From Zoogloea sp. (GTDB taxonomy: Bacteria > Pseudomonadota > Gammaproteobacteria > Burkholderiales > Rhodocyclaceae), in NCBI RefSeq assembly GCF_023150065.1, contig NZ_JAKLLN010000005.1, positions 124,001 through 188,000 of the forward strand: DNA of 64,000 bases. The letters are read 5' to 3'. Numbering within the stretch: position 1 is the stretch's first letter; each line of letters begins with the position of its first letter. This document shows positions 1-64,000 of the stretch, piece by piece. Both the position numbers and the translations under genes were made by a program. Under the pieces are notes generated by a model. It searched no databases. It worked only from the letters and a program-made list of their open reading frames with translations, and was not told the origin of the DNA.

Positions 1-686
<686 letters not shown>

Positions 687-1784
687 TTACTTGCGGCCCT
701 TGCCGGTGCGGGCCGCCTGCATGAAGTTGTCGAAGCGATTCTCGGCCACTGCGAACCACTGCAGCTGGTCGTCGCGGAATTTCTTCCAGGGCTCGTAGAT
801 CTTCTTGAACCTGGGGTTCTTGGCCGCGGTTTCCTCGTAGAGCTCCGTGGCGATCTTGTAGCCGGCGGCCATCATCTCGTGGGGGAAGGGGCGCAACTGG
901 GTGCCGGAGCCGATCAGCTGCTTGAGGGCTGTCGGGTTCTTGACGTCGTAGGCCGCCTGCATCTCGGCGTGGGCATAGGCACAGGCGTCTTCCAGGATGG
1001 TCTGGTATTCCTTGGGCAGGGAGGCCCAGTGCTTGGCATTCACGTAGATCGACAGCTGGGGGCCACCTTCCCACCAGCCCGGGTAGTAATAGTATTTGGC
1101 GACCCGGTTGAACCCGAGCTTATGGTCATCGTAAGGGCCGATCCATTCGGTGGCGTCGATGGTGCCCTTCTCCAGAGCCGGATAGATGTCGGCGGGGGGG
1201 ATCTGCTGGGGCACCACGCCCATGCGGGCCAGCACCTGCCCGGCAAAGCCGCCAACCCTGAACTTGAGACCCTTGAGGTCGTCGAGGTTCTTGATCTCCT
1301 TGCGGAACCAGCCGCCCATCTGGGTGCCGGTGTTGCCGCAGGGGATGTTGACGATGTTGTAGTCCTTGAAAAACTCGCGCATCAGCTCCAGGCCGCCGCC
1401 GTCGAACATCCAGGCGGTCTGCTGACGGCTGTTGAGGCCGAAGGGCAGGGCGGTGTCGAAGGCCAGGGCCGGGTCCTTGCCGATGTACCAATACGAGGCG
1501 GCATGCCCCATCTCGACGGTGCCGTCCTTGACCGCATCCAGGACGCCAGGGGTGGGCACGATCTCGCCAGCGGCAAACAGGCCGATCTGGAACTTGCCGC
1601 CGGTGGCCGCGGCGACGCGGCGGGCGACGGTCTCGGTGGCGCCATAGATGGCATCCAGGGTCTTCGGAAAGCCCGAGGCCAGGCGCCACTTGATGGTGGG
1701 CAGATCAGCCGCAAGGGCCGGGGCGGCCACGGCGCCGGCAGCGACGCCGGCCGTGGCTTGTTTCAGGAAACTACGCCGTTCCAT
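687..1784 (-). CDS. TRAP transporter solute-binding protein, DctP family
   Basis: A 365-residue periplasmic binding protein of a TRAP transporter, a typical full length. Residues 1-25 form a Tat-type signal: twin arginine R3-R4 followed by SFLK, then an Ala-rich segment ending APALA. The mature protein contains features typical of the DctP/TakP family: a conserved WRLASGFP start, [18 protein letters not shown] in the middle, and WEGGPQLSIYVN later. A Tat signal suggests export in folded form. The gene is preceded by GAGGACACATC before the ATG. It is the intact upstream copy of a tandem pair with the gene at 1-509. Ligand identity cannot be read from sequence. Confidence 0.92.
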   Translation of the reverse strand: MERRSFLKQATAGVAAGAVAAPALAADLPTIKWRLASGFPKTLDAIYGATETVARRVAAATGGKFQIGLFAAGEIVPTPGVLDAVKDGTVEMGHAASYWYIGKDPALAFDTALPFGLNSRQQTAWMFDGGGLELMREFFKDYNIVNIPCGNTGTQMGGWFRKEIKNLDDLKGLKFRVGGFAGQVLARMGVVPQQIPPADIYPALEKGTIDATEWIGPYDDHKLGFNRVAKYYYYPGWWEGGPQLSIYVNAKHWASLPKEYQTILEDACAYAHAEMQAAYDVKNPTALKQLIGSGTQLRPFPHEMMAAGYKIATELYEETAAKNPRFKKIYEPWKKFRDDQLQWFAVAENRFDNFMQAARTGKGRK

Positions 1785-1846
1785 GATGTGTCCTCTTCTA
1801 TGTCGTTATGGACGAAAACCTGAATTCCTGATGCAGCCGGGGCGGA

Positions 1847-3187
1847 TCAGGCGCCGGCCACGGTCATGCGATCGACGAGGATGGAGCCGCAGTGCTTGGA
1901 GCCACGCACCAGCACATCGGAGCCGATCTCCTGGATGCCCATCAGCATGTCCTTGAGGTTGCCGGCAATGGTGATCTCATGCACCGGGTACTGGATCTTG
2001 CCGTTCTCGACCCAGAAACCGGCGGCGCCGCGGGAGTAGTCGCCAGTGACGTAATTGACCCCGTGCCCGAGCAGCTCGGTGACCAGCAGGCCGCGGTCCA
2101 TCTGTTTGATCAGGCCGTCCAGATCGTACTGTCCCGGCTTGACCAGCAGGTTGTGGCTGCCGCCGGCATTGCCGGTGGTCTGCATGCCCAGCTTGCGCGC
2201 CGAGTAGGTGCTCAGGAAATAGCCCTGCAGCACGCCGTCGATGATGACCTCGCGATCGTGGGTGGCCACACCATCGTCGTCGAAGGGGCTGCTGGCGAAG
2301 GCCTTGGCCAGGTGCGGCCGTTCGCAGATCTGGATGTGCCCGGGAAAGACCTGCTTGCCCAGGCTGTCGAGCAGGAAGCTGGACTTGCGGTAGAGGGCGC
2401 CACCGCTCACCGCATGCACGAAGGCGCCGATCAGGCCGGCAGCAAGCGGGGCTTCGAAAAGCACCGGCACCTCGCAGGTGGGGATCTGGCGTGCACCGAG
2501 GCGTGCCAGCGCGCGGCGCGCGGCGAAGGTGCCGATTTCCTCGGCGTCGGCCAGTTCCGACGGATCACGCTTGGTGGTGTACCAGTCGTCCCGCTGCATG
2601 TCGTCGCCCTCGCCGGCAATCACCGAGCACGACAGGTAGTGGCGGGAGCTGGCGTAGCCCCCCATGAAGCCCAGGCTGTTGGCGGAGATGAAATGGGCTT
2701 CCTGCATGGAGAGGCTGGCCCCGTCGGAGTTGCGGATCTCGGGGCTGACGGCGAAGGCGGCGCGCTCGCTGCGGCGGGCCAGCTCGATGGCTTCTTCGGT
2801 GCTCAGCTTCCACGGGTGGTACAGATCGAAATCGGGGAAGCTTCTGGCCAGCAGGGCTTCGTCAGGCAGGCCGGCGGCCGGGTCGGGGGCGGTGAAGCGG
2901 GCGATCGAGACCGCTGCGTCCACGGTGGCCTTGAGGGCGTCCTTCGAGAAGTCGGAGGTGCTGGCGTAGCCGCGCTTCTGGCCGTCGTAGATGGTGACGC
3001 CGACGCCCTTGTCGCGGTTGTATTCGATGGTGTCCACTTCGTCGCGGCGGACGCTGACGGACTGGCCGAAGCCTTCGGAGACATCCACCTCGCAGGCCGT
3101 TGCGCCGCGCTTGCGGGCGAACTTGAGGATGTCCTCGGCGATGGTCTTGAGATTGTCCTGACTGAAGCTGAAACGGTTGTCGGCCAT
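1847..3187 (-). CDS. pmbA: PmbA/TldE family protein (metalloprotease TldD-TldE partner)
   Basis: A 446-residue TldD/PmbA family protein, matching the usual PmbA length. In enterobacteria it partners TldD in a cytoplasmic protease complex that matures microcin B17 and degrades CcdA. The TldD-type HExxxH metal motif is absent, as expected for the TldE/PmbA subunit. Recognisable elements are the N-terminal stretch of Cys-Glu-Val-Asp type (ACEVDVSEG), the SRHYLSCSVIAGEGDDMQRD segment, and the C-terminal GNAGGSHNLLVKPG and TGDYSRGAAGFWVENG blocks. It is divergent from darP at 3256 with a 68-base gap; pmbA next to darP (yjgA) is a conserved proteobacterial arrangement. Confidence 0.95.
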   Translation of the reverse strand: MADNRFSFSQDNLKTIAEDILKFARKRGATACEVDVSEGFGQSVSVRRDEVDTIEYNRDKGVGVTIYDGQKRGYASTSDFSKDALKATVDAAVSIARFTAPDPAAGLPDEALLARSFPDFDLYHPWKLSTEEAIELARRSERAAFAVSPEIRNSDGASLSMQEAHFISANSLGFMGGYASSRHYLSCSVIAGEGDDMQRDDWYTTKRDPSELADAEEIGTFAARRALARLGARQIPTCEVPVLFEAPLAAGLIGAFVHAVSGGALYRKSSFLLDSLGKQVFPGHIQICERPHLAKAFASSPFDDDGVATHDREVIIDGVLQGYFLSTYSARKLGMQTTGNAGGSHNLLVKPGQYDLDGLIKQMDRGLLVTELLGHGVNYVTGDYSRGAAGFWVENGKIQYPVHEITIAGNLKDMLMGIQEIGSDVLVRGSKHCGSILVDRMTVAGA

Positions 3188-3255
3188 GGCTTTGCGAATG
3201 GGGGCTGGAGCGAAAGGCTATAATCTTACCCTTACAGAGCACTTCCCGCCCCCAG

Positions 3256-3816
3256 ATGGCCAAGCACAAATACTACGAAGACGAAGAAGACACCGGCCCC
3301 AGCAAGTCCGCGCTCAAGCGCGAGAGCACGGCCCTGCAGGATCTCGGCCGCGAGCTGGCCGAGCTTGGCAAGGAGCGCCTGGCCCGGGTGCCCATCGATG
3401 AAGACCTGCGCGATGCGGTCAAGGACTACCAGCGCTTCACCTCCCACGAGGCGCGCCGTCGTCAGCTGCAGTTCATCGGCAAGCTGATGCGCAACGTCGA
3501 TCCGGAGCCCATCCGGGCCGCACTGGATGCCTTCAAGGGCGTCTCGGCCACCGAAACGGCCAAGATGCACCGCCTTGAGAACCTGCGCACCGCGCTGCTC
3601 GAAGACGAGAAGACCCTCCACGGCATCGCCGAGACCTACCCGGGTGCCGACCTGCAGCACCTGCGCGTACTCCGTCGGAATGCGATCAAGGAGAAGGAGC
3701 AGAACCGCCCGCCGCGTGCCTTCCGCGAACTCTTCCGGGTGCTGCGCGAGCTCGAGGAGGGGGGCGCCGGAGCGGACGCCGACGCCTTCGACGAGGAACC
3801 CGGAGAACAGGAATGA
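3256..3816 (+). CDS. darP: ribosome biogenesis factor DarP (YjgA/DUF615)
   Basis: A 186-residue, highly charged protein matching the DUF615/YjgA family (E. coli protein about 183 residues). It associates with late 50S ribosomal precursors and helps assembly of the peptidyl-transferase centre. Family signatures seen are the acidic N-terminus, a KSALKRESTALQDLGRELAEL block near residue 15-37, and the HRLENLRTALLEDE-like helix later. It sits divergent from pmbA and its last four bases overlap the mog start (ATGA), so the two are likely translationally coupled. Confidence 0.95.
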   Translation: MAKHKYYEDEEDTGPSKSALKRESTALQDLGRELAELGKERLARVPIDEDLRDAVKDYQRFTSHEARRRQLQFIGKLMRNVDPEPIRAALDAFKGVSATETAKMHRLENLRTALLEDEKTLHGIAETYPGADLQHLRVLRRNAIKEKEQNRPPRAFRELFRVLRELEEGGAGADADAFDEEPGEQE

Positions 3817-4400
3817 GCGAGTTGCTGAAGATCGGCCTGGTCTCCATCAGCGATCGGGCCTCGACCGGCGTCTATGAAGACAAGGGCATCCCGGCCCTGG
3901 AGGCATGGTTTGGCAAGGCCCTGAGTTCTCCCTGGCAGATGGAGACCCGGCTGATCCCCGACGAGCAGGCCGCCATCGAGGCCACCCTGATCGAACTCTG
4001 CGACGTGGCGGGTTGCCATCTGGTGCTCACGACCGGCGGCACCGGCCCGGCACCCCGTGACGTGACCCCGGAGGCCACCCTGGCCGTGGCCCACAAGGTG
4101 ATGCCGGGCTTCGGCGAGCAGATGCGCCAGATCAGCCTGGCCTTCGTACCCACCGCGATCCTCTCCCGTCAGGTGGGGGTGATCCGCGGCCAGTCCCTGA
4201 TCCTCAACCTTCCCGGCCAACCCAAGGCCATCGCGGAGACCCTCGAGGGCCTCAGGGACGCGGAGGGCGTGCAGAAGGTGCCCGGCATCTTCGCCGCCGT
4301 GCCCTACTGTATCGATCTGATCGGCGGGCCGTACATTGAAACCCACGACGAGGTGGTCAAGGCCTTCCGGCCCAAGTCGGCGATCCGGCCCAAGGCCTGA
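3813..4400 (+). CDS. mog: molybdopterin adenylyltransferase
   Basis: A 195-residue protein, the same length as E. coli Mog, which adenylates molybdopterin before molybdate insertion. The MoCF fold signature is clear: TTGGTG at residues 73-78 and the catalytic-loop PEAT at about 86-89, plus the ISDRAS motif near residue 12. It overlaps darP by four bases. Its product would supply the molybdenum cofactor used by enzymes such as MsrP encoded just downstream on the opposite strand. It converges with msrQ across a 15-base gap. Confidence 0.95.
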   Translation: MSELLKIGLVSISDRASTGVYEDKGIPALEAWFGKALSSPWQMETRLIPDEQAAIEATLIELCDVAGCHLVLTTGGTGPAPRDVTPEATLAVAHKVMPGFGEQMRQISLAFVPTAILSRQVGVIRGQSLILNLPGQPKAIAETLEGLRDAEGVQKVPGIFAAVPYCIDLIGGPYIETHDEVVKAFRPKSAIRPKA

Positions 4401-4415
4401 TGCTGCCCGGTGAGG

Positions 4416-5087
4416 TCAGCGGGCGAAGATCTTGATGACCTTGCCCTCGAACTTCGGCTCCTGCGGCAGATAGCCGCCGGCCAGCTGCTTGCGGCGTTCC
4501 AGCTCTCGCCACCAGGCACGCAGGCCGAGCAGGGCGACGGCGATCACCGTGTAGATCAGCGGCCAGGTGACATCCTTCTTGACCAGCCACCAGAAATGCA
4601 CGCAGCCGAGCAGTGCGATCGGGTAGATCGCCCGGTGCAGGGCCTGCCAGCGACGGCCGCCAAGCCGGCGGATGGCGAAGTTGCTCGAGGTGGCGGCAAG
4701 GGGCGCCATCAACACCAGGGCGGCGAAGCCGACGGTGATGAAGGGGCGCTTGAGAATGTCCCGGGCGATGGCCTCCCAGTCAAAGAACTGATCCAGCCAC
4801 ACATAGGTGGCCAGGTGCGCCGTGGCGTAGGCGAAGGCGAACAGCCCGAGCATGCGGCGCAGGCGCAGGATCCAGTGCCAGCCGGTGAGTTTGCGCAGGG
4901 GCGTCACCGTCAGGGTGATGAGCAGGAAACGCAGGGTCCATTCGCCGGTGCTGCGGGTCAGGGCCTCGATGGGGTTGGCGCCCAGGCTGTCCGTCTCCAG
5001 GCCGCGCCACAGCAGGAAGGCGGGCGTCAGGCAGAGCAGGAAGAGGGCGGCCTTGATGGCGGAGAGGCTGGTCTTGCCGGGTGTCAT
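4416..5087 (-). CDS. msrQ: MsrPQ system heme-binding membrane subunit MsrQ
   Basis: An integral membrane b-type cytochrome of the YedZ/MsrQ family that passes electrons from the respiratory chain to periplasmic MsrP for repair of methionine sulfoxide. About 223 residues from ATG at 5087, with roughly six hydrophobic helices and conserved histidines in TM segments (for example ATAHLATYVW and YPIALLGCVHFWW). A TTG at 5114 would overlap the msrP stop and add nine residues; neither start has a strong ribosome site, so the start is uncertain. It lies directly downstream of msrP in the same direction, the standard msrPQ operon. Confidence 0.93.
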   Translation of the reverse strand: MTPGKTSLSAIKAALFLLCLTPAFLLWRGLETDSLGANPIEALTRSTGEWTLRFLLITLTVTPLRKLTGWHWILRLRRMLGLFAFAYATAHLATYVWLDQFFDWEAIARDILKRPFITVGFAALVLMAPLAATSSNFAIRRLGGRRWQALHRAIYPIALLGCVHFWWLVKKDVTWPLIYTVIAVALLGLRAWWRELERRKQLAGGYLPQEPKFEGKVIKIFAR

Positions 5088-5110
5088 GATGGGTGTCGAC
5101 TTCAATCGGG

Positions 5111-6049
5111 TCAAAAGTTGCGGCGCAGGTCCATGCCGGTGTAGAGGGATGCCACCTGATCGGCGTAGCCGTTGAACATCAGGGTCTTGCGCTTCGAAAA
5201 CTCACCGATGCGCCGCTCCGTGGCCTGGCTCCAGCGCGGGTGATCCACCTCGGGATTGACGTTGGAGTAGAAGCCGTATTCCGACGGACCGGCTTTCATC
5301 CAGGCGGTGACGGGCTGTTTCTCGGTGAGGCGGATGGCGACGATGGACTTGCCGCTCTTGAAGCCGTACTTCCAGGGCACCACCAGCCGTAACGGGGCCC
5401 CATTCTGGATGGGCAGCACCTCGCCGTAAAGGCCGAGGGCCAGCAGGGTGAGGGGGTGGCGTGCCTCGTCCAGGCGCAGGGCCTCGTTGTAGGGCCAGTC
5501 CAGAACGCCGCGGGTCATGGTGGCCTTGTCGTAGTGGGAGATGAACTCCACGAAGCGCGCGCTGCCCTGGGGATCGACGAGCTTGAGCAGGCTGGCCAGA
5601 GGGATGCCGACCCAGGGGATGACCATCGACCAGCCCTCGACACAGCGCATGCGATAGATGCGCTCTTCCAGCGGCGCCAGCTTGAGGAGCTCGTCGATGC
5701 TGAAGGTGCGCGGTTTGTTGACCAGGCCCTCGATGCGCACCGTCCAGGGGGCGGGCTTGAGCCGGTGGGTGTTCTGGGCTGGGTCTTCCTTGTCGGTGCC
5801 CAGTTCGTAGAAGTTGTTGTAGGTGGTAACCGCCTTGTAGGAGGTCTGGCTCTCGGTGGTACTCAGGGGGCTTTTCGTGATCGGGCCGAGGGGCGACGGG
5901 GCGGCGTGGGCCAGCCCGGCGGGCAGGCTGCCGGCAAGGGCCAGGCTGCCGGCCAGGCCCATGAAGCGGCGGCGCTCCCGGTACAGATCGGGCGCGGTGA
6001 TCTCGGAAGGCAGGATGGGGGTGGGGTGGCGGATCAGCATGATGGGCAT
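5111..6049 (-). CDS. msrP: protein-methionine-sulfoxide reductase catalytic subunit MsrP
   Basis: A periplasmic molybdopterin oxidoreductase of the SUOX family that reduces methionine sulfoxide in envelope proteins. From ATG at 6049 it is 312 residues. A twin-arginine signal is visible (R27-R28 in RERRRFMGL, then an Ala/Leu-rich stretch ending AHA near residue 49), consistent with Tat export with cofactor bound. The molybdenum-ligand cysteine is in the conserved MRCVEGWSM block (Cys136). Further family motifs are [19 protein letters not shown] near the C-terminus. ATG at 6040 is an alternative start; the open frame extends further upstream but that part is not protein-like. It is followed by msrQ. 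Confidence 0.94.
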
Positions 6050-6315
6050 ACCGGAAGGGGAGTGTCGGGTAGACGGAGCAGGGCGCCAAAAATTACAGGT
6101 GCCCGCAACAGACTCATGGTGCAGACCTCGGCGGTGGGCCTTGGTTCGCCGGGCGTTGCTGCGGCGAGCGCCTAGCGGCTGCGAAGCCGACTCTGCTAAA
6201 CTCAAGGCCCATTCGGGGTTTAGCCAGTGCCGCTCGTAGTTCGGGCGCCAGCCTGTCCGGCCAGCCGATCCCGCGAGTCCGACTCCAACGCCACAAAGCC
6301 TGATTCCGGTCCCCC
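6050..6315. other. divergent promoter region between msrP and surE
   Basis: This 266-base gap separates two divergent operons and should contain both promoters. I see no gene, no convincing -35/-10 pair and no clear operator repeat in it. Confidence 0.35.
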
Positions 6316-7059
6316 ATGCGTATTCTGCTGAGCAATGACGATGGTTATTTTGCCCCCGGCCTGCAAGCCCTCGCGGCTGCGCTCTCCGAGATTGGAAAAG
6401 TGACTGTCGTGGCGCCCGAGCGGGACCGCAGTGGCGCCAGCAACTCCCTGACCCTGGATCGGCCCTTGTCCCTGCGCAAGGCGGCCAGCGGTTTTCACTA
6501 TGTCAATGGCACTCCCACCGACTGCGTGCATCTGGCGGTCACCGGCATGCTCGACGAGCTGCCGGACATGGTGGTGTCGGGCATCAATCATGGTGCCAAC
6601 ATGGGGGATGACACCATCTACTCCGGCACCGTGGCGGCGGCCACCGAAGGCTTCCTGCTGGGCGTTCCGGCCATTGCCATCTCCCTGGTTGCCAAGGGCG
6701 CGTCCGATTTTTCAGGTGCGGCGCGCATCGCCCGGGAGCTCGTCGAACGTTTCCAGCGCGATCCGGTGAAGGTGCCGACCCTGCTCAACGTGAACGTGCC
6801 GGATCTGCCCTACGCGCAGATCAAGGGCATCCAGGTGACGCGCCTGGGCAAGCGCCACAAGGCCGAGCCGACGATCAAGTCGGTCACGCCGCGCAACGAG
6901 ACCGTGTACTGGGTAGGCGCCGCGGGCGCGGCCCAGGACGCCGGCGAGGGCACGGATTTCCATGCCGTTGCCAATGGTTACGCCTCCATCACCCCCCTGC
7001 AGATCGACCTGACCCACCAGGGGCAGATCACCACCGTCCGGGACTGGCTGGGCAAATGA
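6316..7059 (+). CDS. surE: 5'/3'-nucleotidase SurE
   Basis: A 247-residue stationary-phase survival nucleotidase that dephosphorylates nucleoside 5'- and 3'-monophosphates. The metal site is evident: the N-terminal [10 protein letters not shown] (D8, D9), RSGAS at about residues 37-41 and [12 protein letters not shown] in the middle. The length matches the family (about 250). It heads the widespread surE-pcm-nlpD-rpoS cluster and overlaps pcm by four bases (ATGA). Confidence 0.97.
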
Positions 7060-7715
7060 GCAGCGAGGTCTTGCGGGCCGCACTGCAGACCGCCCAGCGG
7101 GCACGCACGCGCATGATCGAACGCCTGCGCGAGCAGGGCGTGCGTGACGAGCGTGTGCTGGCGGCGATGATGGCGGTACCCCGTCACCTGTTTGTCGAGG
7201 AGGCGCTTGCCTCCCGCGCCTATGAGGATACGGCCCTGCCCCTGGGCCTGCAGCAGACCATCTCGCAACCCTTCGTGGTGGCGCGGATGATCGAGATCCT
7301 GCGGGCCGGCCGCGAGCTGGGCAAGACCCTCGAGGTGGGCACCGGCTGCGGCTACCAGGCGGCCGTGCTGTCCCATGTGGCCACCGAAGTCTATTCCGTC
7401 GAACGCTTGCGGCCGCTCCTCGACCGGGCACGCAACAATCTGCGTCACCTGCGCCTGCCCAATGTGCGGCTGAAACATGCCGATGGCAGCCTGGGCCTCC
7501 GCGAGGCTGCACCCTACGATACGATCATCGTCGCGGCGGCGGCACCCAAGGTGCCCCAGGCCCTGGTGGACCAGCTGTCCGAAGGCGGGCGCCTGATCCT
7601 GCCGGTGGGGGCTGCCGAGCAGATCCTGGTGCTGATTGAACGCAACGCGCGCGGAATCCGAGAAACACGCCTCAGTGCAGTGCGCTTTGTACCGCTGCTG
7701 CCCGGCACCGAATGA
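7056..7715 (+). CDS. pcm: protein-L-isoaspartate O-methyltransferase
   Basis: A 219-residue SAM-dependent methyltransferase that repairs isoaspartyl residues in aged proteins. The SAM-binding glycine motif is [16 protein letters not shown], followed by an acidic post-motif (VYSVER). The N-terminal VPRHLFVEE and [12 protein letters not shown] blocks are typical of the family. It overlaps surE upstream and the nlpD start downstream by four bases each, indicating tight translational coupling. Confidence 0.97.
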
Positions 7716-8716
7716 AGTTCCCAGAAAGCATGAAGTTGTCGCGTTTTACCTTGTGTTCCCTCGCGCTTGCTCTTGGCGTGACCGGCTGTGCCACCAACTC
7801 ACCGGCGCCCGTGGCCGAGCGTACCCGCCCGCCTGTCGTCACCAGTACCGAAAAGACCGAGGCGCCACCGGCGCCTCCCCGGGTGGCACGTCCGGGCTAT
7901 TACATCGTCAAACCGGGTGACACCCTCATCCGTATTGCCCTCGACCATGGCCAGAATTACCGGGATATCGCCGCCTGGAGCGGGTTGGAGAACCCCAATC
8001 TGATCGAGGTCGGGCAGGAATTGCGGGTGCGTCCGCCGGAGTCGACTGCCGTGACCCGGCCGGTGACCACCTCCACCGTCGAGGTGCGTCCGGCGGCAAC
8101 TCCCGCGACGACGACAGCGCCCGTGGCGGTTCCGGCCGATGGGGTGCGGCGTGAGCCCAAGGGTGGCAAGCTGCCTTACTCCGAACAGGCCTGGGCCCAG
8201 GCCCAGAAGCCGGAGGCCCCGATCGTCATTGCCAAGATTGATCCAAAGCCGGAGCCCAAGCCCGAAGTGAAGCCCGAGGTGAAGCCTGAGGCAAAACCCG
8301 AGGCGAAGCCGGAGCCCCGCCCTGAAGACGGCAAGGCCAACGGAAACGGCACGATCGAGTGGGCCTGGCCTACCGCCGGCAAAGTGATCGCCGGCTTCAA
8401 CGAAACCTCCAGCAAGGGTGTGGATCTGGCTGGCAAGCCGGGTGATCCGGTGCTCGCGGCAGCAGGCGGGCGCGTCGTTTATGCCGGCACGGGGCTGCGC
8501 GGTTATGGCAAACTCGTGATCGTCAAGCATGACAACAGCTACCTGAGTGCCTACGCCCACAACCAGAGTCTGCTGGTCAAGGAAGGGCAGGCAGTGAGCA
8601 AGGGCCAGAAGATTGCCGAGTTGGGTGACACCGACAGTGATCGTCCGAAGCTGCATTTCGAGATCCGGCGGCAGGGCAAGCCGGTCGATCCGGGCAAGTA
8701 CCTCCCGCCGCGCTGA
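7712..8716 (+). CDS. nlpD: LysM/M23 peptidoglycan-binding lipoprotein NlpD
   Basis: A 334-residue outer-membrane lipoprotein; NlpD activates the amidase AmiC in daughter-cell separation. A lipobox ending in Cys is seen in LALGVTGC after the hydrophobic N-terminus. A LysM domain follows at about residues 62-105 ([19 protein letters not shown]). A Pro/Lys/Glu linker has short tandem units of the form [11 protein letters not shown] at about 175-205. A C-terminal M23/LytM domain covers about 215-330, degenerate as in NlpD: the full HxGxD zinc motif is replaced by KGVDLAG, so it is probably a regulator and not an active endopeptidase. ATG at 7712 overlaps pcm; a second ATG lies six codons in. Confidence 0.95.
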
Positions 8717-8876
8717 TTCACTCCGGATTTCCGGGGTGAGCGAGGCAGTGTATTGACGGCAGGACAACCGATGCCAGGCCCTCACCCTCCGTGATGACGG
8801 TGAAGGGGCCAGGCCTGACAGTGTCGGAGCTTCGCGATTCCGGCCACGCTGTGCCCCATGATCCAGAGAGGAATCC
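8717..8876 (+). promoter_or_regulatory. nlpD-rpoS intergenic leader
   Basis: The 160 bases between nlpD and rpoS begin with an imperfect hairpin (CACTCCGG-ATTT-CCGGGGTG, about 8720-8739). The region ends with an AGAGAGGAATCC ribosome site before ATG 8877. No strong promoter is recognised. In other proteobacteria the main rpoS promoter lies inside nlpD; that is prior knowledge, not seen here. Confidence 0.3.
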
Positions 8877-9812
8877 ATGTACGATCCGGCAGCGCCTGAG
8901 GAACTGGAAACCCCCGAGCCGGACTTGCCCCCGGAGGTCGAGGTCTTCCTCGAAGTGCCGGCGGCGTCGCCCGACACCGACTTCCTGGGCGACGTCACCC
9001 AGCTATATCTCAACGAGATCGGGGCCAATCCGCTGCTTACCGCGGAGGAAGAGTTGGCCCTGTCGCGGCGGGTCCGGCTGGGAGACTTCGAGGCGCGCCA
9101 GACCATGATCGAGCGCAACCTGCGCCTAGTCGTGAATATCGCCAAGCACTACCTCAACCGGGGCATTCCGCTGCTCGATCTGGTGGAGGAGGGCAATCTG
9201 GGCCTCATCCACGCCCTCGAAAAATTCGATCCCGAGCGGGGTTTCCGCTTTTCCACCTATGCCACCTGGTGGATCCGCCAGAACATCGAGCGGGCCATCA
9301 TGAACCAGTCGCGCACCATCCGTCTGCCGGTGCACGTGGTCAAGGAACTCAACCAGGTGCTGCGTGCCCAGCGTCAGCTGGAGGCTGCCGGCAACGGGGA
9401 TACGACCCTGGAAGAGGTGGCCCGGCGGCTCGATCGCCCGGTGGAGGATGTGCGCGCCATCCTGGCCCTCAACGAGCACACTGCATCCCTGGATGCCCCC
9501 CTCGACATTGACCCCACCCTGTCCATCGGCGAGTCCCTGGCCGATGACGACGCCGAGACGCCGGACGTGCAGATCCAGGATCTGGAAGTCGAAACCCTTG
9601 TCAGGGAGTGGATCGGTCAGCTCAGTGAAAAGCAGCGCCTCGTCATCCGCCATCGTTATGGTCTCGATGAGTGCGAGGTGCGGACCCTTGAGGAGCTTGC
9701 CGACAGCCTGGACCTGACCCGGGAGCGGGTGCGTCAGATCCAGCTGGAGGCCCTCGGTCAGCTGCGCCGCATCATCAAGCGGCGCGGGGTGTCGAAGGAC
9801 GTGCTGCTGTAG
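8877..9812 (+). CDS. rpoS: RNA polymerase sigma factor RpoS
   Basis: A 311-residue sigma-70 family factor for stationary-phase and general stress transcription. Region 1.2 begins at [15 protein letters not shown] (about residue 41). Region 2 follows with [17 protein letters not shown] and the -10 recognition segment [16 protein letters not shown]. Region 4 has the C-terminal helix-turn-helix ([19 protein letters not shown]). Length and position immediately after nlpD identify it as RpoS and not RpoD or RpoH. The start ATG 8877 has a GAGAGGA ribosome site. Confidence 0.97.
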
Positions 9813-9863
9813 CTTTCCCGGTGGCTGCGGCCACCCCCCTCAAATCCCCCCAAGTCCACTGCC

Positions 9864-10217
9864 ATGAGCGAAACCCTTCGCGTGTATCACAACGCCCGTT
9901 GTTCCAAGAGCCGTGCGGCCTGCGCCCTTCTTCAGGAGCGGGGCTTTGCCCTGGAGGTGGTGGAGTATCTCAAGACGCCACCGAGCCGGGCCGAACTGGC
10001 CGGGCTGCTGCGCAAGCTGGGTGTGACGGCAGAGTCCCTGGTGCGCAAGGGCGAGGACATCTACAAGTCGGAGTATCAGGGGCGTGAGCTGGACGAGGAG
10101 GGGTGGCTGGATGCCCTGGTGGCCCACCCCATCCTCATCGAGCGGCCTATCGTGGTTCGTGGTGAGCGGGCCGTGGTGGCCCGCCCGCCCGAGAAGGTGC
10201 TGGGGTTGTTGGACTAG
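9864..10217 (+). CDS. arsC: ArsC-family glutaredoxin-dependent arsenate reductase-like protein
   Basis: A 117-residue thioredoxin-fold protein of the ArsC family. The catalytic cysteine is Cys13 in YHNARCSKSR, and the C-terminal RPIVVRGERAVVARPPE block matches ArsC, which places the conserved Arg before the GERAV turn. The reaction would be glutathione/glutaredoxin-dependent reduction of arsenate to arsenite in the cytoplasm. There is no arsR, arsB or acr3 nearby, so this is a stand-alone copy and could be an ArsC-like housekeeping protein. It converges with mltB across ten bases. Confidence 0.88.
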   Translation: MSETLRVYHNARCSKSRAACALLQERGFALEVVEYLKTPPSRAELAGLLRKLGVTAESLVRKGEDIYKSEYQGRELDEEGWLDALVAHPILIERPIVVRGERAVVARPPEKVLGLLD

Positions 10218-10227
10218 CTCCCCAAGT

Positions 10228-11265
10228 TCAGCGACGCGCCGTCACCGCAGCCAGGCGTGCGGCCTTGACGGCCTCGCCCAGCTGGAATACCGACATGGCA
10301 TAGAAGCTGCTGCGGTTGTAGCGGGTGATGACATAGAAGTTCTGGTAGCCCAGCCAGTACTCGCTGTCCTCGCCGGGCGTCACGAGCTCGACGAAGGCGG
10401 CCTTGCCGGCAGGCGTTTCGCCGCTGGCCGCCTTGACGCCATGGCTGGCCAGGGTGCTGGCGTCGAAGGCCGGGTTGATGTCGTTGGCGAGCAGGGGCAT
10501 CAGGTTGGCATCAGTGCCCACACTGGCGCGCACGGCAACCGGCGCACCGCTCTCCCAGCCATGCATCTGCATGTAGCGGGCGACGCTGCCGATGGCATCC
10601 CTGGGGCTGTTCAGCAGGTCAATCTGGCCGTCTCCGTCAAAATCCACCGCATAGTTGCGCACGCTGCTGGGCAGGAACTGGGGCAAGCCCAGGGCGCCGG
10701 CGTAGGAGCCCTGGTAGTCGAGGGGGTCGCGCCCCTGTTCGCGGGCCATCAGCAGCAGGTTCTCGAGTTCGCCGCGGAACAGCTCGGCGCGCCGGGGGTA
10801 GTCGAAGGCCAGGGTCGACAGGGCCGACACCGCCTGGTAGTTGCCGGTGTTGCGGCCATAGATGGTTTCCACGCCGATGATGCCGACGATGATCTCCTCC
10901 GGGACCCCATATTTCTCGCTGGCGGCGCGGATGCTGTCCTGGTGGCGCTCCCAGAAGGCGATGCCGGCCTTGATCCGCACAGGCTCGATGAAGCGGCTGC
11001 GGTAACGCTGCCAGGAGCGTACGGCGACCGGGTCGCGGGGCGGGGAGATGGCCTTGATGACCGATGGCAGGTACTGGGCGCGGCGGAAGATGTAGGTCAG
11101 GGCATCCTTGTCGAAGCCATGGCGCTGCTGCATCTCCTCGATGAATTGCTGGGTTTCCGGCCGGTCCGCGTAGCGCTCGGCGGCTTGAAGGGGGCTCGTG
11201 AAAGCGAGGGCCGTGAGCAGGGCGATCAGGGGGCCGGAGCGCTGGCGATGTGTTGCGGTTTTCAT
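10228..11265 (-). CDS. mltB: lytic murein transglycosylase B
   Basis: A 345-residue periplasmic murein hydrolase (GH103) that cleaves the MurNAc-GlcNAc bond with 1,6-anhydro product formation. Residues 1-28 form a Sec signal ending LQAA, without a lipobox Cys, so it looks soluble and not lipidated. The catalytic Glu is in GVETIYGRNTG (Glu133). Family blocks ALGLPQFLPSS and DINPAFDASTL follow. I chose ATG 11265 because it gives the signal peptide; the longer open frame upstream is antisense-like. It overlaps the stop of the transglutaminase gene by four bases, making it the last gene of the moxR operon. Confidence 0.94.
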   Translation of the reverse strand: MKTATHRQRSGPLIALLTALAFTSPLQAAERYADRPETQQFIEEMQQRHGFDKDALTYIFRRAQYLPSVIKAISPPRDPVAVRSWQRYRSRFIEPVRIKAGIAFWERHQDSIRAASEKYGVPEEIIVGIIGVETIYGRNTGNYQAVSALSTLAFDYPRRAELFRGELENLLLMAREQGRDPLDYQGSYAGALGLPQFLPSSVRNYAVDFDGDGQIDLLNSPRDAIGSVARYMQMHGWESGAPVAVRASVGTDANLMPLLANDINPAFDASTLASHGVKAASGETPAGKAAFVELVTPGEDSEYWLGYQNFYVITRYNRSSFYAMSVFQLGEAVKAARLAAVTARR

Positions 11266-13205
11266 CGGGGACGGAAGTTCTTGATGGATTGGTGGAAGCG
11301 CCGGCTGGCGAAGGTGTCGGTGGTGGCCGGGCCGTAGCGCAGGGCGGCGTAATCGGCCGCGATGGCAGCGACGGCAGGGCCCAGGTCGGGGCGCTGGTGG
11401 GCGACCCGGCCGGCGTAGTCGAGGGGGCCTTCCCATGTTTCCCGGGGGAGCCCGAGGGCTGCCAGGCGCTGGCAAAAGCGCGCCCAGTCGCGGTCGATAG
11501 CATCGGCCGGTGAGCGCGGGCGCAGGGCCCAGGCGGCCAGCAGACCCGCCACGACGGTGCCCGCCGCTGCCATGAGGGCTATCAGTGTCGTCCAGTCGGT
11601 CCGGGCCAGTCCCAGCGCGGAAAGCAGCGCTTGCTGGCGCGCCGGATTGTACCCGAGAACCCATTGATTCCAGCGGTTGTCGATGGCTTCCAGGTTGTCG
11701 CGCAGCGTACGCAGCCAGGGTAGATCGCTGCGTACCAGCAGGGGCAGGCGGTCCATGTCGGGCAGAGCTCCGGCGAGGCCGCTGTCGATGCGCCGCGGAG
11801 CGCTGGCGGCGGTCGGGTCGATGCGCTGCCAGCCCTTGCCGGCCAGCCACACTTCGGCCCAGGCATGGGCATCGGACTGGCGCACCACGAAGCTGCCGTC
11901 CACCGCATTGATCTCGCCGCCCTGGTAGCCGGTGACGACCCGGGCGGGAACGCCAGCGGCGCGCAGGGTGACGACGAAGGCGGCGGCGAAGTGCTCGCAG
12001 AAGCCCTGGCGGGTGTCGAACAGGAAGCTATCCACGTCATCCCGTCCGAGGGGCAGGGGGTCGAGGGTGTAAGCCAGCTTGCTGGCCCGGAAGTGGGCGA
12101 TGGCGAGGGCCGGGATGTCACTGGATGCCCGCGCCTCGGTGCGCAGGCGGGCGCCGAGGGCGCGAGTACGCGGGTTGCTGCCCGGCGGAAGCGCCAGGGC
12201 CTGGCGCAGTACCGCATCCGGCTCATTGAGACCTACCGGGGTGCCCGGGTGGGACACGAGATCCACACGCTGGCGGGTATGCAAAGGCGCCTGGGCGAGG
12301 AGCTGGAAATCGCTGCTGTAACGCAGACCGGGCGCGGCAGCCGGGAAATCCAGGGCCAGCAGCCAGCGCTGGTTGTGGGGTTCGAGGGTGAGGGTGTAGG
12401 TGTAGGCCGTGCCCTGGCTGCGGTAGGCGGGGGCCTCGGCCACGCTGTGGCGGCCCTGGCGCCAGGTGCGGCCGTCGAAGTCGCTCAGCACCGGGCCGCG
12501 CCAGTAACGCTCGGCCGGGGGGGGCGGGTCGCCCTCGAAGCGGGCGCGGAAGGCGATGGCGGCAGACTCGCTGACCCGGGCCATATCGCCCGGGGCCATG
12601 CTGTCGGAGAGGCCGGTACGGTGCGTGTAGGCATCGGCCGGCAGCCCCCACAGGGGTCCCTGGATGCGGGGGAAGAGCACGAACAGCACGGCCATCAGCG
12701 GCAGGCCCTGCAGCACCAGGCGTGCGGCCGCGAGGGCGCGGGTGCGGGCTGCCTCCGCCCGGCCTTCGAGGGCCAGCAGAGCCCCTACGGTGGCCACGCT
12801 GCCGACCAGGGCGAGGGCCGCCACGCCCATGTTCTGCTGATACAGGAAGAGGCCCATCTGCATGAAGAAGCTCAGCAGTACCACCGTGCGAGCGTCCCGG
12901 GCGTTATTGGTCTCCAGCAGCTTGATGCTCAGCAGGCCGGCGAGCAGGGCAATGCCCGGCTCCTTACCGAAGAAGCGCTGAAATTCCACGGCCACAAGGG
13001 CCACCAGGCTGGCTGCCAGGGCGAACAGCAGAAAGCGGTGGGGCAGGGGCCGGCCCTGGTGTGCCAGCAGGCCGCGCCACCCCAGCAGCAGGGCGCACAC
13101 GCTGATCAGGGACAGGGGCAGGTGGCTGGCGTGGGGCGCGAGGCTGAGGATGGCGCAGGCCAGCAGCCAGGCGGTCTGATCCGGATGCAGGCGGGGCTCA
13201 GTCAT
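11262..13205 (-). CDS. TgpA-like membrane transglutaminase (DUF3488/DUF4129)
   Basis: A 647-residue inner-membrane protein with about five to six N-terminal helices (residues 12-180), a periplasmic transglutaminase-like domain and one C-terminal helix near residue 555. The catalytic triad is visible: Cys403 in RQGFCEHFA, His447 in SDAHAWAEV and Asp463 in RIDPTAA. It resembles Pseudomonas TgpA; substrate and product are not established from sequence. It overlaps the DUF58 gene by eight bases and mltB by four. The moxR-DUF58-transglutaminase order is widespread; the addition of mltB at the end points to a cell-wall role (inference). Confidence 0.93.
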   Translation of the reverse strand: MTEPRLHPDQTAWLLACAILSLAPHASHLPLSLISVCALLLGWRGLLAHQGRPLPHRFLLFALAASLVALVAVEFQRFFGKEPGIALLAGLLSIKLLETNNARDARTVVLLSFFMQMGLFLYQQNMGVAALALVGSVATVGALLALEGRAEAARTRALAAARLVLQGLPLMAVLFVLFPRIQGPLWGLPADAYTHRTGLSDSMAPGDMARVSESAAIAFRARFEGDPPPPAERYWRGPVLSDFDGRTWRQGRHSVAEAPAYRSQGTAYTYTLTLEPHNQRWLLALDFPAAAPGLRYSSDFQLLAQAPLHTRQRVDLVSHPGTPVGLNEPDAVLRQALALPPGSNPRTRALGARLRTEARASSDIPALAIAHFRASKLAYTLDPLPLGRDDVDSFLFDTRQGFCEHFAAAFVVTLRAAGVPARVVTGYQGGEINAVDGSFVVRQSDAHAWAEVWLAGKGWQRIDPTAASAPRRIDSGLAGALPDMDRLPLLVRSDLPWLRTLRDNLEAIDNRWNQWVLGYNPARQQALLSALGLARTDWTTLIALMAAAGTVVAGLLAAWALRPRSPADAIDRDWARFCQRLAALGLPRETWEGPLDYAGRVAHQRPDLGPAVAAIAADYAALRYGPATTDTFASRRFHQSIKNFRPR

Positions 13206-14178
13206 CGTGCAGTCCGAACAGCGCCAGCCGGGTCAGGCAGGCGTGGCGGTGAGCTTGTCCCCGGCCCGGGGGAATCTCTGCACCGGGCAGGCTCAATCCG
13301 AAGTCGATGCCGGCCCGATCGGCCTCCATCACCCACCGGGTGAGCCGTGCCAGGCGGGCTTCGATGCCCATGCCGGCGGGCATGCGCTTCCAGTCGAGCT
13401 GCACATCCCGGGCGCCGGCGCCGTCGAACTCCTTGGTGCGCCACGGGCCTCCCCGGGCCACGGCTTTCCAGGCCACGTGGCGGGGCGAATCGGCCGGTTG
13501 GTGATGGCGCAGGCCGGCGAAGTCGTCCTGCCCACTCCCTCGCCCGCCAAGGCCCGAGTCGGTGTCGCGACCGACGGGCAGCGGCGGGCCGTCCGCTTCC
13601 GGGGTCGGGTAGACGAGACAGCGCACGTCGGGCTGGAACAGGCTCCAGGCGCGGATCAGGCCGAGGGGGTACCGGGTTTCGAGGGTCAGGCGGGGCAGGG
13701 GGAGCCAGCCCCTGTGGTGCGTGGCGAGGTGGATGTCCTGGACGGTGCTGCTACAGGCTTCGATGTCGAAGGGGGCGGCACTGTGCAGGGCCTCGCTGGC
13801 GCGGCTCGATGCCAGGTGCAGGCCCTGGCGGGGGCGCAGCGCCGGGTTGTTCAGGATGATGCCGAAGCGCGCCGGGCTACCGCAGAACACCGCCTCGGCC
13901 TTGCCGGGCGTGACGCTCAGCCCGACCAGATTGCGGAAGGCGTGGTGGATGCTGACCCAGGCCACGCTGCCGATCAGGAAGGTGAGCGCGAATCCCAGAC
14001 TCAGGGTGTAGTTGATGGAGGCCAGCAACATGACCAGCAGGGTCAGCGCGAAGGCCAGCCCGAAGCGTGTCGGCAGCACGAAGATGCGTCGCTGGCCGAG
14101 CTGGATCGGCGCAGGCTCCGGGCCGCTGACCCGGAACAGCCAGCGGTGCAGGGCTGCACGCAGGGCGGGCAGATCCAT
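13198..14178 (-). CDS. DUF58 domain-containing protein
   Basis: A 326-residue membrane-associated protein with two hydrophobic helices at about residues 34-75 and a C-terminal vWA-like DUF58 region. The conserved core PVGRDTDSGLGGRGSGQDDF followed by LRHHQPADSPRHVAWKAVAR fits the family signature. Such proteins work with MoxR ATPases; the molecular function is unknown. Start ATG 14178 overlaps the moxR stop by one base, and the 3' end overlaps the transglutaminase gene. Confidence 0.9.
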   Translation of the reverse strand: MDLPALRAALHRWLFRVSGPEPAPIQLGQRRIFVLPTRFGLAFALTLLVMLLASINYTLSLGFALTFLIGSVAWVSIHHAFRNLVGLSVTPGKAEAVFCGSPARFGIILNNPALRPRQGLHLASSRASEALHSAAPFDIEACSSTVQDIHLATHHRGWLPLPRLTLETRYPLGLIRAWSLFQPDVRCLVYPTPEADGPPLPVGRDTDSGLGGRGSGQDDFAGLRHHQPADSPRHVAWKAVARGGPWRTKEFDGAGARDVQLDWKRMPAGMGIEARLARLTRWVMEADRAGIDFGLSLPGAEIPPGRGQAHRHACLTRLALFGLHDD

Positions 14179-15095
14179 CAGGGCAGTGGCACCGCGTCGC
14201 GCAGGCGGCGGGTCAGTTCGTCGGGGCGCAATGGGGTTTCACCGGCAGGGCGCAGGCGGTGGCCGGCCACGGCAGGCAGCACGGCCTGGACGTCCTCGGG
14301 CAGCACGTGGTCGCGTCCCGCCAGCAGGGCCCAGGCCCGGGCCGCCGAGAGCAGGGCGAGGCCGGCGCGGGGCGAGAGCCCGGTGGCGAAGTCTGCACTT
14401 TCGCGGCTGCGGGCCAGCAGGGCCTGGACGTAGTCGAGGAGGCGCGGGCCGACATGGACCCGACGGCTGGCGGCCAGCAGCATGTCCAGCTCACCGGCTG
14501 CGAGCACGGGCGGCAGGCGGGCCAGCATCTCGCGCCGGTCTTCGCCGGCGAGCAGCGCCCGTTCGGAGGCCGGGTCCGGATAGCCCAGGGAGATGCGCAT
14601 CAGGAAGCGGTCGAGCTGGCTTTCGGGAAGGGGAAAGGTGCCGATCTGGTCCGCCGGATTCTGGGTGGCGATCACGAAGAAGGATGCCGGCAGCGGGTAG
14701 GTGTGCCCCTCGGCGCTGATCTGGCGTTCCTCCATGGCCTCGAGCAGGGCACTCTGGGCCTTGGGCGTGGCCCGGTTGATCTCGTCGGCGAGGATCATCT
14801 CGCTGAATACCGGGCCGGGGTGAAAGCGGAAGGCGCCATCCCGCTGGTCGAACACCGAGACCCCAAGGATGTCGGCGGGAAGCATATCGCTGGTGAACTG
14901 GATGCGCTGGAACTTCAGCCCGAGCAGGTGGGCCAGAGCATGGGCCAGGGTGGTCTTGCCGACGCCGGGCATGTCCTCCATGAGCAGATGCCCGCGGGCC
15001 AGCATGCAGGCCAGGGCAAGGCGTATGGCCTCGTCCTTGCCGAGGATGATCCGGCTGGCAGCGTCGATCAGTCGGGTGGCGATGTGGGTCGGCAT
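14178..15095 (-). CDS. MoxR-family AAA+ ATPase
   Basis: A 305-residue AAA+ ATPase of the MoxR/RavA class, proposed as chaperones for vWA-domain proteins. Walker A is MPGVGKTT (about residues 42-49). Walker B is ILADEINRA, followed by the sensor region with PASFFVIATQNPADQIGTFPLPE and arginine-finger segment SQLDRFLMRI. The start ATG 15095 matches family N-termini; the upstream open reading frame extension is not conserved-looking. First gene of the moxR-DUF58-transglutaminase-mltB operon. Confidence 0.94.
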   Translation of the reverse strand: MPTHIATRLIDAASRIILGKDEAIRLALACMLARGHLLMEDMPGVGKTTLAHALAHLLGLKFQRIQFTSDMLPADILGVSVFDQRDGAFRFHPGPVFSEMILADEINRATPKAQSALLEAMEERQISAEGHTYPLPASFFVIATQNPADQIGTFPLPESQLDRFLMRISLGYPDPASERALLAGEDRREMLARLPPVLAAGELDMLLAASRRVHVGPRLLDYVQALLARSRESADFATGLSPRAGLALLSAARAWALLAGRDHVLPEDVQAVLPAVAGHRLRPAGETPLRPDELTRRLRDAVPLP

Positions 15096-15270
15096 GGCGC
15101 AGGCTTTTTTCAGAGTGAAGTTAAGGGGATAATGCTTGCACAACAGCATTCCGGGAACGGCTTCCGGACGTGGCTCCCTAGTGGCATGGAGTGCGTTTCG
15201 AGGCAGGCGTTCGACGGCTGCGAAAATCGACAGATATCGAAGACGAATCGCGAGAGGCAGGGGAGAGTTT

Positions 15271-16197
15271 ATGACGAGTACGGCATTCATCACGCACCGG
15301 GATTGCTGGCTGCACAACATGGGTGAGCATCACCCCGAATCTCCCGAGCGTCTCGGGGCGATCAATGACCGTCTGATCGCTGCCGGCCTCGATATGTACC
15401 TGTCCTTTCACGACGCGCCGAACGCGAGCGTCGACCAGATCTCCCGGGCCCATCCCCGCGAGCATGTGGAAGAACTGCTGGCCAGCGTGCCCGAGCATGG
15501 CATCCGTCACCTGGACCCGGACACCGCCCTGTGCCCCAACTCCATGAAAGCCGCACTGCGCTCGGCCGGTGCCGGCATCTACGCCACCGACCTGGTGATG
15601 TCGGGGCAGGCCGAAAATGCCTTCTGCGCCATCCGCCCGCCCGGCCACCATGCCGAGGCCGCCAAGGCCATGGGCTTCTGCTTCTTCAACAACGTGGCTG
15701 TTGCGGCCCGCCATGCCCTCGATGAGCACGGCCTCAAGCGCGTGGCCATCATCGATTTCGACGTGCATCACGGCAATGGCACCGAGGACATCTTCAAGGA
15801 CGACCCCCGGGTGCTGATGGTCAGCATCTTCCAGCACCCCTTCTATCCCTACAGCGGCGCCGACAACCCGGCGCCCAACATGGTCAATGTGCCCATCAAG
15901 GCGGGGAGTCGCGGCGATGTGTTTCGCGAAATCGTCACCAACATCTGGATCCCGGCCCTGCGCAACCATGCACCCGAGATGATCTTCATCTCCGCCGGCT
16001 TCGACGCCCACTACGAGGACGACATGGGCTCCCTGGGGCTGGTGGAGGCCGACTACATGTGGGTGACCGAGCAGCTCAAGGCGGTTGCCGCCGAGTCGGC
16101 CAACCGGCGCATCGTGTCATTGCTCGAGGGGGGCTATTCCCTGTCGTCCCTGGCGCGCAGCGTCGTTGCCCACATCAAGACCCTGGCCGATCTCTGA
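15271..16197 (+). CDS. histone deacetylase-like amidohydrolase (HDAC/AcuC/APAH family)
   Basis: A 308-residue zinc hydrolase of the arginase/deacetylase fold. Signatures: HPESPERL near residue 21, RPPGHHAE at about 125-132 (catalytic His pair), and the zinc-binding DFDVHHGNGTEDIF at about 163-176, followed by SAGFDAHYEDD. Bacterial members deacetylate polyamines or other small amides; the real substrate is unknown. The start ATG 15271 has a GGGGAGAG ribosome site and yields the conserved N-terminus. Divergent from moxR, monocistronic, with a hairpin terminator at 16222-16245. Confidence 0.92.
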   Translation: MTSTAFITHRDCWLHNMGEHHPESPERLGAINDRLIAAGLDMYLSFHDAPNASVDQISRAHPREHVEELLASVPEHGIRHLDPDTALCPNSMKAALRSAGAGIYATDLVMSGQAENAFCAIRPPGHHAEAAKAMGFCFFNNVAVAARHALDEHGLKRVAIIDFDVHHGNGTEDIFKDDPRVLMVSIFQHPFYPYSGADNPAPNMVNVPIKAGSRGDVFREIVTNIWIPALRNHAPEMIFISAGFDAHYEDDMGSLGLVEADYMWVTEQLKAVAAESANRRIVSLLEGGYSLSSLARSVVAHIKTLADL

Positions 16198-16221
16198 GCC
16201 CGGCGTTTGCTGCATACCCCT

Positions 16222-16245
16222 GCCCCGCTGCGGCGGGGCTTTCCG
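16222..16245 (+). terminator. terminator after the HDAC-like gene
   Basis: A perfect 7-bp stem GCCCCGC/GCGGGGC with a four-base loop is followed by a T-rich run (TTTCCGTTT), 24 bases after the stop codon. Confidence 0.6.
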
Positions 16246-16364
16246 TTTGAACGGGGCCGCGGCGCAGCGGCCGGCCCTGTTTTCGTAACACGGGTTTGCG
16301 CCCGTCTAGCCTTCCCGAAGTGATTGGGTACAATACTCAACTTTCCCTCTCTCCCCGATATCCC

Positions 16365-17243
16365 ATGATTACCGGTTCGATTGTCGCCATCGTTACCCCG
16401 ATGCACGAGGATGGCAGCCTGGATCTTCCCCGTTTGCGCAGCCTCATCGACTTCCACGTCAAGGAAGGCACCGACGGTATTGTCGTTGTCGGCACCACCG
16501 GTGAGTCGCCCACGGTCAACGTCGAAGAACACTGCGAACTCATCCGCGTTGCCGTCGAGCACGCGGCGGGGCGGATCCCCATCATCGCCGGCACGGGCGC
16601 GAACTCCACCCGCGAAGCCATCGAGCTGACCGAGTTCTCCCGCAAGGCCGGTGCTGTCGCCGGGCTGTCCGTGGTGCCCTATTACAACCGTCCGACCCAG
16701 GAAGGCCTGTACCAGCATTTCCGCACGATCGCCGAGGCGAGCCCGCTGCCGATGATCCTGTACAACGTGCCCGGCCGCACGGTTGCCGATCTGTCCAACG
16801 ACACCGCCCTGCGCCTGGCCGAGGTGCCCAACATCATCGGCATCAAGGACGCCACCGGCAACATCGACCGGGCCTGTGACCTGATCGCCCGGGCGCCCAA
16901 GGATTTCGCCCTGTACACCGGTGATGACATGACCGCCATGGCCTTCATCATGCTGGGCGGCCACGGCACCATCTCGGTCACGGCCAACGTGGCGCCGCGC
17001 CTGATGCACGAGATGTGCGTCGCCGCCGCTGCCGGTGATGGCGTGCGTGCCCGTGACCTGAACGCCCGCATGGTCGGGCTGCACCGTCACCTGTTCTGCG
17101 AAGCCAACCCCATCCCCGTGAAGTGGGCTGTCGAGCAGATGGGCTTTGTCGGCAAGGGCATCCGTCTTCCGCTGACCCGTCTGTCCGAGTCCTGCCATGA
17201 GCGTGTGCGTGATGCCATGCGTCAGGCCGGCGTCGAAGTTTGA
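16365..17243 (+). CDS. dapA: 4-hydroxy-tetrahydrodipicolinate synthase
   Basis: A 292-residue TIM-barrel aldolase that condenses pyruvate with aspartate semialdehyde in lysine and meso-diaminopimelate synthesis; exactly the E. coli length. Schiff-base Lys161 lies in GIKDATGN, the catalytic Tyr133 in ILYNVPGRT, and GTTGE is at residues 44-48. ATG 16365 gives the canonical [13 protein letters not shown] start; the open frame reaches further upstream without conservation. It is followed after 29 bases by bamC, an arrangement known from many proteobacteria (dapA-nlpB). Confidence 0.97.
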
Positions 17244-17272
17244 GTCTGTCTTTCCCACCCCGAGGGTTACGC

Positions 17273-18436
17273 ATGCAAAGCCGAAAGCTGGCTTCCGGTT
17301 CGGCGGTCGTCGTTGCGACGATCGTCCTGAGCGGTTGCTCCGGTTCCTTGCTGGAATCGAAAAAGATCGATTACAAGAGTGCGGCCGTTGCGCCCACCCG
17401 GTCTACCCTTGAGATCCCCCCCGACCTCACGGCGCCCACCGCCGATGACCGCTACGCGGTGCCGGACATCAATCCCAAGGGTACCGCCACCTTCTCTGCC
17501 TACAACGCTGAGCGCAGCGGGCAGGCCACCACCGGAGCCGCGCCGGCGGTCACCCGGGTTGCGCCCCAGTCCATCGACAAGATGCGCGTCGAGCGTTCGG
17601 GCAGCCAGCGCTGGCTGGTCGTTCCGGGCACTGCCGACAAGCTGTGGCCCCAGGTGCGCGAGTTCTGGCAGGAAAACGGTTTCATCCTGAACGTGGATCG
17701 TCCCGAGATCGGTGTGATGGAAACCGATTGGGCCGAGAACCGGGCCAAGATCGACAACGGCATCATCCGCAACACCATCGGCAAGGTCATCGATGGCCTG
17801 TACTCGACGCCCGAGCGGGACAAGTTCCGCACCCGTCTCGAAAGTGCCGGCGAATCGGGTTATGTGGAGATCTTCATCAGCCATCGGGGCATGATGGAAA
17901 TCTACCCGAACGAAGCCAAGGATCGGACCATCTGGCAACCGCGGCAGGCCGATCCCGAGCTTGAGGCCGAGTTCCTGCAGCGCCTGATGATCCGCCTCGG
18001 TGCCGACGAAACCCGCGCCAAGGCGCAGATCGCAGCGGTGCCCCAGGTTGAGAAGGCCAAGCTCCAGAACGCCTCGGGCGGTGCTGCGGTACTGCAGGTC
18101 GAGGAGGGCTTTGACCGCGCCTGGAGACGGGTCGGACTGGCCCTGGATCGGGTGGGCTTCACCGTGGAGGACCGTGACCGCTCCCAGGGTCTGTACTACG
18201 TGCGTTACGTGGATCCGGAGACCGACAAGAAGAAGGGCGACGACGAAGGCATCCTGTCGAAGCTGGCCTTCTGGCGCAGCAACAAGGCGCCGGTGGCCTC
18301 GGGCAGCCAGTACCGGGTGTATGTGAAGGGGGCGGACTCCGCTTCCACCGTCCAGGTGCTGACCCGCGAAGGCGGTACCGACACCTCGGAGTCGGCGCGC
18401 AAGATCATGGGGCTGCTGTTCCAGCAACTCAAGTAA
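17273..18436 (+). CDS. bamC: outer membrane protein assembly lipoprotein BamC
   Basis: A 387-residue lipoprotein of the BAM complex (NlpB/DapX). The lipobox is LSGC with the lipidated Cys22. Family blocks include LEIPPDLTAP near residue 40 and two helix-grip domains. The first domain runs about 110-230 (with RWLVVPGTADKLWPQVREFW) and the second about 260-385, repeating the pattern (EEGFDRAWRRVGLALDR). ATG 17273 is preceded by CGAGGGTTAC. It shares an operon with dapA and ends at the hairpin at 18458-18484. Confidence 0.93.
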   Translation: MQSRKLASGSAVVVATIVLSGCSGSLLESKKIDYKSAAVAPTRSTLEIPPDLTAPTADDRYAVPDINPKGTATFSAYNAERSGQATTGAAPAVTRVAPQSIDKMRVERSGSQRWLVVPGTADKLWPQVREFWQENGFILNVDRPEIGVMETDWAENRAKIDNGIIRNTIGKVIDGLYSTPERDKFRTRLESAGESGYVEIFISHRGMMEIYPNEAKDRTIWQPRQADPELEAEFLQRLMIRLGADETRAKAQIAAVPQVEKAKLQNASGGAAVLQVEEGFDRAWRRVGLALDRVGFTVEDRDRSQGLYYVRYVDPETDKKKGDDEGILSKLAFWRSNKAPVASGSQYRVYVKGADSASTVQVLTREGGTDTSESARKIMGLLFQQLK

Positions 18437-18457
18437 ACACGCCTCTCCAGCCTCGAC

Positions 18458-18484
18458 AAAAACGCCGGCAAGTCCGGCGTTTTT
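18458..18484 (+). terminator. terminator of dapA-bamC
   Basis: Rho-independent hairpin AAAAACGCCGG/CCGGCGTTTTT with a five-base loop, 22 bases after the bamC stop. Confidence 0.85.
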
Positions 18485-18523
18485 GTTTTCAGCCTGCGAT
18501 GCGCGTGCGATCCGTACAGACGT

Positions 18524-18553
18524 AAAAAAGCCAGCCCGTGGGCTGGCTTTTCT
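18524..18553 (-). terminator. terminator of the Ala-rich lipoprotein gene
   Basis: Hairpin AAAAAGCCAGCCC/GGGCTGGCTTTT close to the stop of the minus-strand gene at 18569; being symmetric it may act in both directions. Confidence 0.8.
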
Positions 18554-18568
18554 TCACCGGGAAAAGAA

Positions 18569-18868
18569 TTACTTCTTTTCGGGAGTGGCGGCAGCGGCAG
18601 CAGCAGCGTTCTCGGCGGTGGAACCAGCCGGGGCAGCAGCGGGAGCGGCAGCGGCGTCAGCCGGCTTGGCATCGGCGGGAGCGGCAGCGCCTTCAGCGGG
18701 CTTGGCATCAGCAGCCGGGGCGGCGGCGGGAGCAGCTTCAGCGGGCTTGGCTTCGGCGGCGGGAGCAGCAGCGGGGGCCGGAGCTTCAACGGGCTTCGGC
18801 TCTTCCTTCTTGCCGCAGGCGGAGACAGCGAGTGCAACGAGAGCAGCAACCAGGAGAGATTGTTTCAT
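18569..18868 (-). CDS. small Ala/Pro-rich lipoprotein
   Basis: A 99-residue predicted lipoprotein. Residues 1-17 are a signal peptide and Cys18 closes the lipobox (LAVSAC). A short GKKEEPKPVE linker is followed by an almost pure Ala/Pro/Glu/Lys region with repeating AEAKPAEAAP-type units to the end. No folded domain is apparent. The charge pattern suggests a flexible periplasmic tether. It has its own ribosome site (GGGAAACC) and terminator. Function unknown. Confidence 0.75.
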   Translation of the reverse strand: MKQSLLVAALVALAVSACGKKEEPKPVEAPAPAAAPAAEAKPAEAAPAAAPAADAKPAEGAAAPADAKPADAAAAPAAAPAGSTAENAAAAAAATPEKK

Positions 18869-19041
18869 TGTTGGTTTCCCTTATCGATAAATGAAGTACA
18901 GCGACCTAATTTGAGGAGCAATCAGGTGGGGGACCTGATGTGATGTGTATGCTAACACGGAGGAAGTGCTTGAATAAAGACATTGTTGCGACGCCGCAAC
19001 GATCTGCCCCTGTTGTCAAGCCCCCCGCGGGGCCTGGGCCA
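18869..19041. other. intergenic region upstream of the small lipoprotein
   Basis: This 173-base gap lies between the lipoprotein start and the cupin oxygenase stop and contains the lipoprotein promoter. A short GC-rich inverted stretch (GCCCCCCGCGGGGCC, about 19019-19034) near the oxygenase stop may be its terminator. Confidence 0.35.
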
Positions 19042-20181
19042 CTATGGCATCAATGATCCTGATGGGCGTGCGAAGCCACAGCAGTACCAGTCGTAAAGAA
19101 GGGCAATTGTTTCTTCGGACAGGCCGGAGAGGCTCTCGATGCGGCGATGGTCGGCGAGCTGCTCGATGATTGCCTTGTCTTCGTCCGCAATCGCCACGGC
19201 TTCGCCATTGATGAAAAACTGGCCGCCGGAAAACAGCAGCAGGGTGCAGGCGTCAAGGCTGTAACCCTGGTTCTGGCTGGCGTCGACAAAGTCGTCATGC
19301 TCGAGGGGTTCGTCGGGGCAGTCGAAGTAAACGTGCGCCTTGGGTTCGGTCAGATAAGCGCCCAGGAAGCTGCGGACATCTTCCCGCGTCCAGGTGATGC
19401 GGGACAGGCTGTCGGCCACCCGGTCGATCATCAGATCGCCGATTTCCGCCGAGTGGGCCTGGCGTTTGAGGTCCGGATCGGCGTAGATCCCGTCGAGCTG
19501 GATGGTGTCCTGGAGGTGGATCAGGAATTGCTGGGCGAGCTCCTGGGTGGTCGGGGAGCGGAAACCGATGGAGTAGGTGGTGCATTCGCCGATGGCGATG
19601 CCGTTGTGGGCCCAGTGGGGCGGCAGGTAAAGCATGTCGCCGGGCTCCAGCACCCAGTCGTAGACGGGGCGGAAATCCTGGAGGATCTTGAGCGGCGCAT
19701 CTTCGATCAGGCTCCGGTCATCCTGGTTGCTGATCTGCCAGCGACGCTGGCCGATACCCTGCAGCAGGAAGACATCGTAGTTGTCGAAATGGGGGCCGAC
19801 GCCGCCGCCATCCACGGCGTAGCTGACCATCAGGTCGTCCAGGCGGGCCTGGGGGATGAAGTCGAAGCGGTGCAGCAGGGCGTCGCCATCGGGGCAGAAC
19901 AGGTTGAGGCCCTGGATCAGGACGGTCCAGGGCTGGGTCTTGCGCTTGAGATCGGCAGCCTTCTGGGGGCCGCGGATGACCTGCCAGTTGCTGTTGTTGT
20001 GGGTGACGTAGCGCGATTCCACGTCGGCGTCACGGGCCAGCTCGAAAAGCTCTGCCTTGCTTGCAACGCCGGTGAAGCCGGGGACTGCCTGGCGGATAAG
20101 CAGCGGTTTTTTTTGCCAGTATTCGGCGAGGAATTCCTCTGCCGTCAGGCCGCCCAGAAGAGTGTTTGTCATGGCTTCCAT
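19042..20181 (-). CDS. roxA: ribosomal protein uL16 3-hydroxylase-like cupin oxygenase (RoxA/YcfD)
   Basis: A 379-residue JmjC/cupin-4 2-oxoglutarate- and Fe(II)-dependent oxygenase. E. coli RoxA (YcfD, about 373 residues) hydroxylates an arginine of ribosomal protein uL16. The HxD iron motif is in GPHFDNYDVFLLQ (about residue 130) and the distal His in LPPHWAHNGIA. A winged-helix-like C-terminal region follows. An alternative start three codons in (ATG 20172) gives MTNTLLGGL. Divergent from rlmD, another ribosome-modifying enzyme. Confidence 0.93.
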   Translation of the reverse strand: MEAMTNTLLGGLTAEEFLAEYWQKKPLLIRQAVPGFTGVASKAELFELARDADVESRYVTHNNSNWQVIRGPQKAADLKRKTQPWTVLIQGLNLFCPDGDALLHRFDFIPQARLDDLMVSYAVDGGGVGPHFDNYDVFLLQGIGQRRWQISNQDDRSLIEDAPLKILQDFRPVYDWVLEPGDMLYLPPHWAHNGIAIGECTTYSIGFRSPTTQELAQQFLIHLQDTIQLDGIYADPDLKRQAHSAEIGDLMIDRVADSLSRITWTREDVRSFLGAYLTEPKAHVYFDCPDEPLEHDDFVDASQNQGYSLDACTLLLFSGGQFFINGEAVAIADEDKAIIEQLADHRRIESLSGLSEETIALLYDWYCCGFARPSGSLMP

Positions 20182-20258
20182 TATAGCGTCTCACCTTGCC
20201 AAGACCCTGACGGGGGATAAAATGGCGCCCTTTTCCTCGCCGTACGCCCGCCATTCCC

Positions 20259-21572
20259 ATGAGCACCACGCCAGCCCGCGAAGCCGTCATCGAATCCCTG
20301 GACCATGATGGTCGTGGCGTGAGCCACGTGGACGGGAAGACCATCTTCATCGATGGTGCCCTGCCCGGCGAGCGGGTGAGCTTTGTGTCCCATCGGATCA
20401 AGCCCCGCTTCGAGGTGGCCGATGTGGAGCGGATTATTGAACCGTGCTCCCAGCGCATCACGCCGCCATGCCCGCATTTTGGTGTGTGCGGCGGTTGCAG
20501 CATGCAGCACCTGGAGGCCACCGCCCAGGTGGCAGCCAAGCAGCGGGTGCTGGAAGACGCCCTGTGGCACCTCGCCCGGGCCCGTGCCGGGGAGCTCTAT
20601 CCGCCCATCGTCGGCCCGGCCTGGGGCTACCGCTACCGGGCCCGCCTGACCGTGCGCATGGTGCCGAGCAAGGGGGGCATGCTGATCGGCTTCCATGAGC
20701 GGCGCAGCAGCTACGTGGCGCCCATGGACGAGTGCGCCATCCTCCCGCCGCATGTCTCGGCGATGGTGCCGCGCCTGCGCGCCCTGGTCGCCGGCCTGTC
20801 GGCCCCCGACCGTCTGCCGCAGATCGAGATCGCCGTCGGTGAGGGCATCACGGTGGTGGTGTTGCGCCACCTTCAAGCCTTCACGGCGGCCGACGAAGCC
20901 TGCCTGGCCGCCTTTGCCCGGGACGAGGGCGTGCAGGTGTGGGGCCAGTTGAGCGGCCCGGATTCGGCACGCCGCCTGTTTCCGGCCGAAGCGCCAGGGC
21001 TGGCTTACACCCTGCCCGAGTTCGGCGTGTCGATGGCCTTCCGGCCTACCGACTTCACCCAGGTCAACATGGGCATCAACCGCCTGCTGATGCGCCGTGC
21101 GATGCAGCTGCTGGACCCCAGGCCGGGTGAGCGCATTGCCGACCTGTTCTGCGGGCTGGGCAATTTCAGCCTGCCCATTGCCAAGCTCGGGGCTCGGGTG
21201 GTGGGCGTGGAGGGGAGTGATGCACTGGTGCGGCGGGCGGGTGAGAATGCCCGCGCCAACGGGCTGGAGGCGCGCAGCGAGTTCTACGCCGCCAACCTGT
21301 TCGAGGCCACCGAGGACAGCATTGCCGCCCTCGGCCACCTGGACAAGATGCTCATCGACCCCCCGCGGGAGGGCGCAGTCGCCGTGGTCAAGGCCCTTGG
21401 CCCGTCGGCGCCGCGGCGCATCGTCTACGTGTCCTGCAATCCGGCCACCCTGGCCCGGGATGCCGCCGTGCTCATTCATGAGAAGGGCTATCGTCTGAAG
21501 GGCGCGGGCATCGCCAACATGTTCCCGCAGACCTCCCACGTGGAATCCATCGCCTTGTTCGAACGGGATTGA
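20259..21572 (+). CDS. rlmD: 23S rRNA (uracil(1939)-C(5))-methyltransferase
   Basis: A 437-residue SAM-dependent RNA methyltransferase of the RumA class. An N-terminal TRAM-like domain (residues 1-60) precedes a [4Fe-4S]-type cysteine cluster (CSQRITPPCPHFGVCGGC, about 64-81). The Rossmann domain has IADLFCGLGNFSLP, with the catalytic cysteine in VYVSCNPATLARD near residue 390. Start ATG 20259; the gene ends at a strong hairpin. Confidence 0.95.
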   Translation: MSTTPAREAVIESLDHDGRGVSHVDGKTIFIDGALPGERVSFVSHRIKPRFEVADVERIIEPCSQRITPPCPHFGVCGGCSMQHLEATAQVAAKQRVLEDALWHLARARAGELYPPIVGPAWGYRYRARLTVRMVPSKGGMLIGFHERRSSYVAPMDECAILPPHVSAMVPRLRALVAGLSAPDRLPQIEIAVGEGITVVVLRHLQAFTAADEACLAAFARDEGVQVWGQLSGPDSARRLFPAEAPGLAYTLPEFGVSMAFRPTDFTQVNMGINRLLMRRAMQLLDPRPGERIADLFCGLGNFSLPIAKLGARVVGVEGSDALVRRAGENARANGLEARSEFYAANLFEATEDSIAALGHLDKMLIDPPREGAVAVVKALGPSAPRRIVYVSCNPATLARDAAVLIHEKGYRLKGAGIANMFPQTSHVESIALFERD

Positions 21573-21591
21573 GGCGCGCGCCGCAGACATG

Positions 21592-21619
21592 AAAAAGGCG
21601 ACCCGAAGGTCGCCTTTTT
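21592..21619. terminator. bidirectional terminator between rlmD and the Bax inhibitor-1 gene
   Basis: Perfect hairpin AAAAAGGCGACC-CGAA-GGTCGCCTTTTT between two convergent genes, usable on both strands. Confidence 0.9.
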
Positions 21620-21637
21620 TGCTGCTGCGGGGAGCGA

Positions 21638-22327
21638 TCAGTCGCGATCGCCGCCGCCGAAGGCCATCACCAGATTGAGCAGGCCGACGAAGATGTTGTA
21701 GACATCCAGGTAGACCGCCAGGGTGGCCGTCACGTAGTTGGTTTCACCGCCCCGCACCACGTTGCTGATGTCGTACAGCAGGTAGCCCGAGAACAGCATC
21801 ACCACCGCGGCGGAGATCACCAGGTGCAGCACCGGCATCTGCAGGAAGATGTTGGCCACGCCAGCCAGCAGGATCACCACCAGGCCGACCATCAGGAACT
21901 TGCCCATGTTGGTGAAATCGCGCTTGGACACACTGGCGATGCTCGCCATGGTGGCGAACACGGCACCCGTACCCCCTGCGGCCATGGCGATCATCGAGCC
22001 GCCATTGGAGAAACCCAGGGCGACCTGCAGGATGCGCGACAGCATCAGGCCCATGAAGAAGGTGAAGCCCAGCAGCAGGGCCACGCCCAGACCGTTGTTC
22101 TTGTTGCGCTCGATGCCGTAGAAAAAGGCAAACGAGATGCCCATGAACAACATGAAGGCGATGAACGGGCTGCCGGCCATGAACGAGAACTGCATCTGCA
22201 CGCCGAGCAGCGCGCCGGCAACGGTCGGCACCATCGTGAGTGCGAGCAGCATGTAGGTATTGCGCAGCACGCGGTTGGCGCCTTGCGACAGTACCTGCGT
22301 TTGCTGACCGTAAGTGTCGAGTTGCAT
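21638..22327 (-). CDS. Bax inhibitor-1/YccA family membrane protein
   Basis: A 229-residue protein with about seven hydrophobic helices, matching the BI-1/YccA/YbhL family (E. coli YccA 219 residues). YccA modulates the FtsH protease. The N-terminus resembles YccA (NRVLRNTYMLLALTMVPTVAGA) and the C-terminus ends with the typical VYLDVYNIFVGLLNLV block. It faces the tRNA-Ser gene at 22460 and ends at the shared terminator. Confidence 0.92.
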   Translation of the reverse strand: MQLDTYGQQTQVLSQGANRVLRNTYMLLALTMVPTVAGALLGVQMQFSFMAGSPFIAFMLFMGISFAFFYGIERNKNNGLGVALLLGFTFFMGLMLSRILQVALGFSNGGSMIAMAAGGTGAVFATMASIASVSKRDFTNMGKFLMVGLVVILLAGVANIFLQMPVLHLVISAAVVMLFSGYLLYDISNVVRGGETNYVTATLAVYLDVYNIFVGLLNLVMAFGGGDRD

Positions 22328-22466
22328 GAAATTCCTCCAGAAATGAAAAGCAGCTTAGCCTGCACTGCCTGAGAGTAGCGGAGCACCCGAGAAGTTTCAA
22401 CCGCGTGGCCAGCGCGGCATTTGGCCTGCGCCGGGCTCGTGCTAGAATTCGCGCCCTCGGGAAGAG

Positions 22467-22500
22467 TGGCAGAGTGGTCGATTGCACCGGTCTTGAAAAC
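22467..22500 (+). repeat. 34-bp direct repeat shared with the intact tRNA-Ser (22623-22656)
   Basis: The bases from tRNA position 8 to the end of the core are identical to 22623-22656, offset by 156 bases. Over the full 5' halves only the last two acceptor bases (AG versus CT) differ. Confidence 0.9.
22492..22500 (+). repeat. attL core (anticodon-loop crossover site)
   Basis: CTTGAAAAC, identical to 31900-31908. Flanking bases differ on both sides (T before and TTACG after here; A before and CGGCG after at attR), so the shared core is only nine bases. Confidence 0.8.
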
Positions 22501-22615
22501 TTACGTTCGTACGGTACGCGATAGGCGAAAATAGCAGTAAAAACAACGTGTTAGCGCGAATATCCTGGCGGCTGTTTTGTTGCCGTTTAGCAGATTCTTA
22601 GCACCTCAAAGTTTT
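22501..22615. other. left-end arm of the element with TTAGC repeats
   Basis: A 115-base non-coding stretch between the attL core and the element tRNA. It holds three TTAGC copies (22551, 22587, 22598), matching five TTAGC/GCTAA copies near attR; these are plausible integrase arm-binding sites. It must also contain whatever promoter drives the element tRNA, but no clear -35/-10 pair is seen. Confidence 0.45.
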
Positions 22616-22703
22616 GGAAGCTTGGCAGAGTGGTCGATTGCACCGGTCTTGAAAACCGGCAACCCGCAAGGGTTCCAGGGTTCGAATCCCTGAGCTTCCG
22701 CCA
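22616..22703 (+). tRNA. tRNA-Ser(UGA), carried by the integrative element
   Basis: A complete 88-base class II tRNA with encoded CCA. Acceptor GGAAGCT pairs with AGCTTCC; anticodon stem CCGGT/ACCGG encloses loop CTTGAAA with anticodon TGA; the variable arm is AACCCGCAAGGGTT; T arm CAGGG-TTCGAAT-CCCTG. It sits 115 bases inside the left boundary of the element that splits the host tRNA-Ser(UGA), and is followed at once by its own terminator. It contains an intact CTTGAAAAC, so it could itself be an integrase target. Confidence 0.97.
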
Positions 22704-22707
22704 AACG

Positions 22708-22738
22708 AAAGCCCCGAGCCGGAAGGTTTCGGGGCTTT
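22708..22738 (+). terminator. terminator of the element-borne tRNA-Ser
   Basis: Hairpin AAAGCCCCGA/TCGGGGCTTT with an 11-base loop followed by further Ts, beginning five bases after the tRNA CCA. Confidence 0.85.
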
Positions 22739-22867
22739 TCTTTGTCTCATTCCTCAGTTCCGTAGCTTGATGTTTTTGTGCATGGAGTGCCTTGTTTGCG
22801 CATGAAGCTATTGTTTTGTGCGTAATGGTGATGTATCGTGCAAGGACACTACCTTGTGGAGTACAAC

Positions 22868-23536
22868 ATGGCATTCAGAGCAGACGAAGCGGAACGGATC
22901 GGAAACGAACGAGTTCTCAACTATCTCGTCCCCAAGCCGAAGGATGCGACTGAGTCTCAGCGAGCACGCGCCAAAGAGGCTGTCTTGGACATCCTGTACG
23001 AGCTCGGCCCTGCGATTGACACATACCCATCATGGCATCCGCTGGTCAGTAACCACGAAAGTCGTTACCCGGAAACGCTGCCAGGCAGCAAGAATGGGTA
23101 TGAAGGTCTCGATCACACTAGGTGTTTCGTGAATGGCTTTATCACCTGTCCCTATAACGGAGGGCAAAAAGTCATCGACTCCGTTGAGGCGCTACCCCTC
23201 CACCACGCAGCCACGATTACAGCCGAACGGCTGGACGTCCCGCTGTACCACCCGTTGGCAACCCCCATCCTAGTCAAGTGCAAATGGCATGAGCCCCTCT
23301 TGAGGGACGGAACAATCCCACTGGCAGTTGCGTTGCCGCTACTCCTTGAGAGCGAGCTTCCTTGCTGGAGGTGGTCTGATGTGGCTGAAACCTGGGAGTC
23401 GATGAGGGAGTATTTTCTTGGCTCGCCCTACGGGAGTCGGTCGTCACTGTTTGTGAACCAAGAGACGGGGCAAGCGATCAAGAAGATCTGGAACGCTTTG
23501 ATTCACACAGGGATGTTCGGTCCGATCAAGGTCTGA
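22868..23536 (+). CDS. hypothetical protein in the integrative element
   Basis: A 222-residue protein that I do not recognise. ATG 22868 follows a TGTGGAG ribosome site; a GTG at 22838 would add ten residues. The N-terminal third is charged (ADEAERIGNERVLNYLVPKP). The middle has several Cys/His (DHTRCFVNGFITCPYNGG, then LHHAA). No signal peptide or membrane helix is apparent. Transcribed away from the tRNA; possibly a cargo or host-interaction gene. Confidence 0.65.
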   Translation: MAFRADEAERIGNERVLNYLVPKPKDATESQRARAKEAVLDILYELGPAIDTYPSWHPLVSNHESRYPETLPGSKNGYEGLDHTRCFVNGFITCPYNGGQKVIDSVEALPLHHAATITAERLDVPLYHPLATPILVKCKWHEPLLRDGTIPLAVALPLLLESELPCWRWSDVAETWESMREYFLGSPYGSRSSLFVNQETGQAIKKIWNALIHTGMFGPIKV

Positions 23537-23634
23537 CGCCGGTGGCACGTGGGCCGCTACACGCCCCGCAACGGTGCCGCCAGTACCCTAGCGGCAACCC
23601 TGTGGTGATCGCGGCCTGTGCCGGCCCCTAGTGC

Positions 23635-23880
23635 CTAACGTTGGCGCTGGTACTCTTCTTCTGTTTCCCGAACCAAGTCAGCTGCCGGGGTGCCTAGGGC
23701 TTGTCCAAGCCCGATCAGCGTCGTGATGGTCGGCTGCCTGATGCCACGCTCAAGGCGGGAGACAAACGTCCTATCCACATCCGCACGGTGGGCGAGTTCT
23801 TCCTGAGAGATATTCTTCTCCGAGCGATGCCGTCGTAGAACCTCTCCAAAGATCAGCCCAATGTCCCCTGCGGTTTTCAT
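23635..23880 (-). CDS. XRE-family regulator resembling restriction-modification C proteins
   Basis: An 81-residue single-domain helix-turn-helix protein. The recognition region DRTFVSRLERGIRQPTITTL closely follows the pattern of C proteins such as C.Esp1396I and C.AhdI (DRTYIS-IERN-R-LTI), and its size (about 75-85) fits them. ATG 23880 gives MKTAGDIGLIFGEV. It is divergent from the PD-(D/E)XK-like gene at 23942. The 61-base gap between them holds a C-box-like repeat. No methyltransferase gene is nearby. General XRE repressor function is the fallback reading. Confidence 0.85.
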   Translation of the reverse strand: MKTAGDIGLIFGEVLRRHRSEKNISQEELAHRADVDRTFVSRLERGIRQPTITTLIGLGQALGTPAADLVRETEEEYQRQR

Positions 23881-23903
23881 GGGGTTGATCGTGGTTTTCG
23901 TGA

Positions 23904-23928
23904 GGCCTATAGTCCACGGCCTATAGGC
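23904..23928. promoter_or_regulatory. C-box-like operator between the XRE regulator and the nuclease-like gene
   Basis: Two copies of GGCCTATAG start at 23904 and 23918, 14 bases apart, the second within palindrome GCCTATAGGC. The centre TATAGTCCACGG resembles the TATAGTCCGTG core of several control-protein boxes. The position in a 61-base divergent promoter gap supports an operator; the binding protein is inferred to be the adjacent XRE product. Confidence 0.6.
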
Positions 23929-23941
23929 ACGTCTCCGGACT

Positions 23942-24412
23942 ATGAAACAGGAAACCCAAGCTTCAAGCGCCACTGGCGGGCATGCTTACCGCAACTCGAT
24001 GACGGGGAACGCTGGGCTGAACTATGCGGCTTGGCAGCTCGCACGCCGGGGGTGGCATGTGCTGCCGACGATCCGTAATGCACGTGGATCAGACTTGATA
24101 GTGACGGACGCGGACGAGACGGTGTTCTTTGGCGTTCAGTCGAAGGCGTTGAGCAAGCGCAATGCCGTCCCGCTGGGTAAGTCTCTCGAGACTCTTCGTT
24201 CCGCATGGTGGATCATCACGATCAATACCCATTCCGACCATCCGACGTGTTTTGTGATGACGCTCCAGGATGTTCGGAGGCTTGCTTCGCAGGATGCGAA
24301 TGGCGGGGCGTTCTGGCTAAATCCGCCCGCCTATGATTGTGATGAGTTTCGGGAGGCATGGGAGCGCCTCGGCGCCCTAGTCACGACAACGGGTGCCAGT
24401 GGCACCCGTTGA
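23942..24412 (+). CDS. PD-(D/E)XK nuclease-like protein of unknown role
   Basis: A 156-residue protein with a likely PD-(D/E)XK-type core: an N-terminal helix starting GNAGLNYAAWQLARRGW (residues 22-38), then RNARGSDLIV with Asp51, then VFFGVQSKAL with Gln66 and Lys68, giving D-x14-Q-x-K. The rest includes a hydrophobic strand (WWIITIN) and ends with a DEFREAWERLG helix. This order is typical of small nuclease-fold proteins of unknown role found in many genomes. It is divergent from the C-protein-like regulator and may be under its control. Catalytic activity is not proven by sequence. Confidence 0.65.
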   Translation: MKQETQASSATGGHAYRNSMTGNAGLNYAAWQLARRGWHVLPTIRNARGSDLIVTDADETVFFGVQSKALSKRNAVPLGKSLETLRSAWWIITINTHSDHPTCFVMTLQDVRRLASQDANGGAFWLNPPAYDCDEFREAWERLGALVTTTGASGTR

Positions 24413-24467
24413 AGGCAGCATCGGGGGTGTTAGGAAGGTCACCCCCCCCGCTACTGGTCCCGTTTGA

Positions 24468-24692
24468 TTAACGTGCGACGGTTTCCTGTGGCACGGCACA
24501 CACACAAGGCGGTTCGGGTGGCGCCTCCGCAGCGGCAGCTACCAAGCGCGTCTGATGCTCCACTGCGATGCGCTCCCATTCATCCAAGTCATAGATGATC
24601 GGCGGCCAGTTACCCACGGTGCGCGTCGTGGAGCGGACTTGCTCCAGTTGAGCCACGCGCTTCAGTGTCGCCTGACTGACCCTTGCCCGCAT
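24468..24692 (-). CDS. small hypothetical protein
   Basis: A 74-residue protein starting at ATG 24692, whose codon overlaps the upstream stop as TGATG, indicating translational coupling. The N-terminal half could form a short HTH-like helix pair (SQATLKRVAQLEQVRS) and the C-terminal part is Ala/Pro-rich. Last gene of a run of overlapping minus-strand genes from 26659. Function unknown. Confidence 0.55.
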   Translation of the reverse strand: MRARVSQATLKRVAQLEQVRSTTRTVGNWPPIIYDLDEWERIAVEHQTRLVAAAAEAPPEPPCVCAVPQETVAR

Positions 24693-25150
24693 CAATGCAC
24701 CTGCGCTGACTCAATTGGCTGGTAGTGGCGCCCCAGGGACAGCAGTAGCTGAGCCGCTTGCACGCGCGCGGTGGAATCGTCGCTGTCACGGATCACCTGA
24801 AAGCAGGTCTGCGCTATCAGCGCGCAGTCCGCCTCAAGTTCGCCGTCGTTGAGGACGGCTCCATTGTTGCGGAACGTCCGTTCCTGGCTTGCAGTAAGGG
24901 GGCGCAGCACGGCTTGAGGAAAGAGATGCGGAGCAGGGTTGTCGGCATCCCATTGTGCGATCCACTTGTCCGCCACCCTGCGAGCTTCCGCCATGCTCTG
25001 GCGCAGGGTGCCTCGATTGACCACGCAGGCATGCGGCCCGAAGCGCACATGCACCGCCACTGAGCCCTTGGGTGCGGGCAAGACCTTCATGCGTCGCTCG
25101 CGCGCCTGTTGGCGTACCGCCTCGATGGTGAACGGCTTAATCATGCTCAT
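24692..25150 (-). CDS. hypothetical protein
   Basis: A 152-residue, mostly helical, basic-then-acidic protein without a recognised domain. The start is MSMIKPF (25150) or MIKPF (25144). It overlaps the stop of the upstream gene at 25137 by 8-14 bases and the next gene by one base. The segment MAEARRVADKWIAQWDADNPAP is the most distinctive. Function unknown; part of the element's five-gene overlapping block. Confidence 0.6.
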   Translation of the reverse strand: MSMIKPFTIEAVRQQARERRMKVLPAPKGSVAVHVRFGPHACVVNRGTLRQSMAEARRVADKWIAQWDADNPAPHLFPQAVLRPLTASQERTFRNNGAVLNDGELEADCALIAQTCFQVIRDSDDSTARVQAAQLLLSLGRHYQPIESAQVH

Positions 25151-25481
25151 CCTCCGGTAGGGATGCCCCCGCGAGAAACTGAACCTTCACGCTGGCGTTG
25201 AACATCACTTCCCAGGCGGCAGCCAATGAGACACCTCGCTCCCGGTACTTCCTGTAGATGCTGATGTTGAGCTTGAAATCCTCTTCATTGGTCCAACCAT
25301 GCCCGTTCAATCGCTGTACATGAGCGAACTTGGCGAGCAGTTGTTCCAGTGTCAGTTCTGGGTAGTGGTCTGGAATCAAAGCTGGAGAGGGGAAGGCATC
25401 GGGGAACTTCACCCTTGGTCCGCCATAGACCAGAACCATAGACCAAGGGTGATGTTCCAGTTCGGTGAACGGCTTAGCCAT
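25137..25481 (-). CDS. hypothetical protein
   Basis: A 114-residue protein from ATG 25481, which overlaps the DUF5681-like gene by eight bases. It has a conserved-looking aromatic segment (HHPWSMVLVYGG) and a basic KLNISIYRKYRERG helix. No domain recognised, no signal peptide. Function unknown. Confidence 0.6.
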   Translation of the reverse strand: MAKPFTELEHHPWSMVLVYGGPRVKFPDAFPSPALIPDHYPELTLEQLLAKFAHVQRLNGHGWTNEEDFKLNISIYRKYRERGVSLAAAWEVMFNASVKVQFLAGASLPEDEHD

Positions 25482-25902
25482 GACGCCCCTCCAGTACCGC
25501 GATGCGCGACTCCAGTTCATCGACCTGCCGCACCGCGCCAAGGGCGCCGATGGACTCAATGATCTGCTTGCCCACGTCGGGCGCTACCTCACCGTCGGCG
25601 ATGGCTTGCAGCACCGCCTCCACCTGTTCAGCGAGCGGCGCCTTGGCGTCGAACGAGAAATTCACCTTCTCACCCTGTGCCCGCAGGGTCGGGGCAATCC
25701 GTGCGAGCACGAGCGACGCGGCTTGCATGTCACCTTCCAGCGCAGCGTCAATGACCACGCGTGCGATCTCGTTGGCTTCGACCAGCAGCGCCTGTGAGAC
25801 CTTCGAGCGCTTATCAACGATGCCCTTCGGACGACCTGCGGGGTTGGGAGAACGCATCCCCTTGGTCCAAGGAGCGCTCTTCTTTTCGGTTGAAGTGTCC
25901 AT
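25474..25902 (-). CDS. DUF5681-like protein
   Basis: A 142-residue protein whose N-terminus (PWTKGMRSPNPAGRPKGIVDK, residues 11-31) matches the DUF5681 pattern often found next to phage terminase genes and in genomic islands. The rest is helical, ending in a short coiled coil (VRQVDELESRIAVLEGR). No large terminase is present here. It may be a DNA-binding or small-terminase-like factor, but this is inference. Confidence 0.65.
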   Translation of the reverse strand: MDTSTEKKSAPWTKGMRSPNPAGRPKGIVDKRSKVSQALLVEANEIARVVIDAALEGDMQAASLVLARIAPTLRAQGEKVNFSFDAKAPLAEQVEAVLQAIADGEVAPDVGKQIIESIGALGAVRQVDELESRIAVLEGRHG

Positions 25903-25915
25903 TTCGTGCTCCTGA

Positions 25916-26659
25916 TTAGATCAGTTTTACAGCAGCGCTCCGGGCTGCCATACCGAGCTTTGCCCGCGCTTGGTTGTCGCCCTTGCGCATTTCCTGCACC
26001 TTCCGCCAGTCAGCGCCCACGGCCTTGGTCACCCCGGTGAGGAACAGAGGGGCGTTGTTTTCGATGTGGTCGATGCAGACCCGCGCCGCAGTGAGGCGCT
26101 TGACGGCGAGAGGGTTCTGCGACTCGTGGAAGCCGCGCAGCAGCTCTTGGTGGATATCGGCGCCCAGCCCCGACAGGTAGTACGGGGCACCCAGCACCGC
26201 AGTCGCCGTCAGGGTGTCTCCGGACTTGATGGCGTCCCGGATGAAAGCGATGCGTTTGCCAAGGTCCGGCATCGCATTGACGTGGCGGCGCACCTCTTCG
26301 TTGAGGGTGCCGATCCCGGCTTGCTGCTGAACGGGGTTCAACAGTTCAGCCTCGATCGAGCGGGCGATCGTGTTCAGGTTCTTCAGCACCGCTTCGAACT
26401 TGGGCAGAACCGAGGCTTGCTTCTTTTCCGCGAAGGCTGCGACGTTGAGGGTCTGCGCGGCCTCCGTCCAAGCGGGGTTGCGCGCCGCAGCTTCGCGGGC
26501 CTCGTGGATCTCACGCAGCGCCTCGTAGGCTTCGCTGAACGTGGTAATGGCCTGTGCGGTGTTGGAAAGGGTGGTGTCATCCATGATCCCGGCCTCTTCG
26601 AGCTTACCCTTGAGGTAATCCGGATGGAGGCTGGGGGTGACTTTGCCGCTGATGTCCAT
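25916..26659 (-). CDS. hypothetical helical protein
   Basis: A 247-residue, predominantly alpha-helical protein with no recognised domain, signal or membrane segment. It has a long helical N-terminal half (TTFSEAYEALREIHEAREAAA) and a basic C-terminus (RKVQEMRKGDNQARAKLG) that could bind nucleic acid. ATG 26659 follows an AGGAGAAG ribosome site. First gene of the overlapping minus-strand block ending at 24468. Role unknown. Confidence 0.65.
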   Translation of the reverse strand: MDISGKVTPSLHPDYLKGKLEEAGIMDDTTLSNTAQAITTFSEAYEALREIHEAREAAARNPAWTEAAQTLNVAAFAEKKQASVLPKFEAVLKNLNTIARSIEAELLNPVQQQAGIGTLNEEVRRHVNAMPDLGKRIAFIRDAIKSGDTLTATAVLGAPYYLSGLGADIHQELLRGFHESQNPLAVKRLTAARVCIDHIENNAPLFLTGVTKAVGADWRKVQEMRKGDNQARAKLGMAARSAAVKLI

Positions 26660-26899
26660 GATCTTCTCCTGCGTTTATGCTATTTGGCTAAAAATACGCT
26701 TGCATGGTACGGCACCCACAGGAAAAGCACTTTGATAATTGCTGAAAAAACAATGCTCTAGCAGCAATTTTTTAGCTGCGAACAGCGTTTAACAGAAACG
26801 GCGGTCCTTTATTTTCGACGCTTCCACAAAGTCGTTGCCGATCTTCCGTGATGCGTCCTAGCGTTATGCCATCGACAACAGACGCAAGGAGAAGCGACC
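26660..26899. other. AT-rich divergent intergenic region of the element
   Basis: This 240-base gap separates divergent genes and should hold both promoters. It is clearly AT-rich, with GGCTAAAAATACG and GCAGCAATTTTTTAGCTGC (an imperfect inverted repeat at about 26762-26780). An AGGAGAAG site precedes the plus-strand gene. No specific promoter is assigned. Confidence 0.4.
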
Positions 26900-27304
26900 A
26901 TGGAAGCCAAGACCTACACGAAGCGCGAGAACGCCCGCCGGGCTGGTGTTGCAGCAGGGGTGCCCGCGGAGCTTGTCGGCATCACCGTGCATAAAGACGG
27001 CGACGAGGTGAGGTTCGGCTGGGAAACGCTGGAAGCGCCGGCGGCCCCCGAGATGACCACAGCGACGCCCGAGGTGGTCGCACCGAAGGTGTCGCGCGTC
27101 GAACAGAACGGAGTCAGGCGACCGAAGGAGGGCGGACTGTGCGCTGCCGTCTGGGCATGGCTGGATGCACACCCCGGCGCAACCGTGAAGGAGGCCAAGG
27201 CGGCAGCACCTGACCACGGTTGGAACGTGAATAATGTCGCCTGCGAGTTCTATGCCTGGCGCAAGTTCAATGGGCTCAGTGGCAGGCAAGCTGCTGCGGG
27301 GTAA
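26900..27304 (+). CDS. hypothetical protein with possible winged-helix C-terminus
   Basis: A 134-residue protein starting at ATG 26900 after an AAGGAGAAGCG ribosome site. A basic N-terminus (MEAKTYTKRENARRAG) is followed by an acidic Pro/Ala linker. The C-terminal 55 residues (GLCAAVWAWLDAHPGATVKEA onward) look like a small helix-turn-helix used by mobile-element proteins. Function unknown; it reads toward the candidate origin. Confidence 0.6.
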   Translation: MEAKTYTKRENARRAGVAAGVPAELVGITVHKDGDEVRFGWETLEAPAAPEMTTATPEVVAPKVSRVEQNGVRRPKEGGLCAAVWAWLDAHPGATVKEAKAAAPDHGWNVNNVACEFYAWRKFNGLSGRQAAAG

Positions 27305-27668
27305 CTACTGGGGAGCCCGTTGCGCATACCCGTGCGGGGCGCGTGGGGCCGGCTGGGGCCGCTTTCACTACCGGCTCGCCCCCACCATACCAGCGGCCCC
27401 CGTGCGGGGCCTGCAGCGGCAATTTTTAACCACAGTGTGGGTCATGAGGTAGAGCTGAAGGGCAACGCACCTTTCGTGAATGGGCAACCCATTTTGCATG
27501 AATTCAAAGGGCCGGCAAGCTGCGTTAAAAAGGGTGTGTTGCCCTATAGGAAAAAACGCAGCAACGCACCCCTTGGGGGGTGCTGCTTGCTCCTGCGGTT
27601 CGGGGGTGCGTTAAAGCACCGTAACGCACCCCCAACGCCCCCGAGGGGCGTTGCAACGCACCTTTGGC
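27305..27668. other. candidate replication origin: AACGCACC iteron-like repeats
   Basis: A 364-base non-coding stretch beside the primase-helicase gene. AACGCACC occurs at 27464, 27563, 27623 and 27655, and in reverse (GGTGCGTT) at 27605, with a one-mismatch reverse copy at 27533. A perfect 12-bp inverted repeat GGGGGTGCGTTA/TAACGCACCCCC lies at 27602-27633 and a 9-bp one at 27633-27653. TTAACCACA at 27426 is one base from the DnaA box consensus. Together with the adjacent replication gene this suggests an origin; some hairpins could also serve as a terminator. Confidence 0.5.
27602..27653. repeat. nested perfect inverted repeats in the candidate origin
   Basis: Arms 27602-27613 and 27622-27633 are perfect over 12 bp with an eight-base spacer. 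CAACGCCCC/GGGGCGTTG at 27633-27653 is perfect over 9 bp with a three-base loop. The two hairpins share base 27633. Confidence 0.75.
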
Positions 27669-29747
27669 CTAGCCATGCTCCGCAGTGCAGGTATCGACAG
27701 GTCGCAGCCACTTGGACCCCGATGGACCTCCCTGTTCTTCGATCAATTGCCCCCTGTCTTTCAGGCGAGCGAGGGAATCGCGCAGGCTCTTCTGTGTCAT
27801 GTCGTGTTCTGCCCTCACTGCGGCCCGCATACCTTCTAGGCCGCGTCCAGTTGGGCGCTGGCCCTCGCTAGTAAGCTGCCTTATCCATTTATTGACAAAC
27901 GCGTCGTCCGCCGCTGCCAGAACGGCCGCGTCGGGCGCCTGCTTCCGCTCGTGTGGTGCTCTCCAGGGAGCTACTGCCAGCGAAGTAATCGGGTCGCCGT
28001 CCTCGTCATTTCCAAGGTTCAACTTGTCCATGGTGAATGGACACTCGATACCGGACTCACCGTCCTTGACCTTCCGCATGGTGAAGCGGGCGTCGAGCGG
28101 GCCATCCTCTTCATCGTCCTTGTCCTTGGCCACCTTCTTCCAAACATGAATGACAAAGTCGAGCGCCCCGTGAAGGCTGCTATGGCCTCGCAAGCCTGCA
28201 CCCTCGCTCTTGCCGCTGTGGTGAACAACCAGCACGGTGCAGTCAAGCCGTCGCTGCAGCTCTTGGAAGATTGCGATCATCTCTCCCATGCCTTCGCTGC
28301 TGTTTTCGTCAAAGCTGCCACCTGCCTGAGCCAGCGTGTCAATGCACAGGACTCCCCCGATGATCTTTGACTTCAGCGTCATTACCAGCTTGTCGCGATC
28401 TGCCTGATCCCTCAAGTTTAGGGGCTCCATCAGGAAGGAAATTCCCGTGGATGTGGCTCCAAATTTCCCATAGCCCAGCCTCCACGCAGCAACTCGCCTC
28501 GGTATGCCGCCCCGACCTTCAAATGGGACATAGACGACTGGGGCTGCACGTACGCGCTGACCGAACCAGGGCGCCCCGTTGGCAATGTGTGCCAGCAGGT
28601 CAAGTGCGAGGAATGACTTGAACGTCCCCGAGGCACCGAACAGTGCTCCAACCCCGCCAACAGGGATGAAGCCCTTCACAAGCCAGCGCAGGGGTGGGAG
28701 CTTGCCAAGGTCGTGGTCAGTGAGGAGCTGGAAGACGTTGGTTGCGCGCTTGGCTTCCCAGGTTGCTATCAGAGCATCGGCGATTTGCTTGCCGTGCGCG
28801 GCCGCTCCTGCGTCTCGCGTGACGTGCCCCCGCTGCACCGCCAAGGTACGATTCAGGTACGTGTCGTTCTTCGTCGCTTTCTCCCGCTTACCCAGCGCCG
28901 ACATACGGAACAACCGCCTGCACTGCTCGTTCGAGGGGGAATGGAATGCAAGGGTTTGCATGAGGGAAGCGTCTGCTTCCGATTGGGACGAGAACCCAAG
29001 TTCTTCCCATTCACCCCGCCATAGCCGTTGGAACTTCTCGCCACTTTCCCACGCCCTTTGCATTACTCCCTCATCGGTGTCCGTGGGCAGGACTTCAACA
29101 AGCTCCGCGCCGCAAGTGGTTTCTGGCATCTGGGAAATCATGTTTTGAAGGCGCTCTTGCTGGGCAACAATGGGCTTGTCCTTCACCACGTTGCCGGTGC
29201 AGATGATGTACCGCTCTTGCGAATAGACCTCCACACCCTCCCGGCGTCGCCCCTTGCCGATCTTGCCCTCAACCCACACGTGCAACCCCTTCCCGCTACG
29301 GGAATGCTCGGTGTAGCTGTCGAACTCCTCAACAATCTTGTGGAAGCGCTGAATGTGCTCTTGCGGCGTCGTCTCCTTTACGTCCATGTCGATGCAGGTA
29401 AAGGGATCATCTTCGGTGAGCACGTAGCCAATGTGGAGGTTTCGTGCTTCGGCTGCTCGGCACACCGAATCGAAGTCCGCCCATGTGGTTGGATCAGTGG
29501 AGCTAGCTGCTCGACCGTCAATGGTCAGAGGCATTTTGTCCGCACCAGCAAGCACCCACTGGCGGCGGTCGCGAAGTGCTGCGGGCAGGTTCGCCCACTG
29601 CGCTGGCAGGGGGCCGGCTGGGGCCGTTTGCTGGGGGTGGCCAAGGGGGTTGCCAGGGTGGCCATGCTGCGGGGCCTGTAGCGCTGGCTGCAAATGATCA
29701 AACGTGCCGACCTTCGCGGCAGGGGGTACGCTGTTGGTGCTATCCAT
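27669..29747 (-). CDS. primase-polymerase / RecA-fold helicase replication protein
   Basis: A 692-residue replication protein. The N-terminal 60-260 region is primase-polymerase-like (NrS-1 type): acidic D120/D122 in TCIDMDVKE and His156 in SGKGLHVWVEG. The C-terminal half is a RepA/RecA-like hexameric helicase: Walker A GASGTFKS (371-378), Walker B GGVLCIDT (about 465-471), then VLVVHHSGKSEGAGLRGHSS as sensor region. ATG 29747 has an AAGGAAT ribosome site; the upstream extension is poorly protein-like. Such proteins prime and unwind plasmid-like or satellite-phage DNA, so the element probably replicates after excision. The candidate origin is at its 3' end. Confidence 0.85.
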   Translation of the reverse strand: MDSTNSVPPAAKVGTFDHLQPALQAPQHGHPGNPLGHPQQTAPAGPLPAQWANLPAALRDRRQWVLAGADKMPLTIDGRAASSTDPTTWADFDSVCRAAEARNLHIGYVLTEDDPFTCIDMDVKETTPQEHIQRFHKIVEEFDSYTEHSRSGKGLHVWVEGKIGKGRRREGVEVYSQERYIICTGNVVKDKPIVAQQERLQNMISQMPETTCGAELVEVLPTDTDEGVMQRAWESGEKFQRLWRGEWEELGFSSQSEADASLMQTLAFHSPSNEQCRRLFRMSALGKREKATKNDTYLNRTLAVQRGHVTRDAGAAAHGKQIADALIATWEAKRATNVFQLLTDHDLGKLPPLRWLVKGFIPVGGVGALFGASGTFKSFLALDLLAHIANGAPWFGQRVRAAPVVYVPFEGRGGIPRRVAAWRLGYGKFGATSTGISFLMEPLNLRDQADRDKLVMTLKSKIIGGVLCIDTLAQAGGSFDENSSEGMGEMIAIFQELQRRLDCTVLVVHHSGKSEGAGLRGHSSLHGALDFVIHVWKKVAKDKDDEEDGPLDARFTMRKVKDGESGIECPFTMDKLNLGNDEDGDPITSLAVAPWRAPHERKQAPDAAVLAAADDAFVNKWIRQLTSEGQRPTGRGLEGMRAAVRAEHDMTQKSLRDSLARLKDRGQLIEEQGGPSGSKWLRPVDTCTAEHG

Positions 29748-29884
29748 GTGAAATTCCTTTGGCGGCAGGGCGTAGGCGAACCCCTGCCGCTTTTTCTTGA
29801 CTGGCTTGTTTTGGGCTAGGCGACGGTGCTGTTCCGCGGGCGCAAGCGGCGGCGCTGCTCGGGTTGCGAATAGGCGACCGCCAG

Positions 29885-30193
29885 TTATGAGGTTTGCTGT
29901 TCGGCGGGAAGCCACGGCGGGCGGGTCAGTGCAACATGGTCGGGGCGTTGGCTGGTGCTGGTGCGTGCGCCGGAGGCGAGCCAGAAAAGAACGTCGCGTT
30001 CGGAGTAATAGACGCGGCGGCAGCCGTTAGGCTGGAAGTAGCGGGGACCAGTGCCCGCTAGACGCTTCTGCTCAAGCGTGTTGGGCTGGAAGTGCAGAAT
30101 CTCCGCAGCTTCGCGGCTGCTCAGGGGGCGGTTCTTCGGGGTGTAGTTGAACAGCTCGCAAAGCTGCTCGAAGGACAGGCTTTCGGTTTGCAC
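29885..30193 (-). CDS. AlpA/MerR-type helix-turn-helix protein (possible excisionase)
   Basis: A 102-residue protein with an HTH_17-type winged helix: LSSREAAEILHFQPNTLEQKRLAGTG (residues 24-49) followed by the wing VYYSERDVLFWLASG. Small proteins like this between integrase and replication genes are typical excisionase or AlpA regulators. ATG 30193 has weak upstream purines. The tail is unstructured. Confidence 0.78.
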   Translation of the reverse strand: MQTESLSFEQLCELFNYTPKNRPLSSREAAEILHFQPNTLEQKRLAGTGPRYFQPNGCRRVYYSERDVLFWLASGARTSTSQRPDHVALTRPPWLPAEQQTS

Positions 30194-30438
30194 AGGCAGT
30201 GCCTCTCAGCAAGCCCACCGACGTGCAGATGCAAAAAGGGCAGTCGGTAGGCGAACCGCATCGCGTTACCGATGCCAGTTGCCCGCCGTCTGCCCATGCA
30301 GCACTTTTCGTTGATCGCGTCCCGACGCATTGCGCGAAGTGACGGAAAGGCGAGGTGTGTTGTCTGCTACTGTACTAAGATTGTGCAGCCTTTGCAACGT
30401 GACGTATTGTTTTGACATTTTTGGGGCAAGCCCCTAAG
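30194..30438. other. intergenic region between integrase and AlpA-like genes
   Basis: 245 bases without a gene. It should hold the promoter of the AlpA-like gene; a TTGTGC...TGTACTAAG-like AT-rich section lies near 30360-30420. No firm promoter or terminator is called. Confidence 0.35.
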
Positions 30439-31740
30439 TCAAGCACGGAGCGGCACCACGTTCTCAGCCTTGGAGATTGCCTCCGCGAGCGTGCCCTGAT
30501 GCTCGATCCAATCAGCTACCCGCTGCACTTCGGGGAGTAGATATTGCAGCTTCGAGGTCTTCAGGTAGTGCTTCTCCGTGACGCCGTGAGGCTTATGGTT
30601 CAGCAGTTGCTTGACCTTGGAGAGATCGACGCCGCACTCGGCATATCCAATGTCAGCGAAGGTGCGACGCAGGTCATGCGGCGACAAGTGCGTGCCTGCG
30701 GTCTCGCTGACCTTCTTCATGGTGTCGCGCGGGTCTTTGATGTGGCCACTCTTGCCCCATGATGGGAAGACATGCTGGTTGCCCTCTACCCTCTGGCGGG
30801 TCTTGAGTAGTTCAATCGCCTGTGCAGATAACGGCAGCCAGACAGGGCGGCGATTCTTGGGGTCAGGTATGTGCCACCAGCCTTCATCAAGATTGACCCG
30901 ATCCCATGTCAGTGCCGCTGCTTCTTCTTTGCGCGCACCGGTCAGCATGAGGAATATCACGAGGTCGATGCTTGACCACGTATCACGGTTGTAGGCGTTG
31001 GCGCGAGCCTGCGTGAGCATGTGCCACACCGCGCCAACTTTCGGAAGCGGGATGCTCGAATCGCGCGGGTCTAGCTCTGCCCAATCGTCTTTCAGCACTG
31101 CGACAGGGTTGTGCAGGACTAGCGGCATGCCATCCTGCTTCTTGTACTGCCGACCGGCATAGTTGATGAGGGCGCGCAATACGCTGAACGCCTGATTCGC
31201 TTGACCTGGCGAACCGCCCTCACGGTTGCCGCGAAGCCCCTTCGTTAGCATTTCGCGGTAGCGCTTGCGGCAGTCGTCCTCGGTGATGCTAGTGATGGGC
31301 TTGTGTTCCCACGCCTTGAAGGTTGTGGTCACATGCCGCTCAATCTCGCTCTTGCTGCTGTCCTTCAGCTTACCCGGTCGCCCCATGTAAGCGTCAGCAA
31401 CCTGCCGCAATGTCACTTTGGCTGCCTCGTCCGCTTTCTTCGCGTCGCGCGGGTCGATACCGTCACGCATGGCTTGCAGGATGTGGCGCGCGCCTTTCGT
31501 GATGATTGTGCCGCTGCTGTCGGTCAGTCCGTTACGCGCCAGTTCTTCGGTGTATAGCCCATAAGGACCAATCGTGATGCACACCGCCTTGCCCCTGACG
31601 CGCCCCTGCGCAATGAACACGCGCTTGCCCGCGGCGGTGACCCGTAATCCGAACCCCTTCAGCGAGTCGTCCCAGTGAGTCTCGTAGCCCTCGGGGGGCG
31701 GCTGCACCTTGTTGATGAAAGTCTTCGTTAGCTTCGGCAT
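30439..31740 (-). CDS. int: P4-type tyrosine recombinase / integrase
   Basis: A 433-residue site-specific recombinase. Residues 1-90 are the DUF4102 arm-binding domain (DDSLKGFGLRVTAAGKRVFI). A core-binding SAM-like domain follows at about 105-205. The catalytic domain keeps all residues: Arg270 (LTGARKEEAAAL), His355-x-x-Arg358 (PHDLRRTF), His382 (LNHKPHG) and Tyr392 (TEKHYLK). It lies at the right end of the element, 159 bases from attR, with its start facing the attachment site. The attachment cores place its crossover in a tRNA anticodon loop. Confidence 0.96.
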   Translation of the reverse strand: MPKLTKTFINKVQPPPEGYETHWDDSLKGFGLRVTAAGKRVFIAQGRVRGKAVCITIGPYGLYTEELARNGLTDSSGTIITKGARHILQAMRDGIDPRDAKKADEAAKVTLRQVADAYMGRPGKLKDSSKSEIERHVTTTFKAWEHKPITSITEDDCRKRYREMLTKGLRGNREGGSPGQANQAFSVLRALINYAGRQYKKQDGMPLVLHNPVAVLKDDWAELDPRDSSIPLPKVGAVWHMLTQARANAYNRDTWSSIDLVIFLMLTGARKEEAAALTWDRVNLDEGWWHIPDPKNRRPVWLPLSAQAIELLKTRQRVEGNQHVFPSWGKSGHIKDPRDTMKKVSETAGTHLSPHDLRRTFADIGYAECGVDLSKVKQLLNHKPHGVTEKHYLKTSKLQYLLPEVQRVADWIEHQGTLAEAISKAENVVPLRA

Positions 31741-31899
31741 AAACCTTCTCCTAGACGCTGTTTTAGCGTATGTTTAGCAACCTAGGCTAAGTTATGACAA
31801 GCTACACAAAACATGCAACGACGATAAGTTGTTGTTTTGAAAAGGTGCGGAAGGCTAAGTAAAGCAGCGGAAAGCTAGTTAAAAGCAGCCTCCGTAAAA
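31741..31899. other. right-end arm of the element with TTAGC/GCTAA repeats
   Basis: Between the integrase start and attR. TTAGC at 31763 and 31774 and GCTAA at 31786 and 31854 (plus GCTAG near 31874) match the motif found beside attL. Spacing and location suit integrase arm sites; the integrase promoter must also be here. Confidence 0.45.
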
Positions 31900-31908
31900 C
31901 TTGAAAAC
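31900..31908 (+). repeat. attR core
   Basis: CTTGAAAAC, identical to the attL core at 22492-22500, directly followed by the remainder of the host tRNA-Ser gene. Confidence 0.8.
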
Positions 31909-31955
31909 CGGCGATGGGAAACCATCCGTGAGTTCGAATCTCACCTCTTCCGCCA
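31900..31955 (+). pseudogene. 3' half of the disrupted tRNA-Ser(UGA) gene (attR side)
   Basis: From the anticodon loop this reads ACCGG, a variable arm (GATGGGAAACCATC), T arm TGAG-TTCGAAT-CTCA, acceptor CTCTTCC, discriminator G and CCA. The acceptor complements GGAAGAG at 22460. Upstream of 31900 no tRNA 5' half is supplied by the element, so this half has no partner at this end. Confidence 0.92.
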
Positions 31956-31966
31956 GGATTTCGTCC

Positions 31967-31994
31967 AGTCGGCTCGCCCTTCGTGCGGGCCGTT
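31967..31994 (+). terminator. likely terminator of the original tRNA-Ser gene
   Basis: GGCTCGC/GCGGGCC imperfect stem with loop CCTTCGT, followed by GTTTTCTTG, about 15 bases after the tRNA CCA. Confidence 0.5.
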
Positions 31995-32051
31995 TTCTTG
32001 TCTGCGGAAGGCTGCCTCGATGTGGCCTCAGATTGCCGTCGGAGGGTGCCC

Positions 32052-32381
32052 ATGGATGCGTTGCGGATGGCGGGCTTGTTTGCGCTGACGGCGGTGATGG
32101 AGATCGTCGGCTGCTATCTGCCCTGGCTGGTGTTGCGGCAGGGGCGGAGTGTGCTGTGGCTGCTGCCGGCCGCGGTGGCCCTGGCGCTGTTTGCGTGGCT
32201 GCTCACCCTGCACCCGACGGCCGCGGGGCGTACCTATGCGGCCTACGGGGGCATGTACATTGCCGTGGCGCTGTTGTGGCTGCGCTATGTGGACGGGGTG
32301 GCGCTGACCCGCTGGGATGTGGCGGGCGCGGCCATTGCCCTGGTCGGCATGGCCGTGATCGCCTTGCAGCCGGCCCGCTGA
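32052..32381 (+). CDS. YnfA/UPF0060 family small membrane protein
   Basis: A 109-residue protein with four hydrophobic helices, matching UPF0060 (YnfA, about 108 residues), a relative of small multidrug resistance transporters. Signatures: [10 protein letters not shown] near residue 17, [15 protein letters not shown], and [23 protein letters not shown] 32052 follows GGAGGGTGCCC. It is the first gene after the right end of the element and converges with the TonB receptor gene. Confidence 0.93.
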
Positions 32382-32398
32382 GGGCCGGGCTGGCGCGC

Positions 32399-34510
32399 TC
32401 AGAAACCCAGACGCAGGGCCAGGCGCAGGCTGCGCGGCTCCAGCGGATGGATCAGGCGGCCGTCGATGCCGCCGTTGCAACTGCCCCCCAGGGCTTCGCT
32501 GCGTGTACATGCACCCCCCCAGTATTCGATGTCGTTGGCGTGGCGGTTGAACAGGTTGAGCACGTCCAGGCTCAGCTGTGCCTGCTTTGAAACGCGGTAG
32601 CCGAGCTTGAGGTTGGCCGTCCAGAAGGGGGAGGACTTGTGGGTGCCGGTCTCCTCGAGGGCGTAAGCGCCCAGGTAGCGCAGGCGCAGGCCGCCGTACC
32701 AGGGGCCGTCCCGGTCGGCGGTGACGCCCAGGGACGCGGTGAGGGGGATGGCGTTGGGCACGTGGTCGCCGCCGCCGTCCACCGGGTGGGTGAAGCGCGC
32801 CTTCGACAGGGCCAGGTCGGCGTCGATGATCAGCCCCTCCAGCGGCGTGATGTAGTTGGCCCATTCCAGCCCGTGGCGGCGGGAGGCGCCGCGGGGCTCG
32901 GTGATGCCTTCGTCGCCGATGAAGACCAGCTCGGAGGCCAGCGCCATCTGCCATACCGACAGGCTGGTGTTCCAGCCCGGCAGGGGGGCGGCGCGCACGC
33001 CCAGCTCGGCGCCCCGGGCTCGGGCGATCAGGGGGACACGGGCGATCGGGCTGCCGTCGGCCGGGTTGGTGTGGCTGGTGGCGCCGCGGGTGTCATTGCT
33101 GTGAAAGCCGTGACCCCAGTTGGCATAGAACTCGGTGCTGCCGGCCAGGTTGAAGGGGCCGAACACGAGGCCCAGCTTGGGGCTCGTCTGACCGCCGCGC
33201 ACGCTGCCGCCATTGCCCATGTTGTACTGCCCGCCCAGGGCCGTGACGTCGGCCGAGATCTCGTCCCGGCGCAGGGCGAGGGTGCTGCGCAGCCAGGGTG
33301 TCCATTGGGTGCGGGCCTCGATGTAGGCGGCGAGGGACGTCTCGGTGATGCGGTCCTCGCGGACGGTGCCGGTGCGTGCGCGCCCTTCGGTGGTGAACAG
33401 ACCGACGCGGCCGATGCGGTCCTGGCGCAGGCGGGTGCCCACACTCAGCTCGGTGTCCCGCAGGGCCGGGCCCAGGAGCCAGGTGTGGCGGGCTTCACCG
33501 CCCCACACGACGCGGCTGTCGGCCTGCTCGTGCTGGTCCCCCTGCGGGCCGCTGATGTAGCCCGACGGCGCAGAGTACAGGTTGAGGCCGTAGTCGATGA
33601 CGTAGGCGCTGGCCCGGGTGGCGCTGTCCTCGCCAAGGCGGGCCCATTCGGCCGACAGACTGTTGCGTCGGGTGCGGCCCCCGTCCCGGGGCGAGAGGGC
33701 GCCGTAGCGGCCGATCTCGCCGGAGCGGATGGCCCGCTCGGGGACGTGCTCGGTGGCGGTCCAGTGGGCGCTGTAGCTCATGGCCGTGATGGCGTAACCG
33801 TGGCTGGCGCTGCCGTCGGAGAGGCGCAGCAGCAGGTTGCGGCGCTGCAGATTTTCGGGCTGGGTCCAGGGGCCGTCGTAGCCCATCAGCTCGGCGGCCA
33901 CCAGCAGCTGGCGCCCGTCGCCCTCACCGCCCAGTGCCCGGCTGCCGGCGGCCAGCAGGCGCTGGTAGCCGTTCTGGCCGAGCCCGAACTCCACGAAGGG
34001 CTGCGCCAGCTGGCGCCGGTAGTCGATGCGCGCCGAGCCGGTGGTGGCAAAGTCGCCGTCCTCGGCCGCATACACCCCCTTGCGATAGGCGATGCCCTGC
34101 ACCAGCTCGGGCATCAGGAAGTTGAGATCCATGTAGCCCTGGCCGTGGGCGTGGCTGGCCATGTTGACCGGCATGCCCATGACGTGGGTGGCAAAGTCGC
34201 TGCCGTGGTCGAGATTGAAGCCGCGCAGGAAGTACTGGTTGGCCTTTCCGTCCCCCGAGTGCTGGGTGACGATCATGCCGGGCACGGTCTCGAGGGCTTC
34301 GGCGGGGCGCAGCAGGGGCCGGTTGCGCAGCTGGGCGGCGGTGACGGTGCCTTCGGTGGCCGAGTCGGCGACGCCGATCAGGTCCTGTTGACGGGGGGTG
34401 ACGGTGACCTCCTGGAGGGTCGGAACGCCCGCGGCGTGGGCGGCGGCGCCCAGGCTGGACATGAGGAGGGCCAGCGCCCCCGCGAGGGGGCGGTCGATGA
34501 ACTGTGGCAT
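32399..34510 (-). CDS. TonB-dependent outer membrane receptor of the cobalamin locus
   Basis: A 703-residue TonB-dependent receptor with a signal peptide (residues 1-27, ending AAAHA), a plug with LRGFNLDHGSDFATHVMGMP and a 22-strand barrel ending in the outer-membrane signal LRLALRLGF. The plug segment MPVNMASHAHGQGYMDLNF contains closely spaced His residues. It is the last gene in the minus-strand cobalamin transcription unit, 20 bases after the PepSY gene, so it is probably under the same riboswitch. Cobalt or corrinoid import is the likely role by context; sequence alone does not give the ligand. Confidence 0.9.
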   Translation of the reverse strand: MPQFIDRPLAGALALLMSSLGAAAHAAGVPTLQEVTVTPRQQDLIGVADSATEGTVTAAQLRNRPLLRPAEALETVPGMIVTQHSGDGKANQYFLRGFNLDHGSDFATHVMGMPVNMASHAHGQGYMDLNFLMPELVQGIAYRKGVYAAEDGDFATTGSARIDYRRQLAQPFVEFGLGQNGYQRLLAAGSRALGGEGDGRQLLVAAELMGYDGPWTQPENLQRRNLLLRLSDGSASHGYAITAMSYSAHWTATEHVPERAIRSGEIGRYGALSPRDGGRTRRNSLSAEWARLGEDSATRASAYVIDYGLNLYSAPSGYISGPQGDQHEQADSRVVWGGEARHTWLLGPALRDTELSVGTRLRQDRIGRVGLFTTEGRARTGTVREDRITETSLAAYIEARTQWTPWLRSTLALRRDEISADVTALGGQYNMGNGGSVRGGQTSPKLGLVFGPFNLAGSTEFYANWGHGFHSNDTRGATSHTNPADGSPIARVPLIARARGAELGVRAAPLPGWNTSLSVWQMALASELVFIGDEGITEPRGASRRHGLEWANYITPLEGLIIDADLALSKARFTHPVDGGGDHVPNAIPLTASLGVTADRDGPWYGGLRLRYLGAYALEETGTHKSSPFWTANLKLGYRVSKQAQLSLDVLNLFNRHANDIEYWGGACTRSEALGGSCNGGIDGRLIHPLEPRSLRLALRLGF

Positions 34511-34530
34511 GGAGAGGTTTCCTTAGGGGA

Positions 34531-35982
34531 TCAAGGGTTGAGCCGGCGATGGCGCAGGCGTCGCCAGCCGAGCACACAGCCGGTGCTGGTGAGGGTGACG
34601 CCGAGAAGGCACAGCAGGGTGATGAGGGCTTCGCGCAGGGCGGGCAGGCTCGCTAGGGGCGGGAAGTCGAGCCGGTGCAGGCCGTTGAAGATCCAGCGAT
34701 GCAGCCGGTTGGCGTCGTCGATGCGGGCCAGTACGCGGCCGCTGGCCGGGTCCAGATACCAGGTGGTGTCCTGGCTGTCGGCCATGCGGATGCGGGCGGC
34801 GGGGAGCACCGCCGGGTTGCGCCGGCCGTAGTGATACAGGTCGGCCTCGTGGATCAGCCCGGCGTGGGCCACCGGGCGGCCCTCGATGGCGGCCACGGCG
34901 GCGGCCAGGGTGTCCACGGGGAAGGGCTGCGCCGGGCTGGCGGTGTCGGTGATGCGCTGGCTGCCGCCGGGGGTGCGCGCTTCCAGGTAGTTGCGACCGG
35001 CAAAGCGGTACCACTCGGCCTCGCGGGCATCGGGGGCCAGGGCCAGCTGGCGGCGCAGCAGGTCGACATCGGCCGGTGGCGTGAAGGGGCCGCCCGCCAG
35101 GCGCTCGGCGCTGCCCGGGGGCAGGCCGCTGAAGGCCAGCAGGCCGAAGGGGTGGTTGGACAGCCAGCCCGACAGCAGCCACGTGAGGGCCAGCCCGCCC
35201 ACGCCCAGGCCGAGCAGGTGGTGCCAGCGCTTCAGGCCGCGATAGGGCGTGACCTGCCCGCGGGGGTAGCGGCGGCGCAGACGCAGGCGCTGGACGCCCA
35301 GGGCAAGGCCCAGGAGCACCGTGAGGAGCGCCACCGGCGGCAGCCACAGGACCAGCAGGCGCCAGGTGCCGGTGTCCTCGCCGCGTAGCGGGGTGAAGTA
35401 GAGCCAGTGGGGCACGGTGCCCAGCCAGCCCGCCACCCGCTCGAGCCGGGTGGTGCGATTGACCACCTCGCCGCTGCGGGAAGACACGTACAGCTCGGTG
35501 CCGGCAGCATCATCGGCCCGGAACAGGTAGAGGGGGCGATGGGCGTTGTAGGTGGCGTAGATCGTCCATTGATCCCGGTCCACCGTTTCTGGCCCGGCCA
35601 GGGGCACATCGGGCAGAAACGCCCGGGCGGCCTCGCCCGCCTGCGCGGCGCTGACCGGGCCTACCGCCGTGCCGGTGTCGGCCCATACGCTGCAGGCGCC
35701 GTCCCGGGTGGCAAAGTGATACACGGGGCGCCCGGCGTGCATGGCGATGCGCCCGCCCTTCGGCCTGGCCGGGCAGGCACGGGCCGCGTCGGCCGGGCTC
35801 ACCCGGATGGCCTCGGCGTGCAGGGGCGCCAGATGGGCCACGCGGGTGTCCGTGTCGAGCTTGGGGAAGGGGATGTAGAGCATCACCAGCCCGGACAGGA
35901 ACCAGCCCAGCACCAGCAGCCCGGCACCGATGCCGAGCCAGCGGTGGGCCAGGTGGAGAACGCGGAGGACGGGGTGTTTCAT
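34531..35982 (-). CDS. PepSY-domain inner-membrane protein
   Basis: A 483-residue PepSY-associated TM protein. The N-terminal helix region (LAHRWLGIGAGLLVLGWFLSG, residues 11-31) holds the His typical of the family; further helices lie at about 190-215, 255-275 and 440-465. PepSY repeats lie in the periplasmic loops. Related proteins accompany TonB receptors for siderophores and metals and may reduce or release the ligand. Here it lies between the ferredoxin gene (3-base gap) and the TonB receptor gene. Confidence 0.85.
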   Translation of the reverse strand: MKHPVLRVLHLAHRWLGIGAGLLVLGWFLSGLVMLYIPFPKLDTDTRVAHLAPLHAEAIRVSPADAARACPARPKGGRIAMHAGRPVYHFATRDGACSVWADTGTAVGPVSAAQAGEAARAFLPDVPLAGPETVDRDQWTIYATYNAHRPLYLFRADDAAGTELYVSSRSGEVVNRTTRLERVAGWLGTVPHWLYFTPLRGEDTGTWRLLVLWLPPVALLTVLLGLALGVQRLRLRRRYPRGQVTPYRGLKRWHHLLGLGVGGLALTWLLSGWLSNHPFGLLAFSGLPPGSAERLAGGPFTPPADVDLLRRQLALAPDAREAEWYRFAGRNYLEARTPGGSQRITDTASPAQPFPVDTLAAAVAAIEGRPVAHAGLIHEADLYHYGRRNPAVLPAARIRMADSQDTTWYLDPASGRVLARIDDANRLHRWIFNGLHRLDFPPLASLPALREALITLLCLLGVTLTSTGCVLGWRRLRHRRLNP

Positions 35983-35985
35983 GGC

Positions 35986-36327
35986 TCAGTCGGAGGTTTC
36001 TGCCTGATGGAAGACATGGTCGCGCACGGGCTCGCCGCCCACCAGATGTTCGGTGATGATGCGCTCCATCACCGCATCGGTGACGCCGTAGTACCAGGTG
36101 CCGTCGGGCTGCACGCACAGGATGGGCCCGCCTTTGCAGGCGGCAAAGCAGGCGGCCCGGCTGCGCTTGACGCGGAGATCGCCCTGGTCGAGTCCGGCGG
36201 CCTTGAAGCGGGCGCCGAGGCTGTCGAACAGTGCCTGGGCCTGCCCGTCGGCGGCGCAGCGCGGGCCGGTGCACACCAGCAGGTGGCGGCGGTAGCTGCC
36301 GATGCTCGGTTTGACGGGGGCGTTCAT
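35986..36327 (-). CDS. (2Fe-2S) thioredoxin-like ferredoxin
   Basis: A 113-residue protein of the (2Fe-2S) ferredoxin thioredoxin-like type. Ligand cysteines are Cys19 and Cys24 ([10 protein letters not shown]) and Cys60 and Cys64 ([10 protein letters not shown]); Cys71 follows. It overlaps cobJ by four bases and sits inside a cobalamin operon, so it may supply electrons for a reductive step such as cobalt reduction or ring contraction. This is context inference. Confidence 0.88.
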
Positions 36328-37289
36328 GCGGCGGCCTCTTCGGTGTCGGTGCCGGCGTCGGCCAGCAGCGCGGTGATGTAGTCCTCGGGCAGGCGGTGTT
36401 CGGCGGCCAGCTCGGCTGCGCTGCAGGCGCTGGCCCGCAGGCTGGCCAGCCAGCCTTCGAGGCCGGTGGACAGGGAGCGGCCGGCCTTCTCGCCGTCGCG
36501 GGTGGCGCCGCTGTCCACGTCGTATTTGTTGGCGTAGCCCCGGGGCGTGACCATCAGGCCGTGGCGGACAAAGGTGCTGGCGTTGCCGATGAGCACGGTG
36601 GATAGCATGCCGATGTCGGCGTCGGTCATCCGCGCCAGGGTGGTGAGCTCGACACGCTGCTTCGGCCGGTAGGCCGATTTGACGATGGCCACCGGGGTGT
36701 CCGGGTGGCGGTGGCGCAGGAAGAGGCGCTGGGCCTCGACGATCTGACGGGTGCGGCGGCCGCTCTTGGGGTTGTAGAGGGCCACCACGAAATCCGCGGC
36801 GGCCACGGCGTCGAGGCGCCGGGCGATCACCGGCCAGGGGGTGAGCAGGTCGGACAGGCTGATGGCGCAGAAGTCGTGGGTGAGCGGAGCGCCCACCAGG
36901 GCGGCGCAGGTGTTGAGGGCCGAGGCGCCGGGGATGATCTCCACCTCGATGTCCGAATCGGGCGTCCAGCCGGCCTGGAACAGCACCTCGAAGGTGGGCC
37001 CGGCCATGCCATACACGCCGGCGTCGCCGGAGGAGATGAGGGCCACTTTGCGGCCCTGGCGGGCGCGCTCGAAGGCCTCGATGGCCCGGTCCAGTTCCTC
37101 GGTCATCGACTTCCTGATGACCTCCTTGCCCTCGAGCAGGTCGGCCACCAGGCGGATGTAGGTGACGTAGCCGATGACCGTGTCGGCTTCGGCGATGGCC
37201 TCGCGGGCGCGGGCGGTGAGGTGCGCGTGGCTGCCCGGGCCGAGGCCGACGAGCATGATCCGGCCACGGGGGGCGGGGGTGTCGTTCAT
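36324..37289 (-). CDS. cobJ: precorrin-3B C(17)-methyltransferase
   Basis: A 321-residue SAM-dependent uroporphyrin-III C-methyltransferase family enzyme catalysing C17 methylation with ring contraction. The [19 protein letters not shown]-terminus and [13 protein letters not shown] block identify CobJ/CbiH. It is longer than the usual 240-260 residues: about 60 extra C-terminal residues (from [13 protein letters not shown] on) with one Cys and no Fe-S motif, so it is not an obvious CbiH60. Overlaps the ferredoxin gene and cobE by four bases each. Confidence 0.95.
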
Positions 37290-37693
37290 TGGGGAATCCT
37301 TGCGATGGAGATGGTGGCGTTGCGGCCGTCGGGGCCGCGGTACTTGTGCTTTTCCAGCAGCAGCTGGCTCATTTCGGCGCCCGCCGCGAGCAGGGCCGCG
37401 GCCTCGGAGACCGAGGGCGTGCCGGTGTATTTGCGCACGGTTTCGGACGGGTGGGGCACGGCCACGGCTGCCAGCTCGGCTGCGGGGTAGAAGCGGATGG
37501 TCCAGCCCTGCCAGCGGGCCAGGGCGTGCAGCCCGGGCTCATCGGCCTTCAGGTCGATGCTGGCCACGGCGACCACGTCGGCGAGGCTGGCCTGGCAGCT
37601 CGCCAGGGCATCCACCACCGCCCAGGCCAGGGTGGCGGCCGGCGTGCCCCGGTCGCAGCCGATCCCCAGGGCAATGGGGCCGACGCGGCTCAT
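37286..37693 (-). CDS. cobE: cobalamin biosynthesis protein CobE (CbiG C-terminal domain)
   Basis: A 135-residue protein corresponding to the C-terminal domain of CbiG, here a separate gene. Family signatures are [10 protein letters not shown] near residue 12, [12 protein letters not shown] and [18 protein letters not shown]. It overlaps both neighbours (cbiG N-terminal protein and cobJ) by four bases, so the CbiG functions are split but co-translated. Confidence 0.9.
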
Positions 37694-38460
37694 GGGCTCA
37701 CCGGCGGCCGGTAGATCACCCGCTTGCCGGCCAGGCGCGGGGCCAGCTCGGCCGGCATGGGCCGGTGGCTGATCCACAGCACGGCGCCGAAGCGTTCCGG
37801 GGTGATGTCTTCGAGCCGGCTGAAGGAGAACAGGTTGGCCGGCAGTGGCCCATTGCGGCCGTTGGCGTGGCGCGGCCACCAGTCGGCGCTGCCGACCTCC
37901 TGCACGACCGCCACCGGTTCGTCATTCACCACGGCGGCACTGGCCCGGACGATCTCGTCGTGGCTGGCCTCGAAGGTCCAGCCCAGCTCGCGGCCCAGCA
38001 GGTCCACGGCCAGGGTCTGGCGGGCGTCGGAGGCGGTGGTGAGCACCGGCGTGGCGTCGAGGGCGTGGGCCAGGGCGCCGGCCAGCGCGTTGGCGCCGCC
38101 CAGGTGGCCCGACAGCATGGGGATGACGAAGCGCCCGGCCTCGTCGATGACCACCACGCCGGGGTCGGACTCCTTGCGTACCAGGTAGGGCGCCACCAGC
38201 CGCACCATGGCCCCCAGGGACACGATGGCGACGATGCCGTCGAAGTTGGAGAACAGGATGGGGATCTGCTCGGCCGTCTTGCCGGCGTAGCAGGCCGCGG
38301 CGCCGGGGGCGGCGGCGTGGGCTTCGGGGGCGAATTTCTCGGGGGCGAACAGCCGGGCGCCGGGCAGCGCGGCGACCACGTGGCCGGCCAGGGCGATGCC
38401 GTGGCGGGTGATGGAGACGACGGCGATGCGGTCGTTGGCAAAGGGCAGGTGCTGGGTCAT
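37690..38460 (-). CDS. cbiG: cobalt-precorrin-5A hydrolase CbiG (N-terminal and central domains)
   Basis: A 256-residue protein covering CbiG without its CobE-like tail. CbiG opens the lactone of cobalt-precorrin-5A and releases acetaldehyde in the anaerobic pathway. Seen motifs: VVSITRHGIALA at the N-terminus, FDGIVAIVSLGAMVRLVAP and SGHLGGANALA. The presence of CbiG, with CbiD and CbiX, marks the early-cobalt route. Start overlaps cobI by four bases. Confidence 0.92.
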   Translation of the reverse strand: MTQHLPFANDRIAVVSITRHGIALAGHVVAALPGARLFAPEKFAPEAHAAAPGAAACYAGKTAEQIPILFSNFDGIVAIVSLGAMVRLVAPYLVRKESDPGVVVIDEAGRFVIPMLSGHLGGANALAGALAHALDATPVLTTASDARQTLAVDLLGRELGWTFEASHDEIVRASAAVVNDEPVAVVQEVGSADWWPRHANGRNGPLPANLFSFSRLEDITPERFGAVLWISHRPMPAELAPRLAGKRVIYRPPVSP

Positions 38461-39266
38461 TGCGGGCTCGCGGCAGTGAGGGCGTCAGTGGTGGTGGTGG
38501 CGGCCGGGCGCTTGCGGCAGCCCCGGCGCAGGGTGCCGCGGGCCCGGCCGGGGTTATGCACGAGCAGCAGGGACAGGTAGTTCACCTTCTCGCCGGCGAG
38601 GCGCCGCACGTCGTGGACGATCCGCTCGTCGGGGGCGCCGACCTTCTCGATGAAGCAGCTGCTGGCCAGCAGCCCGCGTGCCTCGAGCAGCGCGAGCACC
38701 TCGTCGAGGAGCGGCTTGACCTTGAGCAGCACCAGGGTGTCGAAGTCGCCCAGCAGCCGGTCGATCAGCTCGACCCCGTAGGCGGCCGGGATGACGGCGA
38801 AGGTCTCGTCCTCCTCGGCCAGGGTGAGGCCGGTGGCCGCGGCGGCGGCGGCAAAGGAGCTCACGCCGGGGATGGTCTCCACGGCCACGTCGGGGGCGAG
38901 CTCCCGCACCACCCGGGCCAGGTGGCCGAAGGTGGCGAAGGTGGAGGCGTCCCCTTCGACCAGGAAGACCAGGTCGCGCCCTTCCTGCAGCAGCTCGACC
39001 GTGCGGGTGGCGGCGCGGGCCCAGGCCCTGGCCAGGGCCACCGGGTCGCGGGTCATGGGAAACACCAGGGGCTCGGCGTCGGCGGGCACCGCCAGCCCGC
39101 CGCGCTGGACGATGCCCAGGGCGTAGGAGGCCTCCTCGGCCTTCTTGACCGGGTACAGCCAGCGGGCGCCGGATTGCAGGGCGGCCCAGGCCCGGCGGGT
39201 GATCAGCTCAGGGTCGCCGGGGCCAAGGGAGGCGCCGATGAGGCGCCCGGGAAGCGGGGTGTTCAT
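38457..39266 (-). CDS. cobI: precorrin-2 / cobalt-factor II C(20)-methyltransferase
   Basis: A 269-residue methyltransferase of the tetrapyrrole family that adds the C20 methyl group (CobI/CbiL). N-terminus LIGASLGPGDPELITRRAW and central VFLVEGDASTFATFGHL identify it. ATG 39266 overlaps the cobL stop (ATGA). An ATG ten codons upstream exists in frame but is less typical. In a CbiX-based pathway the natural substrate would carry cobalt. Confidence 0.94.
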   Translation of the reverse strand: MNTPLPGRLIGASLGPGDPELITRRAWAALQSGARWLYPVKKAEEASYALGIVQRGGLAVPADAEPLVFPMTRDPVALARAWARAATRTVELLQEGRDLVFLVEGDASTFATFGHLARVVRELAPDVAVETIPGVSSFAAAAAATGLTLAEEDETFAVIPAAYGVELIDRLLGDFDTLVLLKVKPLLDEVLALLEARGLLASSCFIEKVGAPDERIVHDVRRLAGEKVNYLSLLLVHNPGRARGTLRRGCRKRPAATTTTDALTAASPQ

Positions 39267-40552
39267 GGACTTTCCTTTGCGGCAGAGACGATCCACACCG
39301 GGTTCTGGGCGGCGAGGCGGTGCATGTCGAGGATGGGCTGGCTGCGGGCCGCCTGCAGCTGGACCACCTCCCAGGTGGCGCCGGCCTCGGCCAGGGTGGC
39401 GGTGGCGGTGGCGAGGTTTTCCAGGGTCACGAAGTTCATCACCAGCCGGCCGGCGGGGCGCAGGCGCTGGAGGATCAGGCGGATCAGCCCGGCCAGCTCG
39501 CCCCCCGAGCCGCCGATGAACACCGCGTCGGGGTCGGGCCAGGCGTCGAGCCCGGCCGGGGCCTTGCCCTCGACCAGGGTGTAGTTGGTGGCACGCAGGC
39601 GCAGCGCGTTGGCGCGGGCGTTGGCGGCGTCACCGGGGTTCTTCTCGATGGCCCAGACGTGCCCGTTGCGCGCCAGGCGGGCGGCTTCCAGCCCCACCGA
39701 GCCCGAACCGGCGCCGATGTCCCACACCAGGCTGTCGGGGCACAGGCCCAGCTTGGCCAGGGACAGGGCACGGGCTTCCTGCTTGGTGATCAGGCCTTTT
39801 TCGGGGGCGCGCTGGATGAAGTCGCTGTCGTCGAAGCCGAAGGTGGCGCAGCGCTCGGGCGGGCCGATGCGTTCCAGCACCACGATGTTCGGGTCGGCAA
39901 AGCGCTGCCCGGCGGCCTCGGCCAGGGGCAGGCCGGTATGCACCACCTCGTCGGGCAGGGCCAGGCGGGCCGCCACCGACATGCGGAAGTCGTCGCCCAG
40001 GCCCGCCATGATCAGCGCCCGGGCGATGCGGTCGGGGCTGTTGGCCGGGCTGGTGAAGGCGCCGATGAGGCGCTGCTGCGAGGCGGCGCGCATCAGGGGG
40101 TAGAGGCCGTGGTCGGGGCCTGCGCCGGGCTGCCATTCGCCGGCGTCGTGGCCGTGCACCGAGACGATGGCGGCGCCCTGCCAGCTCTGGCCGAGGCGGG
40201 CAAAGGCCAGCTGCAGGGTGGACGGGGCCGGATGCACGGCGATGGCCCCGGCGCCCAGCCTGCCGCCCAGGAAGCCGGCGATGCCGTGGCACAGGGGGTC
40301 GCCGGTGGCGAGCACGGCGCAGGATTGGCCGGCGCCCCGCGCCGCACGGACCCACTCGGGGACACGGCCGAGGAGGCCGTCCATCACTCGTTGTTCCACC
40401 CGGGAGGGGAGGTGGGGGGCAACGAGATCAAGCGTGCGGCGGGCGCCGATCAGCAGGTCACATTCAATCAGGTGGGCGCGGGCCAGGTCGCCCAGGCCGG
40501 CCCAGCCGTCGTCGAGGATGCCGATCAGGCGGCAGGGTTCAGGCGAGTTCAT
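39263..40552 (-). CDS. cobL: precorrin-6Y C(5,15)-methyltransferase (CbiE-CbiT fusion)
   Basis: A 429-residue bifunctional enzyme. The N-terminal half (about 1-200) is CbiE-like, methylating C5 (LIGILDDGWAGL start, LATGDPLCHGIAG). The C-terminal half (about 225-429) is CbiT-like with a class I SAM motif WDIGAGSGSVGLEAARL, performing C15 methylation and C12 decarboxylation. The fusion is common in both aerobic and anaerobic producers. It overlaps cbiD by 14 bases and cobI by four. Confidence 0.95.
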   Translation of the reverse strand: MNSPEPCRLIGILDDGWAGLGDLARAHLIECDLLIGARRTLDLVAPHLPSRVEQRVMDGLLGRVPEWVRAARGAGQSCAVLATGDPLCHGIAGFLGGRLGAGAIAVHPAPSTLQLAFARLGQSWQGAAIVSVHGHDAGEWQPGAGPDHGLYPLMRAASQQRLIGAFTSPANSPDRIARALIMAGLGDDFRMSVAARLALPDEVVHTGLPLAEAAGQRFADPNIVVLERIGPPERCATFGFDDSDFIQRAPEKGLITKQEARALSLAKLGLCPDSLVWDIGAGSGSVGLEAARLARNGHVWAIEKNPGDAANARANALRLRATNYTLVEGKAPAGLDAWPDPDAVFIGGSGGELAGLIRLILQRLRPAGRLVMNFVTLENLATATATLAEAGATWEVVQLQAARSQPILDMHRLAAQNPVWIVSAAKESP

Positions 40553-41690
40553 GTTCTTCCACGGTGACGATGGGCACGCCTTCGAAGTTGCAGGCGAGCA
40601 CGGTGAGGCGGTGGGGGCCGGGGTAGCGCTGGCGCAGGCTGTGGATGGCCCGGCTGGCCAGGGCCCGGTGGAAGGCCACGGTCAGGTCCAGCTCGGCCAG
40701 GCGTTCGGCGGCAAAGCGGGCGGTCTCGGCGGCGCGGATCTCGTCCACCAGGTCGGGCGGGGCACCCACCTCGGCGGCAGCGGAGGCGATCAGCTCCCGG
40801 TCCACCTCCTCGCGCCAGGCATGGGTGACCGACAGGCCCTGGGCAATCTTGGTGAGCTTGCCCACCATGGCGCCGACGATGATGTGCTGCATGCCCTGCT
40901 TCACCGCGGTCTGGAAGGCGGCCTTGACGAAGTCGCCCATCTGCACGAAGCAGGCCTCGTCCAGCGCGGGAAAGCAGCGCATGGCGCATTTTTCGGTGCG
41001 CCCGCCGGTGGTGAACACCACGCTGGTCTGGCCCTGGTTGGCGGCCACATCGACGGCCTGCACCACGCTGGCCCGGAAGGCGGCGGTGGAGTAGGGGCGC
41101 ACGATGCCGGTGGTGCCGAGGATGGAGATGCCCCCCAGGATGCCCAGGCGGGCGTTGAGGGTCTTGGTGGCCATCACCTCGCCGCCGGGCACCGAGATGG
41201 TCACCGCCAGGCCGTCGCCGGTGGCGAGGATGGCGCTGCCGGCGGCACGCACGTTGTCGGTGATGTTGCGGCGGGGCACCGGGTTGATGGCCGGGCCGCC
41301 CACGTCGAGGCCCAGACCGGGCTTGGTGACGGTGCCGACGCCGGGGCCCCCGCGCAGCACGATCCGGCCTTCGGCGCCGGGCAGGCGTTCGACTTCGGCG
41401 GTGAGGTGGGCGCCGTTGGTGGCGTCGGGGTCATCGCCGGCGTCCTTGATGCTGACGGCCCGGGCGCGCAGGCCGTCGGTCCAGCCATCGGTGATGGTGA
41501 AGCGCACCCGCTGGGTGTTGGGCAGCACGCACTCCACGGCGTCCGGCACCCGGCCGTGCACCAGCCCGAGGGTGGCGGCGGCGGCCGCGGCGGCCGAGTT
41601 GGCGCCAGTGGAGAAGCCCGTGCGGTTGCCGCGATCCCGTTTGGGGTCGCCCTTGCGGACTTTCTCGGCGGTGGCGTGACCTGCGCTCAT
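40539..41690 (-). CDS. cbiD: cobalt-precorrin-5B (C1)-methyltransferase
   Basis: A 383-residue CbiD, the C1 methyltransferase unique to the anaerobic pathway. Characteristic stretches are the RTGFSTGANSAAAAAAA start, RNITDNVRAAGSAILATGDG, and the ILGTTGIVRPYSTAAFRASV block. Its presence, in place of CobF, is direct evidence for the early-cobalt route. It overlaps cobL and lies seven bases after cbiC. Confidence 0.95.
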   Translation of the reverse strand: MSAGHATAEKVRKGDPKRDRGNRTGFSTGANSAAAAAAATLGLVHGRVPDAVECVLPNTQRVRFTITDGWTDGLRARAVSIKDAGDDPDATNGAHLTAEVERLPGAEGRIVLRGGPGVGTVTKPGLGLDVGGPAINPVPRRNITDNVRAAGSAILATGDGLAVTISVPGGEVMATKTLNARLGILGGISILGTTGIVRPYSTAAFRASVVQAVDVAANQGQTSVVFTTGGRTEKCAMRCFPALDEACFVQMGDFVKAAFQTAVKQGMQHIIVGAMVGKLTKIAQGLSVTHAWREEVDRELIASAAAEVGAPPDLVDEIRAAETARFAAERLAELDLTVAFHRALASRAIHSLRQRYPGPHRLTVLACNFEGVPIVTVEEHELA

Positions 41691-41697
41691 GGCACCC

Positions 41698-42375
41698 TCA
41701 CGCCGCCGGCTGCTGATAGGCTTCGGCCAGGCCGAGGAGGGCGTGGATGGCCGCCACCACCAGGGTCGAGCCGCCCTTGCGGCCGCGGATGGTGATCCAC
41801 GGCACGCTATCGATCTCCATCAGCAGGTCCTTGGATTCGGCGGCCGAGACGAAGCCGACCGGCATGCCGACCACCAGGGCCGGGCGCAGGCCTTCCTCGC
41901 GGATCAGACGGACCACCTCGATCAGGGCCGTGGGGGCGTTGCCGATGCCGATGATGGCGCCGTCGAGTAGTCCCCGGCGCCAGGCCTTGCGCATGGCCTG
42001 CACGGCCCGGGTGGTGTCGTCGGCCCGGGCCGCGGCGATCACGTCGGGGTCGGAGATGAACTGGTGGGTGTGGACGCCGAAGTGGGCAAGGCGCGGTGCC
42101 GACAGGCCGACGCAGATCATCTCCACGTCGGCCACCAGGGGCGTGTCGCCGGCCAGGATGCGGGCCAGGCCGGCAGTCATGGCGGCGGGGTGGAAGGCGG
42201 TGAGGCCGTTGAACTCGAAGTCGGCGTTGGCGTGGATCATGCGCCGCACCAGGGGCCACTGTTCGGGGCGGTAGGCGTGGCGGCCCACCTCCCGGTCGAT
42301 GATGGCGAAGGAGTCGTGCTCGATGGCCCGGCCGGCGGCGGTGAGCTGTTCGGTGACGGTGTTGGCTGTCGTCAT
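41698..42375 (-). CDS. cbiC: precorrin-8X methylmutase (cobalt-precorrin-8 methylmutase)
   Basis: A 225-residue CbiC/CobH enzyme that moves the C11 methyl to C12 and gives (cobalt-)hydrogenobyrinate. Catalytic His is expected in the conserved region GLSAPRLAHFGVHTH; IGNAPTALIEVVRLI and VGMPVGFVSAAESK are family signatures. ATG 42375 gives the natural N-terminus; the open frame continues upstream as antisense of cbiX. Confidence 0.95.
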   Translation of the reverse strand: MTTANTVTEQLTAAGRAIEHDSFAIIDREVGRHAYRPEQWPLVRRMIHANADFEFNGLTAFHPAAMTAGLARILAGDTPLVADVEMICVGLSAPRLAHFGVHTHQFISDPDVIAAARADDTTRAVQAMRKAWRRGLLDGAIIGIGNAPTALIEVVRLIREEGLRPALVVGMPVGFVSAAESKDLLMEIDSVPWITIRGRKGGSTLVVAAIHALLGLAEAYQQPAA

Positions 42376-42382
42376 GGCGGAC

Positions 42383-43264
42383 TCAGGCGTGGGCATGCCC
42401 GGCGTGGTGGCCGTGGTGGTGGTCGCAGCCGGTGTGGCTGTGGTCGTGGAGGTGCTCGGCCTCGGCGGCCTGGCGATACTTGCAGCCGTCGCATTCGAGC
42501 AGGCCGCCTTCGGGCAGGCCTGCGTCGGCCACCCGGGCATCGAGGAGCGCGAATACCCCCTTGTCGAAGCCGAAGTGGGTGCCCAGGGCAAAGGCCGTCT
42601 GCGGGTGCTGGCTGCGCAGGCGGGCCACCTGGGCGTGGATGCGCTCCATCAGCACGCCGGTGAAGAGATACACCGGGACGATGCAGATCTGCCCCATGCC
42701 CAGGTGCTGCTGGCGTTGGACGACCGTCTCGAGGCGTGGCCAGGTGACGCCGGTGAAGGCCAGGTCCACCAGCTCGTGGTCGTTGTCCTCGAAGAGCCAG
42801 CGGCTCATGCGCGCCAGCTCACCGTTGGCGCCGGCGTCGGAGGAGCCCCGGCCCAGCAGGATCACCCCGGTGGTCCGGGGGTCGGGCATGGCCAGGCTTT
42901 GCATCAGGCGGTCGAGCTGGGCCTGCAGCACGGCCAGGATCTCCCGGCCCATGCCCAGGTGGCGGGTGCAGGCGAAATCGACGGCTGGGTGGCGCTGGCG
43001 GGCTGCGGCGATGGCGGCGGGCAGCTCCATCTTGACGTGGCCGGCGGCGTTGAGGATGAAGGGCAGCACGATGACCCGCCGGCTGCCGGTGGCGGCGCGG
43101 TCGAGGCCGGCGGGCACCAGGATGTCGGCGTGTTCGATGAAGCACACGTCGATGCGCCAGTCAGGGTGGAGGGCGCGCCAGGCGCTGGCGAACTGCTGGA
43201 TCTCGGCGTTGCCGGCCCGATTGCGGGAGCCGTGGCCGACCAGGAGGAGGGTGGTGTCTTTCAT
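42383..43264 (-). CDS. cbiX: sirohydrochlorin cobaltochelatase CbiX with His-rich tail
   Basis: A 293-residue two-domain CbiX that inserts Co2+ into sirohydrochlorin. His11 in LVGHGSRN is the N-terminal metal/porphyrin ligand; LLGRGSSDAGAN starts the second half-domain. The C-terminus has LECDGCKYRQ, a CxxC that may bind Fe-S or metal, then a His-rich tail (DHSHTGCDHHHGHHAGHAHA) likely to store or deliver cobalt. It overlaps cobM by four bases. This chelatase makes a separate CobNST cobalt insertion step unnecessary. Confidence 0.94.
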   Translation of the reverse strand: MKDTTLLLVGHGSRNRAGNAEIQQFASAWRALHPDWRIDVCFIEHADILVPAGLDRAATGSRRVIVLPFILNAAGHVKMELPAAIAAARQRHPAVDFACTRHLGMGREILAVLQAQLDRLMQSLAMPDPRTTGVILLGRGSSDAGANGELARMSRWLFEDNDHELVDLAFTGVTWPRLETVVQRQQHLGMGQICIVPVYLFTGVLMERIHAQVARLRSQHPQTAFALGTHFGFDKGVFALLDARVADAGLPEGGLLECDGCKYRQAAEAEHLHDHSHTGCDHHHGHHAGHAHA

Positions 43265-44055
43265 GCGGGGGTCTCCGGGGCAGAGGCCTTGCGGAAGCGG
43301 TGGCTGAAGCCGGGGTCGTAGAGGCGGGAGCGGGCCAGGGTCGGCCAGTCGGCGGCGCCCAGGGTGGGGCTGGCGATGATCATGGCCTGGCTGGCGATCT
43401 TTTCGGCCTGGCAGCGCCGCTTGATGTCGGCCAGGGTGCCGCGGACGATCTTCTCCTCGTCCGGCCAGCTGGCCTTCTGCACCACCAGGATGGGCGAGTC
43501 CTCGGCCCAGCCAGCGGCGCGCAGGGCGCCCTGGACTTCATGCAGCAGGGTGATGGACAGGAAGATGCACAGGGTGGTGCCGTGGGCGGCCAGGGCTTCC
43601 AGGTCTTCCCCGGGGGGCATGGGCGTGCGCCCGGCCATGCGGGTGAGGATCACCGTCTGGGTGACTTCCGGTAGGGTCAGGGTCTCGCCGGCGGCCGCGG
43701 CCGAGGCAAAGGCCGACGACACGCCCGGCACCACCGCCCAGTCGATGCCGGCGGCGGTGAGGGGGCGGGTCATCTCCACCAGGGCCCCATACAGCCCGGG
43801 GTCGCCGGTCTGCAGGCGCACCACGCAGGCGTGGCGGGCCGCCTGCCGGGTGAGCCAGGCGGTCATCTCTTCCAGGGTCATGTCCTTGGAGTCGCGGATC
43901 TCGCAGCCCGGCGGGGTGAACAGGGTCGCTGCCTGATTGACCAGGGAGCCGGCGAACAGCACGGCACCGGCCGACTGCAGCAGGTGGCGGCCCTTTAGGG
44001 TGAGTAGCTCCGGGTCGCCGGGGCCCGCGCCCACGAACCAGACCTTGCCGGTCAT
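43261..44055 (-). CDS. cobM: precorrin-4 C(11)-methyltransferase
   Basis: A 264-residue tetrapyrrole methyltransferase (CobM/CbiF) adding the C11 methyl group. VGAGPGDPELLTLKGRHLL, LQTGDPGLYGALVEM and AGRTPMPPGEDLEALAAH are diagnostic for this member. It lies three bases downstream of the cbiM-like gene and overlaps cbiX. Confidence 0.95.
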   Translation of the reverse strand: MTGKVWFVGAGPGDPELLTLKGRHLLQSAGAVLFAGSLVNQAATLFTPPGCEIRDSKDMTLEEMTAWLTRQAARHACVVRLQTGDPGLYGALVEMTRPLTAAGIDWAVVPGVSSAFASAAAAGETLTLPEVTQTVILTRMAGRTPMPPGEDLEALAAHGTTLCIFLSITLLHEVQGALRAAGWAEDSPILVVQKASWPDEEKIVRGTLADIKRRCQAEKIASQAMIIASPTLGAADWPTLARSRLYDPGFSHRFRKASAPETPA

Positions 44056-44058
44056 GGC

Positions 44059-44685
44059 TCAGAGGCTCCGCAGGGGGAGGGAAGGGGGCAGGGAGAGGCT
44101 GTCCGGACGGCGGGCGAGGGCCTGCAGCAGGAGCAGCGTGATCACCGGTTCGATGGCGACGATGCTGGCGTAGGACGCTGCGAAGGCCAGCCAGGCTGAG
44201 AGGGGCGTGGCCACCTCGCCCAGGGCCAGCCAGAAGCCCACCATCAGGGTCACGCCGGCGTAGTAGGCCGCGTCGAGCTTCATGATGTTGCGCACGGACA
44301 GCGCGCCGAGGCGCTGGCCGAAGGTGGCATGGACCAGCACCAGGGGCAGGGACAGGGACAGGAAGTTGACCCCCAGGTGGGCGAGGTCGGAGGGATTGAA
44401 GAGCAGGCCCTGGACGAGGAGGCCGAGGGCGAAGCCGAACAGGGTGGGGATGAAGCCGAGGCTCAGGTAGAGCGGCATGGCCCCCAGAAAATGCAGCTCG
44501 GAAGGCCCGACGGGCAGATGGAAGGCCTGCATGGCCAGGGTGAAGAAGGCCGCGGCCAGCAGGCTGCGGACGATTTGCGACGGCTGCTTCAGGAGGTGGA
44601 CCGACTGGCTGCCGACGAGGGCGATGGCAGCGGCGTTGGCGGCGAGGATCTTGGCACTGGCGACGTACCCCGGTTCGATGTGCAT
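44059..44685 (-). CDS. cbiM: CbiM-like ECF cobalt transporter permease
   Basis: A 208-residue membrane protein with about six helices and the CbiM-type N-terminus MHIEPGYVASAKIL, in which the N-terminal Met-His takes part in metal binding in CbiM/NikM proteins. No cbiN, cbiQ or cbiO is in view, as in the stand-alone CbiM-like proteins of proteobacteria. It is the first gene after the cobalamin riboswitch at 44905-45098. Role: cobalt uptake across the inner membrane for corrin synthesis (inference). Confidence 0.87.
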   Translation of the reverse strand: MHIEPGYVASAKILAANAAAIALVGSQSVHLLKQPSQIVRSLLAAAFFTLAMQAFHLPVGPSELHFLGAMPLYLSLGFIPTLFGFALGLLVQGLLFNPSDLAHLGVNFLSLSLPLVLVHATFGQRLGALSVRNIMKLDAAYYAGVTLMVGFWLALGEVATPLSAWLAFAASYASIVAIEPVITLLLLQALARRPDSLSLPPSLPLRSL

Positions 44686-45176
44686 CTTGCTTTCCTTCGT
44701 TTGGATTGAACGAAGTGCGGCATGACGACGGGGGCGCAGAAGCGGAAATACCTGGAAACGGACCGGCGGCCAGACGAGGCCGGGCAGGCGCTGACGCGGT
44801 CGGGAAGGGTTCCGGGAACAGCGGGGAACGGATCGGACGCAGCGGAGCGGGCAAGCCCATCGGTCGGCTCTACCCACACCCCGGGGCCAATACCACACCA
44901 CTCGTCACAGGCCGGTCTTCTGGCTCGCCTTCATCCTCTTCTGCCAACCTTCCCGGGTGCGGACACCCAGTGGCGTGGAGCAGATTCGTCAGGCTTACAG
45001 CAGCGGGGGCTGCGCCGGAATGGTCGGGGAGAGCATGCTCACCGAGGTCACCGGACTTCCCGTTTCACCTTGCCCGCGGAAGCGGGCTCGGCACCTTTGA
45101 CGGGGCGGAGTCTAACCGCTCGCACCGTTCCGGTGCAAGCATCCTGCATGGCATCGGGGGCCTGGGGCCCAGGGGG
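44686..45176 (-). promoter_or_regulatory. long leader of the cobalamin operon
   Basis: A 491-base non-coding leader between the DUF2149 gene and cbiM that contains the cobalamin riboswitch. About 220 bases between riboswitch and cbiM start carry no gene and may hold an expression platform or terminator. An imperfect inverted GCACCGGAACGGTGC lies at about 45123-45137, between the DUF2149 stop and the riboswitch. Confidence 0.5.
44905..45098 (-). promoter_or_regulatory. cobalamin riboswitch controlling cbiM and the cob genes
   Basis: On the minus strand the AdoCbl aptamer elements appear in order: GGTGCC, GGTGAAACGGGAAGTCCGGTG, TCCGGCGCAGCCCCCGCTGCTGTAA, the B12 box GCCACTGGG (44966-44974), GGGAAGG, GAGGATGAAGG and GAGCCAGAAGACCGGCC. 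Spacing and order match the canonical class I aptamer, so it should shut off the operon when B12 is abundant. Reading direction is toward cbiM at 44685. Confidence 0.95.
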
Positions 45177-45566
45177 TCAGGGGCGGGCGGGCGACGGGCC
45201 CGGCTCGATGAGGATCAGCTGGCCGGTCTTGGGGTCGCGGAAGACTTCGCCGACCCGGTCCATGCCGGCACCGGCCTGCCCCTGGCCGTCGGCGGGGCGT
45301 TCGATGGCGCGGCCCTTGTCCACCGGCTTGGGTTGGGACAAGGCGCCCTGGGTACTGGCGGCCAGGGCGGCGAGCAGGCCGCAGGCGAAGACCAGCATCA
45401 CATCCACCAGGTTCACCAGGCTGGCGCGGGGGTCTTCGTCCCGGTCGTCGAAGCGGGCGTCGAGGCGTGAGTACAGGCGCAGGCGCTTGCGGGGTGGCGG
45501 CAGCGGATGCGCTCCGCCCTGACGGGCCTGGGGGCGGGCGCCTTCGGGTGCTTGGGCAGCGCTCAT
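45177..45566 (-). CDS. DUF2149 membrane protein (ExbD-like position, cobN cluster)
   Basis: A 129-residue protein with a basic Pro-rich N-terminus, one hydrophobic helix (LVNLVDVMLVFACGLLAALAA, residues 51-71) and a periplasmic tail. The helix entry (RASLVNLVDVMLVFACGLL) is the DUF2149 signature. Asp56 in the helix start is comparable to the proton-path Asp of ExbD/TolR. It overlaps the ExbB-like gene by four bases. Together with that protein it probably energises the CobN-like protein or its outer-membrane partner. Confidence 0.85.
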   Translation of the reverse strand: MSAAQAPEGARPQARQGGAHPLPPPRKRLRLYSRLDARFDDRDEDPRASLVNLVDVMLVFACGLLAALAASTQGALSQPKPVDKGRAIERPADGQGQAGAGMDRVGEVFRDPKTGQLILIEPGPSPARP

Positions 45567-46006
45567 TCGCCGTCCTCCAGGTTTTCGAGCAGTTCTTCGT
45601 ACCAGCGCCGGCGCAGCTTGCCCACCACCAGGCCGCCGATACCGGCGACGAGGCCCAGCACGGTGGCGTCGAAGGCGGTGGTGACGGCGCTGGCCAGCTC
45701 CGAGGGGTTGCCCTGGCCCAGGGCGGCGAGGCCCGGTCCGAGGGGGATGATGGTGGCCATCAGGCCCAGCATGGGCGGGATGCGGGCGAGCAGGTCGGCC
45801 CGCTCCAGGCGGTGCCGGGCGACGCGCTGGATGTGCAGCAGGTCGCCGCTGGCGGCGAGGCGGCGCAGGCCCCACAGGCGTTCGCCGGTGGCCAGGCCGG
45901 CTTCGGCCAGGGCGATGGCGCAGGCGGCGATGAGGGCCAGCAGCACGGGGGCGAGCAGCCAGGTGACGGCCTGGTGGAGCCAGGCGAGGGTGAGCAGGTC
46001 GTTCAT
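45563..46006 (-). CDS. MotA/TolQ/ExbB proton-channel family protein (cobN cluster)
   Basis: A 147-residue, three-helix ExbB/TolQ-type protein, shorter than classical ExbB (about 240). Helices are near residues 12-35, 75-100 and 108-130. The segment LLARIPPMLGLMATIIPLGPGLAALGQG is the conserved channel core. It lies seven bases from cobN and overlaps the DUF2149 gene. Confidence 0.9.
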   Translation of the reverse strand: MNDLLTLAWLHQAVTWLLAPVLLALIAACAIALAEAGLATGERLWGLRRLAASGDLLHIQRVARHRLERADLLARIPPMLGLMATIIPLGPGLAALGQGNPSELASAVTTAFDATVLGLVAGIGGLVVGKLRRRWYEELLENLEDGE

Positions 46007-46013
46007 GGTGTGA

Positions 46014-49000
46014 TCAAACGTGGGTGGAGGTTGAAGGGGCGCGGCGGCTCCAGGCGAGGCCGAGGAGGAAGAGCAGCGGGGCGAGGGTGAGCAGGGCCGT
46101 GGGCGGGGCGTGCCGGGGGGCGACCGGGGCCGGCCGGGTGTGGAGTTCGTAATGGCGTTCGGCCGGTGCCGGGGGCGCCGCGGGGGGTGTGGCGGTCGGG
46201 CCGTTGGCCGGTGGGGCTTCGGCGGCCTGTGGGCGACTGGCGGCTGCCGCCTGGTGGCGGGCGCCCGGGTGCTCGGCCGTGGCCGTGGCGGGCGCCGGGG
46301 CCAGCCCTTCGCCCCTGGCCCGGGCCAGGGTCACGCCGAGGGCTTCGGCGTCGGCGGCGTCGATGCGCGGCTTGAGCCAGTTCCACATGGGATGGTTGGG
46401 GGCGGTGTGGCCGCTGCCGGGCAGGCCGTTCCGCGCCACCAGGCGGGCCAGCTCGCCGCCCATCTGCTTCAGGGTGGCCTCGTCGGCCTGCCAGAAGCCC
46501 TTCTCGGCGGCGACCATGAAGATGGCCAGCATCTGCGCCTTGACGTGGGCGTTGTGCCCCTGCGCCAGGAAGCGCGGCAGCCCCAGCTTGTGCTTGTCGT
46601 CGAACCAGGTCTCCTTGACCTCGTCCCAGGCCCATTGCTGAATCAGGTCGGGGCGGGTGACCTGCCAGCCCCACAGGTTTTCCAGGAACTCCTGGCCCAT
46701 GGTGCGGGCGCCGGCGTAGCCGTGCTTCATCAGGGGCTTGAGCCATTCCGGGTTGAGGTAGCGGCCACGCAGCTCGGACAGCAGGGCGGTGGTCAGGGGT
46801 TCGACGGCCGGATGGGCAGGGTCGGCGTGCTGCAGGATGAGGCCTTCGGGGCGGCGCCCGGTGAGGGTTTCGATGGCCACCGACATGCCGCCCAGGTAGT
46901 CGAAGGCGTCGTTGTTGTCGAGCAGGCCATACAGGTTGCTGGCGCGGCCGTGGTAGCTGCGGGCCACGCCGGAGAGGGCCGTCGCGAAGGCCTGGTGGGC
47001 CGCGTCGCCGCTGGCGTCGAGGCCGTAGGCGTGGCCGAGGCGGTTGAGGTAGACCTGGCCCAGTTCGCTGCGCTCGCGCCACGCGCCGGAGCGTTCGGCC
47101 AGGCGGTTGACGCCGGCGCTGTAGGCGCCCGGGGCGTCGCCGAAGATGCGCAGGGCGGCGCTGCGGCCGGCGTCGGCGATGTCGAGGCCGGCCTTGTTGA
47201 GCTGCCGGGTGCGGGCCAGCCAGCGGGCCGCGGCGATGTTGTCGGCGAGGGGCTGGTGGCCGCGGGCCACGCTGCCGCCCAGGGGCGCAAGGGCGGCGTC
47301 GAGGGCGGTGCCGAGCTCCGGGTGCTGTTCGGCGATCAGGCCGGCGGAAGCGGCCAGGGCCAGGCGGCCGGCCCGGTCGATCAGCCTGAGCAGGTTGGGG
47401 TAGAGGTCGCGGAACAGGCCGGAGGTGGTGACGATCACGTCGCGCCGGGGGGTATCGCCCAGCAGGCGCACGTCGGTGACGATGCCGCGGGCGTTCCATA
47501 CCGGCTCGGCGCCCAGTAGGGACAGGCAGAAGGCGACCATGGCGCCCTCATCGCGCACGGCGTCGGAAGCCCACAGGATGACGGCGTCGCTGTCGGCATC
47601 GGCCCGGGCCTTGCGGGGCCGGGCGGTGGCCTGTTCGGCCAGGCGGGCGCCGAGGGCGTAGCCCAGCCGGGTGGGCAGCAGGTCGCCATCGACGGCGTGA
47701 AAGTTGCGCCCGGTGGGCAGGGCTTCCGGGGAGCGCAGGGGGTCGTTGCCCTTGCCCGGGGCCACGAAGCGTCCGTCCAGGCCGGCGAGCAGGCCTTCCA
47801 TTTCGAGGCGCGGTGAGGCGGCGAGCTTGCCGGCGATGGCGTCGTCGTAGCCGCCCGCCACCTGGCTCATGGAGTCGGCCATCAGCTTCAGTGAATCGGC
47901 GCTCCAGTCCTGCCCGAAGATGTGCAGGCCGTGGGGCATGAACTTTTCCTGCAGCTTGGTGAGGTAGTGGCCGATCTCGTGGGCGAGCAGGTCATCGTCG
48001 GCATCTTCGAAGCCGATGCCGCGCACCTCCAGCACATCGGCCATGGAGGCTTCCAGTTCGGCCCGCAGGTTGAGGGCGGCAACCTGTTCGCGCATGCGCC
48101 GGGCGGCCTGGTGCTTGAGGCTTTCGCTGCCGGCGGCCTCGAAGCTCTCCACCACCTGGCGCAGCTCCAGCAGCCGGTCGTAGAGCGGGGTGGCGGAGAG
48201 GGGCGGGGTGAGGTGGTCGACGATCACGGCGAGGCCCCGGCGTTTGGCCTGGATGCCCTCGCCGACGCCGTCGACGATGTAGGGGTAGATGCCGGGCAGG
48301 TCGGCGGCGATGAGGCTGGGGTAGTCGTCGGCGGTCAGGCCGACGGCCTTGCCGGGCAGGAATTCATAGGTGGAGTGGCGCCCCAGATGCACCACCGCAT
48401 CGGCCCGGAAGATGTCGCGGATCCAGTGGTAGAAGCCGAGGAGCTGGTGGGGGGGCGGCACGCTGGTGTTGGCGTGGAGGAGCTCTTCATCCACCTCCCA
48501 GCCCCGAGGCGGCTGGGGGCCGACGAAGACCTTGCCGAAGGTGAGCCCGGGCACCAGCAGCTTGCCGTCGCTGACCATCACCTTGCCCGGCGCCGGGCCC
48601 CAGCCCTTGAGGCCTTCGATGCCGTAGCCGACGATCTTCCAGGCGAGGGCCGAGTGCGTGCTGCAGGCCTGCTGCGGCGGGTCGGCGAGGCAGCCCAGGT
48701 AGCCGGCCTCCAGGGCCTTCAGCCCGGCGATGGCCTCGGCCCGCCGGGGGTGGTCGGCGCCTTCAGCCAGGTGGTGGAGTTCCTTCATCACCGACTCCAC
48801 GCGCTTGCGGCCCAGGCTGCGTTCGCCGGCCCGTTCGGCTTCCAGCACTTCGGCGTGGAGGCGCCCCAGGGGCCCGGAGACCATCTCGCCCCGGACCCGC
48901 TCCGGCAGCCCGGCAAACCAGCGGCAGTAGTCGGTGGCGCTGAGGCCTTCCACTTCCCGGGCCAGCTCGCGCAGGGCGGTCTTGTCTTCGGGCAGGTTGA

Positions 49001-50384
49001 CCCCGTGGGCCATGATGCGGTCGAGGAGGGCCTCGGGGGTGGCCGGCAGCTCGCCGGTGTCGTAGCCCTCGGCCTTCAGGCGTTGCAGGATGCCGAACAG
49101 GGAGGCCGGGACGTCCAGGTTGTCGGCGCCGATGTTCTGCCGGCCGGGGGGATGGTTGTAGTAGATGATGGCCAGGCGCTTGTCGGCCCGGGCCTTGGCC
49201 TGGAGCTGCTGCCAGCGGGCCGCGCGGGACACCAGGCGGCTGATCTCGGTGGGGATGGGGTCGGTGCGGCGCAGCTCCACGCCGGTGACGGGGTCGATGC
49301 GGCCGGCGCCCACGGCCGACACCACGATGGGCTGGCCGATGCCTTGGAGCTCCGGCAGGGCGACCCGGTATTGCACCGAATCCACGGGCAGGCCTTCCGG
49401 CGACAGGCGCCACTGGGTGGCGCTGCGTTCGGTGAGGCGGATGGCCTTGATGACCGGGATGTCGAGGCGCTGCAGGGCCTCGGTGACGGCCTCGCGGTTT
49501 TCGGCGGCGCCGACGACGAAATCCTGGAGCACCACCAGCGCGGCCGGACGGGCGGGGGCCAGCAGGGCGGGCAGGCCCTCGATGGCCTCCCGGGAGCTGC
49601 CGCCCCAGCGGGTCAGCACCTCGGCGCAGGGCAGGCCCTGGCGGCGGGATTCAGCACAGATCGCGGCCGCTGTGCCGGACTCGATGTTGGACAGATCCAG
49701 CACGGCCAGGGCCGGGCCGGCGGGCAGCAGGCGGGCCTGCCAGGCGTCAGCGTCCACGCGTTCGACGGCACCGACGCGCAGGCGCAGGTTGGCCTCCGGG
49801 CGAGGTGGGGGCAGGGGGCTGCCTGCCAGCAGGTGCTTGAACAGCTTGCCCAGGTTGTCGCTGCCACCGGCCTGCCAGGTACGGCGGGCGTCGAGCCACT
49901 GCTGGGCCGCCGGCACGGCTGCCGCGGCGGCGAGGGCTTCTTGCGGGGGGGTCTCGGCGGCCAGTTGCCGCAGGGTTTCGGCGGGAAAGCTGCCCAGGGC
50001 GCCGGCCTTCGATCGGCTCAGCAGATTGAGGCGTTGCTCGCCATTGATGGCCAGTACGGTGCTGGCACGGCTGGCGGGCAGGGCGTCGATGAGGCGCCTT
50101 GCCGGGTCACCAAAGGCCGAGACCGCGAGTACGGCATCGGCGTCCAGCCACTGGCGCAGCTGCCGGTCGCTGGCCGCCTGGATCTGCGCAGGGGTGCGCA
50201 GCAGGATGCGGTCGCGGGGGTGGCGGGCGAGGTGCTGGTGGGCGGCTTCGACAGCCTGGGGCGCGGCGCGGTCGGTGACGACGCCGAACAGGGTGGTGGC
50301 GTGGGCGCTGCCGACGGCAATGAGGGCGGCGAGCAGCCCGCTGCCGTGGGTGAACATCCGGTGAATCGATATGCGTCCTGCCAT
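46014..50384 (-). CDS. cobN: CobN-like chelatase with signal peptide and C-terminal membrane anchor
   Basis: A 1456-residue protein of the CobN/Mg-chelatase large-subunit family. Unlike cytoplasmic CobN it has a Sec signal (residues about 9-24, ending GSAHA) and, after a Pro/Ala/Glu-rich linker, a C-terminal helix (LLTLAPLLFLLGLAWSRR), implying a periplasmic, inner-membrane-anchored protein. The active-site region is altered: VHLGRHSTYEFLPGK where the second copy has IHFGTHGSQEWLPGK. ATG 50384 is preceded by GGAGG; ATG 50402 is possible. It is preceded by a B12 riboswitch and followed by ExbB-like and DUF2149 genes. No cobS/cobT is nearby. Cobalt insertion is already provided by CbiX, so a role in corrinoid or metal handling is inferred. 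Confidence 0.9.
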   Translation of the reverse strand: MAGRISIHRMFTHGSGLLAALIAVGSAHATTLFGVVTDRAAPQAVEAAHQHLARHPRDRILLRTPAQIQAASDRQLRQWLDADAVLAVSAFGDPARRLIDALPASRASTVLAINGEQRLNLLSRSKAGALGSFPAETLRQLAAETPPQEALAAAAAVPAAQQWLDARRTWQAGGSDNLGKLFKHLLAGSPLPPPRPEANLRLRVGAVERVDADAWQARLLPAGPALAVLDLSNIESGTAAAICAESRRQGLPCAEVLTRWGGSSREAIEGLPALLAPARPAALVVLQDFVVGAAENREAVTEALQRLDIPVIKAIRLTERSATQWRLSPEGLPVDSVQYRVALPELQGIGQPIVVSAVGAGRIDPVTGVELRRTDPIPTEISRLVSRAARWQQLQAKARADKRLAIIYYNHPPGRQNIGADNLDVPASLFGILQRLKAEGYDTGELPATPEALLDRIMAHGVNLPEDKTALRELAREVEGLSATDYCRWFAGLPERVRGEMVSGPLGRLHAEVLEAERAGERSLGRKRVESVMKELHHLAEGADHPRRAEAIAGLKALEAGYLGCLADPPQQACSTHSALAWKIVGYGIEGLKGWGPAPGKVMVSDGKLLVPGLTFGKVFVGPQPPRGWEVDEELLHANTSVPPPHQLLGFYHWIRDIFRADAVVHLGRHSTYEFLPGKAVGLTADDYPSLIAADLPGIYPYIVDGVGEGIQAKRRGLAVIVDHLTPPLSATPLYDRLLELRQVVESFEAAGSESLKHQAARRMREQVAALNLRAELEASMADVLEVRGIGFEDADDDLLAHEIGHYLTKLQEKFMPHGLHIFGQDWSADSLKLMADSMSQVAGGYDDAIAGKLAASPRLEMEGLLAGLDGRFVAPGKGNDPLRSPEALPTGRNFHAVDGDLLPTRLGYALGARLAEQATARPRKARADADSDAVILWASDAVRDEGAMVAFCLSLLGAEPVWNARGIVTDVRLLGDTPRRDVIVTTSGLFRDLYPNLLRLIDRAGRLALAASAGLIAEQHPELGTALDAALAPLGGSVARGHQPLADNIAAARWLARTRQLNKAGLDIADAGRSAALRIFGDAPGAYSAGVNRLAERSGAWRERSELGQVYLNRLGHAYGLDASGDAAHQAFATALSGVARSYHGRASNLYGLLDNNDAFDYLGGMSVAIETLTGRRPEGLILQHADPAHPAVEPLTTALLSELRGRYLNPEWLKPLMKHGYAGARTMGQEFLENLWGWQVTRPDLIQQWAWDEVKETWFDDKHKLGLPRFLAQGHNAHVKAQMLAIFMVAAEKGFWQADEATLKQMGGELARLVARNGLPGSGHTAPNHPMWNWLKPRIDAADAEALGVTLARARGEGLAPAPATATAEHPGARHQAAAASRPQAAEAPPANGPTATPPAAPPAPAERHYELHTRPAPVAPRHAPPTALLTLAPLLFLLGLAWSRRAPSTSTHV

Positions 50385-50901
50385 TGCGCCTCCGCGTGCC
50401 ATTGGGCTGGCCAGGGGGCGAGGGGGACGATACGAAGCCGCTGGGCGGGCGCGGGGCGTGAGGATGTGCGCGGGAAGGCCGACGTTTCGCTCGCCATTCC
50501 CACACCCCGGGGCACAGCTGAACCAGTGTTGTCGGGCCGGTCTTCTGGCTCGCCTTCGTGCGACCCGCTCCGGCCTTCCCGGGCCGAAGGCCCAGTGGCG
50601 TGTGTGGAGGCGTCGTCAGGCTTACAGCAGCGGGGACTGCGCCGGAATGCCCTGCGAGCGAAAGGCCCGCCGGGGTCACCGGACTTCCCGTTTCACCTTG
50701 CCCGCAGACGCGGGGTCGGCACCCGAAACGCCGCGGAGTCTAACCGCCGCCGCTGTCGCGCTGCAAGCCCGGGGACTGTTGCCGTGATACGGGTTCCCAA
50801 GCGCGGATAGTTCATTACAATAACGTCATTGTTCAGCGTGCCTCCCGCCCCCGTGTCCCGTTTTCGATGCGTGGGTTTTCGTTTGCCCCTTCCTCGCCTT
50901 G
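50385..50901 (-). promoter_or_regulatory. leader and promoter region of the cobN operon
   Basis: A 517-base gap with the second cobalamin riboswitch (50534-50726), a 130-base spacer to cobN and, at about 50730-50900, the divergent promoter zone toward the 50902 gene. CAATAACGTCATTG at about 50817-50830 is a near-palindrome and may be an operator or part of a promoter. Confidence 0.45.
50534..50726 (-). promoter_or_regulatory. cobalamin riboswitch controlling the CobN-like operon
   Basis: Minus-strand AdoCbl aptamer with GGGTGCC, GGTGAAACGGGAAGTCCGGTG, TCCGGCGCAGTCCCCGCTGCTGTAA, B12 box GCCACTGGG (50591-50599), GGGAAGGCCGG and GAGCCAGAAGACCGGCC. It is strongly similar to the riboswitch at 44905-45098, implying duplication with the gene cluster. 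It would repress the CobN-like operon at high cobalamin. Confidence 0.95.
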
Positions 50902-51906
50902 ATGACAGCCGTGCCTTTCAAGCCTTCTGCCACCCCGCCCGACCTTACCGATCCCCAGCCCCCGGCCTTGCCGGAGTCACCGGCGGTGGTCGGCGATACG
51001 TCGAGTCTGGATGCCGATGCGGCGGCGCTGCTGGCGGATATCGCCTCTTTCGACATCGAGGCGGCGCGTCGGCGGGTGCAGCAGATCGACGCCCGCTACA
51101 CCGGCATCCGCGGCACGAAGGCGGATTTTTCCGGGGCCGCCCGGGATCTGGGTTTTCCTGACGTCACCGGTCTGCACACGCCCTCTGCTCCCCGTGGCGT
51201 GGTGCAGGAGGTGCCGCCTCCGGCACCGGTGCCCGAGGCCCCGTCCGTGCCGTGTGGCGGGCTGCTCGAACAGTTGCGGGATGAAGTGGCCCAGCGCCAG
51301 CGCGGTGCCAGCGTTGCCTCCCAGGAGGCGGAGCGGCTGCGCGAAGGCCTGGACCGCTCGTTGCGGGCGGTGTTCGACTACTGCCGGGATCTCAGCACGC
51401 AGCTGAATTTTCTGAAGCCCCAGGTGGGGCGCAACTACTACCTTCTCGACTCCGACGATCCCATCCGCAACCTGTCCTGGCAGGAAGGCTATGCCGACTT
51501 CCGGACCCGCTCGACCGGCGAGGGCGGCAGCATCGAGCGCGTGAGCATGGGCTACACCCTCCGCGGACCGGGGCAGCGCAGCCTGGAGCGTGCCGGAGGG
51601 GCGGTCGAACGGCTGCGCCAGATGCTCTTCGATCTGGGCCTGAAGTTTGAATGTCAGGAGCGCCGCAACCGCATGCGCGAGCTGGAGTCGGCGTTGTTCA
51701 CCGTGGCCGATGAAATCAGTGTGCAGGTGGTGTGGCGGGCGGATTTCGAGAAGGGCGAGGTGGTGGTGGAGTCCCGCAACCTGGAGCGGCTGGGCTTTGT
51801 GACCTTCACCCTCAAACCCGACGCCATCTGCCCGAAGCTGCTCGACGAGTTCGGGCGTCTGGTGCTGGGCCGGGAAAACCGCTTCCGCTCCTGTCTCGCC
51901 CGCTGA
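50902..51906 (+). CDS. conserved hypothetical protein
   Basis: A 334-residue cytoplasmic protein that I cannot assign to a named family. The N-terminal 100 residues are Pro/Ala-rich with a helix (DADAAALLADIASFDIEAA). A coiled-coil segment covers about 120-165 (LLEQLRDEVAQRQRGASVAS onward). The C-terminal 180 residues are a folded domain containing LNFLKPQVGRNYYLLDSDDP and VVESRNLERLGFVTFTL. ATG 50902 is used; a TTG one codon upstream is possible. It is divergent from the cobN operon. Confidence 0.8.
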   Translation: MTAVPFKPSATPPDLTDPQPPALPESPAVVGDTSSLDADAAALLADIASFDIEAARRRVQQIDARYTGIRGTKADFSGAARDLGFPDVTGLHTPSAPRGVVQEVPPPAPVPEAPSVPCGGLLEQLRDEVAQRQRGASVASQEAERLREGLDRSLRAVFDYCRDLSTQLNFLKPQVGRNYYLLDSDDPIRNLSWQEGYADFRTRSTGEGGSIERVSMGYTLRGPGQRSLERAGGAVERLRQMLFDLGLKFECQERRNRMRELESALFTVADEISVQVVWRADFEKGEVVVESRNLERLGFVTFTLKPDAICPKLLDEFGRLVLGRENRFRSCLAR

Positions 51907-51934
51907 GGGCCGCCCGGCCTTTCGCCCGACGCTG

Positions 51935-53548
51935 TCAGCCCTCGGCCAGCAGGCTGGTCGTCAGGGCTTCGGCAACCCGGATGCCATCCACGCCCGCCGA
52001 CAGGATTCCACCCGCGTAGCCCGCCCCTTCGCCCGCCGGGTACAGCCCCTTCACATTGAGACTCTGGCAGTTTTCCCCGCGGGTGATGCGCAGGGGCGAG
52101 GAGGTGCGCGTCTCGACGCCGGTGAGCACCGCGTCGTACATGTTGAAGCCGCGGATCTGCCGGTCGAAGGCCGGCAGGGCTTCACGCATGGCGGTGATGG
52201 CGTAGTCGGGGAGGGCGGTGGACAGATCGCCCAGCTTCACCCCTGGCTTGTAGGAGGGCTCCACGTTGCCCAGGGCCGTCGAGGCCTTGCCCTTCAGGAA
52301 GTCGCCGACCAGCTGGCCCGGCGCCTCGTAGGTGCTGCCGCCGAGCACGAAGGCGCGGCTTTCAAGCTCGCGCTGGAAGGCGATCCCGGCCAGCGGGCCG
52401 CCGGGGTAGTCGTCCGGCGTGATGCTCACCACGATGCCGGCGTTGGCGTTGCGCTCGTTGCGTGAATACTGGCTCATGCCGTTGGTGACCACCCGGTTGG
52501 GCTCCGAGGTGGCGGCCACCACGGTGCCGCCGGGGCACATGCAGAAGCTGTACACCGCACGGCCATTCGAGGCGTGATGCACCAGCTTGTAGTCGGCGGC
52601 GCCCAGCTCCGGGTGGCCGGCATGGGGCCCCAGGCGGGCCTTGTCGATGAGGCTCTGGGGGTGCTCGATGCGAAAGCCCACCGAGAAGGGCTTGGCCTCC
52701 ATGTAAACACCGCGCTCGTGCAGCATCTCGAAGGTGTCCCGGGCGCTGTGCCCGAGGGCCAGCACCACGTGGTTGGTCCGGATCTCGTCGCCATTGGCGG
52801 TGATCACGCCGCGGACCTGACCGTCCTCGATGCGGATGTCGGTGACCCGTTGCTGGAAGCGGATCTCGCCCCCCAGCTGTTCGATCTCGGCGCGCATGGC
52901 CTCGACCATGCCCACCAGCCGGAAGGTGCCGATGTGGGGTTTGGCCACGTAGAGGATCTCGGGCGGTGCACCGGCCTTGACGAACTCGGTGAGCACCTTG
53001 CGGCCGTAATGCTTGGGGTCTTTGATCTGGCTGTAGAGCTTGCCATCCGAAAAAGTGCCGGCGCCGCCTTCACCAAACTGCACGTTGGATTCGGGGTTGA
53101 GGGTGTTCTTGCGCCACAGGCCCCAGGTGTCCTGGGTGCGCTCGCGCACGGCCTTGCCACGCTCCAGCACGATGGGCCGGAAGCCGGCCTGGGCGAGGAT
53201 GAGGGCGGCAAAGATGCCGCAGGGGCCAAAGCCGATGATCACCGGCCGGTGGCTGAATCCGGGTGGGGCCTTGCCGACGAAGTGATAGTCCATGTCGGGC
53301 GTCGGCTTGACGTGCAGGTCGCCGGCAAAGCGCTTGAGCACGGCCGCCTCGTCCTTCACCTCTGCATCGATGATGTAGATGAAGCTGAGGCGCACGTTCT
53401 TGCGGGCGTCGTAGCTGCGCTTGTGGACGGTGAAGCTGATGAGCGCGCTGGCCGGGATGCCCAGGCGCTGGATGATGGCGGCGGGAAGATCCTCGGCCGG
53501 ATGGTCGAGGGGCAGGCGGAGTTCGGAGAGTCGCAGCATGGCGGTCAT
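51935..53548 (-). CDS. FAD-dependent dehydrogenase (COG2509 family)
   Basis: A 537-residue flavoprotein of the uncharacterised COG2509 family. An N-terminal extension (1-95) precedes the dinucleotide-binding fold GFGPCGIFAALILAQAGFRP with acidic residue VLER (about 100-125). Family motifs NVQFGEGGAGTFSDGKL, MCPGGTVVAATSEP and the C-terminal LYPAGEGAGYAGGI (FAD-ATG motif) are clear. The electron donor and substrate are unknown. Start MTAMLRL at 53548 (or MLRL at 53539). Confidence 0.9.
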   Translation of the reverse strand: MTAMLRLSELRLPLDHPAEDLPAAIIQRLGIPASALISFTVHKRSYDARKNVRLSFIYIIDAEVKDEAAVLKRFAGDLHVKPTPDMDYHFVGKAPPGFSHRPVIIGFGPCGIFAALILAQAGFRPIVLERGKAVRERTQDTWGLWRKNTLNPESNVQFGEGGAGTFSDGKLYSQIKDPKHYGRKVLTEFVKAGAPPEILYVAKPHIGTFRLVGMVEAMRAEIEQLGGEIRFQQRVTDIRIEDGQVRGVITANGDEIRTNHVVLALGHSARDTFEMLHERGVYMEAKPFSVGFRIEHPQSLIDKARLGPHAGHPELGAADYKLVHHASNGRAVYSFCMCPGGTVVAATSEPNRVVTNGMSQYSRNERNANAGIVVSITPDDYPGGPLAGIAFQRELESRAFVLGGSTYEAPGQLVGDFLKGKASTALGNVEPSYKPGVKLGDLSTALPDYAITAMREALPAFDRQIRGFNMYDAVLTGVETRTSSPLRITRGENCQSLNVKGLYPAGEGAGYAGGILSAGVDGIRVAEALTTSLLAEG

Positions 53549-53643
53549 GGCGGGGCAGTTGGCCCCGCAGATGGCGTTCGGGCTGCGATTCTAGCCGGAA
53601 TCACCGGGGGCGGTGCGCCCTCCCCGGTGATCCGCCCAGGGCA

Positions 53644-54000
53644 TCAGGCCTTGATGGGCACGAGCTCGGGCTCGGCGATCATCAGCATCTGGCGGTTGAC
53701 CCGGGCGAGCTTGTCCATCTGCCGGGCCACGTTGTACTGGACGCGCTCGGTCAGGCGGTCGATGACCCGGCGCATGTCGTCGCCGAGCTCTTCCATGACG
53801 AGGGAGCGATTCTTCATCTGGATGACGATCCGGCACAGCTTGTCGGCGCCACCGCGGGGGCCGTTGATGTCGGAGAGGCGCACGGTGACGCTCTGGACCA
53901 CGTGGCCGAAGCGGCTGAGGGCGGAACGGACGCGACGGCTGGCGTGATTACGCAGGTTCTTGGCTGCCGGCAGGCCACGGGCCTTGATCTGGACTTCCAT
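53644..54000 (-). CDS. HPF/RaiA-like ribosome-associated protein
   Basis: A 118-residue protein resembling the S30AE (HPF/RaiA) fold: N-terminal strand MEVQIKARGLPA, helix with RVRSALSRFGHVV, strand SVTVRLSDINGPRGGADKLCR, then a helix with the QYNVARQMDK basic face. Length fits short HPF, though the usual lysine-rich 30S-contact helix is modified. It would bind 30S subunits in slow growth. The gene has its own promoter region at 54001-54126 shared with nhaR. Confidence 0.8.
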   Translation of the reverse strand: MEVQIKARGLPAAKNLRNHASRRVRSALSRFGHVVQSVTVRLSDINGPRGGADKLCRIVIQMKNRSLVMEELGDDMRRVIDRLTERVQYNVARQMDKLARVNRQMLMIAEPELVPIKA

Positions 54001-54126
54001 TTTCTCGTCTCCTGTGTGTATCGGAGAGCTCACTATATTGGTATCAATCAATCAGGTAAAGTCGCATTACCTGAAGTATTGTTTCGATATATTCGAAGTG
54101 TTACATCTTCGCCCCGGGAGCCCTGG
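54001..54126. promoter_or_regulatory. AT-rich divergent promoter region of the HPF-like gene and nhaR
   Basis: 126 bases between divergent genes, noticeably AT-rich. GGTATCAATCAATCAGGTAA and TTTCGATATATTCGAAG (with inverted TTCGATATATTCGAA) at about 54074-54099 stand out; the latter is a near-palindromic candidate operator. Confidence 0.4.
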
Positions 54127-55065
54127 ATGAACCTAAAGCATCTCTTCTATTTCTGGAAAACGGCCCGCAGCGGCGGTGTGGTGAAGGCTGGGGAGGCCCT
54201 CCACGTCACGCCGCAGACCATCAGCGGACAGATCCGCCTTCTGGAAGACAGCCTCGACACGCAATTGTTCGCGCGGGATGGTCGCGCCCTTGAGCTGACC
54301 CCGGCCGGCCGCCTGGCCATGGAGTACGCCGACGAGATGTTCTCCCTCAGCGCCGAGCTGGAGCAGGCCCTGCGCCACTATCCCAAGGGGCGCCCGGTGG
54401 AGTTCCGGGTGGGGGTGTCGGATGCGGTGCCCAAGTCGATTGCCTACCGCCTGCTCCGCCCGGCGGTGGACCCGGCCGATCCGGTGCGCATCATCTGCCG
54501 GGAATGGCGGCTCGACCGGCTGCTCACCGAGCTTGCCATCCACAAGCTCGACCTGGTGATCGCCGATTCGCCCATTCCACCGTCGGTGGATGTGCGGGCC
54601 TACAACCACCGACTGGGGGAGTCGGGCCTGAGCTTCATCGCGGCCCGGTCCTTGCTGGACGGGCAGAGCACCGACTTTCCGGCCTGCATGGGCAGCCTGC
54701 CCACCCTGCTGCCGGGAGAGGATTCGGCGATCCGCCGCAAGTTCGAGGACTGGCTCGACCGCAAGCGGCTGAGGCCGCGCATCGCCGGTGAGTTCGACGA
54801 CACGGCCCTGATGACGGCCTTCGGACGCGCCGGCGTGGGGGCCTTCGTGGTGCCGACGGCCATCGAGCAGGAAACCCTGGCCAGCGGTGATCTGGTGGTG
54901 CTGGGGCGGGCCGAGGAGGTGCGCATCGAGTACTACGCGATCTCGGTGGAGCGCCGTCTGACCCACCCCTGCGTGCTGGCCATTTCCGATGCGGCCAAGG
55001 CTGGCCTGGGGGGCATGGATGGGGGAGCCGCCTCATCCGAAGAGGACTCGGGCGCGCCCGCCTGA
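54127..55065 (+). CDS. nhaR: LysR-type regulator NhaR
   Basis: A 312-residue LysR-family regulator whose N-terminus (MNLKHLFYFWKTARSGGVVKAGE) is characteristic of NhaR. The winged helix is at residues 1-60 (LHVTPQTISGQIRLLED) and the effector domain follows. NhaR activates nhaA for sodium/alkali response in enterobacteria, but no nhaA is next to it here; it may act at another locus. The start ATG 54127 follows GGGAGCCCTGG. Confidence 0.92.
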   Translation: MNLKHLFYFWKTARSGGVVKAGEALHVTPQTISGQIRLLEDSLDTQLFARDGRALELTPAGRLAMEYADEMFSLSAELEQALRHYPKGRPVEFRVGVSDAVPKSIAYRLLRPAVDPADPVRIICREWRLDRLLTELAIHKLDLVIADSPIPPSVDVRAYNHRLGESGLSFIAARSLLDGQSTDFPACMGSLPTLLPGEDSAIRRKFEDWLDRKRLRPRIAGEFDDTALMTAFGRAGVGAFVVPTAIEQETLASGDLVVLGRAEEVRIEYYAISVERRLTHPCVLAISDAAKAGLGGMDGGAASSEEDSGAPA

Positions 55066-55078
55066 AGTGCGTCAGGCA

Positions 55079-55116
55079 AAAAAAGACCCCTGCGACGAGG
55101 AGTCCTCGTGCAGGGG
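55079..55116 (-). terminator. terminator of the Tim44-domain gene
   Basis: Hairpin with stem CCCCTGC/GCAGGGG interrupted by one base and continued ACGAGGA/TCCTCGT. On the minus strand it is followed by a run of T (A-run at 55079-55084 on the plus strand), 50 bases past the Tim44-gene stop and close to the nhaR stop. Confidence 0.8.
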
Positions 55117-55164
55117 CTAGGGGGGTACTGCCAGAGTCGGTCGAGGCGGCCTGGCCGCCTTGGC

Positions 55165-56118
55165 TCAGCTGTTCTGCTGAACGCCGGCCACCAGCCAGCC
55201 GCTGTTGCCGCTGCGGGGCTTGGTGAGGTGCCACACCTCGTCGATGCCCTCGGGGGCGGCGTTGGTCTCTTCGCGAAGCAGGCCGGTGAAGCGCACGCTG
55301 ACGATGTAGCGCTCGGCTTCCTCGGTCACATCGACAACCTCGGCGTTGAGGGACACCACGTCGGTCTTCTGACCGGCCGCGCCGTCATCCATCCAGTTCA
55401 TCTTGATCTCGGCGAACATCTCGGGGGTGGTGTACTCGCGGATGTCGTCGAGGTTGCGGGCGTCATTGGCGGCCTGCAGGCGGATGAAGTTGACCTTGGC
55501 GTTGCGCACGAAGGCGTCGGCGTCAAAGTCGGCCGGGATGTTGCCGGCAGCCGCCGTGGTGGCTGCTGCAGCGGCGGCGGCTACGGGGGCGGCGGCCACA
55601 GGGGCGGCAGCACTGCCATAGGCCGGAGTGGCCGACGGGGACTTGTCGTAGCTGCCCTGGTTGGCGGTGTACTGCATGCCACCGGCGCCCGCACCGGCCA
55701 GGGCCGGCTGGTTGGCGGCGGCGCGCTTGCGCAGGAAGAAGCCGATCACGGCGATCACAGCGAAGGCGATCAGGGCCATCATCATCATGGAGGCGAGCTC
55801 TTCACCAAAGCCGAAGTGGGACGCCAGCGCGGCCAGTCCGATACCGGCGGCCAGACCGGCCAGGGGGCCCATCCAGGAGCGCTTGGGTTGTGCGGCAGGG
55901 GCCGCGGCGGCGGCCTGGGAGCGGGCCGGAGCGGCCGCAGCGCCAGGCTGCTGGGCAGGGGTGGCCGGCGTGGCGGTGGGGGCCTTGGGCTGGCTCAGTT
56001 CCTGCCGTTGCATGCCCGACGATTTGCCGCCACCAAAACGCTTGGCGGCATCGGCATCGCCGGCAACGAGGGTCAGGCCCAGCGCCAGGGCGGCGCCCAT
56101 CAGGGCAAAGGATTTCAT
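55165..56118 (-). CDS. Tim44-domain membrane protein
   Basis: A 317-residue protein with a signal peptide (1-24, ending DADA), a low-complexity Ala/Pro/Gln segment, two hydrophobic helices at about 85-100 and 107-128, an Ala-rich spacer and a C-terminal Tim44-like domain (about 180-317: DADAFVRNAKVNFIRLQAANDARNLDDIREYTTPEMFAEI). The domain is shared with mitochondrial Tim44 and MRPL45; the bacterial function is unresolved. It has a dedicated terminator. Confidence 0.88.
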   Translation of the reverse strand: MKSFALMGAALALGLTLVAGDADAAKRFGGGKSSGMQRQELSQPKAPTATPATPAQQPGAAAAPARSQAAAAAPAAQPKRSWMGPLAGLAAGIGLAALASHFGFGEELASMMMMALIAFAVIAVIGFFLRKRAAANQPALAGAGAGGMQYTANQGSYDKSPSATPAYGSAAAPVAAAPVAAAAAAATTAAAGNIPADFDADAFVRNAKVNFIRLQAANDARNLDDIREYTTPEMFAEIKMNWMDDGAAGQKTDVVSLNAEVVDVTEEAERYIVSVRFTGLLREETNAAPEGIDEVWHLTKPRSGNSGWLVAGVQQNS

Positions 56119-56244
56119 TCGTGTCTCCTGTAGTTGGGGGGATCAGCCCTGCAAGGATAGTTTGGGTTTGAATTAAATAAAATCAGAATTGTTGGTAGTT
56201 TGGTTTCGATAAAAATTGAATGTCGAGGGTTTTTGCCGGGCTGC
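56119..56244. other. intergenic region between Tim44-domain and chaN genes
   Basis: AT-rich 126 bases (for example TTGAATTAAATAAAATC near 56167-56183) that should hold the Tim44-gene promoter. No terminator of the chaN operon is clear and no Fur-box match is convincing. Confidence 0.35.
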
Positions 56245-57090
56245 TCAGCTGCGTGGTGCCGGAAAGCCCTTGCAGGGATCGTCCCGCTGGACGGCCGGGG
56301 TGATCCACAGGTGGGTGTAGGCCAGGGGCGGCTCCGTGCTGCGCTCGCTCTCCAGGAAGGCGACGTTGACGATGCGGGCCCCCGGGCGCAGTCGGACCAG
56401 GGCAACGGGCACGCCATAGTCGGCCCGCACGTGGCCGTTACCTGCCACCAGCACGGCAGGGCGTTCGCTCAGGGCGGTGACGCCTACGGCCATGGCGGCG
56501 TCCCGGGCGCGCTGGGCGAGGCGCATGCCCGGCACGCGGGTGGCGGGGAGCTGGCCGCAGTGATCGTCCAGCAGGTCCTTGTCCAGCGTCGCTTGGGCGG
56601 AGGCCGGCAACGGCGCTGTCGCCAGGGTGGCGGCGAGGGTTGGGGGCAGGGCGCTCTCGCCTTCGCGCACCAGCCGGCGGGCCAGGTCGCGGGAGATGTT
56701 TGCGCCGCTCACTCCGATCCGTGCCTGGGCCAGGCCGGCGAAGAGAGGTTCATGGATGGGCCACTGCCAGGATCGAGCGTCGAATCCGGCAGAGCCCAGC
56801 TGCTCTGCCACCGATGGGCCGGCGGTTGGGGCCCAGCTCACCTGCTGCCCGGCTTCCAGGTGTTCGGCGGCGATGGCGGTGGGCGCCAGCTCGGCGATCA
56901 GGGCCGCCCGGCGCTGGTGATGGTGGTGGTTGTCGTGGATCTCGCCGAGGAGCACGAAGTCACTCTGGCGGGCCTGGGCCAGCAGTTCGGCACGGCTGAT
57001 CTCCCGGCCGGTGGCGGTGTCGATGATGCGGTCGGTGGCCTGGGCTGCGCCAGCGACGCAAAGCAGCAGCAAGGCAAGTCGGAGGGTCAT
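56245..57090 (-). CDS. ChaN-family heme-binding iron-regulated protein
   Basis: A 281-residue ChaN/PhuW-like protein. Residues 1-18 are a signal peptide (ending AAQA); Cys11 is not in a good lipobox, so it may be soluble. The family motif FVLLGEIHDNHHHHQRR (GEIHDN at 49-54) contains the His cluster used for heme contact in Campylobacter ChaN. It is the last gene of the operon TonB receptor-CobN-ExbB-DUF2149-ChaN, which supports a heme uptake role. ATG 57090 is chosen because it provides the signal peptide. Confidence 0.87.
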   Translation of the reverse strand: MTLRLALLLLCVAGAAQATDRIIDTATGREISRAELLAQARQSDFVLLGEIHDNHHHHQRRAALIAELAPTAIAAEHLEAGQQVSWAPTAGPSVAEQLGSAGFDARSWQWPIHEPLFAGLAQARIGVSGANISRDLARRLVREGESALPPTLAATLATAPLPASAQATLDKDLLDDHCGQLPATRVPGMRLAQRARDAAMAVGVTALSERPAVLVAGNGHVRADYGVPVALVRLRPGARIVNVAFLESERSTEPPLAYTHLWITPAVQRDDPCKGFPAPRS

Positions 57091-57157
57091 GGTCGGGAGG
57101 GGCGTGGAGGCCGGAAAATCGCCAGGTTCTGCATGGACGAGCCGGACGGGCAGGAGT

Positions 57158-57490
57158 TCAGTGCGGTGCGTCCGTGCCTTCGGGGACATACACGATGGAG
57201 CCGTCCTTCATGCGGTAGGCGACGCCGGCCTTTTCGCCATCGCCGCTGCCGATGGCGCCGCTGGCCTTGTACTGCTCGACCTTTTCACCCTTCTTGATTG
57301 TGATTGCCATGTTCGGCTTGCCCGGATCGGTGATCACGGTCACGTCCTGCTTGCTGAAGGGGTTCATCAGCGGGTTGCGGGCGATGGTGATGAGCAGGGC
57401 GGCGATGACGACCAGGAAGATGTCGATGAGGTTGACCACCGACAGGATGGGGTCTTCGGTGTCGGGTTCGTGCAGGAGCTTCAGGGCCAT
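57158..57490 (-). CDS. DUF2149 membrane protein (heme-type cluster)
   Basis: A 110-residue protein with one helix (ILSVVNLIDIFLVVIAALLITIA, residues 14-36) and a periplasmic tail of KGEKVEQYKASG and DGSIVYVPEG strands. The NLIDIFLVV segment matches the DUF2149 copy at 45177, including the Asp at helix entry. It lies three bases from the ExbB-like gene. Corresponds in position to HmuV-like small membrane partners. Confidence 0.87.
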   Translation of the reverse strand: MALKLLHEPDTEDPILSVVNLIDIFLVVIAALLITIARNPLMNPFSKQDVTVITDPGKPNMAITIKKGEKVEQYKASGAIGSGDGEKAGVAYRMKDGSIVYVPEGTDAPH

Positions 57491-57493
57491 GGT

Positions 57494-57973
57494 TCAGCTC
57501 TCTTGGCGCAGGCGGGCGATGAGGACCATTTCCTCGGCCAGCCAGCGTCGTCGCACGTTGGTGACCCAGAAAGTGATCGACGCGGCGATGAGGGCGAGGA
57601 TGACCGCCGAGAAGGCCACCGTGAGGTTGTGGGAGACCTGGGCCAGATCCCCGTCGGACAGGGATTTGAGCGCTGGCCCCATGGGGATCATGGTGGCCAC
57701 CAGGCCCAGCATGGGGGTGACGCGGCTGGCGACCCGGGGGGCCTCGAGGAGGGTGTGAGCCTGGAGGTCGAGCTCGTCGTCGGTGAGCGTCCGGTTGGCC
57801 CGGAAGGCCCGCACGAGGGGCCGGCCGCCATCGCTGCGTCGGCGCCAGGCGAGGAGGGCGAATTCACCCAGGGACCAGAAGGCAAACAGGAAGAGGATGG
57901 CAATGAGGACGAGGGTGGGCAGCAGGAAGAGCTGCGCCACGTCGTACATGGTGTTTTCGAGGGCGTGGTTCAT
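57494..57973 (-). CDS. MotA/TolQ/ExbB proton-channel family protein (heme-type cluster)
   Basis: A 159-residue three-helix ExbB/TolQ-like protein. Helices lie near residues 14-36, 81-101 and 117-140, with the channel core VTPMLGLVATMIPMGPALKSL nearly parallel to the paralogue at 45563. It is downstream of the CobN-like gene by 24 bases and should form a proton-driven pair with the DUF2149 protein. Confidence 0.92.
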   Translation of the reverse strand: MNHALENTMYDVAQLFLLPTLVLIAILFLFAFWSLGEFALLAWRRRSDGGRPLVRAFRANRTLTDDELDLQAHTLLEAPRVASRVTPMLGLVATMIPMGPALKSLSDGDLAQVSHNLTVAFSAVILALIAASITFWVTNVRRRWLAEEMVLIARLRQES

Positions 57974-57997
57974 GGTGAGAGGCTTGGTTGGTCGTGG

Positions 57998-60900
57998 TTA
58001 GCGATGGGCGTGACGGGCGCGCAGGGCGCCGCCGAGGGTCGCCAGGGCGATGAGTGCCAGGCCCCAGTCGGCACTGGATGCGGGGGGCGGTGCAGGCGGT
58101 GCCACCTTGTCGAGGCGCATGCCCTGGATGGGCGGCGCTTCGGGGGCTGGGGACGGCATCTCAGCGCTCGGGGCGGTGTGGGAGGGTGAGGTTTTCGCCG
58201 CCGGTGCCGGGGCCGCCTGGGCCAGCCCGAAGCCGACGTAGGTGGCCAGCTGCGCGTTGTCGGTCTTTACCTGATGACGGTTGGCCAGCTCCCGGTAGCG
58301 GGCCTTGAGTTCGTCTACTGTGGTCTTGTCGGCCTTCCAGTAGCCCTGGCGGGCGGCTTCGAGCATGCGTTCGATGCTCTGGGCGAGGGCATGGGGGTTC
58401 TGGCGTTCGAACCAGTCCTTCAGGCCGAGCTTGTGCTTGTCGCGCACATAGACATCCACGAACTCCTGCCACTGGTCGTCGCGGACGATCTCCCGGGCCA
58501 CCGACTGCCAGCCGGCGAAGTTGTTGACGCCATCGAGCACCTGCAGGGTGCCGGCGTAGCCTTCCTTCATCAGGCCCTGGATGTAGCCGGGGTGGAAGTT
58601 GCGGGTGGCCAGCTCCTTGGCCAGGAAGCCGGCGGCGCCTTCCACCTTGCCGCCACCGCTGCCCCGCAGGTTGGAGATGTAGAGTTCCGGTGCCTTGCCG
58701 TCCAGGTGGCGGACGGCGAGGGCGATGCCGCCCAGGTACTGGAAGGGGTCGTCGGTGGTGAGCATGCCGTAGAGGTTGGAAGTGCGGGACAGCACCGCGC
58801 CCTCGGTGCCCTTGAGGTGGGCGGCGTAGAGGTTCTCGCCTCCGGTGCCAGGCTGGCCCCACTGGGTCTCGTCGGGGCCGTAGCCGAACTGCATGCGCGA
58901 CAGGTACAGGCGGGCGAGCTTGCGGTCGCCCTCGGCCTTGCCCTTCCAGGTGTCGGTGGCCAGGGCGGCGTCGTCCAGGCCGGTGCCGTAGCGACCGGAT
59001 TCGGACGAGAAGATGCGGGTCTGGGCGGCGTTGCTGGCCTGGGCTTCGCTCCAGCCCTTGGCGCGCAGGGTGGCGGCGATGCGCCGGGAGTTGGCGGCCA
59101 CGGGGTTGTCGGCCTCGTCGGCCTCGGCCGCCAGTTTGGCCGCCTTGGCGAGCAGGCGCATCACGTTGGGGAAGTGGTCACGATACAGGCCGGTGGCTGA
59201 GAGCACCACGTCCACCCGGGGGCGGCCGAGGGCTTCCCGGGGCACGAGGCGGACGTCCTCCACCCGGCCGCCTGCATCCCACACGGGCTCGACGCCCATT
59301 GCCCACAGGGCCTGGGCTTCCAGCAGCCCGAAGTGGCGCATGGTCTCCACCGACCACAGGGTGAAGGTCAGCTTCTGCGGTGCCCTGCGGGCTTTGGCCT
59401 TGTGGGTGGCGAGGAGCTGGTCGAAGGCCTCGCGGCCGGCAGCCCAGGCGGCCCGAGTGGGCACGCGGGATGGGTCGAAGCCATACAGGTTGCGGCCCGT
59501 GGGCAGGGAATCGGGGTTCTTGATCGGGTCGCCCCCGTAGCTGGTGGGGATGTGGCGGCCTTCCAGGCCGGCCAGCAGGGCGCTGATCTCGGGGTGGGCG
59601 TCGAGGGCGGCGTACCACTTGCGGGCTTGCTCGGCGGCGGCGCGTGCCTTGGGAGGCAGTGCGGACAACTCGGCCGTGCCATTCAGGATGGCCTTCAGGC
59701 GTTGGTAGGGGGTGGATTCCTTCAGCCGGGTGTAGTCGCCCACGAGGAGCTCGTCGGCCTCTTCATCCGGGCCGGCGACGCCTTCCCAGAAATCCTTGCC
59801 GACCATCATCAGCACAGTGGCGATGCGGCCTTCTTCGCCGGCGCCCTGGCCGAAGGTGTGGAGGCCCAAGGGCTGTGCCGTGCGGGCCAGTTCGTGGAGA
59901 TGGTCGTGTACCGCGCTGACGAAGGCCGGAAAGTCCTTGCGGATGCGTTCCTCACTCCAGCCGAGATCCTGGTCGATGCGCTCCTTGCGTACTGCGGCGA
60001 TGAACTGGGCGCGGATCTTCTCCTTCACCGCGCCTTCGTCCTGGGCCAGCCAGGCATGGAGCTGATCGTGGATGGCGGTGAGCGTCGCATGCAGGCCGGC
60101 AGGGGCAAAAGGCGGGGTGAGGTGGCTGATGATGGTGGCGCGGCCCCGGCGCTTGGCCTGGGTGGCTTCACCGATGTTGTCCACTATGTAGGGGTAGAAC
60201 ACCGGCACATCGCCGACGGAAAGCATGGGGAAGTCGCTCACCGACAGGCCGCGCTCCTTGCCGGGCAGCCACTCCTGGCTGCCGTGGGTGCCGAAGTGGA
60301 TCAGCGCGTCGCTCCGGGCCTGCTCCCGGGCCCACAGGTAGGCGGCCATATAGAAGTGGGAGGGCGCGGCGCTGGTGGAGTGATACAGCGCTTTTTCCTT
60401 GTTTTCCCAGCGTTCGCCCCGGGGGGGCTGGGGCAGCAGGGCCAGGTGGCCAAGGCGCAGGCGCGGGATGACGAAGCCGGGCTGGCCCCGATGGACGACG
60501 ATCATGGACGAACGCTCGGGCTCACCCCAGCGCTCGTGCAGTTGCTTGCGCACGCTGTCGGGCTGGCTGGCGAGCCAGCGCCGGTAGGTGCTGAGGGGCA
60601 GGTGTTCGGCCAGATCGTCCCGGAGCAGGGATTCGAGGGCGCTGTTGTCGCCGGCGGGCTGGTAGTAGGGGGCGAGGAGGCGCTGGAGCGACAGGGTGAG
60701 TTCCGTTTCGCCCGGCGTTTCGGTGGTGTAGCCGTGGGCCTTGAGGGCGGCGAGGGTGGCGACCAGGCTGCGCGGCAGGTTCATGAAGGAGGCCGAGAGG
60801 TTCTTCTCCCCCGGGGGGTAGTTCCAGAAGAACAGGGTGACGCGCTTGTCCTTGTTGGCCTGGGTCTGCAGCCGGGCCAGGCGCAGGGCTTTGTTGACCA

Positions 60901-61954
60901 CGGCGTCGGCCTGGGGGGCGATGGGGGCGATCTGGTCGTCGGATTTGCGGGTGGCGGCGGCGATCTGGATGTCGGTGACGCCAGCGTATTCGGCCTGGGC
61001 AAGATAGAAGGGCACGTCCATCAGGGCGACGCCCTGGGGGTCGGCGGCCCAGGCGGCTTCGTCGCCCTTGCGGTAGGGCATGGCCTGGACGACGGGGATG
61101 CCCAGGTCGGCAAACTCCGTCCGGCGCCCTTCGGGGTTGAGCATGATCTGGGTGTTAATCAGGGCGTTGGCCAGCAGGTGGCCGTCGGCCCGCAGCATGC
61201 GCCGGACGGCATCCGGATCCATGACCGGGCTGTAGAAGGGTAGGGCCGTGGCCCCGGCCTTCTCGATGCGGCGGATAAGGTCGTCGATGAAGGCGGTCTG
61301 TTCGGCGGCGATGTACTGCTGGTGCAGGGCGATGGCGATGACCGGAGCGCCAGGGGCGACGCCCTTCCAGCCCAGGTAGGCGGTGGGGCTGTCGAAGACG
61401 AGGCCGGGATGGTCAGGGTGGTAGACGCCGCTCTTGGGAAAGACGATGGGTTCGGGCAGGGCTGATCCAGGCTTGCCACCTAGATGGGCGGCGATGCTGG
61501 CGAGGAAGCCGTCGATGTTGAGCCGTCCGCCGTTTACATAATAGGTGTGCAGGCGCCGGGCCAGACCCTCGGGCAGGCCGTGCCAGCGGGGCTGGCCATC
61601 GTGGAGCCACAGGTGAGGCGTGCGCAGGCCCGGCAGCGCTGCGGCAAGCCGGCCCTCGACGAAGGCCTGGAGGTGATCCCGAGGTGTATCGAAGAGCACC
61701 AGGTCGTAGCCCTGGAAGAGGGCGGGGCCCACGTCGGCAGGCAGCTTTTCGGCAAAGCGGGCTTCCAGGGCAAGGCCATGCCGCTTTGCCACCTCGGCCA
61801 TCTTGAGGAACTTGCCCGGCTGGACCGGGGAGGTGCTGATGATCAGGATCCGCCCGGCCACCGCCGGCCCGCTTCCAGTGAGGAGAAGCAGGCACAGCAC
61901 GGGCAGGGCCAGCATGGCGAGAAGGCGCCGGGGCCGCCAGGCGAAGCGATGCAT
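57998..61954 (-). CDS. HmuS-like CobN-family protein with signal peptide and C-terminal anchor
   Basis: A 1318-residue CobN-family protein. ATG 61954 (overlapping the TonB receptor stop) gives a signal peptide (residues 1-34, [19 protein letters not shown]). The C-terminal helix [19 protein letters not shown] anchors it to the membrane. The catalytic region [21 protein letters not shown] is canonical, as is [32 protein letters not shown]. Operon partners are a heme-type TonB receptor, ExbB-like, DUF2149 and ChaN, the layout of HmuR-S-U-V systems in which HmuS, a CobN homologue, removes iron from heme. Function in heme dechelation is inferred. Confidence 0.9.
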   Translation of the reverse strand: [1318 protein letters not shown]

Positions 61955-64000
61955 CAGAAGTCCACCTGCAGGGCGGCGCTCAGGTTGCGGCCGGGCTGGG
62001 TGTAGAAGGCCGGGCCGGCGTCGGTGGTGGCGAGGGCGACCTGGCGGACATCGCTCCACACCCAGTACTTCTTGTCGAAGAGGTTGTTGAGGGCGACATT
62101 GATGCGGGCCTTGGGATGGATCTGCATGCTGGCGCTGAAATCCACGATGGCGTAGCCCGGGGTGCGGAAGTAATCCACTTCGCTGGTGTCGACGCGGTCC
62201 TTCTTGAGGGCGGCGCGCAGGCGCGCATCCAGGGCAAGCGGACGGCTGGCCAGGCTGCCGTCCCAACCCAGGTTCAGGTAGAGGCGGGCCGGGTCGACGG
62301 TGTTGAGGGGCTGGTCGGCCGAGGTGACATCACCCTGGGACCAGGCCAGCGCGGTGGCGGTACGGAAGCCCGCCGGCAGCGCCCAGCTGCCACGTACCTC
62401 CACGCCCTGGATGCGGACGCTGGTGAGGTTGATGGACTGGTACACCGAGCGCACGGCGTTGCCCAGGCAGGCCGGGCTGCTGGCGCCGCTGGGGGTCGAG
62501 CAGATCAGCGCGTTGCTGATGAAGTTGCTGTACTTGTTGTGGAAGGCCGCCAGCTGCATGTCGCCACCCGCCAGCTTGAAGCGGGTGCCGATCTCGATGC
62601 CGGTGCTGGTCTCGGGCTTCAGGTTGGGGTTGGGCAGGCTGGCGTAGTTCTGGGCAGCGTTGTAGAAGAGGCCATTGACCTCTTCGTAGTTGGGGGCCCG
62701 GAAGCCGCGCACCACCTGGCCATAGAAGGAGAGGGCAGGGCTGTGGCGCCAGATGGCGGCGAGCTTGGGCGAAACGGCGGAGTGATCCTGCCCGGTGGCG
62801 CTGAAGGTCTGGTTGCCGATGTTCTTGGAGAGCCCGTCCGGGCGCAGCTTGACCGAGTCCAGGCGCAGGCCCGGGGTGACGGTGAGGCGGTCGATGCGGA
62901 TCTCGTCCTGGGCAAACAGGCCGAGCGTGCTTGATTCGCCAGGTGCAAAGTCGCGTAGGGGATAGGTGTCTCCAGCCAGGGACTTGCTGACGGTGCCGGT
63001 GGTCTGGTTGGTGATGACGTAGTCCCGCAGCTCATCCAGCTTGTGCCGGCGCCAGTCGGCGCCAAGGCTGAAGAAGTGATCCAGGGCGCCGGTGCGCAGG
63101 CCCTTCTCCAGCTGCACGCCCGCGCCGGTGGTTTCCTGGCGGAAGTGGAAGTGCATGTCCACCAGGCAGTTGTTGGTGCCCCGGGTGGTGCCCGAGCAGC
63201 CCGCAGTGGTGGCCGTGCGCTGCTGCAGGGTGGTGTCGTGGTTGGCGGCGTTCTGGTGGTAGACCATGAACAGGAGGCGATCCAGCAGACCGTCGGTGGG
63301 CTTCCACTCCCAGTCGACCGAGAAGCGTTCGCGGCGGGCGTCTTCGCTGCCTGTGGCGCCGCTGACCCGGGGCAGTGACGTGGCCAGGCGGAGCAGGGCG
63401 ACGTCGGCGGACTGGTTACGGTCTTCGTAGGCAAAACGGATCTGATGCCCCTGGGCGGGTTTGATGATCAGCTTGGCCAGGGTGCCCCGGGAGCGGGTGT
63501 CCTGGGGGTTGGGCTGCTCCCGCCCGACGCTGGTACCGCCCACGTCGCCCCGGTTGTCGAGTTCTTCACCGTTGCGGCGGGTGACGGCCACGAGGCCTTC
63601 GACCATCTCGTTGCGGCCGGCAAAGTAGAGGGTGTTCTGCAGGCTGCTGTCGGCGCCGCGCCAGGTGCCCTTGTAGCGGACGGCGCTGTCGCGCGGGCCG
63701 AGGATGTCGGCCGGGTCCAGGGTGAAGTAGCTGACCACGCCACCCAAGGCGTCGGAGCCATACAGGCTGGAGGCCGGCCCGCGCAGTACCTCGACGCGTT
63801 TCAGAAAATCCATCTCGGGGCTGTCAGAGCTGGCCGTGGTGGCGTTGGATGGCCCGCCGCCGCTGTAGAAGTCGGGCATGCGCACGCCATCCACCTGTTG
63901 CAGCACCCGGTTGCCCTCGATACCCCGGATGTTGACCGAGCTGGCGCCAAAGCGACGCAGATCGCGGGCGACGGCCAGGTCCGGCTCGTCGGCGAAGAGG
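61954..64000 (-). CDS. TonB-dependent heme/hemoglobin-type receptor (N-terminus outside window)
   Basis: About 680 C-terminal residues of a TonB-dependent receptor; the frame stays open to base 64000 (reading FADEPDLAVARDLRRFG), so the start is to the right. The plug has NIRGIEGNRVLQQVDGVRMP, the typical hemoglobin/heme receptor pattern, then VEVLRGPASSLYGSDALGGVV. The barrel contains FRAPNYEEVNGLFYN and ends in AALQVDF. The stop overlaps the CobN-like start. This, with the partner genes, makes heme the most likely substrate. Confidence 0.92.
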   Translation of the reverse strand, partial: LFADEPDLAVARDLRRFGASSVNIRGIEGNRVLQQVDGVRMPDFYSGGGPSNATTASSDSPEMDFLKRVEVLRGPASSLYGSDALGGVVSYFTLDPADILGPRDSAVRYKGTWRGADSSLQNTLYFAGRNEMVEGLVAVTRRNGEELDNRGDVGGTSVGREQPNPQDTRSRGTLAKLIIKPAQGHQIRFAYEDRNQSADVALLRLATSLPRVSGATGSEDARRERFSVDWEWKPTDGLLDRLLFMVYHQNAANHDTTLQQRTATTAGCSGTTRGTNNCLVDMHFHFRQETTGAGVQLEKGLRTGALDHFFSLGADWRRHKLDELRDYVITNQTTGTVSKSLAGDTYPLRDFAPGESSTLGLFAQDEIRIDRLTVTPGLRLDSVKLRPDGLSKNIGNQTFSATGQDHSAVSPKLAAIWRHSPALSFYGQVVRGFRAPNYEEVNGLFYNAAQNYASLPNPNLKPETSTGIEIGTRFKLAGGDMQLAAFHNKYSNFISNALICSTPSGASSPACLGNAVRSVYQSINLTSVRIQGVEVRGSWALPAGFRTATALAWSQGDVTSADQPLNTVDPARLYLNLGWDGSLASRPLALDARLRAALKKDRVDTSEVDYFRTPGYAIVDFSASMQIHPKARINVALNNLFDKKYWVWSDVRQVALATTDAGPAFYTQPGRNLSAALQVDF

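Follow-up and report, generated by a model that had tools for sequence, protein, structure and literature searches.

A small integrative element splits a tRNA-Ser(UGA) gene of Zoogloea sp. and probably replaces it with a complete foreign tRNA

In a 64,000-nucleotide stretch of DNA from Zoogloea sp. (the window), a tRNA-Ser(UGA) gene is split by an element that carries a complete tRNA-Ser(UGA) of its own. The explanation that we consider highly probable, based on sequence comparison, is that a small integrative element has broken the host gene and that the complete foreign tRNA replaces it, being most likely read from the host promoter. A tyrosine integrase would recombine a core of 7–10 bp with the anticodon loop of the host gene, the integration would destroy that gene, and the foreign tRNA would land at the end of the element downstream of the host tRNA promoter. 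It is the complete tRNA-Ser(UGA) on the element that would let the host survive the integration. Transcription from the host promoter would most likely run on past the stranded 5' half and into the foreign tRNA, the ends of which would then be processed. Expression from the host promoter, essentiality and excision are what we infer in this scheme.

The split host gene and its empty site

The element of approximately 9.4 kb (core to core 22492–31899) interrupts the host gene at a 9-bp core in the anticodon loop, with the following features.

22421–22448, forward: sigma-70-like promoter of the host tRNA-Ser gene (TTGGCC, 16 nt, TAGAAT), from a consensus scan
22460–22500, forward: host tRNA-Ser(UGA) 5' half with the core at its end, identical to the intact gene of L083 and L071
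22492–22500, forward: left attachment core CTTGAAAAC, anticodon loop CTTGAAA
22501–22615, forward: element leader, with the box AGTAAAAACAACGTGTTAGC (candidate integrase arm site) and AAAAACAA at +47 from the core
22616–22703, forward: complete foreign tRNA-Ser(UGA), CCA encoded, a perfect tRNA-Ser(tga) by ARAGORN
22702–22744, forward: terminator-like hairpin 3' of the element tRNA
22838–24412, no single strand: variable cargo slot with an ORF (22838–23536, forward), an XRE-type regulator (23635–23973, reverse) and an ORF (23942–24412, forward)
24468–26659, reverse: small ORFs, including a DUF5681 protein (25474–25902)
25916–26659, reverse: protein with an all-helical predicted model
26900–27304, forward: conserved element protein, present in 14 of 14 bounded elements, window included
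27669–29915, reverse: primase-helicase (AAA_25; PHROG DNA primase)
29885–30193, reverse: small protein
30439–31740, reverse: tyrosine integrase (Arm-DNA-bind_3 and Phage_integrase)
31900–31908, forward: right attachment core CTTGAAAAC
31900–31955, forward: host tRNA-Ser(UGA) 3' half including CCA

The acceptor sequence GGAAGAG is located at 22460 and its matching complement CTCTTCC at 31945, and CTTGAAAAC occurs three times on the forward strand of the window, at 22492, at 22648 (within the element tRNA) and at 31900. ARAGORN called no tRNA at either junction alone and a perfect 88-nt tRNA-Ser(tga) when the flanks were joined. The preliminary description of this DNA had held that the two acceptor halves belong together and that the missing half is rebuilt at neither junction, and it had named the absence of an intact tRNA upon joining 22500 to 31908 as evidence against itself; both statements stand, and the joined flanks give an intact tRNA. 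The comparison with empty sites that it had called for led to the same result: in two congeners (L083 and L071), an intact tRNA that is letter-identical to the rejoined halves is present at the same site, with both flanks matching. Because the empty site is identical to the joined halves in two congeners, a chance match and a native double tRNA are ruled out.

The element-borne tRNA and its transcription

The element tRNA lies 115 nt from the 9-bp core and is identical to the rejoined host tRNA at 69 of 88 positions. The 5' halves of the two differ in the acceptor alone, at 2 of 41 bases, and the 3' halves differ in the acceptor, the variable arm and the T stem, so that the complete replacement tRNA with different acceptor, variable and T arms, reported earlier at 115 bases inside the left end, was seen again. 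The terminator ascribed to it fared less well: the hairpin is present and is also marked by the consensus scan, but the two such sites in the region are not clearly above the number in shuffled sequences (mean 0.9, sd 0.9). In the leader, the box AGTAAAAACAACGTGTTAGC, the like of which was found again in other elements, is a candidate arm site for integrase binding.

The promoter at 22421–22448 was the sole promoter-like site in 22350–22800 (shuffles: mean 0.1, sd 0.4), and we infer that it drives the element tRNA via read-through. Alternatively, a promoter located within the leader itself may drive the element tRNA. A tRNA with its own promoter has been reported for phage Fionnbharth, in which, according to the parts of the report considered here (PMC10865867), it overlaps a protein gene. 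The window element belongs to a long-leader class with 95–124 nt of leader, in which an unrecognised promoter could sit. However, the scan of 22350–22800 marked no sigma-70-like site in the window leader, and in 7 of the 14 bounded elements described below (the short class), merely 9–20 nt separate the loop from the tRNA. We therefore regard an own promoter as a tentative and rather unlikely alternative to transcription from the host promoter.

Gene content of the element

The integrase gene starts 159 bp from the right core. The small protein at 29885–30193 gave no family match, and we take it to be a candidate excisionase. Among the window ORFs scanned (10 against Pfam and PHROGs and 10 against NCBIfam, with the 75-aa ORF at 24468 outside the scan), there was neither a virion or lysis family nor a relaxase or conjugation gene above the cut-off, and the match of the XRE protein to a TrbA regulator model was far below it. 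On these scans, the window element does not have the make-up of a temperate-phage carrier. As for the features of phage satellites, the primase and DUF5681 are present, and Pfam and PHROGs gave no terminase or capsid match for the window ORFs. The virion-gene check in the other elements covered a sample of ORFs. A plasmid search at E 1e-40 returned a single match (32%), and a search of a phage collection returned 54 records, all below 60% identity.

Related elements in other hosts

The whole-tRNA design was found in 14 bounded elements with related integrases and in one more located on two contigs, with core lengths of 7–10 bp and element sizes of 8–16 kb. Their host labels cover alpha-, beta- and gammaproteobacteria, some of the names being MAG labels. 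The window element tRNA is identical to the element tRNA of G004 and to the rejoined host tRNA of G304, and the tRNA of the remnant G095 is identical to the rejoined host tRNA of G153; some element tRNAs are thus identical to host tRNAs of other genera, and the element tRNA is, judging from such identities, of foreign origin.

Type-1 relatives (L093, L100, L101, L112, L115 and L194) share the integrase family and the tRNA-Ser(UGA) core with the window element but, unlike it, carry the 3' half only, with the host tRNA being rebuilt at the left junction. The elements were collected by similarity to the window integrase, which biases the relative numbers of the two designs. In an integrase tree of 39 rows (13 unassigned), the design label needs five changes, at least three of which are forced by well-supported branches, and a single origin of the whole-tRNA design is therefore unsupported. 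The first survey left 14 loci aside for which the DNA then examined showed no far end; L095, L109 and L089 were later assigned to type 2 (whole-tRNA), and the other eleven, together with L198 and L216, stand outside the type counts. Among the pattern hits, G393 and G097 extend past the ends of their contigs, and for G086 neither a 3' half nor an integrase was found in the stretch examined. Pattern scans of viral contigs marked 22 and 17 contigs, many of the hits being, by eye, chance 7-mers.

Relation to published systems

The preliminary description had set this element apart from most tRNA-targeting elements, which is right, but the principle has already been published as the "tRNA-dependent lysogeny" of actinobacteriophages (Guerrero-Bustamante and Hatfull 2024, PMC10865867). 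As far as the parts of that paper considered here go, the phages likewise use a tyrosine integrase (its arm-binding domain is present in the window) and a short core in a host tRNA gene (8–17 bp there and 7–10 bp here) without reconstruction; they also carry a tRNA of the same isotype, apparently have several origins and have reconstructing relatives with similar integrases. Those are phages of Actinobacteria that target tRNA-Lys, tRNA-Ile2 and tRNA-Leu and are backed by genetic proof, whereas ours are proteobacterial elements of 8–16 kb without recognised virion genes, known from sequence alone, that target tRNA-Ser(UGA), hold the tRNA directly inside the left junction and have left remnants. 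In Sinorhizobium meliloti, Lo5R7ANS-like prophages replace tRNA-Leu(UAG) (PMC11476347), which is again a case in which integration inactivates a proteobacterial tRNA gene and a tRNA nearer to that of other species takes its place; these are prophages with a different tRNA, and the parts of that report considered here do not describe where the core lies or how promoters are used, nor do they describe small elements that form a family. Classical tRNA-gene islands (Islander, PMC4383910), as presented in the portions consulted, share the tyrosine integrase and, in many islands, the anticodon-loop crossover. In those islands a tRNA fragment on the island restores the gene, whereas the window element does not restore its target, and an attP with such a fragment was not found in it.

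In the portions of the literature that our search covered, such elements in Proteobacteria are not described, the Sinorhizobium prophage case apart. What is new is the small elements without recognised virion genes, the tRNA-Ser(UGA) target and the position of the tRNA directly downstream of the host tRNA promoter. These findings carry tRNA-dependent integration beyond actinobacterial phages, to small elements of Proteobacteria that form a family, and they offer a testable answer to a question left open in the parts of the 2024 paper considered, namely what the relation is between the whole-tRNA and the reconstructing design and why the former pays. They also suggest a possible route for replacing essential tRNA genes by horizontal transfer, and island finders built on an intact tRNA plus a fragment could miss or misplace such elements.

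Dependence of the host on the element tRNA

The draft assembly to which the window belongs gave 54 tRNA hits, each of which was read, with the serine anticodons CGA, GCT and GGA and the TGA of the element. The element tRNA was the only complete tRNA-Ser(UGA) found, in a draft (97.85% complete, 251 contigs) that shows no tRNA-Trp or tRNA-Ile, so that a second tRNA-Ser(UGA) may have been missed. In the 13 of the 14 bounded-element genomes that were pattern-searched genome-wide (all but G718), there was no third tRNA-Ser(UGA) site, with a pattern that can miss unusual tRNAs, as it did the host halves of L096 and L199. With its own gene broken and a complete foreign version on the element, the host very probably relies on a borrowed tRNA.

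The preliminary description had called this, provided that the host has no other tRNA-Ser(UGA), a built-in stabilisation system, which the sequence comparison did not demonstrate. If stabilisation (addiction) were the selected function, the host would be unable to lose the element, and the tRNA would be kept for that purpose. The absence of another complete copy among those found agrees with this, as do remnants that have lost the integrase or most of the element and still hold the tRNA: G095, in which the element measures 2.36 kb and has no integrase match; G263, which matches integrase residues 15–265 only; and G267, which has a decayed 5' half and, as its single match, the foreign tRNA. These remnants were located via the tRNA, and tRNA-less ones would be invisible to the search. 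They likewise lend indirect support to the view that the element tRNA replaces the broken gene and would be required for viable integration. As for stabilisation, however, the remnants show that the body of the element disappears regardless, and a precise excision would bring the host gene back, leaving clean loss unpunished. The same integrase family includes classical elements that, without a whole tRNA, are equally needed at their tRNA end. Since the 3'-half elements are equally needed and precise excision would restore the gene, dependence alone does not mark this design. We consider a selected stabilising function improbable; stabilisation may be a consequence of the design rather than a proven function.

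Host range and stem compatibility

A whole tRNA would free the element from matching the host acceptor and anticodon stems and may thereby allow entry into hosts with differing tRNA-Ser. When the host 5' half was combined with the element 3' half, at least one stem mispair arose in 15 of 17 cases and at least two in 12; the chimera would pair in two cases (G004 and L200) and has one mispair in three more. Combining 5' and 3' halves from different hosts gave a mispair in 256 of 272 pairings. One mispair need not disable a tRNA, as the element tRNA of L215 itself scores one, and in the Acinetobacter type-1 elements, a 5-of-5 anticodon stem was not found. Because rescue by a 3' half would mispair in 15 of the 17 cases, these results suggest host-range freedom as the likely advantage of the whole tRNA. 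With a whole tRNA, the element 3' half would not have to pair with the 5' half of each new host, and one element could therefore cross orders. We give an even chance to the broader reading that the whole tRNA behind the host tRNA promoter is a host-range device by which one element moves between orders, with the repeated, permanent swap of an essential host tRNA for a foreign one, outliving the element, as a side effect.

The same 17 cases bear on the idea that the tRNA is carried against anticodon nucleases or other tRNA-cutting defences, the replacement of the split gene being secondary. Phage tRNAs are reported, in the parts of the literature considered, to resist such defences, and several related elements have defence-like cargo; however, the loop reads CTTGAAA in all 17 cases, in the host tRNA as well as in the element tRNA, by which escape through the anticodon loop was rejected, and the tRNA isotype in those cases is that of the split gene, making this idea very improbable.

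The locus in element-free congeners

Among 23 congener genomes, two without a match were left out and 19 were readable and element-free. All 19 have one intact tRNA-Ser(UGA), and 18 of them share the left flank. The preliminary description had named element-free relatives carrying the tRNA of 22616 at this place as evidence against it; this tRNA is present in 0 of the 19, in which a query of leader plus tRNA matched over the tRNA only, at no more than 85%. We give almost no credence to the notion that the 115-nt leader and the complete tRNA are native to the locus or were left by an older separate element, with only the rest being mobile: the host genus does have a tRNA-Ser at the locus, and L161, a related element that apparently sits in tandem behind another, suggests that tandem insertion at the core takes place, but the leader is unmatched in these congeners, and leader plus tRNA form the left-end unit of relatives in other hosts as well (e.g., L088, L192 and L197), which rules out an older separate element as the source of the tRNA.

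At L181, in a contig in which no 3' half was found, two stranded tRNA-Ser 5' halves are followed by a complete tRNA.

The split host gene and the complete tRNA within the element

The host tRNA-Ser(UGA) gene in the window is divided into two halves by an integrative element of 9408 bp, measured core to core, and a tyrosine integrase adjoins the right junction.

Features of the split gene and its element
22460-22500: host tRNA-Ser(UGA) 5' half, containing the core CTTGAAAAC
22492-31899: element, core to core
22616-22703 (+): complete second tRNA-Ser(UGA)
30439-31740 (-): tyrosine integrase
31900-31955: host tRNA-Ser(UGA) 3' half, containing the core CTTGAAAAC

ARAGORN found no tRNA encoded at the left or right junction and read the joined halves as a perfect 88-nt tRNA-Ser(tga), confirming the preliminary description of a gene split at a 9-bp core and rebuilt at neither junction. 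The complete second tRNA was also present as described, 115 nt inside the left core and oriented as the host gene, and the terminator assigned to it corresponds to a terminator-like hairpin directly 3' of it. The other genes of the element encode a primase-helicase, a DUF5681 protein, an XRE-type regulator and family-less ORFs.

A tRNA-Ser(UGA) 5'-half pattern was matched in 21 of the 23 genomes of the genus; G016 and G022 gave no match, and the congeners read all come from the 21. Each of the 19 readable congeners (beyond the window's genome and the carrier genome G004) has one site with one intact tRNA-Ser(UGA), with the left flank as in the window in 18, and none of these element-free relatives has the tRNA found at 22616. 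The empty site was seen at the loci L083 and L071, where both flanks match the window and the uninterrupted tRNA has, letter for letter, the sequence of the rejoined halves. Because the congeners hold the intact gene and never the 22616 tRNA, the sequence comparison indicates that the split gene is the host's and that the leader and the complete tRNA are the element's.

The genome-wide count, on which the indispensability of the element had been made to depend, was made on the draft assembly (5.25 Mb, 251 contigs, 97.85% complete). RF00005 gave 54 tRNA matches, and the anticodons of all 54 were read, the serine ones being CGA, GCT, GGA and the TGA of the element; a tolerant pattern yielded no further tRNA-Ser(UGA) candidate in the assembly. 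ARAGORN identified no tRNA-Trp or tRNA-Ile among the 54 matches, presumably owing to gaps of the draft, and a copy could have been missed because the tRNA set is thus incomplete. A second, missed copy is nevertheless unlikely, since all 19 readable congeners have one site, and single-copy status of the element tRNA is likely, if not proven. Under standard decoding rules, the codon UCA is read by the UGA anticodon alone. It is rare yet used: seven ORFs beyond the element, taken as host genes, have UCA at 3 of their 154 serine codons.

The element family and its frequency

Relatives of the integrase were found at 27 loci in species genomes and 3 in viral contigs, and further ones were added by genus, family and class searches. 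Elements with a complete extra tRNA (type 2) were bounded on both sides on one DNA stretch in 14 cases (the window, G004, L088, L090, L092, L094, L096, L103, L192, L196, L197, L199, L200 and L215), and a fifteenth is spread over two contigs (L089/L201). They are 8.0-15.8 kb long. By the record titles that name a host, the carriers are alpha-, beta- and gammaproteobacteria: Rhizobium, Cupriavidus, Denitromonas, Dechloromonas and Pelomonas, besides MAGs with the labels Thiohalomonas and Pseudomonadales. ARAGORN read the host gene, once rejoined, and also the element tRNA as tRNA-Ser(tga) in 14/14. A pattern search of 13 of the 14 carrier genomes revealed no third site for tRNA-Ser(UGA); the pattern is not exhaustive, having missed the host halves of L096 and L199. 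Type-1 elements, which bring a 3' half and so restore the host tRNA, occur at tRNA-Ser(UGA) at six loci (L093, L100, L101, L112, L115 and L194), and five more integrase relatives (L097, L104, L108, L113 and L114) rebuild tRNA-Lys, -Arg or -Phe.

At a threshold of E at most 1e-80, the integrase was present in 10 of the 395 genomes of the family sample: eight with type 2, one with type 1 (G133) and G155. An integrase-independent search for the core and then a second 5' half gave 8 and 6 matches among the 395 genomes, recovering all eight type-2 genomes and adding G095, G393, G097, G263, G086 and G066, for a total of 14; G066 has another leader and belongs to another lineage, and the left end alone is visible in G393, G097 and G086. 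In G393 (L238, G393:C270, about 490-625), the acceptor of the host 5' half reads AAAAGTG and is perhaps decaying already. In the class sample, the integrase was found in 3/369 genomes, namely the window's, G718 (type 2) and G611.

Compatibility and left-end anatomy

Were the elements to supply a 3' half alone, its chimera with the host 5' half would mispair in the acceptor or anticodon stem at one or more positions in 15/17 cases and at two or more in 12, those without a mispair being G004 and L200. Halves from different hosts gave mispairs in 256 of 272 ordered pairings. A single mispair is not necessarily lethal, as the own element tRNA of L215 scores one and a 5-of-5 anticodon stem was not found in the Acinetobacter type-1 elements. 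Closely similar type-2 integrases (96% for the window and L088; almost identical for L090 and L192) reside in hosts whose tRNA-Ser genes differ, and the closest type-1 cluster is confined to Acinetobacter. These data, from a small set of elements chosen for their likeness to one integrase, support, without proving, that a whole tRNA confers freedom of host range.

Seven elements (short class) have 9-20 nt between the 7-nt anticodon loop and the element tRNA, and the remaining seven (long class) have 95-124 nt. Because 9-20 nt leaves no room for a promoter, transcription of the short-class tRNA would have to start upstream; the simplest source is the promoter of the host tRNA, with read-through of the stranded 5' half. 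In the window, the sole sigma-70-like site in 22350-22800 precedes the host half, which suggests that its element tRNA is also read from the host promoter, although less strictly so than in the short class.

The left ends share a probable integrase arm site, a box around AAAAACAA with TTAGC often next to it on the 3' side. All 7 long-class elements have the box before the tRNA, +46 to +47 from the core except in L215 (+36), and 5/7 short-class elements have it after the tRNA, at +106 to +117; a string search did not find it in the other two, L103 and L200. L194, of type 1, has it beyond the 3' half, at about +58. The core-to-box distances (36, 46-47, 58, 106 and 116-117 bp) are about one helical turn apart within groups. 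Since there are two layouts and the types are scattered over the integrase tree (39 rows, 5 type-label changes, at least 3 forced), complete tRNAs appear to have been acquired more than once.

Origin of the element tRNA and cargo

The tRNA of the window's element is identical to that of the G004 element, the two integrases being about 60% identical. It is also identical to the host tRNA of G304, which belongs to another genus, once the halves there are rejoined. Exact matches occurred in 4/365 family genomes: both elements, the fossil G267 and G136, in which this tRNA may be native. The remnant in G095 has the same tRNA as the host gene of G153 after rejoining, and L088, L192 and L089/L201 share one unchanged GGTGGGT-type element tRNA, with differing tRNA-Ser genes in their hosts. 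Such sharing across hosts, together with the identities to host genes, indicates at the sequence level that the tRNAs travel with the elements and that some of them, at least, have matching genes in the chromosomes of other bacteria.

The first slot behind the tRNA, scanned in 7/14 elements, gave defence-like matches in 6 of the 7 and none in the window.

Defence-like cargo in the first slot
G004: PDC-M48B
L092, L196: DNA methyltransferases
L199: PRTase-CE with ORC-CDC6-like
L192: TIR-effector, partial match
L197: PDC-S45

A small protein (26900-27304 in the window) is present in 14/14 elements and DUF5681 in 11/14, the window included in both. Virion, terminase and relaxase families had no match among the ORFs scanned, which were a sample in the relatives.

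Remnants and relation to known systems

In G095, the element has shrunk to 2.36 kb without an integrase match, both host halves being still joinable, and in G263 the integrase match is limited to residues 15-265. In G267 (L245, G267:C58, about 720-890), the foreign tRNA is the sole tRNA-Ser(UGA) match left and is preceded by a decayed host 5' half with a mutated core; in the 19 kb downstream, neither a 3' half nor any relative of the 39 integrases or of the proteins encoded by the window's element was found. In these cases the tRNA has outlasted the element, which is what a need for it would predict; the sample, found via the tRNA, cannot show tRNA-less remnants. As to the built-in stabilisation previously proposed, the loss of the element body shows that the remainder of the element gains no stability from dependence.

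According to PMC10865867, tRNA-dependent lysogeny has been proven genetically in actinobacteriophages; the authors call its evolutionary relation to reconstructing systems not clear, name a simplified choice of attB as one possibility and ask about its frequency outside Actinobacteria. PMC11476347 describes Sinorhizobium prophages that replace tRNA-Leu(UAG). The principle and the prophage case are already in print there; new are the type of element, its target tRNA-Ser(UGA), the placing of the tRNA behind the promoter of the host gene, the data on compatibility and the remnants. The window's element has the tested features of tRNA-dependent lysogeny as given in PMC10865867, save a recognisable phage nature; its tRNA is likely, if not proven, to be the sole copy and may be needed for viable integration.

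Two more groups of phage-like contigs (L152, L153, L156 and L164; L154, L157, L160, L166, L169, L170 and L172) have CTTGAAA and, about 100 nt on, a complete tRNA-Ser(UGA), with a nearby integrase (phrog_1) unmatched by the window's in the contigs checked; both are possibly tRNA-dependent phages of Proteobacteria. In G066 (L242), a left end of the second group lies behind a host 5' half. On the viral contig G779 (L181, reverse strand, about 1270-1530), two tandem stranded tRNA-Ser 5' halves, each followed by the same short spacer, precede a complete tRNA-Ser(UGA), as though elements of one type had inserted repeatedly, each into the tRNA of the one before. On the viral contig G778 (L161/L214), the upstream neighbour of a long-class left end is not a tRNA half and may be the right end of a different element, which would point to tandem integration into a shared core. 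The window also contains two cobalamin riboswitches, at 44893-45113 and 50518-50741 (-).
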